A stretch of 40,160 nucleotides of DNA, taken from positions 1 to 40,160 of the IMG/VR virus record IMGVR_UViG_3300044522_000688; one strand, given 5' to 3'. The first letter of the stretch is position 1; each line of letters opens with the position of its first letter. This DNA is from a virus. Positions 1 to 40,160 of the stretch are shown in pieces. Under the pieces are notes generated by a model that was given only the letters and a program-made list of their open reading frames with translations, did no database searches and was not told the DNA's origin. A program made the translations under genes and the position numbers.

Positions 1-9
1 AAGAAAAAA

Positions 10-639
10 GTGTCAAAAGACGATTTAACTAAAACTTTAAAGAATGTTAAATCCAAAACGGAAATAGAAGAATTTGTTGATGAGGATGGAACAATGTTAA
101 CATCTAGAATACCATATATTAATACCGCATTGTCTCCAAGAAAAACAATGGACCAGACCGTTCCTATGGCAAGAACAACTAACGACCCTGTCACTAGAGG
201 TTATAGAGTTTATTATGGTGAGAGTGAAGAAAAGGGTAATGAGATGATAAATGAGGTTGATTATTCGGAAGCATTTGGATATGCTGAAACTGAAAATATG
301 GATTATGATAATACGGTTAAAACTCTCGCTAAAATGGGTGTTGAAAATCCTGAAGAAAGAGCTCAAGAATTTGGAAAACTTCCAAAACAAAAAAAACACG
401 ACGGTAAGTTAAAACAAAGATTATCTGAAAAAGATACAATAGAAGAACAACAGAAACAACAAATGACTAAAATGGTTGAGGATATTTTAACCAAAAAATC
501 AAAAGACGATTCTGGTGTTATCAAAAATAATGGTATCAGTAAAATATTAATGAAAAATCTTCAATCTATTAAAAAAATTGCTGAAAAAGAAGGTATTAGT
601 ATTAATATGTTAATTAAATCACTAAAATCAAATGAATAA
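10..639 (+). CDS. Hypothetical protein, possibly 5'-truncated
   Basis: Open frame of 209 aa starting at a GTG. The frame stays open back to the first base of the window, so the true start may lie upstream. I do not recognise the family. The protein is charged and low in hydrophobics; about residues 130-205 are Lys/Glu-rich and look helical or coiled-coil, and there is no membrane segment or signal peptide. Its stop overlaps the start of the next gene (ATGAATAA), so it is translationally coupled in a five-gene run that ends at the terminator at 2454-2484. Function unknown; the company of T4-like structural genes makes a virion or assembly role possible but not shown. Confidence 0.75.
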   Translation: MSKDDLTKTLKNVKSKTEIEEFVDEDGTMLTSRIPYINTALSPRKTMDQTVPMARTTNDPVTRGYRVYYGESEEKGNEMINEVDYSEAFGYAETENMDYDNTVKTLAKMGVENPEERAQEFGKLPKQKKHDGKLKQRLSEKDTIEEQQKQQMTKMVEDILTKKSKDDSGVIKNNGISKILMKNLQSIKKIAEKEGISINMLIKSLKSNE

Positions 640-1102
640 GGATTTATACGGAAAATCTTTTGCTATCCCCCAAGATGTCATTGAATATTTACATCAATGC
701 AATCAAGCTGTTGGTGAAGTGGATGAAACAACCGAAGGGTTTAAAAGAAATAAAGATTTAAGAGATAAGAAAGAAATTACATACCAACAATTAAAACGAA
801 TGAAAAATTGGTTTGATAATTTTGATGGTCACGAAAATGATACCACACATATTTTAAATGGTGGACATTATGTGAAAAATTGGGTCAATGACACATTAAA
901 TTCTATGAGAGATAATGTTGAGAATACTAAACAGAATAAGTCTGAAGTATTGCCAAATCAATTCATCCAACCTCACGAAAAAAATGATATGACAAAGATG
1001 AATAGACCAACTCAATCACATAAATCAGCCGTGAATAGATATGATTCGGCAATTGTTGAGAATTTACAAAGAATAAACGATTTAATAAAAAAAATAATTT
1101 AA
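632..1102 (+). CDS. Hypothetical protein
   Basis: 156-aa frame whose ATG overlaps the stop of the preceding gene by 8 bases. It is a soluble, mostly helical-looking protein rich in Asn, Lys and Asp with no recognisable catalytic motif. The C-terminus (about residues 135-156) is an amphipathic helix ending in three lysines and two isoleucines. The next gene starts 3 bases after its stop. I do not recognise the family; treat it as a phage protein of unknown function in the first plus-strand operon. Confidence 0.78.
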   Translation: MNKDLYGKSFAIPQDVIEYLHQCNQAVGEVDETTEGFKRNKDLRDKKEITYQQLKRMKNWFDNFDGHENDTTHILNGGHYVKNWVNDTLNSMRDNVENTKQNKSEVLPNQFIQPHEKNDMTKMNRPTQSHKSAVNRYDSAIVENLQRINDLIKKII

Positions 1103-1105
1103 GTT

Positions 1106-1399
1106 ATGGCAAATTTAGACCCAATAGACTTGGCTCAACCAGAAAATAAGTTGTCGTCAATTGCGACAGCTCAAAGAGCAATATTATTCCCAAAAAATGA
1201 TTATAAAACAACCAACCAATATTCTTCGGTTAATCCTGACGCATTGGCGGATGGTGACACTAAAGGTAAAGGAACTGGTGGTGATTTAGATGTTTATAAT
1301 CAAGGTGCCGGAGCAATCCAAGACATTTTAGAAAGAAAATCTGAAATAGTAGTGAATACCTTTAAACCAAACGCACCTTACACCACACCAAGCGCTTAA
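1106..1399 (+). CDS. Small hypothetical protein, possibly structural
   Basis: 97-aa protein starting at ATG three bases after the previous stop. It is poor in charged residues, with a Gly/Asp-rich centre (about residues 48-68) and a Thr/Pro/Ala tail. The mix of short polar loops and no hydrophobic core is like small virion-associated proteins, but no family is recognised. Its stop shares a base with the ATG of the next gene (TAATG), which indicates coupled translation. Confidence 0.7.
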   Translation: MANLDPIDLAQPENKLSSIATAQRAILFPKNDYKTTNQYSSVNPDALADGDTKGKGTGGDLDVYNQGAGAIQDILERKSEIVVNTFKPNAPYTTPSA

Positions 1400-1815
1400 T
1401 GAAACTTTACAATACATTTAAGTCCCTTATTTTAGAAGTAGCGTCAGTTGACTCAATAGTCAATGCTATAAAAAATAAAGACAAGATAATAATTTACTAC
1501 GATGGTGATGAACCTGGTGGTCGTGGATTAAGGGAGATAGAACCTGTATGTTTCGGATACAGTAAAGCCGATAACCCTGTCCTACGAGCTTGGGATACTC
1601 AAGGAGCGTCTCACACCGGTTATAAAGGAGAACAACCCTTACCAGGATGGAGACTTTTTAGAGCAGATAAAATTCTCTCTTTTAAACCATCCGGAGAAAA
1701 GTTTGACACACCAAAACCCGGCTATAATACAGCCGGAGATAAAAGTATGACAAGAGTTATCATAAATGCGGTTTTTAATGAGCAACCAACTCAAACAGAA
1801 CCCACACAATATTAA
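1399..1815 (+). CDS. WYL-domain-like protein
   Basis: 138-aa protein. From about residue 20 to 95 it follows the WYL-domain pattern: a basic/hydrophobic strand (IIIYYDGDEPG), then REIEPVCFGYSK, VLRAW and finally GWRLFRADKI, which matches the 'R.IEP..xG.....xLRAY......GWRxFRxDxI' layout of WYL domains. WYL domains are SH3-like ligand-sensing modules, often next to a helix-turn-helix in bacterial regulators. Here no HTH is present, so it is a stand-alone WYL-like protein. Its first 15 residues (FKSLILEVAS) contain an IxE step that resembles a prohead protease site. It overlaps the previous gene by one base. Role unknown: a nucleic-acid or nucleotide sensor, or virion cargo. Confidence 0.6.
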   Translation: MKLYNTFKSLILEVASVDSIVNAIKNKDKIIIYYDGDEPGGRGLREIEPVCFGYSKADNPVLRAWDTQGASHTGYKGEQPLPGWRLFRADKILSFKPSGEKFDTPKPGYNTAGDKSMTRVIINAVFNEQPTQTEPTQY

Positions 1816-1821
1816 AACATT

Positions 1822-2433
1822 ATGACAAACGAAAATAGTTTAATGGAAAAATTAATGGTGTCTAAAAAAATGATAGATATCCATAACCAAACACCAAGAG
1901 GGGGATTACCTTCTATGAATTCATATAATTCACCTGAAGTGGAATCATACGATGCTCCACAAGCGAAGTATTCGTTACCTCAAGAATTTTTACAAGAAAA
2001 TTCATCATCAAATGAACCTTATTTATCGTCAATACCAAAAACACCAACGATGCCACAACCTCTTACAAGTGATAGAGTTATGTCGTCTAAATTACCTGAC
2101 GAAATAAAACGATTAATGATAGAACATCCAATCAGTCAACCAAACTCTATGGGGGGTGGTTCAGTATTGTCGGATGAATTAGTTGAGAAAGCCTCAAAAT
2201 TAATGAATTTAAAAGGTCCTCAACAACCAAAACAAGTTGTTAAAGAACAATCACCTCAACCAAATTTTAACAACAAACAATTAAAAGAAATGTTAAAAGA
2301 AGTTGTGGAAGAAGTGTTGTTAGAAAATGGTATACTTGCCGAATCAACACAAAAATCAAATGAAGTCTTTTCTTTTAAAGTTGGAAAACATATATTTGAA
2401 GGTAAGGTTACAAAGATAAAAAAACTATCTTAA
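1822..2433 (+). CDS. Hypothetical protein with C-terminal helical segment
   Basis: 203-aa protein, last gene before the terminator at 2454-2484. Residues 1-110 are Pro/Ser/Asn-rich and look disordered. Residues about 112-170 hold short helices, including an acidic/basic amphipathic helix (LKEMLKEVVEEVLLENG). The last 25 residues look like a small beta unit (FSFKVGKHIFEGKVTKIK). The LLE and LAE steps near the helix resemble prohead protease sites seen elsewhere in the window, though such short motifs are common by chance. Family not recognised. A flexible linker or capsid-associated protein would fit the composition. Confidence 0.72.
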   Translation: MTNENSLMEKLMVSKKMIDIHNQTPRGGLPSMNSYNSPEVESYDAPQAKYSLPQEFLQENSSSNEPYLSSIPKTPTMPQPLTSDRVMSSKLPDEIKRLMIEHPISQPNSMGGGSVLSDELVEKASKLMNLKGPQQPKQVVKEQSPQPNFNNKQLKEMLKEVVEEVLLENGILAESTQKSNEVFSFKVGKHIFEGKVTKIKKLS

Positions 2434-2453
2434 CTTTATTTACTCTCAAGATT

Positions 2454-2484
2454 AACCCTCATCTACCAAGTTGGGGGTTTTTTT
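2454..2484 (+). terminator. Intrinsic terminator after the first plus-strand operon
   Basis: Seven-base-pair stem (AACCCTC at 2454-2460 with GGGGGTT at 2473-2479, one G-T pair), 12-base loop, followed by a run of seven T (2478-2484). It lies 20 bases after the stop at 2433 and separates the first five genes from the glycosyltransferase block. Confidence 0.8.
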
Positions 2485-2496
2485 ATGGAGTAATGG

Positions 2497-2527
2497 TTGA
2501 TATTCTCATTAACTATTGTTATATTTT
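2497..2527 (+). promoter_or_regulatory. Candidate Bacteroidota-type promoter for the glycosyltransferase block
   Basis: After the terminator a new promoter is needed before the gene at 2546. GTTG (TTG at 2497-2499), 20 bases, then TATATTTT (2520-2527) is a seven-of-eight match to the Bacteroidota -7 element TAnnTTTG with acceptable spacing from the -33 TTTG. A partial late-type motif (CATTTATAA, 2528-2536) overlaps the same stretch, so the assignment is uncertain. Confidence 0.35.
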
Positions 2528-2545
2528 CATTTATAATTTAATAAT

Positions 2546-3763
2546 ATGAAAGAAAAAATTAATGTATTAGTTCTACCATCAGATACGTCAGGTGTTGGAA
2601 AATTTCGTTCGGTAGACCCTCATGTATTTTTACAAAACCAATATCCCGATGATTTTCATGTGGATATTGACTATAACCCAAAGATAGATGATATTAATTA
2701 TTGGAAAAAATATCAGATAATTCACGCTCATAGAACTATTGGTAATAACTACGAAGTGTCGGCGCAAATAATTAAAGGGTTAAAAGAATTAGGAATTATT
2801 GTTATTGTTGATATTGACGATTATTGGTTACCAACGGTAGACCACCCAATCCATAGTATTATCGTAAAACATAAAATTCACGAGAAAATTGTTGCAAATT
2901 TAAAAGAAGCCAGTTATGTTACAACAACAACTGATTTATTTGCTAACGAAATTCGTAAGCTTAATAAAAATGTATTAGTTTTACCAAACGCTATAAATCC
3001 AAAAGAAGGTCAATTTAATCAACCAACTCCACCATCAGATAAGATTAGAGTTGGATGGCTCGGAGGTAGTTCACACATTGAGGATTTAAATTTGTTGGGT
3101 GATTTTGTTCAAAAAAATCAAGACATAAATGATAAATTACAATATGTCATTTGTGGGTTTGATATTAGAGGTACCGTAACGGAAATGAACCCACAAACAG
3201 GTGAAGAAAGAAAAAGAGATATATTACCTCACGAAACTGTTTGGACTAAATATGAAGATATTTTCACTAACAAGTATAAAACCATAGATGAGAACTATAA
3301 AAAACATTTATTAGAGTTCAAAGAAAGAGACTTTATATCAACAAGTGATTTACCATATGTTAGAGTTTGGACAAAACCTGTTACAACTTACGCTATGAAT
3401 TATTCAAAATTTGATATATCTTTGGCACCGATTAAAAATCATATATTCAATAGGATGAAATCTCAATTAAAAGTGATTGAGGCTGGGTTTTATAAGAAAG
3501 CGTTAATTGCTTCAGAAATTGGACCTTACACAATTGATTTAAAACATTGTTTGAAAAATGGTAATTTTACAGATGGTAATGCAATTTTAATCCCTGAAAA
3601 TAGAAATCATAGTGATTGGTCTAAATCAATTAAAAAGTTGGTTCAAAACCCTGAAATGATTACTGAATTGGGTGAGAGATTATTTGAAACTGTTAAAGAC
3701 AAATATGATTTAAAAAATGTGACGGTTACAAGGGCAGAATTTTACAAATCTTTAATTAAATAA
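2546..3763 (+). CDS. Glycosyltransferase, GT-B fold (group 1/GT4-like)
   Basis: 405-aa protein, a usual length for a GT-B glycosyltransferase. The N-terminal half has the Rossmann-type start (INVLVLPSD.SGVGKFRS) and a DIDDYW motif at about residues 91-96. The C-terminal domain begins near residue 165 with IRVGWLGGSSHIEDL, the usual nucleotide-sugar-binding entry, followed by a late KVIEAGFYKKALIASEIGPY segment that corresponds to the conserved E-x7-E/P-x-I region. It probably transfers a sugar from an activated nucleotide donor; donor and acceptor are unknown. It opens the sugar/methyl block after a terminator, so it may be the first gene of that transcript. It could act on virion proteins, modified DNA or host glycans. 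Confidence 0.8.
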   Translation: MKEKINVLVLPSDTSGVGKFRSVDPHVFLQNQYPDDFHVDIDYNPKIDDINYWKKYQIIHAHRTIGNNYEVSAQIIKGLKELGIIVIVDIDDYWLPTVDHPIHSIIVKHKIHEKIVANLKEASYVTTTTDLFANEIRKLNKNVLVLPNAINPKEGQFNQPTPPSDKIRVGWLGGSSHIEDLNLLGDFVQKNQDINDKLQYVICGFDIRGTVTEMNPQTGEERKRDILPHETVWTKYEDIFTNKYKTIDENYKKHLLEFKERDFISTSDLPYVRVWTKPVTTYAMNYSKFDISLAPIKNHIFNRMKSQLKVIEAGFYKKALIASEIGPYTIDLKHCLKNGNFTDGNAILIPENRNHSDWSKSIKKLVQNPEMITELGERLFETVKDKYDLKNVTVTRAEFYKSLIK

Positions 3764-3767
3764 TAAA

Positions 3768-4469
3768 ATGATAAACATACCTTTAACCAAAATATTGTTT
3801 CTTGATATAGAAACAGTTGGTGGATGTAAAAACTATACCGAGTGTAAAGTTAACAATCCAAGTGTCGCAAAACAATTTGAGAAATATTTTGATTGGTTTC
3901 AAAAAAGATTCCCGGAAGATATTGGAGAATCATTAGACTATGTTTTTGAAAACCGAGCGGCGTTAGTTCCCGAGTTTTCAAAAATTGTTTGTGTTAGTGT
4001 AGCGTTTGTTATGGACAATGGGGACATTAAAAAACAATCATTCTCCGGAGACGATGAAAAAAAATTATTAAAAGATTGTCAAACATTACTTAATCGTTGT
4101 GGTAAATTAGATTTTTATCTATGTGGACATAACTTAAAGAATTTTGACATCCCAATGTTGGCAAAAAGAATGATTATTAACGGATTAAAACCATCCTCAA
4201 TATTACCTTCTTACAATACAAAACCTTGGGAGATTAAAGCCATTGACACCAAAGAAATTTGGCAATACGGAGCTTACACCGCAATTGGTTCATTAGATTT
4301 AATGTGTTCTTGTATGGATGTTCCATCACCAAAGGAAGGTGATGTTACTGGAGATAAAGTTCACGACGCGTATTGGAATAAAAATATGTTATCAGAAATC
4401 ACCGCTTATTGTGAGCGTGATGTGTTGGTATTAATTGATGTAATAAAAAAATTAAAAGAATTAGAATAA
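3768..4469 (+). CDS. DEDDy 3'-5' exonuclease (PolB-exonuclease-like)
   Basis: 233-aa stand-alone exonuclease. All three Exo motifs are visible: Exo I FLDIET (D13, E15), Exo II HNLKNFDIP (D127) and Exo III YCERD (Y214, D218), which makes it a DEDDy-type enzyme. Spacing and length match the predicted 3'-5' exonucleases related to the proofreading domain of family B DNA polymerases (Pfam DNA_pol_B_exo2 type). It should remove nucleotides from 3' ends using two metal ions, in phage replication, repair or host DNA turnover. Its stop overlaps the start of the dUTPase gene (TAATGG), which suggests that the two DNA-metabolism enzymes are made together. Confidence 0.88.
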   Translation: MINIPLTKILFLDIETVGGCKNYTECKVNNPSVAKQFEKYFDWFQKRFPEDIGESLDYVFENRAALVPEFSKIVCVSVAFVMDNGDIKKQSFSGDDEKKLLKDCQTLLNRCGKLDFYLCGHNLKNFDIPMLAKRMIINGLKPSSILPSYNTKPWEIKAIDTKEIWQYGAYTAIGSLDLMCSCMDVPSPKEGDVTGDKVHDAYWNKNMLSEITAYCERDVLVLIDVIKKLKELE

Positions 4470-5065
4470 TGGAATATAATAATTTAGATTTTTTAGAGGA
4501 AAAGGCTAAAGAATTAAGACAAAGATTAGATGGTGATTTTGAAGATTTGGATATGACCGAAATGATGAATGAACTAGGTGTTGATATTAAAGATTTAGAG
4601 GAAAAGATGTTGAATCATAGAACTAAATTACCTTTACAATTTAATAAATTACATCCCGATGCCGTAACACCTAAATACAATTACGAAGGTGATTCAGGGT
4701 TTGATTTACATTCTATTGATGAAGTAGTTATACCCCCATTTGGAAGAGCTTTAGTCCCAACAGGATTATCCTTCGACATTAAAGATGGTTATGAAATTCA
4801 AGTTAGAACCAAAAGTGGGTTAGCCATTAATCAGGGTCTTATGATATTAAATTCTCCAGGAACAGTAGATTCGTCATACACTGGAGAAATAAAAGGAATT
4901 ATTTTTAACACTAACCCTTTTGAGTTTACAATACCTAAAGGTATGAAAATAGGACAAGCTGTTCTATGTCCTGTTGTAAATGGGGGGTGGGTTGACTTGA
5001 TAGAAGTTAATAAAATAAACGAAAAAGATAGAGGTGAAAATGGATTTGGAAGTACAGGGATATAA
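4469..5065 (+). CDS. dut: dUTPase (dUTP diphosphatase) with N-terminal extension
   Basis: 198-aa trimeric-type dUTPase. The conserved motifs are SGFDL (76-80), RTKSGLA (113-119; most dUTPases have RSGLA), PGTVDSSY (130-137, catalytic D134), IGQAVLCPV (161-169) and the C-terminal P-loop-like RGENGFGSTG (188-197). It hydrolyses dUTP to dUMP and pyrophosphate, keeping uracil out of DNA and feeding thymidylate synthesis. About 55 charged, helical N-terminal residues precede the core and are absent from the usual 140-150-aa enzyme; they may mediate oligomer or partner contacts. The gene overlaps the exonuclease gene upstream by one base and the methyltransferase gene downstream by 26 bases. Confidence 0.93.
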   Translation: MEYNNLDFLEEKAKELRQRLDGDFEDLDMTEMMNELGVDIKDLEEKMLNHRTKLPLQFNKLHPDAVTPKYNYEGDSGFDLHSIDEVVIPPFGRALVPTGLSFDIKDGYEIQVRTKSGLAINQGLMILNSPGTVDSSYTGEIKGIIFNTNPFEFTIPKGMKIGQAVLCPVVNGGWVDLIEVNKINEKDRGENGFGSTGI

Positions 5066-5615
5066 CTCAATAGATTTAAAAGTGGTAATGAGACCTTATG
5101 AGTCAGAACATGAATTAAGATTGTTTTGTCAAGAATTAAAAAAAACATTAGGAGATTCTCCGACAATTGTTGAACTTGGTTCATATATGGGTGAAAGTAG
5201 TTTAATTTTTTCTCAAGAATTTCCTAATGGGAAAATAATATGTATTGATTCGTGGGAGGGTGGTTTTGATGAGTCTGATTCTGCTAGTCATGCCGATTAT
5301 ATTGATGTTGAAAAACAATTTGATTTAAGATTATCGTCTGTAAATAACATTACAAAATTAAAAGGGTATTCAACCGATTTTACAATTGAATGTGATATGG
5401 TTTATATCGATGCTTGTCATAAATATGAGTGTGTTATGAACGATATTAAACATTGGGAGCCGTTAACTAAAAAAGTTATCTCTGGTCATGATTATAATAC
5501 AGATGAATTTATTAGAATTCATCCACATATTGCGGGTGTTAAAGTAGCGATAAACGAATCACTAGGTACTCCGGATAAAATATTTGGTGACGGGTCTTGG
5601 TTTAAATTAAAATAA
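5040..5615 (+). CDS. SAM-dependent methyltransferase (Methyltransf_24/TylF-like)
   Basis: 191 aa from the ATG at 5040; an in-frame GTG at 5034 would add two residues. Numbered from that GTG, SAM motif I is VELGSYMGESS (46-56), an ID pair follows at 71-72, and YIDACHKYE (124-132) with GHDY (151-154) gives the D..H..Y and HD pattern of the macrolide/sugar O-methyltransferase group (TylF, CmcI), where these residues bind a metal and the acceptor. It probably methylates a small-molecule or sugar hydroxyl. It shares this layout with the gene at 6324-6905, so the two are paralogues. The 26-base overlap with the dUTPase gene suggests translational coupling. Confidence 0.8.
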   Translation: MDLEVQGYNSIDLKVVMRPYESEHELRLFCQELKKTLGDSPTIVELGSYMGESSLIFSQEFPNGKIICIDSWEGGFDESDSASHADYIDVEKQFDLRLSSVNNITKLKGYSTDFTIECDMVYIDACHKYECVMNDIKHWEPLTKKVISGHDYNTDEFIRIHPHIAGVKVAINESLGTPDKIFGDGSWFKLK

Positions 5616-5622
5616 ATTTTAT

Positions 5623-6327
5623 ATGATAACGATATACACAATAACTTATAACGAAGAAAAATTAATTAAATTTTTTATTAATCACTACAGAGAAAGATTT
5701 CCAAATTGTGAAATTAATATTTTTGATAATTATTCAACTGACAGGACAACTGAAATTGCACAAGAATTAGATTGTAATGTTATTTTGTACGATACAAATA
5801 ATACATTGTCAGATAGCGAATATTTAAAAATTAAAAATAATTGTTGGAAGACATCTAAAACAGATTGGGTTATTGTTTGTGATTGTGATGAATTATTGGA
5901 AATTAATGAGAATGATTTATGTAATGAAGAATTTAATATCGTTAAAACTGAAGGATATTCTATAATGAATTTTGATGAGGATAAAGATTTAAATTTATTA
6001 GATGAGGGATTTCGAGATTTTGGGTTTGATAAGTCAATAATGTTTAATTCAAATGAAATTGATAAAATGAATTATTCTCCGGGGTGTCATCATTGTCGAC
6101 CACAACCTAAATTAAATTGTGTTATATCGTACAGCGAAAAAAAATATAGATTACTTCATTACAAATATCTTAGCCCTAATTATACCGTAGAACGACATAA
6201 AATGTTTGGTTTAAGGTTAAGCGATGATAATAAAAAAAATGGATGGGGAATCCATTATAATTTTTCGTCAGAAAGTATAATTAAATATTATAATAATAAA
6301 CAAAAAGAATTAATTAAATTAATATGA
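5623..6327 (+). CDS. Glycosyltransferase family 2-like (GT-A)
   Basis: 234-aa single-domain GT-A protein. The N-terminus ITIYTITYNEEKLIKFFINHY is the typical 'T..YNE...l' opening; IFDNYSTDRTTEIA (about 33-46) is the D-N-x-S-x-D nucleotide-binding segment; and VCDCDE (about 86-91) supplies the DxD metal site. The C-terminal part, with LHYKYLSP and ERHKMFGLR, resembles other phage and viral short GT2-type proteins. Donor and acceptor unknown. It lies between two methyltransferase paralogues and its stop overlaps the next start by 4 bases (ATGA), suggesting that the encoded enzymes act on the same glycan. Confidence 0.8.
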   Translation: MITIYTITYNEEKLIKFFINHYRERFPNCEINIFDNYSTDRTTEIAQELDCNVILYDTNNTLSDSEYLKIKNNCWKTSKTDWVIVCDCDELLEINENDLCNEEFNIVKTEGYSIMNFDEDKDLNLLDEGFRDFGFDKSIMFNSNEIDKMNYSPGCHHCRPQPKLNCVISYSEKKYRLLHYKYLSPNYTVERHKMFGLRLSDDNKKNGWGIHYNFSSESIIKYYNNKQKELIKLI

Positions 6328-6905
6328 AAGATAAAATTAACCACAATTATACAAATTTAGAGGGTTGGTTCAATATGGAAAACCAATACCTTGAATTATT
6401 AGATGAAGTTCCGGAAGGTGGAATATTTGTCGAATTAGGTGCATATAAAGGTAAATCAACCTCATTTATTGTTACTGAAATAATCAACAAAGATAAGAAC
6501 ATTAAGTTTCACACTATTGATACCTTTGAAGGCGATAGTGGTTCTAATGATGAAAATGAGGTAAATGCCTATAGGAACGTTATTGTTTCAAATATGTACG
6601 AAGAATTCATTAAAAATACCGAACATTTAAAAGAATATTTTAACGTTATTGTAGGTAAATCAGATGAGTCATCCGAATTTTTTGAAGACGATAGTGTTGA
6701 CGTAATTTTTATAGATGCTGGACATAGTTATGAGTCTGTTATTAAAGACATTAAATCGTGGTTACCTAAAATAAAGAATGGTGGGATTATGTCAGGTCAC
6801 GATTATAATAATAGTTGGCCAGGTGTTAAAATGGCGGTTAATGAAATTTTTAATAAAATTGATAAAATTGATAACGACTGTTGGTTCGTTAAAATAAATA
6901 AATAA
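6324..6905 (+). CDS. SAM-dependent methyltransferase (Methyltransf_24/TylF-like)
   Basis: 193-aa methyltransferase with motif I FVELGAYKGKST (about 35-46), an acidic loop after the second strand (TIDTFEGD), VIFIDAGHSYE (about 131-141) and GGIMSGHDYN (about 155-164). The D..H..Y and HD pattern is shared with the gene at 5040-5615 and with metal-dependent sugar O-methyltransferases. I infer methylation of a sugar added by the neighbouring glycosyltransferases. It overlaps the upstream glycosyltransferase by 4 bases. The first Met is used here; a second Met near residue 18 is a possible alternative start. Confidence 0.8.
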   Translation: MKDKINHNYTNLEGWFNMENQYLELLDEVPEGGIFVELGAYKGKSTSFIVTEIINKDKNIKFHTIDTFEGDSGSNDENEVNAYRNVIVSNMYEEFIKNTEHLKEYFNVIVGKSDESSEFFEDDSVDVIFIDAGHSYESVIKDIKSWLPKIKNGGIMSGHDYNNSWPGVKMAVNEIFNKIDKIDNDCWFVKINK

Positions 6906-6917
6906 AAAAAATAAAAT

Positions 6918-7478
6918 ATGATACACGAAACAGGATATTGGAGTAAAGAAAACTCATTGTCACACCACATACACAGTGAAAATTTAAGTAAATGGATATC
7001 GGATTATTTATCTCAATATAAAGACCATCAGATATATGATTTTGGTTGTGGTCTAGGAAATTACTTAAACGATTTAAGTTTAAAGGGGTTTAAAAAATTA
7101 AAAGGTATCGAAGCAGACCCGATGAATACTAATCAAGATTTTGAAATTTTACAACTTGATTTATCAGAACCATTTATGTTAGATGAAAAAGGTATTATCA
7201 TATGTTTAGAGGTTGGTGAACATATTCCCGAAAAATACCAAGAAACTTTTTTAAATAATATTTTTAATAATTGTGATAAGCACTTAATAATGTCTTGGGC
7301 GGTAAGAGGTCAAGGTGGGTATGGTCATTTTAACGAACTAAATAACGATGAAATAATCCCTTTAATTGAGGGATTAGGGTTTAAATATCTTGAAGATGTA
7401 AGCAAAATAGCTAGAAAATTACCCGAAGATAAATGTTCATATTTTAGGAATACTATTATGGTTTTTGAAAAAAAATAA
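6918..7478 (+). CDS. Class I SAM-dependent methyltransferase
   Basis: 186-aa protein with a clear class I fold: IYDFGCGLGNYLNDL (about 40-54, motif I), LKGIEADP (about 61-68, acidic residue that binds the ribose hydroxyls), then LQLDLSEPF and IICLEVGEHIPEKY (about 93-106), typical of the Methyltransf_11/23 group. It is not a close relative of the other two methyltransferases in the block, so it was probably acquired separately. The substrate is unknown. The next gene starts at 7480, one base after its stop. Confidence 0.8.
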   Translation: MIHETGYWSKENSLSHHIHSENLSKWISDYLSQYKDHQIYDFGCGLGNYLNDLSLKGFKKLKGIEADPMNTNQDFEILQLDLSEPFMLDEKGIIICLEVGEHIPEKYQETFLNNIFNNCDKHLIMSWAVRGQGGYGHFNELNNDEIIPLIEGLGFKYLEDVSKIARKLPEDKCSYFRNTIMVFEKK

Positions 7479-7479
7479 T

Positions 7480-9003
7480 ATGATAACAATAATATACTCA
7501 ACACATAAAGACGGAACATGCAATAACAAATTTAGACAACATTTGTTACAAAGTTCAGGTTTAAAAGATATTCAAATATTAGAATATATTAACCACAATC
7601 AATATAGTTTATCCGAATTATACAATAGAGGTATTTCTGAATCAGAGAATGATATTATCGTATGTTGTCATAACGATATTAAACTTGAAAATGGTTGGGG
7701 TAAGAAATTATTAAAAGATTTTGACGAAAACCCTGATTATGGTATTATAGGTAAAGCGGGTTCTTGTTATTTTCCGGAATCAGGGGTTTACTGGGAAAAA
7801 ATGAATGAAACAATGGTTGGACAAGTTTATCACCACCCTAAAGGACAGAATAAGTGGTTAAGCACTTATTCATCAAAATTACCTTATTTAATACCTGTCG
7901 TGACTATTGACGGGTTATTCATATCATTTAATAAGTTAAAAGTTAAACATCAATTTGATGAGACAATAGGTAAATTTCATTTTTACGACCATTTATTTTG
8001 TGTCCCAAATTACTTAGATGGTATTAAAATTGGTGTTACCTCATCTTTTGAGATTACTCACGAATCCGTTGGTAAACCTAATATAGAATTTTACCAATCA
8101 AAAGATATGTTCATTAAAAAATGGGGTAATAAATTACCTTTGGATTTAAAACCTTTGGAGGTTCATATACCAATTATAAAAGAAAAACAATTAAAAAATA
8201 TTGGTAGAGTTGCTGTAATTATACCAACAAAAGGTAAGACAGACTTATTATTTTCCTGTGTAAACTCTTTTATAAAAAATTGTAATCCCCAATTATTTGA
8301 TGTATTTATTGCCGACACTGGGTCGTCAGATTTTGAAAAAAAAGAAATTAAAGAATTTATATTAGATAACCAAACTAATATTAGGATAACCTTAATTGAG
8401 TATGATTATTATAATTTTGCAAAAATTAATAATGATGTGGTTAAAAATCATATAACCGATGAATACGAATTTTTATTATTTTGCAATAACGATATTAAAA
8501 TCCTTAACAACGTTATTTACGGGATGTTAAAACATTTTAAAGAAAATCCAAAAATTGGGACTGTTGGATGTAGATTACATTACGGAAATAACACAATACA
8601 ACATAATGGTATTGTCGCCAATTTTGATTCTGTTGGTAATTTTGGAGTAGGTCATATAGACTTAAATAAATACTATTCTAAAACATATAAAGTTAATGAT
8701 GTTATCGGTTCAACAGGTGGACTACTGATGATTAAAAAAATTATTTTTGAAAAATTAGGTTATTTTAACGAAAATTACATTTCTTGTTTCGAGGATGTTG
8801 AATTAAATTTAAAATCCACTTTATTAGGTTATCGGAATATTTGCGACACTAGCTTAGTGGCGTATCATTTTGAAAGTCAAACTCGAAATGATGACCCTGA
8901 AAATTTAAAAAAATTACAACTTGATTTTAAGAATAATTTATTTCCATTTGTTTCTAATAATATAGAGAGACTACACAAACATATTTTAATGATTAAAACA
9001 TAG
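7480..9003 (+). CDS. Two-domain glycosyltransferase (GT2 + GT2)
   Basis: 507 aa from the ATG at 7480. An in-frame TTG at 7465 lies inside the previous gene and is less likely. Two GT-A units are joined. The first (about 1-225) has MITIIYSTH and IIVCCHNDIKLENGWG, with HND where many family members have HDD. The second (about 235-507) opens with VAVIIPTKGKTDLL, has FIADTGSSD and FLLFCNNDIKIL, and continues like rhamnosyltransferase-type GT2 enzymes, with IQHNGIV, GSTGGLLMI and a C-terminal GYFNENYISCFEDVEL segment. Such tandem enzymes add two sugars in sequence in O-antigen-type synthesis. In a phage it may modify virion, DNA or host polysaccharide. Confidence 0.8.
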   Translation: MITIIYSTHKDGTCNNKFRQHLLQSSGLKDIQILEYINHNQYSLSELYNRGISESENDIIVCCHNDIKLENGWGKKLLKDFDENPDYGIIGKAGSCYFPESGVYWEKMNETMVGQVYHHPKGQNKWLSTYSSKLPYLIPVVTIDGLFISFNKLKVKHQFDETIGKFHFYDHLFCVPNYLDGIKIGVTSSFEITHESVGKPNIEFYQSKDMFIKKWGNKLPLDLKPLEVHIPIIKEKQLKNIGRVAVIIPTKGKTDLLFSCVNSFIKNCNPQLFDVFIADTGSSDFEKKEIKEFILDNQTNIRITLIEYDYYNFAKINNDVVKNHITDEYEFLLFCNNDIKILNNVIYGMLKHFKENPKIGTVGCRLHYGNNTIQHNGIVANFDSVGNFGVGHIDLNKYYSKTYKVNDVIGSTGGLLMIKKIIFEKLGYFNENYISCFEDVELNLKSTLLGYRNICDTSLVAYHFESQTRNDDPENLKKLQLDFKNNLFPFVSNNIERLHKHILMIKT

Positions 9004-9051
9004 ACATTTAAATTAAAAGAAGTATTCTTATAAAATAAAAACAATTATAAA

Positions 9052-9816
9052 ATGGCTGAACAACGAAAAAAGAAACCAACAACAACTACTTCTACCCCTG
9101 AACCAACAGGTAAACCGGTAAATAAAAAAGATTTAATTGGTCAAATCATTAAGAGAAAAACTAAAGAAAAGTTTTTAACTCTAAATCAAAAAAAGTATTA
9201 CGACACTTTAATTGATAGTGAAATTACTGTTTGTTCTGGACCTGCGGGTGTTGGTAAAAGTTATATAACAATGAAAGCGGCAATTGATTTACTTTCTGAA
9301 CCAAAAAACTCTTACGAGAAAATAATCATTGTTAGACCGGCTGTTGAAGCTGAAGAAAAATTAGGTTCATTGCCCGGTAATGTTGAGGAGAAACTTGACC
9401 CATATATTTTTCCATCTTATTACTTATTAAATAAAATAATAGGTAAAGAAGCTAGGGAGAAATTAAAAGATATTGAAGTTATTGAAGTATTCGCATTAGC
9501 ATTTATGAGAGGTATGAATATAGATAATTCTATATTAATTTTTGAAGAAGGACAAAACGCTTCTCCAAGTCAAATGAAACTACTTTTAACAAGGATTGGA
9601 TATAATAGTAAGTTTTTTATCTCTGGTGATGTAGAACAGTCAGACAAATATAAAAATAAGACACATAGTGGTTTATGGGACGCTATTGAAAAATTTAGAG
9701 ATGATGATTACGTATCAACATTTGAATTTAAAGATAAGAATGATATTGTAAGAAATCCTTTAATTAGTAAAATATTACGTAAATACGATAACGAATCAGA
9801 TGAGAATAGCAATTGA
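9052..9816 (+). CDS. phoH: PhoH-like ATPase
   Basis: 254-aa PhoH-family P-loop ATPase, common in marine and Bacteroidota phages. Walker A is GPAGVGKS (63-70), with IIIVRPAVEAEEKLGSLPG (92-110) next, Walker B SILIFEEGQNASPSQMK (161-177) and the sensor FFISGDVEQSD (189-199). The N-terminal 25 residues are a Lys/Thr/Pro-rich tail. The family is linked to RNA or phosphate metabolism in bacteria, but the phage role is not settled; a helicase-like RNA function is the usual proposal. The stop overlaps the start of the next gene by 17 bases. Confidence 0.92.
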   Translation: MAEQRKKKPTTTTSTPEPTGKPVNKKDLIGQIIKRKTKEKFLTLNQKKYYDTLIDSEITVCSGPAGVGKSYITMKAAIDLLSEPKNSYEKIIIVRPAVEAEEKLGSLPGNVEEKLDPYIFPSYYLLNKIIGKEAREKLKDIEVIEVFALAFMRGMNIDNSILIFEEGQNASPSQMKLLLTRIGYNSKFFISGDVEQSDKYKNKTHSGLWDAIEKFRDDDYVSTFEFKDKNDIVRNPLISKILRKYDNESDENSN

Positions 9817-10399
9817 AATTAATGGTGTTTTAAGAAACACTATTAATAAAATAGAACAAACATATCAAAAATATTATATTGATAAAACTGACGGTATAGA
9901 AGATGAGATATTCAGTTATGGTATGTCTTTACCAGTAACATCACTAACATTACAAAACCATTTCAAATTTCAAGATGATGACGAACTATTCTCATTTTTA
10001 TATGAAGAATTCCCGATGGAAATATTTGGTCACTCACAGTCATCGGAGTATTCAACATTTACTGAGTTAAACGAATTATATGTAAATTTAAGAGATAATC
10101 ACGAGTTATTAATTGTGTCTGATGAAATCGGTAGGTCTAAACCAGCATCATTATTTTTCTTATCAAAATTTGGTTGTTTATTAGAAAAAGTAAAATTTTA
10201 TAGTAATTCTACAATAAATTCTATGTGGAGTGAAATTGATGTTTTACTTACATCAAATCCTACCTTATTATTAGAACATCCTTCAGATAAAATATTAATA
10301 AAATTTGAGACGGAGTACAATAAAGAGATTAACACAATCCATTCAATAACATCAATTAAAGAACTGGAAGATAAATTAAAAAAAATTATAGAATGTTAA
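9800..10399 (+). CDS. Degenerate HAD-like protein
   Basis: 199-aa protein with the outline of a small HAD-family phosphatase. The start IAIEINGVLRNT aligns with HAD motif I (DxDGVLxxT), but the two catalytic aspartates are E and N. The middle LLIVSDEIGRSKPASLFFLSKFG resembles motif II (S/T) and the following lysine, and WSEIDVLLTSNP resembles the motif III/IV strand. I therefore read it as a catalytically dead HAD fold, perhaps derived from a 5'-nucleotidase; this is inference from layout only. It overlaps phoH by 17 bases and the next gene by 7 bases, so the three genes probably share a transcript. Confidence 0.5.
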   Translation: MRIAIEINGVLRNTINKIEQTYQKYYIDKTDGIEDEIFSYGMSLPVTSLTLQNHFKFQDDDELFSFLYEEFPMEIFGHSQSSEYSTFTELNELYVNLRDNHELLIVSDEIGRSKPASLFFLSKFGCLLEKVKFYSNSTINSMWSEIDVLLTSNPTLLLEHPSDKILIKFETEYNKEINTIHSITSIKELEDKLKKIIEC

Positions 10400-10668
10400 A
10401 AGTATTAGGTGAAAATTATTACTTGGATTTAGATAAAATTGATGCTTATGTTCAAATAGAAGAGAAAGTATCATCATCCGGAGAAACAGAGGGTACGGCA
10501 ATTAGTATTATAAAATACGAAACAATTAAATTAATGTTAGAAATTATAATGGACGAACAGGAAGAAATTGACGATAAATTAGGAATTAAAGGTATTAGTC
10601 AATTATCGATTCCGTTTAAATTAGCTTTTAACACTTTATTATATAAAAATTTACTAAATAAATTATAA
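10393..10668 (+). CDS. Small hypothetical protein
   Basis: 91-aa protein, starting inside the end of the HAD-like gene (7-base overlap). An N-terminal beta-like part (VLGENYYLDLDKIDAYVQIEE) is followed by a helical part with an acidic stretch (MDEQEEIDDKLG). No catalytic motif, signal or membrane segment is seen, and I do not recognise the family. Its position in a tightly overlapping run and its normal phage codon use argue that it is real. It is followed after 4 bases by a glycosyltransferase gene. Confidence 0.72.
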   Translation: MLKVLGENYYLDLDKIDAYVQIEEKVSSSGETEGTAISIIKYETIKLMLEIIMDEQEEIDDKLGIKGISQLSIPFKLAFNTLLYKNLLNKL

Positions 10669-10672
10669 CACA

Positions 10673-11734
10673 ATGACACAAGAACAAATTTCAAAAATAG
10701 AGAAATCTATAGAGAACATGAAAGATAGGAAATCAAGGATTTATCTTTTGGTTCAAGACACTAAAGGTAATGCAAAGGCTTCCTTATCTTATATCTATAA
10801 TTTAGGTATATCATTATTAAACGAAGGTTATAATGTAATTATGTTACACGAAAAATCTGACTACACAGGAGTTCAAAGTTGGTTAGGTCAAGAGTACATG
10901 GATTTATTACCTCATAAACCAATTGAAGGTGAAAATTTAGAAGTTTCACCTGAAGATTTTATTATTTTACCAGAACTTTACGGATTTGTAATGAGTCAAA
11001 TTTCCAAATTACCTTGTGGTAAAATAGTGTTATGCCAAGCATATGACCATATATTAGAAACTTTACAACCAGGTCAAACTTGGTCACAATTAGGGTTTTT
11101 TAAATGTATAACAACATCAGAGATTCAAAAAGAATATTTAGAAAATATTATGAGAAATGTATCATTTGATATATTAAAACCTTTTATCTCCGATGAATTT
11201 ACACCAAACACATTACCATCAAAACCAATAATCGCAATACATGCGAGAGACCAAAGAGATTCCACTAACATAATAAAATCTTTTTATATTAAATTCCCTC
11301 AATATAGATGGGTAACATTTAGAGATATGAGAGGATTATCTGAGACTGAATTTGCCAAAGCTCTAAAAGAGTGTTTTCTTTCTGTTTGGATTGACGAAAC
11401 GAGTTCATACGGTACTTTTCCTTTAGAGTCTATGAAATGTAATGTTCCGGTTTTAGGGCTAGCACCTAATTTAGTACCGGAATGGATGAATGAAGATAAT
11501 GGTATTTGGATTAATAATAAAATACAAATAGTTGATTATATTTCTGACTTTTTACAAAATTGGTTAGAAGATAGTATTAATGAAAATTTAGAAGGTGAAA
11601 TGTTAAAAACCGTTGAGACTTTATCAACCAAAGAAACTTTCAACTCTGAAGTTATAAACCTTTTTGAAAGATACTTGTCTGTTAGATTAGAATCATTTGA
11701 AGAACAATTATCTAAACTAGAAACAATAGAATAA
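10673..11734 (+). CDS. Glycosyltransferase-like protein, GT-B fold
   Basis: 353-aa protein with GT-B features: an N-terminal Rossmann domain (IYLLVQDTKGNAKASLSYIYNLGISLLNEGYNVIML, about residues 23-58), a linker near 180, then a second domain (PIIAIHARDQRDSTNIIKSF, about 187-206). ECFLSVWIDETSSYGTFPLESMKCNVPVLGLAP (about 236-268) matches the GT4 donor-binding segment, in which FPLE carries the acidic residue and the following proline loop contacts the nucleotide. It is diverged, so the donor cannot be inferred. Two bases separate it from the next GT gene, suggesting that they act in one pathway. Confidence 0.7.
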   Translation: MTQEQISKIEKSIENMKDRKSRIYLLVQDTKGNAKASLSYIYNLGISLLNEGYNVIMLHEKSDYTGVQSWLGQEYMDLLPHKPIEGENLEVSPEDFIILPELYGFVMSQISKLPCGKIVLCQAYDHILETLQPGQTWSQLGFFKCITTSEIQKEYLENIMRNVSFDILKPFISDEFTPNTLPSKPIIAIHARDQRDSTNIIKSFYIKFPQYRWVTFRDMRGLSETEFAKALKECFLSVWIDETSSYGTFPLESMKCNVPVLGLAPNLVPEWMNEDNGIWINNKIQIVDYISDFLQNWLEDSINENLEGEMLKTVETLSTKETFNSEVINLFERYLSVRLESFEEQLSKLETIE

Positions 11735-11735
11735 T

Positions 11736-12548
11736 ATGGAAGAAACTAAAACATTTGATGTATCCGTAATATTACCAATAAAATCAGGTAAAACATTAGG
11801 ATTTGCAGAGTATTTTGAAAAATGTATACTATCATTACAAAATCAAAAAGTAGAAATAAATGAACTAATAATTGTTCACACTAACGAAAGTTATTTGACA
11901 GATTATTTAAACGAGTTTGACTTTGGGAGTTTAACTGTTAAAAAATATGAATGGACTAAAGACCCTAACTACGCCGACCAAATAAACTATGGTGTTAGAA
12001 ATTCAAATTCAGAATGGGTTTCGTTGTTTGAATTTGATGATGAATATTCTAGTATTTGGTTTAAAAATGTTAACCTTTACAGTGAAGCGTATCCCGATGT
12101 AAATGCGTTTTTACCAATCGTTGTAGATACTGACGAATCAGGTAAATTTGCCGGATTCACGAATGAAGCAACTTTTGCGGCCAATTTTACTGAAGAAATG
12201 GGTGTATTAACTAATGAAACATTACTTGACTATCAAAATTTCCAAACATCTGGTATGGTGATTAAAAAATCGTCATTTATTGATTTTGGATTAATTAAGT
12301 CATCATTTAAATTAACCTTTGGTTATGAATTCTTTTTAAGAATGACACATAACTCGGTAAAAATTATATCAATCCCAAAAATAGGTTATAAACATACAAA
12401 TTTAAGACAAGGGTCTATTTTTTGGAATTATAAAAATGGTGAAAATGTGTTAACCGATGATGAGATTAAGTTTTGGATTGATTCAGCAAAAAAAGAATAT
12501 TTTTTTATTAATGACAGAAACATAAAATACGAACCTCAAGAAGTTTAA
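11736..12548 (+). CDS. Glycosyltransferase-like protein, GT-A (family 2)
   Basis: 270-aa GT-A-type protein. VSVILPIKSGKTLGFAEYFEKCILSLQNQ gives the standard family 2 opening, ELIIVHTN the second strand, and NYGVRNSNSEWVSLFEFDDEY (about 85-105) the N-G-..W...-DDE segment with the metal-binding acidic cluster. The C-terminal half has a KTFDFGL..SF.. GYEFFLRMTH-type segment seen in family 2 enzymes. Its stop overlaps the start of the sigma factor by one base (TAATG). It closes the sugar-transfer block; substrate unknown. Confidence 0.7.
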   Translation: MEETKTFDVSVILPIKSGKTLGFAEYFEKCILSLQNQKVEINELIIVHTNESYLTDYLNEFDFGSLTVKKYEWTKDPNYADQINYGVRNSNSEWVSLFEFDDEYSSIWFKNVNLYSEAYPDVNAFLPIVVDTDESGKFAGFTNEATFAANFTEEMGVLTNETLLDYQNFQTSGMVIKKSSFIDFGLIKSSFKLTFGYEFFLRMTHNSVKIISIPKIGYKHTNLRQGSIFWNYKNGENVLTDDEIKFWIDSAKKEYFFINDRNIKYEPQEV

Positions 12549-13297
12549 TGAGTGAAATAATTAATTTAACAGGAGATACCGTTGTTGAGTTAAAAAAGAA
12601 AGGTAGAAAACCAACTCAATTAAATTATTTTGATGTTCGGGAAGAATTAGCGGTTGTTAGATTTCTATCAACCGAGGATTATGAAGAAAGAAATAAAATT
12701 TATAATGAGTTTTTAAAACAACCTTTAGATAAAATGATATCCTCGATTATTCGTCGATACAAATTATATAGAAAAGACATGGATTTCACCGAAATTCACG
12801 TAGACACTCATTCATTTTTAATGACCAAGATAGAAAAATTTAAGCCTTCTAGAGAAAAGAAGGCATATTCTTATTTTGGTACCATATGTAAAAATTATTT
12901 AATGGGTCAAATCATTAAAGACCAAAAAGAAACAAATAGAAAAATCTCATACGAGGATATTTCAACCAGCATAGAAAATAATGAAATGTTTTCATATAGT
13001 ATAGAAAACGATGGGTTAGACCCCGAAAGAATTATTAGACATTTTTTATTAGAATTAGAAAAATTAATTAAAGATGGTAATCTTTCAGAAAACGAAATTA
13101 AATTGGGGCACGCTTTGTACGAAATATTTGAGAATTATGATAAAATTTTTATAGGAAATGATAATAATAAATTTAATAAAAACATTATTTTATTATCGTT
13201 ACGGGAGATGACAAACTTAACAACAAAAGAAATCAGAGGGTCTATGAAAAAATTTAAAAATATGTATTTGGTGTTAATTCAAAATATGGTTAAATAA
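12548..13297 (+). CDS. Late-transcription sigma factor (T4 gp55-like)
   Basis: 249-aa protein. Residues about 60-125 have the sigma region 2 pattern: a helix with II.RYKLYRKDMDF, then FLMTKIEKFKPSREKKAYSYFGTICKNYLMGQIIKD, which corresponds to the part that contacts core RNA polymerase and reads the -10 element (compare the AYWTTAIHRAF-type segment of T4 gp55). A basic N-terminus (KKKGRKPTQ) precedes it. The C-terminal helices (KEIRGSMKKFKNMYLVLIQNM) could hold a region 4-like or clamp-binding part. It sits directly upstream of the late structural genes, and an AT-rich motif recurs before those genes. Assignment is by pattern, not alignment. Confidence 0.68.
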   Translation: MSEIINLTGDTVVELKKKGRKPTQLNYFDVREELAVVRFLSTEDYEERNKIYNEFLKQPLDKMISSIIRRYKLYRKDMDFTEIHVDTHSFLMTKIEKFKPSREKKAYSYFGTICKNYLMGQIIKDQKETNRKISYEDISTSIENNEMFSYSIENDGLDPERIIRHFLLELEKLIKDGNLSENEIKLGHALYEIFENYDKIFIGNDNNKFNKNIILLSLREMTNLTTKEIRGSMKKFKNMYLVLIQNMVK

Positions 13298-13309
13298 ATC
13301 ACACACCTA

Positions 13310-13318
13310 AATATTTAT
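13310..13318 (+). promoter_or_regulatory. Late-type promoter motif
   Basis: AATATTTAT lies 4 bases before the ATG at 13323, just after the sigma factor gene. It is a shortened version of the GATATTTATAA motif found before other structural genes in this window and marks the change from the accessory block to the structural genes. The very short distance to the ATG makes this the least regular copy. Confidence 0.35.
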
Positions 13319-13322
13319 CATT

Positions 13323-13703
13323 ATGGCAAGACCGAAAAAAAACGAAATTAATTTATCTAAAGAATCAATGTTATCATTGATGCAAGAAATTTATAATGAA
13401 TTAGTGGAACAAAGAAATACCGCAATCAGAATTCAAAATAAAATGTTAACAATGATGAAGGAACCTGAAGATATGACTATCATAGGGCCTGTGATTGAGA
13501 AACAACAAAAAATAATTAATGATTGTGTTGAGAAAAAATTGACTCTTTCTAAACTCCAAGCCGGTATGTGGGAAAAATCTAATAACAATAATAGTGGTGA
13601 GAGTTTTTCTATCACTGATTTAGGTGATGACGACGATTTACTAAAAACCTTAATTGAAAAAGACATATCCAAAAGTTCTGATTCTTATAAAATGAAAAAA
13701 TAA
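13323..13703 (+). CDS. Hypothetical helical protein
   Basis: 126-aa protein. After a basic start (MARPKKNE), residues 10-85 form a long, nearly continuous helix with coiled-coil character, and the tail is Asn/Ser/Asp-rich with an acidic patch (GDDDDLL). Size and layout would be compatible with a small terminase subunit or an assembly chaperone, but no signature decides this and I do not assign one. It is the first gene after the sigma factor, with the next gene starting 6 bases after its stop. Confidence 0.7.
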   Translation: MARPKKNEINLSKESMLSLMQEIYNELVEQRNTAIRIQNKMLTMMKEPEDMTIIGPVIEKQQKIINDCVEKKLTLSKLQAGMWEKSNNNNSGESFSITDLGDDDDLLKTLIEKDISKSSDSYKMKK

Positions 13704-13709
13704 TTTAAA

Positions 13710-15632
13710 ATGGGATTAGATTTAAACTTTGACTATAATTCTGTTCAAAATAAAATAAATGCAACAAAGTCATATACCGATTTAAAAGGTCAGTATGATG
13801 ATACCACTAAAAAAGCGGGTGAATCATTTGATAAGGCAAAATCAGATATTACTGGTCAAATCCAAAATTTAAAAAATCAATCTAAAAGATATCAAAAAGA
13901 GATTAAATCTCAACTTGAACAATTATTAGACATTAATAAAATCACTGGAGGTAAGGGGGGTAATTCAACTAAATATGTTAAAAGATTATTTTTAACCGCC
14001 CTTAAAAATATTGAACCTAAAATTGCTAAAATTTTATCTGAAGAGGCCTTAAACGCTGTTGGGTGTGACCAACAGCAATCTTTTAGTGCCCAAACCATAT
14101 ATATTAAAGTTAAATCAATCGATTTAATTAATCTTTTAAAATTATCACCAACCGAAGACGATGGAAAACCATTGTACGAAAAACAACCAATAGATGTACA
14201 GAATTATCCATTTGCGATGAATAAAGAATTATACGAATTAATTCAAAATGGTAATCCATACTCAACTACTAATGGTCAACTATATAAAGGACAATCGGGT
14301 AAAGATTTATTTGACATACAATATGTTGAACAAAACGATTTAGGTGTTACCGGACCGTGGTACAAAGTAACATTACAAGACCGTATTGGGATTGGAGCCG
14401 GGACACCAAATAAAGTCGGTGAATTTATGATGGATTATTTCAAAACAATTAGAGTTGTGGACACCACAAATATAATGGCAAATATTATGGAAGCCTTGTC
14501 AGGAGCTGCCTCAATTAAAGCTAACGCAGGTATTGGTCAAATTGGTGACCAAACTAAATTTGGAGCGATTGTTCAAAGAATATTAGGATTATGTTTTGAT
14601 AATAGAAAAGAAATTGATGTTAGTGGAATCGCCAAATTAGCCGATTTAGATGGTGTTGATGAATCATTTTTTGAATTTAACGAAATTGATTTAAGAAAAA
14701 TAGAACAGACTATCACAAATATAAAAAATGGGGTTATCGAATTTGAAGGGTGTGATAATATTAAAGTTCCTGTGAATGCAAACGCAATTTTTGACGATTT
14801 AAACAATTTAAATTTTGTACCGGATAATGATTTAGTTGATGCTATGGATAATTTAACCAACTCATTAATTAATGACCCAATATGGGGATTATCACCTCAA
14901 ATAGATGTACAAGCGACTGTTGATTTTAATTTTATAAAATTAATGTGTCAAGGTATTGCGTCATCATTATTATCACCAAAAATATTATTACCAATTTACA
15001 TTATGTTAAAATCTTTAGGTCAATCTGCTGTTGATTTAATTAATTCTTTTATGACTTTTATTAAAGAGTTTAAGAAATTTGCTATTAATGTTATCTCAAA
15101 AGTTGGGGCAATATTTATCGAAGAATTATTTGAATTAATTAAAAGGGATATAATGGCGTTAGTTCAGAAAGTAATTACTGATTTAATAAAAGAAAAAATT
15201 GATAAAAGATTAACGATGATTTTAAAATTAGTACAATTATTATTAATTGTATCAAGTTTTATTAGTGATTGGAGACGATGTAAAAGCGTTGTCGATGAAA
15301 TATTATCAATGTTATCGTTAATAACATCATCAATACCTGGTCTTGGTGGTGGAATACCATTACCATTATTATTCGCGTCACAACTATTAGACGGGTATTC
15401 AGCATCAAGAGCTTTTATTGGTTCTATTGAGGAGTTTCAAAAAATTGGGGTCCCAACAGGTGCATTACCAGATGGGAGCCCAAATTTAGACATATTATCA
15501 AAATTTGGGCAAATGAGAGCCATGGCAAAAGAAGAAGATTCAAATGGTAAATTAGAGATAGCTATAGGGCCATTAACAATGACACCAGCAGGTTTAACTA
15601 TCCCAATGAAATCTTTCGGAAAAAAAATATAA
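13710..15632 (+). CDS. Putative virion structural protein (baseplate region)
   Basis: 640-aa protein. Residues 1-75 form a coiled-coil-like helix rich in Lys, Gln and Asp. A mixed globular part follows (about 80-400), then a long run of hydrophobic and amphipathic helices (about 410-560, including LLPIYIMLKSLGQSA and LLLIVSSFISDW), and a Gly/Pro-rich tail (SIPGLGGGIPLPLLFASQLL). The hydrophobic stretch could insert into a membrane or pack inside the tail. It is immediately upstream of the gp5-like hub gene, so a baseplate or tail-tip role is likely, but I do not recognise a named family. Only 2 bases separate it from the next gene. Confidence 0.6.
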   Translation: MGLDLNFDYNSVQNKINATKSYTDLKGQYDDTTKKAGESFDKAKSDITGQIQNLKNQSKRYQKEIKSQLEQLLDINKITGGKGGNSTKYVKRLFLTALKNIEPKIAKILSEEALNAVGCDQQQSFSAQTIYIKVKSIDLINLLKLSPTEDDGKPLYEKQPIDVQNYPFAMNKELYELIQNGNPYSTTNGQLYKGQSGKDLFDIQYVEQNDLGVTGPWYKVTLQDRIGIGAGTPNKVGEFMMDYFKTIRVVDTTNIMANIMEALSGAASIKANAGIGQIGDQTKFGAIVQRILGLCFDNRKEIDVSGIAKLADLDGVDESFFEFNEIDLRKIEQTITNIKNGVIEFEGCDNIKVPVNANAIFDDLNNLNFVPDNDLVDAMDNLTNSLINDPIWGLSPQIDVQATVDFNFIKLMCQGIASSLLSPKILLPIYIMLKSLGQSAVDLINSFMTFIKEFKKFAINVISKVGAIFIEELFELIKRDIMALVQKVITDLIKEKIDKRLTMILKLVQLLLIVSSFISDWRRCKSVVDEILSMLSLITSSIPGLGGGIPLPLLFASQLLDGYSASRAFIGSIEEFQKIGVPTGALPDGSPNLDILSKFGQMRAMAKEEDSNGKLEIAIGPLTMTPAGLTIPMKSFGKKI

Positions 15633-15634
15633 TT

Positions 15635-15850
15635 ATGACAAAAATAGAAGAATCAGAAAAGGCGTTAGATATTATAAAAAATTATAAATCTTCATCAAAC
15701 AAAGATTTAATTTTTGTTATGGATTTTATTCAAGAAGATTTTAAATTAACAAAAGAAACTATTATAAAATTAACAGAACATTTAGATAAGGTTGAGGTTA
15801 CCTATAACACGATTTTAAAAGAATATCAAAAAAGAACAAATACTAAATAA
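15635..15850 (+). CDS. Small helical protein between baseplate genes
   Basis: 71-aa, highly charged, predicted all-helical protein (alternating Lys, Glu and Leu/Ile). Its stop overlaps the next start by one base (TAATG), so it is made together with the hub protein. It might be a small assembly chaperone or a short coiled-coil partner; nothing in the sequence identifies it. Confidence 0.7.
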   Translation: MTKIEESEKALDIIKNYKSSSNKDLIFVMDFIQEDFKLTKETIIKLTEHLDKVEVTYNTILKEYQKRTNTK

Positions 15851-17421
15851 TGCAAATAGATAGTCAAAATAAGTATCAAATATTATTTGCCGGTAGAGTA
15901 TACGACAACCAAGACCCCACTATGCTTGGTCGTTTACGTGTTTTACCTGAAAGTAAAGATTATTCCGCAATAATTGGTGCAGTACCTGATTGGTCTGAAG
16001 AGACAGATAAATGGACAAGTAAAGACCCAATTGTCTTTATGCCATTATTACCTTTTTATCTTAGTCAAACACCTAAAATTGACGAATATGTTCATATAAT
16101 TTATATGAACAAAAAATTTCCAAATCAAAATCAATTTTATATTCAAGGGCCTTTTTCTTCACCAACAAAAACATCGTTTGAACAATTTAACGCTTCTCAA
16201 ACTTTTTTAGCGTCAGGTGATAAAATAAAAGAGGGAATATCAATTAAAAATCAAAATGGTGAATATAGAAACCCAACTTTAAATAAGGGTATTTATCCTG
16301 AGCCAGGTGATAACGCTTTATTGGGTAGAGGTTCTGCAGATGTTCTTGTGAAAGAACAAGAAGTGATAATTAGAGCTGGAAAATCAAAACCTCTTACCGG
16401 AGCATTACCGGAAGTCAATACAAAAAGAGGGTTTTTACAATTATCTAATTTCTCAACACAAGAAATTCCTGGAACACCAACAATGGACACTAGATTTGAG
16501 GAAGTTGTTGATATGGTTAAAAAAATGATAATATGGGATATTTCAAATTTAGAGAGTAATTTTAATTTTACCGGAACTGTTAGTTTACATAATGTAATAC
16601 CAAGTATTTCAGTTAACACTAAAAATTTTAAACCGGAAAGTATTACATCTTTAAGTGTTGGAACTAACTATACAAATGCAGTTGAAAGTTATTCTTTTGT
16701 TGGTGATGACTTTGACACTTGTGTTAATAAAATTAATAAATTTATTTCTTCAGTTTTCAACGGTCAGATTGATATTCCGGGATACGCAGTTAAAAATCCT
16801 CAAAATTTTGTAAAAGGAACCAATCTACCTTTAATTGTTACACCGTCAAAATTATCTTATGAAATAGGTAATAATTCTAATCCAAATCCGACAAACATAA
16901 CTGACGCAACAAATTACATTAAATTTTACTCTAAGATTAAATGTAATTCAACACAAACTAAAACCGGTTTTTTTCTAATATCAACAACAAATTCAAAAGG
17001 AGCTCCACTTATAGGACCACAATTTGATAAAAAAAAGGAAATTTCAATATTAAACGATTTTAATAATTCTGATATAACGTATGGGGTATTAGGTAGTCAA
17101 AGAATTTATTTATTATCTCACGATTCTACAGGACCAAAAGGTTTAATTGATTTATCAGAAACCCTTTATGGTATTCCCCAAGATAAATTTGTTAGAGGAG
17201 AAGGAAGTATTCTTAATAAAACTTACCCTGTTGTTAGAGGAGACCAATTGATGATATTACTCCGAAAAATGTTTGCATTTGTTACGGGTCACGTACACCC
17301 AATTGCAACAATGGCACCAGTTCCGGTTGCATCGGGTAATGGACAAACTAGTTTTGAGATAGAAAGTATCTTATCCAATGCGGAAAATGACATACTAAAT
17401 CAAAATATTCGAATTAATTGA
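15850..17421 (+). CDS. gp5-like baseplate hub/central spike protein
   Basis: 523-aa protein. The N-terminus (about residues 9-100) has the OB-fold layout of T4 gp5: FAGRVYDNQDPTMLGRLRVLP, then a PIVFMPLLPFYLSQTPKIDEYVHII strand set and FYIQGPF. The DNALLGRGSADVLVKEQEVIIRAGK part (about 155-180) and the C-terminal FVTGHVHPIA.. segment (about 477-486) fit a central spike or hub protein. T4 gp5 carries a lysozyme domain after the OB fold; I see no lysozyme motif here, so the phage may use a separate peptidoglycan hydrolase. It overlaps the small upstream gene and precedes large fibre genes. Confidence 0.72.
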   Translation: MQIDSQNKYQILFAGRVYDNQDPTMLGRLRVLPESKDYSAIIGAVPDWSEETDKWTSKDPIVFMPLLPFYLSQTPKIDEYVHIIYMNKKFPNQNQFYIQGPFSSPTKTSFEQFNASQTFLASGDKIKEGISIKNQNGEYRNPTLNKGIYPEPGDNALLGRGSADVLVKEQEVIIRAGKSKPLTGALPEVNTKRGFLQLSNFSTQEIPGTPTMDTRFEEVVDMVKKMIIWDISNLESNFNFTGTVSLHNVIPSISVNTKNFKPESITSLSVGTNYTNAVESYSFVGDDFDTCVNKINKFISSVFNGQIDIPGYAVKNPQNFVKGTNLPLIVTPSKLSYEIGNNSNPNPTNITDATNYIKFYSKIKCNSTQTKTGFFLISTTNSKGAPLIGPQFDKKKEISILNDFNNSDITYGVLGSQRIYLLSHDSTGPKGLIDLSETLYGIPQDKFVRGEGSILNKTYPVVRGDQLMILLRKMFAFVTGHVHPIATMAPVPVASGNGQTSFEIESILSNAENDILNQNIRIN

Positions 17422-17430
17422 TATTTATAA
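17420..17430 (+). promoter_or_regulatory. Late-type promoter motif
   Basis: GATATTTATAA, an exact copy of the recurring motif, ends 13 bases before the ATG at 17444 and overlaps the stop of the upstream hub gene. Confidence 0.5.
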
Positions 17431-17443
17431 GTAAAACACTTAA

Positions 17444-18919
17444 ATGTCAATTAATAACTCGTATTTTAGCAAGAACAATACCCTTACTTCAAATAGCTTT
17501 GTAAATACTGGAAGAAATCCGGTTACCGAGCTTTTTTATGGTTCAGTTATTAGTTCTCAATACCCAAATGGGTATAGTAGATTTATCTTTGATTTAGATT
17601 TTACCTTATTAAATCAAAAAGTCTCTGATGGTACCATAAATTTAAATTGTGGTGAACTTCCAACACATATTTTAAGAATGGTGAATACCTCATCATTTAA
17701 TGAAGAACTATTAAATACTACCACATCTCAAGGTAGAATGAGAGCAACATCATTTGATTTAATCTTATTTAGAATACCGTATATTGATAATGACCCTGAC
17801 CAACCCCAAGTTTGGGATGAAGGTGTTGGGTATGATTTCGCTGATTTAATTTACGATTATAGTCCATCTGATAAAAACTTTTCTGATAGACCATCAAATT
17901 GGTTTCAAACAACCACTATTGGTACTTGGGAAGAAGAGGGTATATATAATAACCAAAATATTGGTAATGTTCCTTATAGTGGTTTAACCATTGTTGATAC
18001 ACAACATTTTGAATTTGGTAATGAAAATGTTAGTTTTAATATGTCAGATGAAATTAATGCTATTCTAACCGGTCAATTAACTAATGTTTCAGGATGGGGA
18101 ATTGCTTACAAACCACAAGTCGAGAACATAACAGGTATTACCGATAACTACGAAGTTCAATTTTTTACTCGTCATACACAAACATTTTACGAACCATTTT
18201 TAGAAACATCTTACGATGATTTAATTCAAGATGATAGAAATTCTTTTAGTTTGGGGAAAGTAAATAAATTATATCTATATCTTTTTGACAATGGTAATCC
18301 AATTAATTTAGATAATAATCCATCTGTTGATATTTTAGATGCGACAGGTACAGAAATATCTGGTCTTATTGGTCTTAGTACTTGTAGAAAAACTAAAGGT
18401 GTTTATGAAGTAATTATTCCACCTCTTATAGGTTATAAAACACCTTGCACATTTTCTGATAGATGGTATAATTTAAATTTAAACGGATTTGGATTACCTC
18501 AAATGACTAACGATTTTGTCATATACCCATTAAAAAATTCAATTCAAATGGGTGTTGTGTCATCTGAACCTAAATTATACGGATTTGACTTTTATGGATT
18601 AAAACAAGATGAAAAAATCTTAAACTCCGATATAAGAAAAGTTGGTGTAATTATAAAACAAGCTTATACCACAAATAAATTACTCCCAAATATAGATGCT
18701 TATTATAGAATATATGTTAGGGAAGGTCAAACAGAAGTTCAGGTACAAGATTGGACAAAAATAAACAGAACCCCCAATGAATATTATTTTATGTTTGACA
18801 CAAGAGATAAAATTCCTAACGAATATTATGTGGATATGAAAGTTATTAGCAGTGGGGAAATAAACACTTACAAAAAACAAATCAAATTTCAGATTGTTAA
18901 TGTAAAGTATTCAGAATAA
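17444..18919 (+). CDS. Putative virion structural protein (tail/fibre region)
   Basis: 491-aa protein rich in Asn, Asp, Thr and aromatic residues with little Lys, as in beta-rich virion proteins. Residues about 40-250 look like a jelly-roll similar to the DNRLRE-type modules of surface proteins (HILRMVNTSSFNEEL, MRATSFDLILFRIPYID, VSFNMSDEINAIL, GWGIAYKP). The second half resembles Ig-like or wedge domains, ending in an NEYYVDMKVISSGE segment. It lies between the hub gene and the delta-60 fibre gene. A baseplate-to-fibre connector is a reasonable guess; family not recognised. Confidence 0.62.
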   Translation: MSINNSYFSKNNTLTSNSFVNTGRNPVTELFYGSVISSQYPNGYSRFIFDLDFTLLNQKVSDGTINLNCGELPTHILRMVNTSSFNEELLNTTTSQGRMRATSFDLILFRIPYIDNDPDQPQVWDEGVGYDFADLIYDYSPSDKNFSDRPSNWFQTTTIGTWEEEGIYNNQNIGNVPYSGLTIVDTQHFEFGNENVSFNMSDEINAILTGQLTNVSGWGIAYKPQVENITGITDNYEVQFFTRHTQTFYEPFLETSYDDLIQDDRNSFSLGKVNKLYLYLFDNGNPINLDNNPSVDILDATGTEISGLIGLSTCRKTKGVYEVIIPPLIGYKTPCTFSDRWYNLNLNGFGLPQMTNDFVIYPLKNSIQMGVVSSEPKLYGFDFYGLKQDEKILNSDIRKVGVIIKQAYTTNKLLPNIDAYYRIYVREGQTEVQVQDWTKINRTPNEYYFMFDTRDKIPNEYYVDMKVISSGEINTYKKQIKFQIVNVKYSE

Positions 18920-18922
18920 ATA

Positions 18923-18933
18923 GATATTTATAA
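18923..18933 (+). promoter_or_regulatory. Late-type promoter motif
   Basis: GATATTTATAA followed by ATA, so the site also contains TATAAATA, the T4 late promoter octamer. It ends 14 bases before the ATG at 18948 of the large fibre gene. Confidence 0.55.
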
Positions 18934-18947
18934 ATAAAAAAACAAAG

Positions 18948-21900
18948 ATGGCAAACAAATTAAATTTTACCGGATGGAGTGGTACTTTTGACTTATCAAA
19001 ATTAAATATTAGTGGTAGAACTCAAAGTTCACCTCAAGAAAATTCTAAAATTATTACAGGACCTGTGGTTATAGATAGTAATAGACCTAAAAAATCAACA
19101 TTAACACCAGGAGTTCAACAACCTCTTGTAACAAGAGTTAAAACAGAACCAAATCCTGATTTTACAAAGGCAACAAAATTATCTAGACAATCTAGATTAT
19201 CTTTAAACTTTAGTTTAGAAAGTAACGGGCTTCCATTTACCGCTGGAACAATTGATACAAGTTTCCCATATAGTGCTAACACAGGTTTTAATGAAGAGGT
19301 AAATGTGGTTAAAGTCCAATCTGATGGTAAAATTTTAGTTGGTGGTTTGTTTAGTTCTTATACTTACGATGAACAAACCTATTTCGCCCCTTATTTGATT
19401 AGATTAAACTCTGACGGTTCACCTGATTTTGATTTTTATTATACAGATAAAGCCGAATCCGAAGGTTGGAATTTAGATGGGTGGGTAGGTACTATTGATA
19501 TACAGTCTGACGGTAAGATTGTAATTGGTGGTAATTTTGAATACTACTATGAAGACATCACTCGGTATTCACCAGGGATTATGAGATTTAATTCTGATGG
19601 TACGTTTGACGATACTTTATTTGTTGGTGAAGGTTTTAATGATGCTGTATCAACGATTATAGTACAACCTGATGGTAAAATATTAGTTGCCGGTTCTTTT
19701 TTGGAATATAATACTGCTTCTGCAACGAGAATTATTAGATTAAATTCTAATGGTAATCCTGATTTAAGTTTTGGGACGGGTAATGGTGTTAATGGTACTG
19801 TTTCCGATATGGTATTACAACCAAATGGTAAAATTATATTAGGGGGTGATTTCTCTCAATATGACGGTGATGACTCAAATAATATAGTTAGGATTAACTC
19901 AAATGGGGGTATAGATAATACATTTGTTGTTGGAGACGGATTTAACGATATGGTAAGGACTTTGGCGTTACAATCTGATGGTAAAGTTATTGTTGGAGGA
20001 GCGTTTAATTATTATAACAATATTGATTTATATAATGGGTATATAGTTAGATTAGGTGCTAACGGAGACATGGACACAAGATTTGGTTATGGATTCGATA
20101 ATGACATTTATTCATTATCTATTCAATCTGATGACAAAATTTTGATTGGTGGTGAAATGGGCGTTTTTAACATAGATAATGATAATTTTTTAAACATTAA
20201 TGCACTTGTTAGATTTCACTCAGATTGCACATTTGATTTTAGTTTTGATTATGATGAAAGTATTAATGGTATTGTTTATTCTATAGAATTAGACTCTGAC
20301 GATAAAATTTATATTGGTGGATATTTTCAAGAAGGCGGAGCACCTTACTTATTAAATTATTTTGGTAGAATAAATAACTCAATTTTAGAATATCCTTATA
20401 CTTACACAGTTGAGGCTTGTGTACAACCTTTAATAGATGAAACAATTACTTATGTGGTTGGTTCTATGACTCCGTTAACAGGAAATGAAACATACTCTTT
20501 TCAAAGAATACAAAATCCATCAATAACCGTATGTGGTAATATAGTTCCAACATATCCATCTAATATTATTGAGTATGTTGCAATTAACTCTTATGTTGAT
20601 TGTGAAGAAGCTTATACATCAAATTATAAAATAGTCGTATTTGAAGATTGTTTGGGTGATTTCTCATCAACACCATTTTGGGTAGTTGATAATAGATTTG
20701 AAATTGGTGATATATTTTATGTAGATTCAGTTATTCAACAAATGGGGATTCTTTTCTTAAAGTTTGCCGCAACAATAATTGATGTTATTCCTTGGTCTGG
20801 AGGGACTGGACCTTTTGGAGATGTTTGGGATTACATCCAACCAATTAATTATGTGACATATTTATCTTGTGATGACGCAATTGAGGCGAATGGTCTTATT
20901 TATGAAGCAAATTCTTGTATATCATCAGGAACGACATATCCTTTAATACATACGGCGTATTATGACTATACAACAATATTGATACCAACTGAAAATAGTC
21001 CAGTTAACGTTATTAGTAATTACTTACCTATAGGTCCTTATGAATTTATTTCAGGTGGAACTCCGGAAATATATAGCACAATAAAAATTGCTGATAATGG
21101 AGATTGTGAGTTAGGTTTATCTAAAATTTCACCAAATGGAATATTAAATGAAAATTTTAACGACGGCGGATTTGGTAGTGGTAACACTTTTGTATATACA
21201 ACAGTAGAACAACCTGATGGTAAATTATTAGTTGGTGGTAACTTTGAAGAATATGATGGATTACCAATGAATAACTTTATGAGATTATCCTCTAATGGTA
21301 ATATTGATGGAACATTTGTTATCGGAGACGGATTTGACGATATAGTATGGGCTTTAGTATTACAATCTGATGGTAAAATATTAGTGGGTGGTGACTTTAA
21401 TGAATATAATGGTGTGGTAACAGGTAATCTCGCTAGATTAAATTCTGATGGAAGTTTAGATGATACATTTTTATTAAATGGTTTTAATTATACAGTTAGA
21501 GCAATTGCTGTTCAAATAGATGGTAAAATTGTTGTTGGTGGAGAGTTTACTCCTCAAATATTAAGAATAAACTCTGATGGAACTCCCGATACCACATTTA
21601 ATCCAAGTAATTTTAATGGTAATGTTCACACAATTAACATAGAAACAATTAGAAACACACCATTCTATGTTACAAATAGTCCAGCAACTTATACAGAAAA
21701 CATTATTGTTGGTGGTCAATTTAGTTCGTATAGTGGAACTAATGTAGGTGGTATTGTTAAATTATCACCAATAGGTAATATATTACCAGATTTTGGTAAT
21801 GGATTTAATCAAGACACAGGTGGTACACCAAGAGTTAATAAAATTGTTCAACAACCGGATGGTAAGTTAATTGTAATTGGTGGTAGTGATGGTCACGACC

Positions 21901-22682
21901 TTAGAGATTATAACGAAACTTGGATTCCACAAAATATTGTTAGATTAGTTAAGGTTAATAATAGATATGTAATTGACCAAACATTTACGACTCAAAATTG
22001 GGATGATAGTCCAATCGGTGGGTTAGGTGGTTCGGCCTTTGCTCTAACAGTATTACCAAATGATAAAATTATGGTTGGCGGATTATTTACTTATTATGGT
22101 GATAATAATACAGGTCATACTACATCGAGTTTAATAAGATTAAATTCTGACGGTACTTTAGACACTACATTTACATTTGAGATATCCGCAGTGACTTATA
22201 CAACACAATTACTATCTTCAGGAGCGTTATTAGTTGGTGGTGGATTTACTTCACCTACTGACCGTTTATTAGAATTGTTTATTGGTGAAGAATATGTATT
22301 ACGTTCATTTACAACTTGTGATGGAAAAACATCTAATATTTTTGTATCAAAAAATTATGAACCAATTAATGAAATCAAAGCAAACGTAAGTGATAGAGTC
22401 GCAGTATGTGGTACAGTTGGTAATGTTATTACAACACCAAATTTAAATGTTGGTACTGGATTCACATTATTCACCGCAACTAACACAACGTCATACAATA
22501 CTTGTGATGAATGTGGTCAGATTTATAAATCGATTTTTTATGTTAGAGATGGAGGGGTTAATATAGATTCAATTAAACAATTTTTATTAACACCTAACTC
22601 AATTTCAGATATAAACACGAAAGGTCCTATATTTACATTAAAAGGTACTGAATGTTATGAATTATTAAAATATTACTATTAA
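18948..22682 (+). CDS. Large fibre protein with delta-60 repeats
   Basis: 1244-aa protein. Two blocks of delta-60 (DUF5122-type) repeats are visible, each repeat about 50-55 residues with the signature QSDGKILVGGxF..YNG and RLNSDGSxDxTF. Block one (about 118-470) has seven copies and block two (about 750-1105) about seven, some diverged. Between them lie about 270 residues with cysteine-bearing segments (SCDDAIEAN, EANSCISS), and the C-terminal 130 residues include FTTCDGKTSNIFV and CDECGQIYKSIFYV. Delta-60 repeats probably build beta-propellers, suited to glycan or protein binding. I read it as a receptor-binding tail fibre or tip protein. The N-terminal 100 residues are Pro/Thr/Lys-rich and may attach to the tail. 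Confidence 0.75.
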   Translation: MANKLNFTGWSGTFDLSKLNISGRTQSSPQENSKIITGPVVIDSNRPKKSTLTPGVQQPLVTRVKTEPNPDFTKATKLSRQSRLSLNFSLESNGLPFTAGTIDTSFPYSANTGFNEEVNVVKVQSDGKILVGGLFSSYTYDEQTYFAPYLIRLNSDGSPDFDFYYTDKAESEGWNLDGWVGTIDIQSDGKIVIGGNFEYYYEDITRYSPGIMRFNSDGTFDDTLFVGEGFNDAVSTIIVQPDGKILVAGSFLEYNTASATRIIRLNSNGNPDLSFGTGNGVNGTVSDMVLQPNGKIILGGDFSQYDGDDSNNIVRINSNGGIDNTFVVGDGFNDMVRTLALQSDGKVIVGGAFNYYNNIDLYNGYIVRLGANGDMDTRFGYGFDNDIYSLSIQSDDKILIGGEMGVFNIDNDNFLNINALVRFHSDCTFDFSFDYDESINGIVYSIELDSDDKIYIGGYFQEGGAPYLLNYFGRINNSILEYPYTYTVEACVQPLIDETITYVVGSMTPLTGNETYSFQRIQNPSITVCGNIVPTYPSNIIEYVAINSYVDCEEAYTSNYKIVVFEDCLGDFSSTPFWVVDNRFEIGDIFYVDSVIQQMGILFLKFAATIIDVIPWSGGTGPFGDVWDYIQPINYVTYLSCDDAIEANGLIYEANSCISSGTTYPLIHTAYYDYTTILIPTENSPVNVISNYLPIGPYEFISGGTPEIYSTIKIADNGDCELGLSKISPNGILNENFNDGGFGSGNTFVYTTVEQPDGKLLVGGNFEEYDGLPMNNFMRLSSNGNIDGTFVIGDGFDDIVWALVLQSDGKILVGGDFNEYNGVVTGNLARLNSDGSLDDTFLLNGFNYTVRAIAVQIDGKIVVGGEFTPQILRINSDGTPDTTFNPSNFNGNVHTINIETIRNTPFYVTNSPATYTENIIVGGQFSSYSGTNVGGIVKLSPIGNILPDFGNGFNQDTGGTPRVNKIVQQPDGKLIVIGGSDGHDLRDYNETWIPQNIVRLVKVNNRYVIDQTFTTQNWDDSPIGGLGGSAFALTVLPNDKIMVGGLFTYYGDNNTGHTTSSLIRLNSDGTLDTTFTFEISAVTYTTQLLSSGALLVGGGFTSPTDRLLELFIGEEYVLRSFTTCDGKTSNIFVSKNYEPINEIKANVSDRVAVCGTVGNVITTPNLNVGTGFTLFTATNTTSYNTCDECGQIYKSIFYVRDGGVNIDSIKQFLLTPNSISDINTKGPIFTLKGTECYELLKYYY

Positions 22683-22707
22683 AAATAAATAAAAAAAACA
22701 AATAATT

Positions 22708-22929
22708 ATGTCCAATCAACAAATAACACCTATACTTTTCTTTGACAATGTAGAAGATGCGTTAGCACCATTATCAGCGGGTACTGAATATAATGTATGT
22801 GTATTAGATTGTAGCGGTAACACTATATCTATATCACCCCCTCACCCAACTTACACAAATGAGTTTGGTAAAGCTGTTGTTCAGTTAAACGCAGTCGCAT
22901 TAGGAGGGATAAACGGATTAAACAATTAA
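22708..22929 (+). CDS. Small hypothetical protein downstream of the fibre gene
   Basis: 73-aa protein starting 25 bases after the fibre stop, behind an A-rich leader (AAAAATAAATAAAAAAAACA) without a Shine-Dalgarno sequence. It is mostly beta-like with a short cysteine pair (CVLDCSGN), reminiscent of the small Cys motifs in the fibre protein. The next gene begins 15 bases after its stop behind a similar leader (AAAAATAAATAAAAA). Function unknown; probably a virion protein. Confidence 0.65.
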   Translation: MSNQQITPILFFDNVEDALAPLSAGTEYNVCVLDCSGNTISISPPHPTYTNEFGKAVVQLNAVALGGINGLNN

Positions 22930-22944
22930 AAATAAATAAAAATT

Positions 22945-23286
22945 ATGTTATACGCACAAATTACACCAGCAGCTGAAAAAACAACACAAGTAACACCTTT
23001 CTCAGCAATTACTGAATCAGCGGACTTAATGTTTGCTGTGGCAAGACCATACACATTAGGAGCTTCAAGAGTTAACTTCCAAGTGACTTTCGGAAATGGA
23101 ACTATCACCGACGATAAAGTTTCTAACTTTCAAGAATTATTATCTTCAAATGTTACTCTAACGAGTGATGAACTTTCAAATTGGGGTACCGATGATTCCG
23201 TTGTATTAGGAACTATTGCAACCAAATTAGGGACAACATCTTTAGGTGTATATACCTCAGCACCACAACAAGGAAATAATTTTTAA
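22945..23286 (+). CDS. Small putative virion protein
   Basis: 113-aa protein of low charge, rich in Thr, Ser, Ala and Asn, with beta-strand-like segments (ADLMFAVARPYTLGASRVNFQVTFGNG) and a polar tail. It follows the fibre and a 73-aa gene in the same orientation. Composition fits a fibre- or decoration-type virion protein. Family not recognised. It is the last gene of the plus-strand structural run; no strong hairpin follows, only a T-rich stretch at 23299-23310. Confidence 0.65.
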   Translation: MLYAQITPAAEKTTQVTPFSAITESADLMFAVARPYTLGASRVNFQVTFGNGTITDDKVSNFQELLSSNVTLTSDELSNWGTDDSVVLGTIATKLGTTSLGVYTSAPQQGNNF

Positions 23287-23326
23287 TTAAAAACCTATTT
23301 TTATTTTTTTATATCGTTTTTATACT

Positions 23327-23334
23327 TATCTTTG
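23327..23334 (+). promoter_or_regulatory. Bacteroidota-type -7 promoter element
   Basis: TATCTTTG matches the Bacteroidota -7 consensus TAnnTTTG exactly and lies 21 bases before the ATG at 23356. The -33 position holds only T-rich sequence, not a clear TTTG. It would drive the 136-aa gene with the unmodified host sigma factor. Confidence 0.45.
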
Positions 23335-23355
23335 TCAAATAATATAAAAATAAAA

Positions 23356-23766
23356 ATGATGAAAATTTTAAGAAGATTAAGAAAAAAAATTAATTATAAG
23401 ATTGTTAAATTCTTCAGAAATCTAACAAGTAATGATAGACCAATACTTGAGGATAATGAAAGAATATGTACATCTGTATGTAGAAAATTAATTAATCACC
23501 CAAGTTCTAAATTTTTAATTGCTCCCCTCTCAATGAAGAGGTATATTAAGAACAGTGAGTTAGAATTATTTATTGTTTTACAAGATAGACAAATTAGTAT
23601 CACTAATCACGTATATCATTATGATGTTGTTATTAGTAATAGAAATTGGGAAAGAGTTACAACTATGTACGATAATAAAACCGAGAAGATTAGACAAGAA
23701 TTTGAAACTGAAATGAGTTCTCAAATAAAACATTCTTTATCAACAATACTATCTAAATTAGATTAG
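23356..23766 (+). CDS. Hypothetical basic protein
   Basis: 136 aa from the ATG at 23356 (a second ATG follows immediately; an in-frame TTG at 23332 lies inside the promoter and is rejected). The first 25 residues are strongly basic (ILRRLRKKINYKIVKFFRNL), suggesting nucleic-acid or membrane-surface binding. The rest is a mixed alpha/beta domain with strand-like segments (ELFIVLQDRQISITNHVYHYDVVI) and a charged helical tail. Not recognised. It has its own host-type -7 element, and its stop overlaps the convergent minus-strand gene by four bases. Confidence 0.7.
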   Translation: MMKILRRLRKKINYKIVKFFRNLTSNDRPILEDNERICTSVCRKLINHPSSKFLIAPLSMKRYIKNSELELFIVLQDRQISITNHVYHYDVVISNRNWERVTTMYDNKTEKIRQEFETEMSSQIKHSLSTILSKLD

Positions 23767-24275
23767 TATTTTTCAGATAAAACCTTTTTAATTAAATCCC
23801 TTAACGATTCGTTTTGGGATTTTTTATTTTGGTTAATATTAAGTGGTTTTCCGGACACAATTTTATTAAACCGACCCGAAGTATCATTTGAGGTTAAATC
23901 TTCGGATATGGTGTCCTGTGTTATCTCAATCCATTCGGTAACGATTGGTACAATCTTTAATTTTTTACCAGGACTCTGATTAATACTATTACCGTCCTCA
24001 TCACTTGATGTTAACTCCGGATGTTTTTCCATATACTTGGAAATTTTTTTAGCTTTAGACTCAATCTTTTTGATTTGTTTTTTTGGTTCATCCATAGACC
24101 CATCATAACTATCATACTCCAACATCGCATCATCATATTTAGAAACAGGGATATTAAACGGTTGCATATCAGATTTTTTAAATATTCTAATTCCCGGTTG
24201 CATTGGACCAACATAAGAACCTCTTCCCCCACCATCACTTGTTCCCTCGTTAATATGTATTTTATTATTTTTCAT
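23763..24275 (-). CDS. Possible capsid-targeted hypothetical protein
   Basis: 170-aa protein, Lys/Ser/Asp-rich and probably partly disordered. Its start, KNNKIHINEGTSDGGG, is strikingly like the capsid protein segment SFLINEATSDGSSG, in which the prohead protease is expected to cut after the Glu; here the cut would be after E10. The C-terminus (ESLRDLIKKVLSEKY) is an amphipathic helix. I infer a protein packaged in the prohead and trimmed by the gp21-type protease, but its function in the virion or new host is unknown. A perfect late-type motif precedes it (24283-24293). The stop overlaps the convergent gene at 23356-23766 by four bases. Confidence 0.65.
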   Translation of the reverse strand: MKNNKIHINEGTSDGGGRGSYVGPMQPGIRIFKKSDMQPFNIPVSKYDDAMLEYDSYDGSMDEPKKQIKKIESKAKKISKYMEKHPELTSSDEDGNSINQSPGKKLKIVPIVTEWIEITQDTISEDLTSNDTSGRFNKIVSGKPLNINQNKKSQNESLRDLIKKVLSEKY

Positions 24276-24282
24276 AGTATAA

Positions 24283-24293
24283 TTATAAATATC
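24283..24293 (-). promoter_or_regulatory. Late-type promoter motif, possibly bidirectional
   Basis: On the minus strand it reads GATATTTATAA and ends 7 bases before the ATG at 24275. On the plus strand the same site reads TTATAAATATC, with a full TATAAATA, 14 bases before the ATG at 24308, so one site could serve both divergent genes. Confidence 0.5.
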
Positions 24294-24307
24294 TTATATA
24301 ATTAAAT

Positions 24308-24541
24308 ATGGAACAACAACCTGAAATATTCGGAAAACTATTTGAATCAATCCCCCTACACACTGAAGAACACTTAGATATTCTTTTAGATACTATGGAT
24401 AACGATAGAGCTAGCTACTTTTTAATACACGCCGTTAGACACGCCTTCCATTCTGGAATATACTCTTTGGGTGAAGCCGAAGTGATTTCTAAATCAATTA
24501 GGGTTTTATCTAAAAAAGAAAAAGAGACCGAAGTCTCTTAA
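24308..24541 (+). CDS. Small acidic hypothetical protein
   Basis: 77-aa helical protein (about 40-60 of the residues look helical) with an acidic first half (TEEHLDILLDTMDND) and a basic C-terminus (LSKKEKETEVS). Two histidine-bearing stretches (FLIHAVRHAFHSG) are notable but do not form a known metal site. The family is not recognised. It is divergent from the 170-aa gene and its stop overlaps the convergent metalloprotease gene by four bases. Confidence 0.65.
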   Translation: MEQQPEIFGKLFESIPLHTEEHLDILLDTMDNDRASYFLIHAVRHAFHSGIYSLGEAEVISKSIRVLSKKEKETEVS

Positions 24542-25140
24542 TATTTTATTTTTTTTCTACAATTATCACACATCCATATTGATTCATTATCAATTGTCGA
24601 ACCCTTCCCCTTCGCATCATTCATAACACACTTTTTATTGTGATTACAGTGGGGGACACCTAAAGTATGTCCTATTTCGTGGATAACGACTTTTTCTAAT
24701 TTACCGTAATAATTGGTTCTCATTCTTTTATTAGAAACAACACAGGATTTAGTCCCTAATAATGAAAGACCTATCACCCCCCAATTTTTAAATGTTTTAC
24801 CATTTAATCGTCTATTAGTACAAATATCTAATTGAGTTAACGCGACTACTTTACCATTAGTATTATTAAATTTAGTATTAAGTAGTTTCACTATTTTAAC
24901 CGATGAATACTTTGATAATCCTTTTATTTTACATTCTACGGGCACATCAATTCTTGGTAGAATATTAACTTTACAGTTATAAAACTTTTTAAGATTGTTT
25001 TGAACAAATACCACATCATTCTTGGGAAAATCCCCAATAACCACTATAGATATTTCTTTTGTTTTTGATGTTAATCCTACATAACTTGTTGAAGTTAATA
25101 GAATTATCAAGACAATGATTATTTTATATAAATTTTTCAT
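24538..25140 (-). CDS. Archaemetzincin-like zinc metalloprotease, exported
   Basis: 200-aa protein. Residues 4-22 form a signal peptide or membrane anchor (basic start, then IIIVLIILLTSTSY). The active site is HEIGHTLGVPHC (154-165), the extended HExxHxxGxxHC zinc motif. It continues with C171-V-M173, then 17 residues to C191-D-N-C194, which is the archaemetzincin signature except that five rather than four residues separate the first two cysteines. The upstream LTQLDICTN and FGVIGLS-like strands also fit the family. It should cleave peptides outside the cytoplasm or at the envelope. A host-type promoter precedes it. In a phage it may act on envelope proteins during infection, lysis or superinfection exclusion; the target is unknown. 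Confidence 0.82.
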   Translation of the reverse strand: MKNLYKIIIVLIILLTSTSYVGLTSKTKEISIVVIGDFPKNDVVFVQNNLKKFYNCKVNILPRIDVPVECKIKGLSKYSSVKIVKLLNTKFNNTNGKVVALTQLDICTNRRLNGKTFKNWGVIGLSLLGTKSCVVSNKRMRTNYYGKLEKVVIHEIGHTLGVPHCNHNKKCVMNDAKGKGSTIDNESIWMCDNCRKKIKY

Positions 25141-25144
25141 ACCG

Positions 25145-25175
25145 CAAAGATACGAAATTTAATTAATTAACCAAA
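25145..25175 (-). promoter_or_regulatory. Bacteroidota-type promoter for the metalloprotease gene
   Basis: On the minus strand: TTTG (25172-25175), 19 bases, TATCTTTG (25145-25152), an exact match in both boxes and spacing to the Bacteroidota housekeeping consensus TTTG-N19-21-TAnnTTTG. The -7 box ends only 4 bases before the ATG at 25140, so the transcript would be nearly leaderless. Confidence 0.7.
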
Positions 25176-25178
25176 AAA

Positions 25179-26405
25179 TTACGCAACTCCCGTATTGTTT
25201 TCTCCTATACTTTGAGCCAACATAATTGGGTCTACACATTGTTGTCCATCTCCGTGTAATTTATCAAAAAATTCTGTAGAATTTTGAACTAAAAAACTAC
25301 CTTTCGTTTCTCCCATAACAAAAAGTCTAGCATTTTGTGCCAATTTTTTAACATTAGGGTTATCAATAAATTTAGCTGGAACCCCAACACATCCAAAACT
25401 TTGATTTGCGTATGCAATAGATTTTGCCGAATCTAAATATTCTTGGGGTACTTTCCCTGATGAAATTTGTTTTTTTAATAAAGATTCTAAATCCGCACTT
25501 GCAGTTAATCTATCCGGTAATCCGGCCGGTATTCCGTGAATTGCACTAACAATGTTTTTACCACCACTATCTTTTAAATGAAGAACATTTTTACCTTTTC
25601 CTACATAACCTTTATCACTACTTAAACTACTAATACTATAAATCCCTTTAGGTAAAAATCTAGCAGCAATTTTAGTTAAACTTGAATAGATTGGTTCTGA
25701 TGGTTTACCTGTTGTGGGGTCAGTACATTTATATGGTTCAGATAATAAAAACTTACCATCTTTTTTACTAACTTTACACCAATCCTCAATTGTAAACGGT
25801 TGAGCGTCTTTTTGGACATCAGCACCGTCAACCACTGAAGTATAATCAACTAAAGTTGGTGGTGAAAACCAACCAGTAGATGGTGCAAATAAATAAATTA
25901 AATTTTCTTTAGGGTCATAAATAAAAAATGGTTTATTATCCATATCTCTATCTACGATATATTTAAGTTCTTGGTCAATTCTTGGCGTGTAATTGTATTT
26001 AGAAATTTTTTTAATTTTTTCTTTTTTGGATTGTTCTGTGTTTTTAACTGTCGGAGCAACTTTAGAAACCTTATTTTTTTTAGGTACTTCAACGGTTGTT
26101 TTGGGTGAAGCTCCATAAATTTTATTTTTAACGGATTCAATACCTTTTGATGTTTTTACCTCAATCCAATTTGGTGTATTACCTTCACTTTTTTTTGCGT
26201 ACCAAAATTTATCACCCCATTTCTTATATTGATATGGGTCACCCGCAGGTCCTTGGACTGCGGTGTCTTTTATAGGCGCATTCATCCCTAATGGGTCGTT
26301 ATAATTAAAACCCTGTTCTGATAAGTATTGTCTCTTTGTTGCACTCTCGTGAAGATTTAAAATCCTATCTTTTTCCTCTCCATCCAAGAAATATAAATTT
26401 TTCAT
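25179..26405 (-). CDS. L,D-transpeptidase-like (YkuD-type) protein
   Basis: 408-aa protein. The C-terminal half has the YkuD pattern: a strand region GIYSISSLSSDKGYVGKG (about 254-271), VSAIHG with H290, then 45 residues on SFGCVGVP with catalytic-type C339 (S336-x-G-C), and a KLAQNARLFVMG strand. The order H...S-x-G-C and the following hydrophobic strand are diagnostic; this family links or cuts peptidoglycan stem peptides at a meso-DAP residue. No signal peptide is present. The N-terminus (DRILNLHESATKRQYLSEQG) has LHE and LSE steps like prohead protease sites, so it might be packaged and injected. The central 85-140 stretch is Lys-rich and linker-like. A late-type motif precedes the gene. 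Confidence 0.68.
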   Translation of the reverse strand: MKNLYFLDGEEKDRILNLHESATKRQYLSEQGFNYNDPLGMNAPIKDTAVQGPAGDPYQYKKWGDKFWYAKKSEGNTPNWIEVKTSKGIESVKNKIYGASPKTTVEVPKKNKVSKVAPTVKNTEQSKKEKIKKISKYNYTPRIDQELKYIVDRDMDNKPFFIYDPKENLIYLFAPSTGWFSPPTLVDYTSVVDGADVQKDAQPFTIEDWCKVSKKDGKFLLSEPYKCTDPTTGKPSEPIYSSLTKIAARFLPKGIYSISSLSSDKGYVGKGKNVLHLKDSGGKNIVSAIHGIPAGLPDRLTASADLESLLKKQISSGKVPQEYLDSAKSIAYANQSFGCVGVPAKFIDNPNVKKLAQNARLFVMGETKGSFLVQNSTEFFDKLHGDGQQCVDPIMLAQSIGENNTGVA

Positions 26406-26417
26406 AAAATTCTTTTA

Positions 26418-26428
26418 ATATAAATATC
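26418..26428 (-). promoter_or_regulatory. Late-type promoter motif
   Basis: On the minus strand it reads GATATTTATAT and ends 12 bases before the ATG at 26405 of the L,D-transpeptidase-like gene. Confidence 0.5.
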
Positions 26429-26438
26429 CAATAATTTA

Positions 26439-28148
26439 TTATAATTCTAATCGATATTTAAATAACCCACAATCCCATATTTTGTCATAACCCAATTCAG
26501 ATGTGAGTTCTTTTTCCGTTTTATTATAGTCTAAATCCGGAAATCTTTTTTTAAGATTATTTTTACCAAATCCAAATTTATGAAATCTTTTGTATTTACT
26601 AATTTTTGAATTATAATAATAATAATTTGGTTTTGTTATTGATACTAAATTAAACCCCAAATTAGTATATAGATTATTTTCCGGATTAATTGTCCATCTT
26701 CTATCCGCAAAACTAATTATTGATGTTGGGTTATACTCATTAATAAAATGTTTAATAAATTTAGAGGCTAACCCCCTAATTAAATAATTTTGTTTTGTTG
26801 CGTATCGACTTAATTCAAATTCACCGTCATTATTTTTAGTCATATTTCTACGACTATTAAATGTTATAACACCAACTAACTCATTATTATAATATGCCCC
26901 GTAATATATGTTTGACTTATCGGTACCTTGTATATGATTATTATTTAAAAAAAATGTTTTATCTTCTAAATTTATTTTTTTAATGACAACATTTCTACCA
27001 CCAATTTTAACACCATCATTCACATTTAATAAATGTTTTAATTTTGATTTAACTAATTCGGTATTAACAACCCATTCATCCTCAAAAATATGTATTAATT
27101 TATATCCTATTTGATTACACTCTATTGTTTTATTTAGATGATATGATGAAGTTTTTCCCATTTTTTCTGTGTGATAATATAATCCATCATACTCAATACA
27201 AATATTGGTACCATCAACAATCAAATCAATTTCTTTACCATCTAATAATTTACGATTTTTACCTTTATTAACCATAAACCCAACACTTTCGATAAACTCT
27301 TTAATCTCCGTCTCACCTTTTGATGTCCAAGTAGGTGTCATATTAATGTTTGTTAGTTTCGCTAAATCACTTAAACATTCAGAAATAGATGTTGAAACTA
27401 TTTTTTCATTAGGATATTTTAATTTATATTCTAATGTTGTGATATTATGTTTATTTTTTAAATGAGTGTTTGATATACTTTTCATTTTTTCACCACAAAT
27501 TTTACAAATAACATAATTTTTACTTTTAGATAAAAATTTGGTTAATTCTGTTTTTTTTATATAATTTGGGTGATGTTTAATATCTTCAGGAAATTTTAAT
27601 AAATAATCATCTAATGTTATTTTATGAGATTTACTTATATGTGTCTCAAAACAACCTGTTTTATTTGAAGTGTCTTCTGTTACCCACTCACATAATTTAC
27701 ATTTTCTTGTAGGAGAATTTTCAATCTTAATTATGTTGAAATATTCCTCAAACCACTTTTTGTCGTTAATTAATTCGTATTTTTTTCTTTGGTAAGTATT
27801 GGATGGAATCCATACATCTCCATATAACTCAATAATATGTTTGGTTAATTTACCGGATAAATTATTGGGGTCTTTAATTACCATATTAGTTTTTTTACAT
27901 TGAGCAATTAATTCGTGGGTATCTGAAGTTGTATATAAGTTAGATTTTGTGGTTTCAATTTCAAAACTATTTCCCATTTGGATTTGACCACCTTTTTTAT
28001 TAATCACAATATTATTTTCCTTTAATATTTGACTAATTTTTTTATGACCAACCTTAAATTTTTCGGCTAATTTATGAGTACTCGGAATTTCAGTTTGATA
28101 TAATTCAATAATGTTAATTATAATTTCAGGAGTTAATTTGGTTTTCAT
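26439..28148 (-). CDS. Homing-type endonuclease with Vsr-like (EDxHD) nuclease domain
   Basis: 569-aa multidomain protein. Residues 1-50 look like a helix-turn-helix (STHKLAEKFKVGHKKISQIL). Two C2H2-type zinc fingers follow: CKLC...H169/H174 and CKIC (214-217)...H228/H233, the latter of ROS/MucR spacing. The nuclease part is E280, D307 in GKEIDLIV, IEYDG (E318, D320) and H325, then CNQIGYKLIHIFEDEW, typical of Vsr-like endonucleases used by free-standing phage homing enzymes (EDxHD group). Residues 384-569 form a further domain (FFLNNNHIQG, GVITFNSRR, ELSRYATK) often found C-terminal to such enzymes. It probably cuts an intronless allele near the capsid gene to spread itself. It lies directly downstream of the capsid gene. 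Confidence 0.78.
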   Translation of the reverse strand: MKTKLTPEIIINIIELYQTEIPSTHKLAEKFKVGHKKISQILKENNIVINKKGGQIQMGNSFEIETTKSNLYTTSDTHELIAQCKKTNMVIKDPNNLSGKLTKHIIELYGDVWIPSNTYQRKKYELINDKKWFEEYFNIIKIENSPTRKCKLCEWVTEDTSNKTGCFETHISKSHKITLDDYLLKFPEDIKHHPNYIKKTELTKFLSKSKNYVICKICGEKMKSISNTHLKNKHNITTLEYKLKYPNEKIVSTSISECLSDLAKLTNINMTPTWTSKGETEIKEFIESVGFMVNKGKNRKLLDGKEIDLIVDGTNICIEYDGLYYHTEKMGKTSSYHLNKTIECNQIGYKLIHIFEDEWVVNTELVKSKLKHLLNVNDGVKIGGRNVVIKKINLEDKTFFLNNNHIQGTDKSNIYYGAYYNNELVGVITFNSRRNMTKNNDGEFELSRYATKQNYLIRGLASKFIKHFINEYNPTSIISFADRRWTINPENNLYTNLGFNLVSITKPNYYYYNSKISKYKRFHKFGFGKNNLKKRFPDLDYNKTEKELTSELGYDKIWDCGLFKYRLEL

Positions 28149-28160
28149 AGTATCATATTT

Positions 28161-28170
28161 ATATAAATAT
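28161..28170 (-). promoter_or_regulatory. Late-type promoter motif
   Basis: ATATTTATAT on the minus strand, in a nearly palindromic AT stretch, 12 bases before the ATG at 28148 of the endonuclease gene. The initial G of the consensus is replaced, so the match is weaker than at 17420 or 24283. Confidence 0.4.
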
Positions 28171-28231
28171 AATAATAATTACTTAAAAGTCAAATTATAA
28201 TCCATTTATTTTTAACCCATTCTATAAATAA

Positions 28232-28258
28232 AAAAAGAGGACTATATGTCCTCTTTTT
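28232..28258 (-). terminator. Intrinsic terminator after the capsid gene (bidirectional shape)
   Basis: Perfect 11-base-pair stem (AAAAAGAGGAC with GTCCTCTTTTT) and a 5-base loop, 23 bases beyond the stop of the major capsid gene. A-tract on one side and T-tract on the other let it work in both directions. It separates capsid expression from the endonuclease gene. Confidence 0.88.
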
Positions 28259-28281
28259 GTTAAATATAATAAGATTTTTGA

Positions 28282-30132
28282 TTATCTCAATTCTCTTAAG
28301 TCAAATGTTCTTACACCATCTACAGTGATACGTGCGTAAAAACGATTATTTACCATTTTCTTCGCGTATCTCGTCATAATCCCTTTAATTGGTGTAAAAT
28401 TAAATGGGTTATACATTGTAGGAGTTAATTGTAATGGTACGTATGGTGCGTAGATGTATCCTGTGTCTAACAATGATGTTCCTTTATGTCCAATTAACAC
28501 TGTGTTAGCTGGGAAGTAAGGGTCACGGTAAACTTGGTAACGTCCTGCCAATGTTCCAACTCTTTCAATACCCATGTTATATTGGTCTTGTTCAGGAGAA
28601 GCATTAGATACGTGGAAGTACTCTAAATCATCAAAGATAGCAGAAACCTCAGAAGATACAACAATCCAGTTTGCTCCACCTCTTAAAGTAGATTTGTGGA
28701 TTTGTGCAGACAATTGGTTGATTGCTGTAATTAATGTTTGGTTCCAATCTTTTTGAGTATAAGAAGTTGTCAAAGATAAACGTTTCCAACCATTGTAATC
28801 CCATCTCAAGTTCCAAGCAGCACCTTTACGTAAATCTCTTAAGATTTCACGGTCAATTTCAGCAGCAACTTGTTCAGATAATAAAGCTGTTAATTCAGCT
28901 TCAGCATCGATGTTGTGGAAAGCCGCAACGTCTTGAGCTAACTCAGGAGACCATTGTGCTCTTAATTTTCTTTCTGTAACAGAAACAGTAACTGAATCTA
29001 ATTCGAAAGAAACCTCACCGATTTTATCTTCAAATTCTAATTCTTTATATCTTCTGAAAACAGCACTGAAGTCATTATTTGCTAATGTTTCAATTGTTGT
29101 TCCTGTGTAACCGTCTAAAGAGTCAGCGCCACATGAAATACATACAGGACAAGATAAATCAACTTCTAAGTAAATAGTACCTTCGATATCACAGATATCA
29201 TTGTAGCTACCACCATTACCATTAGTTGCCCAAGTAGTAGATGATTGACCACCGTAAGATACGATACCTTTACCATATTGTTGAGTAACAACTCTGAACA
29301 ATAAAGAATTAGCAGTACCTGCAGCGTTAAATACTACATCACAAGGAGAAGCTCCTGACCAAGTACTATCTGTAGCAGTACCGTTAGCGAAAATTTTCAA
29401 ATCAGATAAGAAAGTTTCAGAATCATATTCGTTACCATCAGGTCCGATTAATTTACCAGCACCAGTGTTAGCGAAATTTGTCATTTTAACGATTATTTTT
29501 CTAACGTTAGAATCATCATATGCTCCATCAGCATCGATTAATCCACCATTAGACCATTTTTGAACTGTTGTTGTTGCAGTAACTGCTGACCATTGTCCTT
29601 TAGAATAATCAAACAATCCTGGAGGGTCTAATTGACCTTCATTTCCTTCATAGAATAAATCATAAAGATTTTTCTTGTAAGCTCCAGCGTCAGTTCCGTA
29701 ACCTTGGTTTGCACCATTGTTAGCTGGAGAATAATTACCTGGAGAACCGATTGGTGCATAGTGTTCACCTGATTCAGATGCACTTCCGTTATCATACCCT
29801 TGAATTTTAGGTACAAAGAAGAATAATTTACCGATTGGTAAATTCATTGCTTGTACAGATACGATTTCATTCGCTAATAATTTAGAGAATACTCTTCTTA
29901 CGATAGGGAATACAACAGTTTCGAATGAACCTGAAGACCCGTCAGAAGTAGCTTCGTTGATTAGGAAAGACGCTTGGTTCTCATATAATTGAGCTACGTT
30001 TTCTTTTAAGTGACCTTTAAGTCCTTCTAGGAATCCTAATTTATCCCATTTGTTAATTGTGTCTTCTTTAATAACTTTAAGGTGTTTTAACCCTATGTTA
30101 CCAACTAGACCTGATTCTAATAATGCTCCCAT
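28282..30132 (-). CDS. Major capsid protein (T4 gp23-like)
   Basis: 616-aa capsid protein of the T4 type. Start-proximal GNIGLKHLKVIKEDTINKWDK and ENVAQLYENQASFLINE are followed by ATSDGSSGSFETVVFPIVRRVFSKLLANEIVSVQAMNLPIGKLFFF, the conserved gp23 beginning. The likely prohead protease cut is after E60 (LINE|ATSDG), comparable to T4 gp23 cut after E65, leaving about 556 residues in the mature shell. The central part (about 120-350) carries variable loops with Gly/Ala/Thr-rich inserts, and the C-terminal half has the conserved LRAQWSPELAQDVAAFHNIDAEAEL core. It is transcribed with the scaffold gene, 32 bases downstream of it, and ends at a strong terminator. Confidence 0.92.
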   Translation of the reverse strand: MGALLESGLVGNIGLKHLKVIKEDTINKWDKLGFLEGLKGHLKENVAQLYENQASFLINEATSDGSSGSFETVVFPIVRRVFSKLLANEIVSVQAMNLPIGKLFFFVPKIQGYDNGSASESGEHYAPIGSPGNYSPANNGANQGYGTDAGAYKKNLYDLFYEGNEGQLDPPGLFDYSKGQWSAVTATTTVQKWSNGGLIDADGAYDDSNVRKIIVKMTNFANTGAGKLIGPDGNEYDSETFLSDLKIFANGTATDSTWSGASPCDVVFNAAGTANSLLFRVVTQQYGKGIVSYGGQSSTTWATNGNGGSYNDICDIEGTIYLEVDLSCPVCISCGADSLDGYTGTTIETLANNDFSAVFRRYKELEFEDKIGEVSFELDSVTVSVTERKLRAQWSPELAQDVAAFHNIDAEAELTALLSEQVAAEIDREILRDLRKGAAWNLRWDYNGWKRLSLTTSYTQKDWNQTLITAINQLSAQIHKSTLRGGANWIVVSSEVSAIFDDLEYFHVSNASPEQDQYNMGIERVGTLAGRYQVYRDPYFPANTVLIGHKGTSLLDTGYIYAPYVPLQLTPTMYNPFNFTPIKGIMTRYAKKMVNNRFYARITVDGVRTFDLRELR

Positions 30133-30164
30133 TTTTTTGGTTTTTATTAATTTTTAGTTTATTT

Positions 30165-31634
30165 TTATTTTAATTTACTCATTAAATCTTTCATTCTAAG
30201 GAATTGAGGATTTTCATAAGTTTTTGATTCAATTAAGTTAATCGCTGAACCTGATACCGGAGCTTTTTGAATTGCTCTTTCCATCGATTCGTTCATTGGT
30301 TGACTTGTATTAACTGAAAGTTCATCTTTAAGATTTTGATATAAATTTTTAGATTCTTTAATAGTTTCAACACCATCAAATCTTCTTAAGATATTTATTT
30401 TTTCTTGTTTAGACGTTGAGTGTTCTGTAAACAAACGAGTAGCGTAAGCTAAGTTTGAATTAAATACTGCAACCTCATTCAATTTATTTCTAAATACATT
30501 AAGAGCTTTTCTATACTCTTCATTCTTTTCTCTAAGAATTGTTAATTCATTTGATTCTGTATTTTCAAATGTTAGATTTCTGTTAGGAGTAATTCCTTTT
30601 CTTAATCCTCTACCTGATTTAGAACCATTTCCGTATGTGTGAGCAGCTTCTTTAGTTTCTACTTTTTTAACGGACGCTTTTTTAACCGGTGCTTTTTTGA
30701 TGTCTTTAAATTCTCCATCAAGGTTTTCACCTTCTTTGTATTCAAATTTAGCTTTACCTGTTCCAACTGATTTTGGAGCTTCTTTTTTCTTCACATCAAA
30801 TCCTTTTCCTTGGTTTGGTTTAGCATCGTATTTGAATTTAGGACTTCCGATACCAGTACCTTTAGGTTTTACAGACATTTTAGATTCCATAACAGGCTCC
30901 TCTTCGTCACCCATATCGTCATCTTCATTCATCTCTTCTTCCTCTTCTTCGTCTTCATCGTCTTCTTCGTCTTGTTCGTCCATTTCAATTTCATAAACTA
31001 ATTCTTCAGACTCATCGAATTCTTCAAAATCTTCTTCATCGTCAAAACTTTCTTCTTCGTCATCAAAAGAAAATTCCTCTTCTTCGTCGTTGTCGTTTCC
31101 AAAAATTCTTTCAACAATAGATTCGATAGATTCATCTGATTCATCAAATTCTTCTGATTCATCAAATTCTTGATATTCATCGTCATCTTCTTCACCTTCT
31201 GTAACAACCATATATTCAGCCTCAGTTTCGTTGTCTTTAATACTAATGTTACCAGAATCATCTTTAGTAACAACAATATTATCGTCCGGTCCCATCAATT
31301 TGAATACACGTAAGATTTCTTCGTCATCTTTAATGTTAGTTAGGTCGATAACATCTTCATCATCTGAATCGTCATCGTCCATATCAAGGTTATCCATATC
31401 CATTTCATCACCTTCTTCATCGTCAGACTCTTCGTCCCCCATGTCAGGTAATTCCATGTCAATGTCAGTTTCAATCTCATCTTCATCTTGTTCAGTTAGA
31501 GATTCTTTTACTAGTTCGTTGATTTCTTCCTTCATAGTAGAAGCAAGTATTCCTTTTGCATTTTCAGCTACCGCTTCTTCCAAATTTTTCATTTGGATGA
31601 TAGCTTCTTCAACTAAAGATTTTTCTTTTGCCAT
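30165..31634 (-). CDS. Prohead core scaffold protein (T4 gp22-like), highly acidic
   Basis: 489-aa protein. Residues about 45-255 are dominated by Asp and Glu with runs such as EEEEEEMNEDDDMGDEEE. Residues 255-350 are Lys/Gly-rich (KGTGIGSPKFKYDAKP, and GTGKAKFEYK again), and the C-terminal helices (NEEYRKALNVFRNKLNEVAVFNSNLAYATRLF, about 375-406) match the helical core of phage prohead scaffolds. Position directly before the capsid gene and after the protease gene gives T4 synteny (gp21-gp22-gp23). The acidic half probably forms the prohead core and is later degraded by the protease. It overlaps no neighbour; a late-type motif precedes it. Confidence 0.8.
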   Translation of the reverse strand: MAKEKSLVEEAIIQMKNLEEAVAENAKGILASTMKEEINELVKESLTEQDEDEIETDIDMELPDMGDEESDDEEGDEMDMDNLDMDDDDSDDEDVIDLTNIKDDEEILRVFKLMGPDDNIVVTKDDSGNISIKDNETEAEYMVVTEGEEDDDEYQEFDESEEFDESDESIESIVERIFGNDNDEEEEFSFDDEEESFDDEEDFEEFDESEELVYEIEMDEQDEEDDEDEEEEEEMNEDDDMGDEEEPVMESKMSVKPKGTGIGSPKFKYDAKPNQGKGFDVKKKEAPKSVGTGKAKFEYKEGENLDGEFKDIKKAPVKKASVKKVETKEAAHTYGNGSKSGRGLRKGITPNRNLTFENTESNELTILREKNEEYRKALNVFRNKLNEVAVFNSNLAYATRLFTEHSTSKQEKINILRRFDGVETIKESKNLYQNLKDELSVNTSQPMNESMERAIQKAPVSGSAINLIESKTYENPQFLRMKDLMSKLK

Positions 31635-31654
31635 TTGTTTTATGTTATTTTAAT

Positions 31655-31664
31655 ATATAAATAT
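31655..31664 (-). promoter_or_regulatory. Late-type promoter motif for scaffold and capsid genes
   Basis: ATATTTATAT on the minus strand, 20 bases before the ATG at 31634. With the terminator just upstream (31752-31776) it defines a separate scaffold-capsid transcript, ending at 28232-28258. Confidence 0.45.
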
Positions 31665-31751
31665 ATGAAATTATGAAAAAAGCACATTTGTACTAATATT
31701 CATAACATCTTTTTATTTATTAATAAATATCACAAAAATGTAAAAAACAAA

Positions 31752-31776
31752 AAAAGGAGACAAAATGTCTCCTTTT
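31752..31776 (-). terminator. Intrinsic terminator between head subclusters
   Basis: Perfect 10-base-pair stem (AAAAGGAGAC with GTCTCCTTTT) and a 5-base loop, 22 bases beyond the stop of the 69-aa gene. Same A-tract/T-tract symmetric design as the terminator at 28232-28258. It ends the portal-protease transcript before the scaffold gene. Confidence 0.87.
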
Positions 31777-31798
31777 AGTTTAATCAATTAAAATTTTT

Positions 31799-32008
31799 TT
31801 ATTCTATAACTTCGTTAATTTTACTCTCAACGATTGCGGTTATTCTCCACTCCATAGAATAATTTTCAAATACTTTAGTGACTTTCGCCTCTACGTCGGT
31901 GGGATTATAACCACTAACTAATTTTTCTTCTCTTAACTTTTTAAGTTTTCCTGTTTCAGTATCTACTGAATCCAATGTAATTTTTGCGATGAAATACTTT
32001 TCGTCCAT
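31799..32008 (-). CDS. Small hypothetical protein (DUF4494-like layout)
   Basis: 69-aa protein with a strand-turn-helix layout: YFIAKITLDSVDTETGKLKKL (beta hairpin), EEKLVSGYNPTDVEAKVTKVF (strand and helix), then WRITAIVESKI (last strand). This order resembles the phage- and Bacteroidota-associated DUF4494 family, but the match is by eye and weak. It lies 15 bases after the stop of the protease gene and before a terminator, so it is the last gene of the portal-protease transcript. Function unknown; the small beta-alpha-beta fold could be an assembly factor. Confidence 0.62.
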   Translation of the reverse strand: MDEKYFIAKITLDSVDTETGKLKKLREEKLVSGYNPTDVEAKVTKVFENYSMEWRITAIVESKINEVIE

Positions 32009-32023
32009 AATGTTTAATTTTTT

Positions 32024-32749
32024 TTAGTATCCTAAATAATCGTTTAATTTTTTCATTAAGTCAAGCGATTTGTTTCCAGATTCGCCAACTTGTCTTTCTA
32101 CTTTCATTTTTTTCTCTTCTTCCAAATTCTCATCAAAATTAAACCTATCATCAGGATTTTGAAAAAGGTATGCTCCCGGTGTTGATGGTGATGAAACTAA
32201 GTCAAAACAGATTAATTCAAAATCATCTTGTACTTCATTTTGTTCACCCACTTTTTTAAGAGACCCCACACCTCTTGAAGATATACCCAATGTTACTCCT
32301 TGTCTAAGATAGTTTGCCGCTAAATCACCTTTGGTTGATACAATCCCTCTTTCGTGGAAACCCGGAGATGTTAATAGTTTTATTTTACCCATTAAAACGG
32401 GTCCTTCCCACCATATCTCTGTAATTGCGTGAGATACTCTATCTAAATCAATTAACGATGATTCAGGATGATTTAATTCTGAAAGGGCAGTTCCTTTGTT
32501 AATCATCTTTTTATAGTTCTCGGCCTCTCTTTTTAAGATTCTTTCAGGATACAATCTACCATTTCTATTTGGTGTATTATATTTTTGTAGAACCGCATAA
32601 AATTCAAAAGGTTTTGAATGGTCTAAATCTTCTTTAGACTCTTTAATCATCGCAGCATTTTTCTTATCTGTTGGTGAAATAAATCCGGCATCTTCTTCAA
32701 TTAATATCCCTCTCCCTATTTCATTTGGTTTTAAAATTGTTAAATTCAT
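32024..32749 (-). CDS. Prohead maturation protease (T4 gp21-like)
   Basis: 241-aa serine protease of the T4 gp21 type. Conserved blocks are PNRNGRLYPERI (60-71), ELNHPE (91-96, catalytic H94), the GISSRGVGSL loop (155-164, catalytic Ser at 157 or 158), and DLVSSPSTPGAYL (183-195, the D..V..PS signature). It should cut scaffold and capsid proteins during prohead maturation, after (I/L)xE motifs. The last 35 residues (EEEKKMKVERQVG..LDLMKKLNDYLGY) form a charged helical tail, perhaps an autocleaved scaffold-binding part. The N-terminal ILIE|EDAG segment also fits self-processing. A late-type motif with TATAAATA lies upstream. Confidence 0.85.
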   Translation of the reverse strand: MNLTILKPNEIGRGILIEEDAGFISPTDKKNAAMIKESKEDLDHSKPFEFYAVLQKYNTPNRNGRLYPERILKREAENYKKMINKGTALSELNHPESSLIDLDRVSHAITEIWWEGPVLMGKIKLLTSPGFHERGIVSTKGDLAANYLRQGVTLGISSRGVGSLKKVGEQNEVQDDFELICFDLVSSPSTPGAYLFQNPDDRFNFDENLEEEKKMKVERQVGESGNKSLDLMKKLNDYLGY

Positions 32750-32763
32750 CTTGAATGTTTTAT

Positions 32764-32774
32764 TTATAAATATT
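32764..32774 (-). promoter_or_regulatory. Late-type promoter motif for the protease gene
   Basis: AATATTTATAA on the minus strand followed by ATA, so TATAAATA is also present. It overlaps the stop codon of the upstream 156-aa gene and ends 14 bases before the ATG at 32749. Confidence 0.5.
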
Positions 32775-33243
32775 AAACATTCTCAATTTGTACTGGTTCC
32801 ACCTCCGATTTGATTTTTTTTGTTAGATAAAACTTAAAATTTTCATTTTCTAAAAAGTTATCTAAAAAGATTTGGTTAATAATTTCTTTTAACGAATTTT
32901 TAATTTCATCGGATTTAAAGTCCATATCAGTTTGAATTATAAAAAAATTAATTTCTAAATTCATAAAAGATTTTTTTCCGGTTGTTAGACCGCTTGACCT
33001 TAAATCCAAGTCAACAATGAAATTTGTATCAAAAATTGTTTTGTCTAATGATTCATAGACTGAATGTTTTATACCTCTACTCATATTAAGAACTGTCCTT
33101 GTCCAGTTATTAGCTTCGTAAATTGGTTCTACCCACGTTTGGATGTTTAGGTAGAGAGATTTTAAACTCATTGAGTCGACTGTTCCATATATTATTTTAG
33201 CAGTCTTAAACCCATGAATTTGTGAGGTTTTCCCCTTTTTCAT
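32773..33243 (-). CDS. Hypothetical protein between portal and protease genes
   Basis: 156-aa protein, mixed alpha/beta with several strand-like segments (AKIIYGTVDSMSL, NFIVDLDLRSSGL, SFMNLEINFFIIQTDMDF) and C-terminal helices. No catalytic motif is visible. Its place between the portal and the protease genes is where T4-type phages keep small prohead genes (67, 68), but the sequence does not look like those acidic proteins. Its stop overlaps the protease gene's promoter motif. Family not recognised. Confidence 0.68.
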   Translation of the reverse strand: MKKGKTSQIHGFKTAKIIYGTVDSMSLKSLYLNIQTWVEPIYEANNWTRTVLNMSRGIKHSVYESLDKTIFDTNFIVDLDLRSSGLTTGKKSFMNLEINFFIIQTDMDFKSDEIKNSLKEIINQIFLDNFLENENFKFYLTKKIKSEVEPVQIENV

Positions 33244-33337
33244 TAATTTCCATATTTTCTCGTTTATTTTTTAAAAAAATAGGTGAAAATACCACAATAG
33301 TCAAAACTTTTTGAAAAGATGGGGATATATGTATTAT

Positions 33338-33532
33338 ATGTTAATAGTTAAATTAGATAAAAACACTACGATTGAGCGAGCTTTAAAACTTTATAAAAGT
33401 AAGGTAATAAAAACTCGACAAAGTTCTGAACTTGTTAAAAGAAAAGAATTTGTTAAAGAGTCTGTTATTAAAAGAGCTGAACTTTCTAAGGCAAAGTATG
33501 TCCAAAAGAAGTTTAAGTCGAATAACGACTAA
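33338..33532 (+). CDS. rpsU: Ribosomal protein bS21 homologue
   Basis: 64 aa from the ATG at 33338, which gives the standard bS21 start (MLIVKLDKNTTIERALKLYK). The rest, KVIKTRQSSELVKRKEFVKE and SVIKRAELSKAKYVQKKF, follows the bS21 helix pattern with basic faces. Upstream in-frame TTG (33311) and ATG (33329) are less likely. bS21 binds the 30S platform near the 3' end of 16S rRNA and helps initiation. Numbered from this start, residue 54 is Tyr, the residue reported to cover the anti-Shine-Dalgarno sequence in Bacteroidota ribosomes. The gene runs opposite to the head genes and its stop overlaps that of the convergent 239-aa gene by four bases. It probably competes with host bS21 to bias ribosomes to phage messages. 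Confidence 0.85.
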   Translation: MLIVKLDKNTTIERALKLYKSKVIKTRQSSELVKRKEFVKESVIKRAELSKAKYVQKKFKSNND

Positions 33533-34248
33533 AGAGTTTCGTTTAAACTTTTAAGTTTAAAATAAGTTAGTTTGTCGTATTTCTCAGATATCACCTTAGA
33601 TAAGGTATCATTGATTCTGCTCTTAACTGAACTATCATCTGAAGTAGATTTCATTTTAGTTAATTTATCCACAACACTTTCTTTAATCACATTAAAATCT
33701 TCATTAAGTTTACTATCGTCTTCAGATAGTAATTTAATCAATTCATCTTTATCGGATTCATTTAAAGATTCTATATAACTATTAATTGTTTGGTTGGCAA
33801 TACTAACCATTGCTTTTAATGGTATATTAACACTTTCAGTTTTAGTGATAGGTAATTTTCTTAAATTTTCTGAAATAATTTTTTTACTTTTAATTCTTGA
33901 TTCAATTGTTAAAACATCTCTTGAAAATAAGTTATCAATATTATCGTAAGCGTCATTTGATTTAGAATCTTTAACCCACTCATTCAAACTTTTAATTTCA
34001 GATGTGGATATTTTATTTACGGTATTTTCATATATAGTAATACATTCGTGAATATATTCGGCGATATATGATTCGGATAATGCTTTTGGTGAATTTAATT
34101 CATCATACATATAAAAAATTTTACTGATGTTTTTATTCTCTAACACCAGTTTTTTAAAATTCTTTATTTCTTGTTTAAATGTTCCATTATTATACGATTC
34201 TAATAATACATTTTCTATTTTCGATTTTAAGATACCAAATTTTGTCAT
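33529..34248 (-). CDS. Hypothetical helical protein next to the portal gene
   Basis: 239 aa from the ATG at 34248. A longer start at 34278 overlaps the portal stop but would place the late-type motif (34262-34272) inside the coding region, so the shorter start is preferred. The protein is almost all helix, rich in Ser, Lys, Glu and Asn. Its beginning, LKSKIENVLLESYNNG, has an LLE step at residue 17 that could be a prohead protease site. The C-terminus has SKVISEKYDKLTYFK, similar to the end of the 170-aa protein (KVLSEKY). A prohead-core role is plausible from position and composition; family not recognised. Confidence 0.68.
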   Translation of the reverse strand: MTKFGILKSKIENVLLESYNNGTFKQEIKNFKKLVLENKNISKIFYMYDELNSPKALSESYIAEYIHECITIYENTVNKISTSEIKSLNEWVKDSKSNDAYDNIDNLFSRDVLTIESRIKSKKIISENLRKLPITKTESVNIPLKAMVSIANQTINSYIESLNESDKDELIKLLSEDDSKLNEDFNVIKESVVDKLTKMKSTSDDSSVKSRINDTLSKVISEKYDKLTYFKLKSLNETL

Positions 34249-34261
34249 TTTTCTTTTTTTA

Positions 34262-34272
34262 TTATAAATATC
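34262..34272 (-). promoter_or_regulatory. Late-type promoter motif
   Basis: Exact GATATTTATAA on the minus strand, starting at the portal stop codon and ending 13 bases before the ATG at 34248. Its position decides the start of the 239-aa gene. Confidence 0.55.
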
Positions 34273-36136
34273 AATCATTTAGAAGTTTATCTAATTCCTT
34301 TGAAATATCTCCTAAAGAATTTCTAGATTTGGATAAATCTATATAAGAATCATCATCAGTCATATTACCGCTTTCCAATAAGATATTCCAATTTTCTTTT
34401 CTATTAAATGATTCCGGAGTTAGGTCAGCTTCTCCGCCTGCTTCAGGTGCTGGTGGGAGTTCTTCTCCTCCTAATTCAGGTTCTCCACCCAAATCTGATT
34501 CTCCACCAAAATCACCTCCACCAAAACTACTTCCACCGCCCGGTGGTGGTGGTGCCGGAACTTCAGCTGATTGTGTTGTTCCTGATTTACTACCATATAA
34601 CTTATCAATATTATCAAATATACCTGTGTGAGATATTATTGTTGCTGTATTTGTTAATTCAGCACCAACAGCCTTTTCTATTCTTTGTTGTTGTAAATCT
34701 AATTTAATTTCATCATCCGAGAATCCTAATACGTGTTTTTTAGCCCAAGTAACCGATACAGGAGCAATACCTTCTATTGCCGTTACAGCGTCTTTATACA
34801 ATAATATTTTTTCTTTCCAAACATCAATTTTTAATAAATCTGCTTGGGTCGATGGATTGGTTAAACTTAATCTAAAGTTGGATAATTCATCTTCAAACCC
34901 TAATAAAAATAAATGAACAATAGCGATTTTATTTAATTCGGCTATCATACATTTTTGTATTCTATTGATAGTTCTTGCAAAACGAATATCCTGTAATGAT
35001 AAATTTTTTCCATCACCAACAGTTTCTTCAAACCCTAAAAAGGCTTTAGGAACACGAAGTGCTGTTAATAATTTCTTTTGGATATATTCAATATCGGCAA
35101 TTTCCGCTAAATTCTGAGCTCCGGGCAATGTTTCTATTGGAGATGTTGCCGCTGGGTCACGAACAGGAATAAAATAATCTTGGTCAACCGCCATTTGATT
35201 AAATCTCATATCCACGTTTCCGGTTTTAGAATCAACAACTTGGTCTCTTTTAAATTTATTGGCAACTCGTTGTACATATGGTTCAACATCCTTATCATCC
35301 ATATTACCAACAAATACTTTAAAAACTCTTCTTTCAGGTGCTCTCGAAGTTCTATAAATTAACATCGCATCTTCAGATAACAATAATTGTTTCCAAATAC
35401 GTCTAGCCTTTTCTAACATAGAAGTACCGTAAGGAAGTTTTCTATCATCACCCAATAATCTAAAATGAGCCACTTCCCAAGAGTTAAACTCCATATCTTT
35501 AGCTTTCCACTTAAATCGTAACCCTTTGTTTTCAGCAGGTTCATCAACATTTGCCGATTTTGCTGCCATACCTCGTTCTAATCTTTCAATCTCAATATTT
35601 GGTAATTGCATACAACCAACAATACCTTTTTCAGCGTCAAGTTTTAAATAGACAAAATTATCACCGTATTTACAAGTGTTTCTTGTCCACATTGGTAAAT
35701 TGGTGTTAAGGTCTAAAATATTATTAAATAAATCTGAAATAATTCCTTTTATCCTTTTTGATTCTGAATAAATTTGTAACATATGACCATTTTGGTCAAC
35801 TGTAGTTGATTCCTCACCATAAATGTCTAACGCTGCTGAAATTTCTGGTGTATATTCCATACTTTCGTAATCATAAAATGAGGCTAAACGAGTTGGCTCG
35901 TAATAAACTGCTTGAGTATATAAATTACTCTCAATTTTTGTCCATTGATTTGCTAAGTAATAAGTTTGTTGAGCCTGAAGTTTTTCTTTTTCGTACTCGG
36001 CTTGAGATGTGGTTTTTAATAATTCTTTTTTATCTAACTTATATGTTGGGTAATCTTGATTCAATAGAGCATTTGGTCCAAAAGCTCTGGATAATCTTTG
36101 CCAAACAGTTAAGTCGTTATTTTGATTGTTTTCCAT
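34271..36136 (-). CDS. Portal protein (T4 gp20-like)
   Basis: 621-aa portal protein. The order of conserved blocks follows T4 gp20: YYEPTRLASFYDYESMEYTP and EISAALDIYGEEST in the first 110 residues, LPMWTRNTCKYGDNFVYLKLD, an EVAHFRLLGDDRKLPYGTSMLEKARRIWKQLLLSEDAMLIYRTSRAPERRVF segment (about 230-280) and RTINRIQKCMIAELNKIA near 385. It forms the 12-fold ring at one capsid vertex where DNA enters and the tail attaches, and it starts prohead assembly. The C-terminal 100 residues have a Gly/Pro-rich linker (PAPPPPGGGSSFGGGDFGGE) that is not typical of T4 gp20. The gene starts the head transcript; a degenerate late-type motif (CTATTTATT, 36166-36174) is 29 bases upstream. Confidence 0.9.
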   Translation of the reverse strand: MENNQNNDLTVWQRLSRAFGPNALLNQDYPTYKLDKKELLKTTSQAEYEKEKLQAQQTYYLANQWTKIESNLYTQAVYYEPTRLASFYDYESMEYTPEISAALDIYGEESTTVDQNGHMLQIYSESKRIKGIISDLFNNILDLNTNLPMWTRNTCKYGDNFVYLKLDAEKGIVGCMQLPNIEIERLERGMAAKSANVDEPAENKGLRFKWKAKDMEFNSWEVAHFRLLGDDRKLPYGTSMLEKARRIWKQLLLSEDAMLIYRTSRAPERRVFKVFVGNMDDKDVEPYVQRVANKFKRDQVVDSKTGNVDMRFNQMAVDQDYFIPVRDPAATSPIETLPGAQNLAEIADIEYIQKKLLTALRVPKAFLGFEETVGDGKNLSLQDIRFARTINRIQKCMIAELNKIAIVHLFLLGFEDELSNFRLSLTNPSTQADLLKIDVWKEKILLYKDAVTAIEGIAPVSVTWAKKHVLGFSDDEIKLDLQQQRIEKAVGAELTNTATIISHTGIFDNIDKLYGSKSGTTQSAEVPAPPPPGGGSSFGGGDFGGESDLGGEPELGGEELPPAPEAGGEADLTPESFNRKENWNILLESGNMTDDDSYIDLSKSRNSLGDISKELDKLLND

Positions 36137-36221
36137 CTTAATAATTTAAATATTTTTTTTTATTAATAAATAGTTTATAAGTTGGATTAAACTTGGTGGT
36201 TATTATTGTTATCTATCATTA

Positions 36222-39200
36222 TTAATTTACTTTATTCAATACAAAAATATCACTATAAATATTGTTTCCTGTGCTAGCAGTTCCCCATTCAACTGTCACA
36301 TTTAATGTATTACCAATTGTTGTGTCAAATGTTGTATTGTTCACTACATTAAATCCAAATCCTTGAACCGTAGCATTGTTAGTTTTTGTGTAATGAAAAC
36401 TACCTAAAGATACGACAGATGCTACACCAGCAGCTCCAAGTTGTCTAATTGTAAAATCAACATTCAAAGACCATACATCATCTACAATACTATTTCCAAG
36501 ACTTTGAATACCGCTATTTAGAAGAATGGTGGACCCTGCTCTTAATCTAATTATAATAGTTTGATTATTATTAGCATTAATAATACCACCAAAAACACCT
36601 CTAAAGCTATCACCAACACTGAAACCATTAGCTGGTACACTTAATGTACCAACTCCTGTACCAATAAGTGTTGATTCAGTTATTGTATTGGTTACAATAG
36701 TACTGTTAGTTGTTTGAGCAAATAAACCATATGATATTGATGGTGGTAAAACTGGTGAACTTCCACTTGTTCCACTAGAACCATTCGCACCTGATGTTCC
36801 TGATGTTCCACTAGAACCATTGGTTCCTGATGTTCCCGATGTTCCGCTAGAACCATTCGCGCCTGATGTTCCCGATGAACCACTAGTCCCTGATGAACCA
36901 TTCGCCCCACTCGTTCCCGAAGAACCGCTTGAACCATTTCCTCCGGCAGCACCTTCTAAATTAACCGTCCAACCTGAATATGACCCACTACCAGTTATTG
37001 TTTCAACATCAACAACCATATCACCATTTGACGAGTTATAACTAACAACCATACCAATCATATGATTTGAGAGGTCATAGGCTATAATTACGTCTTGAGC
37101 AACACTATAACCTAAGTTAGCACCAACGACAAAAGTACCAGTACTTCCTGTTTGGATTGTTAAAGGTGTTGTAGATGTTGTTCTATATAAATCTCCTGAA
37201 AAACCACTAGTCCCTGATGAACCACTAGTTCCTGAACTACCACTCGTCCCCGAAGAACCACTAGTTCCTGATTCACCACTTGTTCCCGAAGAACCGCTAG
37301 TTCCTGATGAACCATTTGCTCCACTCGTCCCCGAAGAACCACTAGTTCCTGATTCGCCGCTTGTTCCCGAAGAACCGCTAGTTCCTGATGAACCTGATTC
37401 GCCGCTTGTTCCACTTGTTCCTGATGAACCTGATTCGCCGCTTGTTCCTGATGAACCTGATTCGCCGCTTGTTCCACTCGTTCCCGAAGAACCATTGGCT
37501 CCACTCGTTCCCGATGAACCACTTGTTCCGCTAGAACCATTCGCCCCACTAGTCCCTGAAGAACCGCTTGAACCATTTCCTCCGGCAGCACCTTCTAAAT
37601 TAACGAGCCAAGATGAATAATTCCCCGAACCTGTAATATTGCTAATATCAACAACCATATCACCATTTGACGGGTTATAACTAACAACCATACCAATCAT
37701 ATGATTTGAGAGGTCGTATGATATTATAATATCTTGAGCAATACTATAACCTAAGTTAGTCCCAACAACAAAAGTTCCAGTACTTCCTGTTTGAATTGTT
37801 AAAGATGTTGTAGATGTTGTTCTATATAAATCCCCTGAAAATCCACTAGTTCCTGATGAACCACTAGTTCCTGATTCGCCGCTTGTTCCACTAGTTCCTG
37901 ATGTACCATTAGTAATCGCAGGTGCAACCACCAACAACCCATCTGAACCAACACAAACTGAACACCCTGATGAACTATTAAAACTACATACCGATAAGTC
38001 ATTAACAAATGTCGTACATGCTCTGTTTGCTGTAACATTACTACCAATTATGTTAGAGTGAGTAAATCCTGATGATATTGTATTACAATAACCACCAAGA
38101 ATTGATGAACATGCACCCATTGCGCAGTTTCTAAATCCACCACCAATAGTAGATAATCTACCAGCATTACAACAAGTAATTGTGCCAGTTAAATCTCCAG
38201 TAGTAGCGTTAAATGTTCCACCTGAAGTATTGTGTCCAATACCTCCACCAATTGTTGCACCTAATGAACAACATTCGTTTGTTGGTGATTGAATTATATT
38301 TCTTTGACCTCCTCCAATAAATGAAAACCTTGAATTTGTTATGTTGCAACATCCACCACCAATTACCGAAGACTGTCCACTAGCATTATTAGTATCACCA
38401 CCACCAACAAACGAATAAAATCCGCTTGTATTTTTACGACCACCGCCAATTACAGCAAAAATACTAGTCGTTGTGTTTCCACTACCACCACCGATAGCTG
38501 ACCCATCGGGGGTAAAAAAGTTGGAAAAAGTCGCAGTTCGATTATTACAACCACCAGCGATAGTTGAACCATTTGAATAGCTACCAATCACATTAGTTAT
38601 CCCACCCCCAATGGATGAACCTGTCGCATAATAACCTACCTGATTCCCACTTCCACCGCCTATAGTTGCAAATGAACCGTATGTACAAATTTTGTTTCCA
38701 CCTCCACCACTAATAGTTGAACGGGACCCGCAAGAATAAATTTGATTACCCCAACCCCCACCAATGGTTGCGCATTTTGAATCTACACAAATTCGATTAC
38801 TTTCACCACCACCAATGGTTGAATAACATGAACCGGAGAAAATTATATTATCATTTCCACCACCAATTGTTGAATATAATGAATTGGAACACATTTTATT
38901 ACAATAACCACCACCAATGGTTGAATTGGATGACCTAATTACATTACCATAACCACCACCAATGGTTGCATCACTTGCAGATATAATATAATTGTACCTC
39001 CCACCACCAATGGTTGAAATGCTTGAACCGTCTTTAATTTTATTATAACATCCACCGGAAATGGTTGATTTGTTTGAATTGTTACAAATGTCATTATAAC
39101 ATCCTCCACCAATTGTTGAATAGGATGAATTAGAACAAATTGTATTAACACATCCTCCACCAATTGTTGAATGAGTTGAACCGGAACAAATTCTATTATT

Positions 39201-39779
39201 TTGACCACCACCAATGTTTGAATAACTAGATTTGATTATATTAAATCGACCACCAGCAATCGTTGACTGAGTAGACCCTGTTGAAATAGTATTACAATAA
39301 CCACCACCAATCACTGTTAAACAACTATTCGTTGTGTTTCCACTACCACCACCAATAGTAGAAAAATTTCCTGTAACGCGATTTAAATAACCACCTCCAA
39401 TAACAGATGCACAACCGGAAGCACTATTTTGACAACCACCTCCAATTGCAGAAAAGCCACTACAAGTAATTTGATTAAATTTACCACCGTTAACTGTAGA
39501 AAAATCAGTAAAAACACTGTTTCCACAACCACCTAATACGGCCGAATAATTTCCGGATGCCGTATTGCTAACTCCACACCTAACCGATGAATTATTACCA
39601 CCACCTAATATAATAACCGCAGGTGAACCACTGTCACCCGAAAATTGTTGAGTTAATGCTGAAAAATAAATTGAATTGGTTTCTCCTGACGGGATAACAT
39701 CGTAGTTTACAATAACCATCAACGATTCTGGTTGACCGGATAATGCTAAGGGTAATTGTGATATAGGTAAATTAGGCAT
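36222..39779 (-). CDS. Long tail fibre with YadA-head-like and collagen-like repeats
   Basis: 1185-aa fibre. Residues 1-55 are a tail-attachment type start (MPNLPISQLPLALSGQPES). About 60-600 hold some 25 copies of a short motif (STIGGGxxNxI) of the YadA-head/Hep_Hag left-handed roll type. About 625-1010 are Gly-X-Y collagen-like stretches (GTSGSSGTSGESG) interrupted twice by the same 85-residue module (TTSTTSLTIQTGSTGTFVVG...). The last 150 residues form a beta-rich tip (GVGTLSVPANGFSVGDSFRG, TIIIRLRAGSTIL, HYTKTNNATVQGFGF). Such trimeric fibres bind host surface glycans or proteins. It follows two bases after the stop of the gene at its right and is near the end of a minus-strand run. Confidence 0.85.
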   Translation of the reverse strand: MPNLPISQLPLALSGQPESLMVIVNYDVIPSGETNSIYFSALTQQFSGDSGSPAVIILGGGNNSSVRCGVSNTASGNYSAVLGGCGNSVFTDFSTVNGGKFNQITCSGFSAIGGGCQNSASGCASVIGGGYLNRVTGNFSTIGGGSGNTTNSCLTVIGGGYCNTISTGSTQSTIAGGRFNIIKSSYSNIGGGQNNRICSGSTHSTIGGGCVNTICSNSSYSTIGGGCYNDICNNSNKSTISGGCYNKIKDGSSISTIGGGRYNYIISASDATIGGGYGNVIRSSNSTIGGGYCNKMCSNSLYSTIGGGNDNIIFSGSCYSTIGGGESNRICVDSKCATIGGGWGNQIYSCGSRSTISGGGGNKICTYGSFATIGGGSGNQVGYYATGSSIGGGITNVIGSYSNGSTIAGGCNNRTATFSNFFTPDGSAIGGGSGNTTTSIFAVIGGGRKNTSGFYSFVGGGDTNNASGQSSVIGGGCCNITNSRFSFIGGGQRNIIQSPTNECCSLGATIGGGIGHNTSGGTFNATTGDLTGTITCCNAGRLSTIGGGFRNCAMGACSSILGGYCNTISSGFTHSNIIGSNVTANRACTTFVNDLSVCSFNSSSGCSVCVGSDGLLVVAPAITNGTSGTSGTSGESGTSGSSGTSGFSGDLYRTTSTTSLTIQTGSTGTFVVGTNLGYSIAQDIIISYDLSNHMIGMVVSYNPSNGDMVVDISNITGSGNYSSWLVNLEGAAGGNGSSGSSGTSGANGSSGTSGSSGTSGANGSSGTSGTSGESGSSGTSGESGSSGTSGTSGESGSSGTSGSSGTSGESGTSGSSGTSGANGSSGTSGSSGTSGESGTSGSSGTSGSSGTSGSSGTSGFSGDLYRTTSTTPLTIQTGSTGTFVVGANLGYSVAQDVIIAYDLSNHMIGMVVSYNSSNGDMVVDVETITGSGSYSGWTVNLEGAAGGNGSSGSSGTSGANGSSGTSGSSGTSGANGSSGTSGTSGTNGSSGTSGTSGANGSSGTSGSSPVLPPSISYGLFAQTTNSTIVTNTITESTLIGTGVGTLSVPANGFSVGDSFRGVFGGIINANNNQTIIIRLRAGSTILLNSGIQSLGNSIVDDVWSLNVDFTIRQLGAAGVASVVSLGSFHYTKTNNATVQGFGFNVVNNTTFDTTIGNTLNVTVEWGTASTGNNIYSDIFVLNKVN
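36922..37230 (-). repeat. Direct repeat copy A inside the fibre gene
   Basis: A 309-base unit that recurs at 37561-37869, offset by exactly 639 bases (213 codons), so the frame is kept. It encodes the approximately 85-residue module between collagen-like stretches. The copies differ at scattered positions (for example GTTAAAGGT versus GTTAAAGAT), which shows an older duplication followed by drift. Confidence 0.8.
37561..37869 (-). repeat. Direct repeat copy B inside the fibre gene
   Basis: Second copy of the 309-base module described for 36922-37230, separated from it by about 330 bases of collagen-like GlyXY coding sequence. In-frame length change by recombination between copies is possible. 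Confidence 0.8.
38060..39580 (-). repeat. YadA-head-like repeat region of the fibre gene
   Basis: Short degenerate repeats, each near 60 to 85 bases, built around ACCACCACCAATNGTTG on the plus strand (minus-strand product STIGGGxxN). They account for the low-complexity look of this stretch and for several spurious open frames on the other strand. Confidence 0.75.
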
Positions 39780-39781
39780 AA

Positions 39782-40160
39782 TTAATTGATTAGAATTTTA
39801 TTATTATTTTCTTGGTCTAATGTAAAATAATTCTCTTGTAATAAATAGTTTGTATCTTCAATTTGTGTTGGAGTATTTGTTGGTGTTATTGTTGGCGTTG
39901 GAGTATTTGTTGGTGTTATTGTTGGCGTTGGAGTATTTGTTGGTGTTATTGTTGGTGTTGGAGTATTTGTTGGTGTTGGTTTAGGTGGTGGTGGTAAATA
40001 ACTTAAAACACAAGTCTTATTTAATTCAGTAATACATATAACATATTGACCATAATAATATTCTGTGTTATATGTATAAGGTAATATTACTGAACCTAAA
40101 TCTATTGTACCTCCAGTTGAGGGGTAATAGGTTATATTCCCGCAATATCCGATATAATTA
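39782..40160 (-). CDS. C-terminal part of a Thr/Pro-repeat structural protein (runs off the window)
   Basis: A minus-strand frame is open from the window edge (last full codon at 40157-40159) to a TAA at 39782-39784; the start lies outside. I read about 125 residues: a Tyr/Thr/Gly-rich beta-like part (NYIGYCGNITYYPSTGGTID, then LPYTYNTEYYYGQYVICI), a PPPPKPTPT segment, three to four copies of TPTITPTNTP, and a polar tail ending ENNNKILIN. The Thr/Pro stretch is a stiff linker as in fibre or adhesin proteins. It ends two bases before the fibre gene start, so both are probably one transcript and one adsorption apparatus. Confidence 0.72.
   Translation of the reverse strand, partial: NYIGYCGNITYYPSTGGTIDLGSVILPYTYNTEYYYGQYVICITELNKTCVLSYLPPPPKPTPTNTPTPTITPTNTPTPTITPTNTPTPTITPTNTPTQIEDTNYLLQENYFTLDQENNNKILIN
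39867..39980 (-). repeat. 30-base tandem repeat coding Thr/Pro linker
   Basis: Unit GTTGGAGTATTTGTTGGTGT plus TATTGTTGGC, three complete copies at 39867, 39897 and 39927 (only the last base of copy three differs) and a partial copy from 39957 to 39980. The near-identity suggests recent slippage or recombination, and copy number may vary between related phages. Confidence 0.85.

Follow-up and report, generated by a model that had tools for sequence, protein, structure and literature searches.

A gene at 25179..26405, on the minus strand of the viral record IMGVR_UViG_3300044522_000688, encodes a 408 aa protein (P0001) that resembles an L,D-transpeptidase (LDT) and is the subject of this analysis. 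How would such an enzyme, made by a phage, get to a substrate in the periplasm? The first-pass annotation of the analysed stretch of DNA (40,160 nucleotides, here called the window) had read the protein as a YkuD-like enzyme that was either delivered with the virion or exported by another route. The open reading frame was intact on the minus strand, with H290-G291 and S336-F-G-C339 at exactly the positions first described. We searched the P0001 N-terminus by hydropathy for an extracytoplasmic signal or anchor and found no hydrophobic stretch. The best N-terminal 10 residue segment scored -0.17 as compared to +3.7 in the secreted neighbour, in agreement with the absence of a signal peptide or TM-like stretch. 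A late-promoter motif had also been described before the LDT gene, and this part of the description did not hold up. The exact copy of the octamer TATAAATA near the gene (26419-26426) was on the opposite strand and none was present on the coding strand in the 100 nt upstream of the gene. The octamer occurred 13 times in the window as compared to 11.8 expected, and with this chance-level count and the wrong strand a late promoter of the LDT gene was not supported. Of the 41 called window genes, 4 had the same octamer in the 100 nt before them as compared to 1.1% of random positions, suggesting that a late-type promoter motif may exist elsewhere in this phage, though not before the LDT gene.

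The phage, its host and the neighbouring genes

Profile matches to head genes identified the window as a fragment of a T4-like myovirus genome. These were to a gp23-type major capsid protein (28282..30132, minus strand; PF07068, 1.3e-73), gp20 (8.7e-77) and a gp21-type prohead protease of the Peptidase S77 family (32024..32749, minus strand; PF03420, 6.5e-24; phrog_207, 5.5e-43). A ribosomal protein bS21 homologue (33311-33532, plus strand; 2.9e-7) lay on the opposite strand amid the portal, protease and capsid genes. Myoviruses of freshwater Bacteroidetes that encode bS21 have been described (PMC9723584), and as the gene order of the window is that of these phages, the window phage is likely a large T4-like myovirus of a Bacteroidota host. 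The hub protein had been said to lack a lysozyme, and consistent with this no Pfam lysozyme domain was detected in the hub candidate at 15850-17421. Two large repetitive proteins are encoded at 18948-22682 (plus strand) and 36222-39779 (minus strand), one a DUF5122 beta-propeller repeat protein (7e-106), the other built of IGGGxxN and SGTSGSSG repeats. In a 569 aa protein encoded between the capsid and LDT genes (26439-28148, minus strand), zinc-finger-like repeats occur together with MTES_1575-type nuclease and GNAT-like matches, and the protein looks like a homing-type endonuclease fusion.

Copies of P0001 with 95-100% identity were found in four further IMG/VR viral contigs, along with a homologue of 66% identity in contig L006 and a divergent homologue in contig L116. 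No relatives of the C-terminal domain were found in bacterial genomes, plasmids or named phages. Among the 591 proteins called in five related genomes, the pattern HG-x(10-60)-S-x-G-C matched only 3, each of them P0001 or its homologue. One locus, flanked by an M20-like peptidase gene and a ClpC-type gene, was occupied in different phages by a P0001-type protein (genome G003), an L116-type protein or a Tlde1-type fusion.

The LDT gene was accompanied by a second gene, 38 nt downstream of it in the window, encoding a secreted archaemetzincin-like metalloprotease (M54; 24538..25140, minus strand) with a strongly hydrophobic, signal-like N-terminus (HEIGHTLGVPHC). This protein matched PF07998 (2.5e-9) and the NCBIfam model archmetzin (1.6e-26, below its cut-off). 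A search with the M54 protein itself placed its gene directly after the LDT gene in 6 of 6 contigs, with a gap of 38-40 nt. The pair occurred in two genomic contexts, adjoining the capsid gene in the window but the ClpC-type gene in both G003 and L116, and in the records searched the M54 gene accompanied only P0001- or L116-type domains and not the Tlde1 type. We infer a joint role of the LDT and M54 proteins in the periplasm.

The C-terminal domain and its likeness to YkuD enzymes

Pfam, PHROGs and NCBIfam searches gave no match in P0001, including its module at aa 51-97. The models PF03734, PF13645 and PF10908 did not match P0001, P0002 or L116, and a PDB sequence search with P0001 was also negative. 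Profile-profile alignment (hhalign) against pooled YkuD/YkuD_2 families supported a divergent YkuD-like domain at about aa 158-365 (25311..25934, minus strand). The alignment of P0001 placed SFGC on SxGC with an E value of 0.001 and a score of 30.8, as compared to a maximum of 23.1 in 150 shuffles. When L116 was added the E value was 3e-4 and the score 34.4 (maximum of 20.5 in 100 shuffles) with the catalytic residues in register, in a set-up of limited power, where comparisons among known YkuD families did not score higher.

The L116 homologue, found via its neighbouring gene, has the same position and tag as P0001 and is 26% identical to it over the aligned core (BLASTP E 0.003). Conservation between the two included P252, G254, G266-Y267, H290-G291, G338-C339, V342 and F346-I347. 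P252-K-G254 (25644..25652, minus strand) matches the TPxGxY-type strand of YkuD/Tlde1 enzymes and aligned with IPxGxYS of the tagged proteins L008 and L092; P252 and G254 were invariant in P0001, P0002, P0003 and L116. The putative catalytic histidine in H290-G291 (25533..25538, minus strand) was likewise invariant, L116 included. S336-F-G-C339 (25389..25400, minus strand), with the putative nucleophile Cys339, aligned with the SxGC of YkuD families; S336 was replaced in L116 (GSGC) and G338-C339 was invariant. HG and GC were both kept in L006 and L116. The spacing from H290 to C339 was 49 residues, and 32 in L116. The published LD-TPase motif is H-x(14-17)-(S/T)HGC (PMC9638812), and the P0001 spacing falls outside its 14-17 range.

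Structure prediction was carried out in two AlphaFold2 runs, one with three close homologues as input and one with distant YkuD rows added, which made it partly circular by design. Both models were of low confidence (mean pLDDT 45.2 and 37.4) and neither gave a Foldseek match at E<=0.001. The assignment to YkuD-like enzymes therefore drew support from residue conservation in L116, the profile-profile alignment and the tagged sister fusions that carry Tlde1/YkuD domains, and received none from structure prediction (pLDDT 45 and 37). Together the sequence comparisons suggest that the C-terminal domain of P0001 is probably a divergent YkuD-type L,D-transpeptidase.

The N-terminal tag and the proteins that carry it

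The first 30 residues of P0001 (MKNLYFLDGEEKDRILNLHESATKRQYLSE; 26316..26405, minus strand) resemble a capsid-targeting propeptide, as had been noted from the window. A profile of this tag matched 14 of 591 N-termini in the five genomes and 0 of 1097 internal 70-residue windows. Within single related genomes the first 31-34 residues recurred on further unrelated proteins; this sharing was seen in the relatives, the window fragment itself holding one such long tag. Searches with the protein and with its alignment also returned contigs that share just the first ~100 residues with P0001 and have different C-termini. In these the tag is followed by a module (aa 51-97, QGPAGDPYQY...YAKK...W...KGI..K.KI; 26115..26255, minus strand) and then by many different C-termini across relatives. 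Tag-against-tag comparison gave a median pS of 0.53 and a median pN of 0.17, and pN was the lower of the two in each of the 55 pairs, indicating that it is the peptide and not the DNA that is conserved. By this measure the tag is under purifying selection at the peptide level. A DNA-level element at the shared N-terminus, such as a translation-start element, was ruled out because synonymous change exceeded replacement change in all of these pairs. The resemblance first described was thereby strengthened to a genuine shared N-terminal peptide family. Other N-termini in the related genomes (LTExDL...IxEQ, ...GYKxGxVISEQ and ...LLSEQ) look like further tag classes.

The tag ends in a predicted prohead-protease site, L28-S-E30↓Q31 (26313..26324, minus strand; the arrow marks the cut), that fits the T4 gp21 motif L/I-x-E. 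This motif was kept in nearly all tags seen and was followed by Q (YLSE↓Q in P0001). In genome G006, [LIVM]-x-E↓Q was enriched at residues 15-43 as compared to positions >60 (odds ratio 3.2, p 1e-4). Enrichment at residues 15-43 was stronger in G003 and G010 combined (odds ratio 7.4, p 1e-6) and was not significant in G000 and G001 alone. At these residues no enrichment was seen for control motifs, among them [LIVM]xD↓Q and [LIVM]xK↓Q. A gp21-type protease was found in 9 of the 14 related records, a set that includes several fragments. The window gp23 also has a predicted processing site region (29950..29964, minus strand) ending L-I-N-E60↓A61, the same motif as the tag end. In a pairwise alignment its FLINE60↓A fell on FLTE↓A of T4 gp23, which we take to be the T4 cut site, given also the 65-residue propeptide stated in PMC9026906.

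In T4, gp21 cleaves head proteins after L/I-x-E and removes N-terminal propeptides of 7-65 residues from the proteins of the mature virion (PMC9026906). The propeptides of the T4 internal proteins (IPs) are capsid-targeting sequences and can bring foreign proteins into the head (PMC9026906). Given the tag motif, the S77 protease and the matching gp23 site, a capsid-targeting role is the natural reading of the tag. It is probably a T4-like capsid-targeting propeptide that would load cell-wall enzymes, P0001 included, into the virion. A second candidate for gp21-type processing in the window is a protein at 23763..24275 (minus strand) with a 10-residue tag (MKNNKIHINE↓GTSDGGG; MKNNKIHISE↓ATSTSSG in its G006 homologue). 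The T4 IPIII targeting sequence has this same length of 10 residues.

Cargo was assessed on 31 tagged proteins from G006, G003 and G010, picked by eye as N-termini ending in [LIVM]xE, for most of them with domain matches not consulted. PG_binding_1 was detected in 4 of the 31, and Phage_lysozyme, thioredoxin and PPK2 in 1 each. No cell-wall family was among the best 25 of the 51 families that matched 75 untagged controls, the 26 others being weaker. For the families listed, cell-wall domains were present in 5/31 tagged proteins as compared to 0/75 controls (p 0.002), or 1/76 (p 0.008), the control list being a random one trimmed by hand, with the secreted YkuD_2 gene of G006 among those left out. 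The controls may include weak cell-wall matches among the 26 further families. The PG_binding_1 match of the tagged protein in L050 reached 9e-17. Two further tagged proteins, L008 and L092, were fusions of an N-terminal part as in P0001 to a clear Tlde1/YkuD domain (4.7e-8/8.9e-7 and 9.4e-9/1.3e-6, respectively).

Several relatives contained other genes of this kind. The tagged Tlde1/YkuD proteins of L008 and L092 adjoin a phage YkuD_2 enzyme whose N-terminus looks signal-like (PF13645, 4.2e-45). YkuD_2 genes placed next to a tagged Tlde1/YkuD protein lie at L047:3934-4437 and L092:3001-3504. It had also been suggested that P0001 may stand in for the lysozyme missing from the hub. In relative G010 a comparable tag precedes a Phage_lysozyme domain, and at L076:9245-10132 such a domain follows a tag-like N-terminus (MKIIDILQKIILKE↓Q). 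Tag-like N-termini were also present on a PPK2 polyphosphate kinase (L076:8146-9255; 7.9e-73) and on a thioredoxin-like protein (L061:14894-15274), both of them possible non-cell-wall cargo.

Proposed role, alternatives and known systems

We propose, with a probability of about 0.5, that P0001 is a prohead-targeted, virion-delivered YkuD-like cargo protein of a T4-like Bacteroidota myovirus. The tagged protein would be synthesized late, and residues 1-30 would act as a capsid-targeting propeptide that brings it into the prohead core. During head maturation the gp21-type protease would cut after E30 (YLSE↓QG). The mature protein, consisting of the module of ~45 residues and the YkuD-like domain with its His290/Cys339 pair, would then exit the head with the DNA, get to the periplasm and act on peptidoglycan stem peptides. 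The chemistry could be L,D-transpeptidation, L,D-carboxypeptidation or D-amino-acid exchange, and the effect either easier passage or a wall that is resealed or altered. The neighbouring secreted archaemetzincin would probably be active in the same compartment. Of the two routes first suggested, delivery with the virion gained from the shared tag ending in a protease motif, the gp21-type protease in the genome and the cell-wall domains on other tagged proteins. The reported destination of T4 internal proteins is the cytoplasm (PMC9026906), and for an enzyme with a periplasmic substrate a further step would have to follow. This topology is the main weakness of the delivery mechanism. No virion proteomics was found for the window phage.

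The tagged thioredoxin and PPK2 suggest that some cargo is cytoplasmic, which counts against the proposed role. P0001 could be injected and work in the host cytoplasm, its YkuD-like domain repurposed for a substrate that is not mature peptidoglycan, in line with where the T4 internal proteins go (PMC9026906). Since the remaining enzyme and binding domains identified on tags relate to peptidoglycan, we regard this as quite unlikely. Another reading keeps the tag as a true processing or targeting signal and makes the YkuD-like domain a structural head or core component, binding peptidoglycan or a virion part without catalysis. The divergence of the domain, its unusual H-C spacing and the lack of a Pfam match would fit, as would the tagged proteins that carry only binding domains such as PG_binding_1. 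However, H290, G291, G338 and C339 survive in a homologue that is 26-33% identical and in which most other residues have changed, making a non-catalytic role improbable.

The enzyme could also remodel the wall or promote lysis late, from inside the cell, after export without a signal peptide, the tag serving for example to interact with a phage assembly complex. A signal-bearing YkuD_2 enzyme beside the tagged Tlde1 protein of a relative makes wall remodelling during infection plausible in this clade, and the partner M54 protease has a signal-like N-terminus as well. But signal peptides already serve the secreted enzymes of this clade, suggesting a different route for the tagged version, and the tag ends in a head-protease motif; we consider such export unlikely. 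That the domain is not YkuD at all, and that its HG and SFGC motifs are coincidental, would explain why neither a family match nor a confident fold was obtained. Against this stand the order of the motifs, the P-x-G strand, the conservation in L116 and a profile-profile score of 34 as compared to a shuffle maximum of 20.5, and we consider coincidence very unlikely.

Delivery of P0001 by the virion thus remains our preferred reading, and the tag system with its cell-wall cargo is of more interest than the single LDT gene. In T4 a short peptide steers cargo into the phage head, and the natural cargo is limited to few and poorly understood proteins. In the uncultivated Bacteroidota phages considered here, one tag is found on many unrelated proteins. 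Several of these have cell-wall domains, transpeptidases among them, and together the tagged proteins form a list of candidates for injection that can be tested directly. As a tentative generalization, large T4-like Bacteroidota phages may have a capsid-targeting tag that is modular and swappable, and with it pack a changing set of cell-wall effectors into the head for injection. The set would comprise at least three types of L,D-transpeptidase, lysozyme and proteins that bind peptidoglycan. Such phages would parallel type VI secretion systems (T6SS) with their modular effector arsenals, and the editing of peptidoglycan cross-links would be part of infection. This would be a possible new infection chemistry in which stem-peptide cross-links are edited and the glycan is not cut. 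If true, the tag could help annotate many as yet uncharacterized phage proteins as virion cargo.

Among known systems, T4 IPI/IPII/IPIII and Alt share with the proteins described here a common short N-terminal peptide ending in L/I-x-E on unrelated proteins, in a genome with a gp21-type protease and gp23. The tag is about 30 residues as compared to the 10 that T4 IPIII needs, and the tagged proteins, known from sequence alone, are many more, larger and rich in cell-wall domains. The bS21 myoviruses of freshwater Bacteroidetes have bS21 placed as in the window, on the strand opposite to the portal, protease and capsid genes that surround it, and the portion of their description covered here makes no mention of tagged cargo or L,D-transpeptidases (PMC9723584). 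With YkuD (PF03734; for example E. coli LdtB) and YkuD_2 (PF13645), P0001 has in common the order and register of the PxG strand, HG and SxGC, and SFGC is also found in the phage YkuD_2 protein of L092. Unlike these families P0001 has no Pfam match, a 49-residue H-C spacing and no signal peptide. Tlde1 proteins (PF10908) are type VI secretion effectors, altered LD-TPases that are delivered to the target cell by a contractile phage-tail-like machine (PMC9638812). L008 and L092, the tagged sister proteins, have Tlde1_dom matches whereas P0001 has none, and its proposed delivery is from a phage head and not by a T6SS. Wall-active enzymes that belong to the virion or are ejected from it include T4 gp5 lysozyme and T7 gp16. 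As compared to these virion-associated hydrolases, P0001 would perform transpeptidase or exchange chemistry in place of glycan hydrolysis, and would travel as head cargo and not as a tail part.
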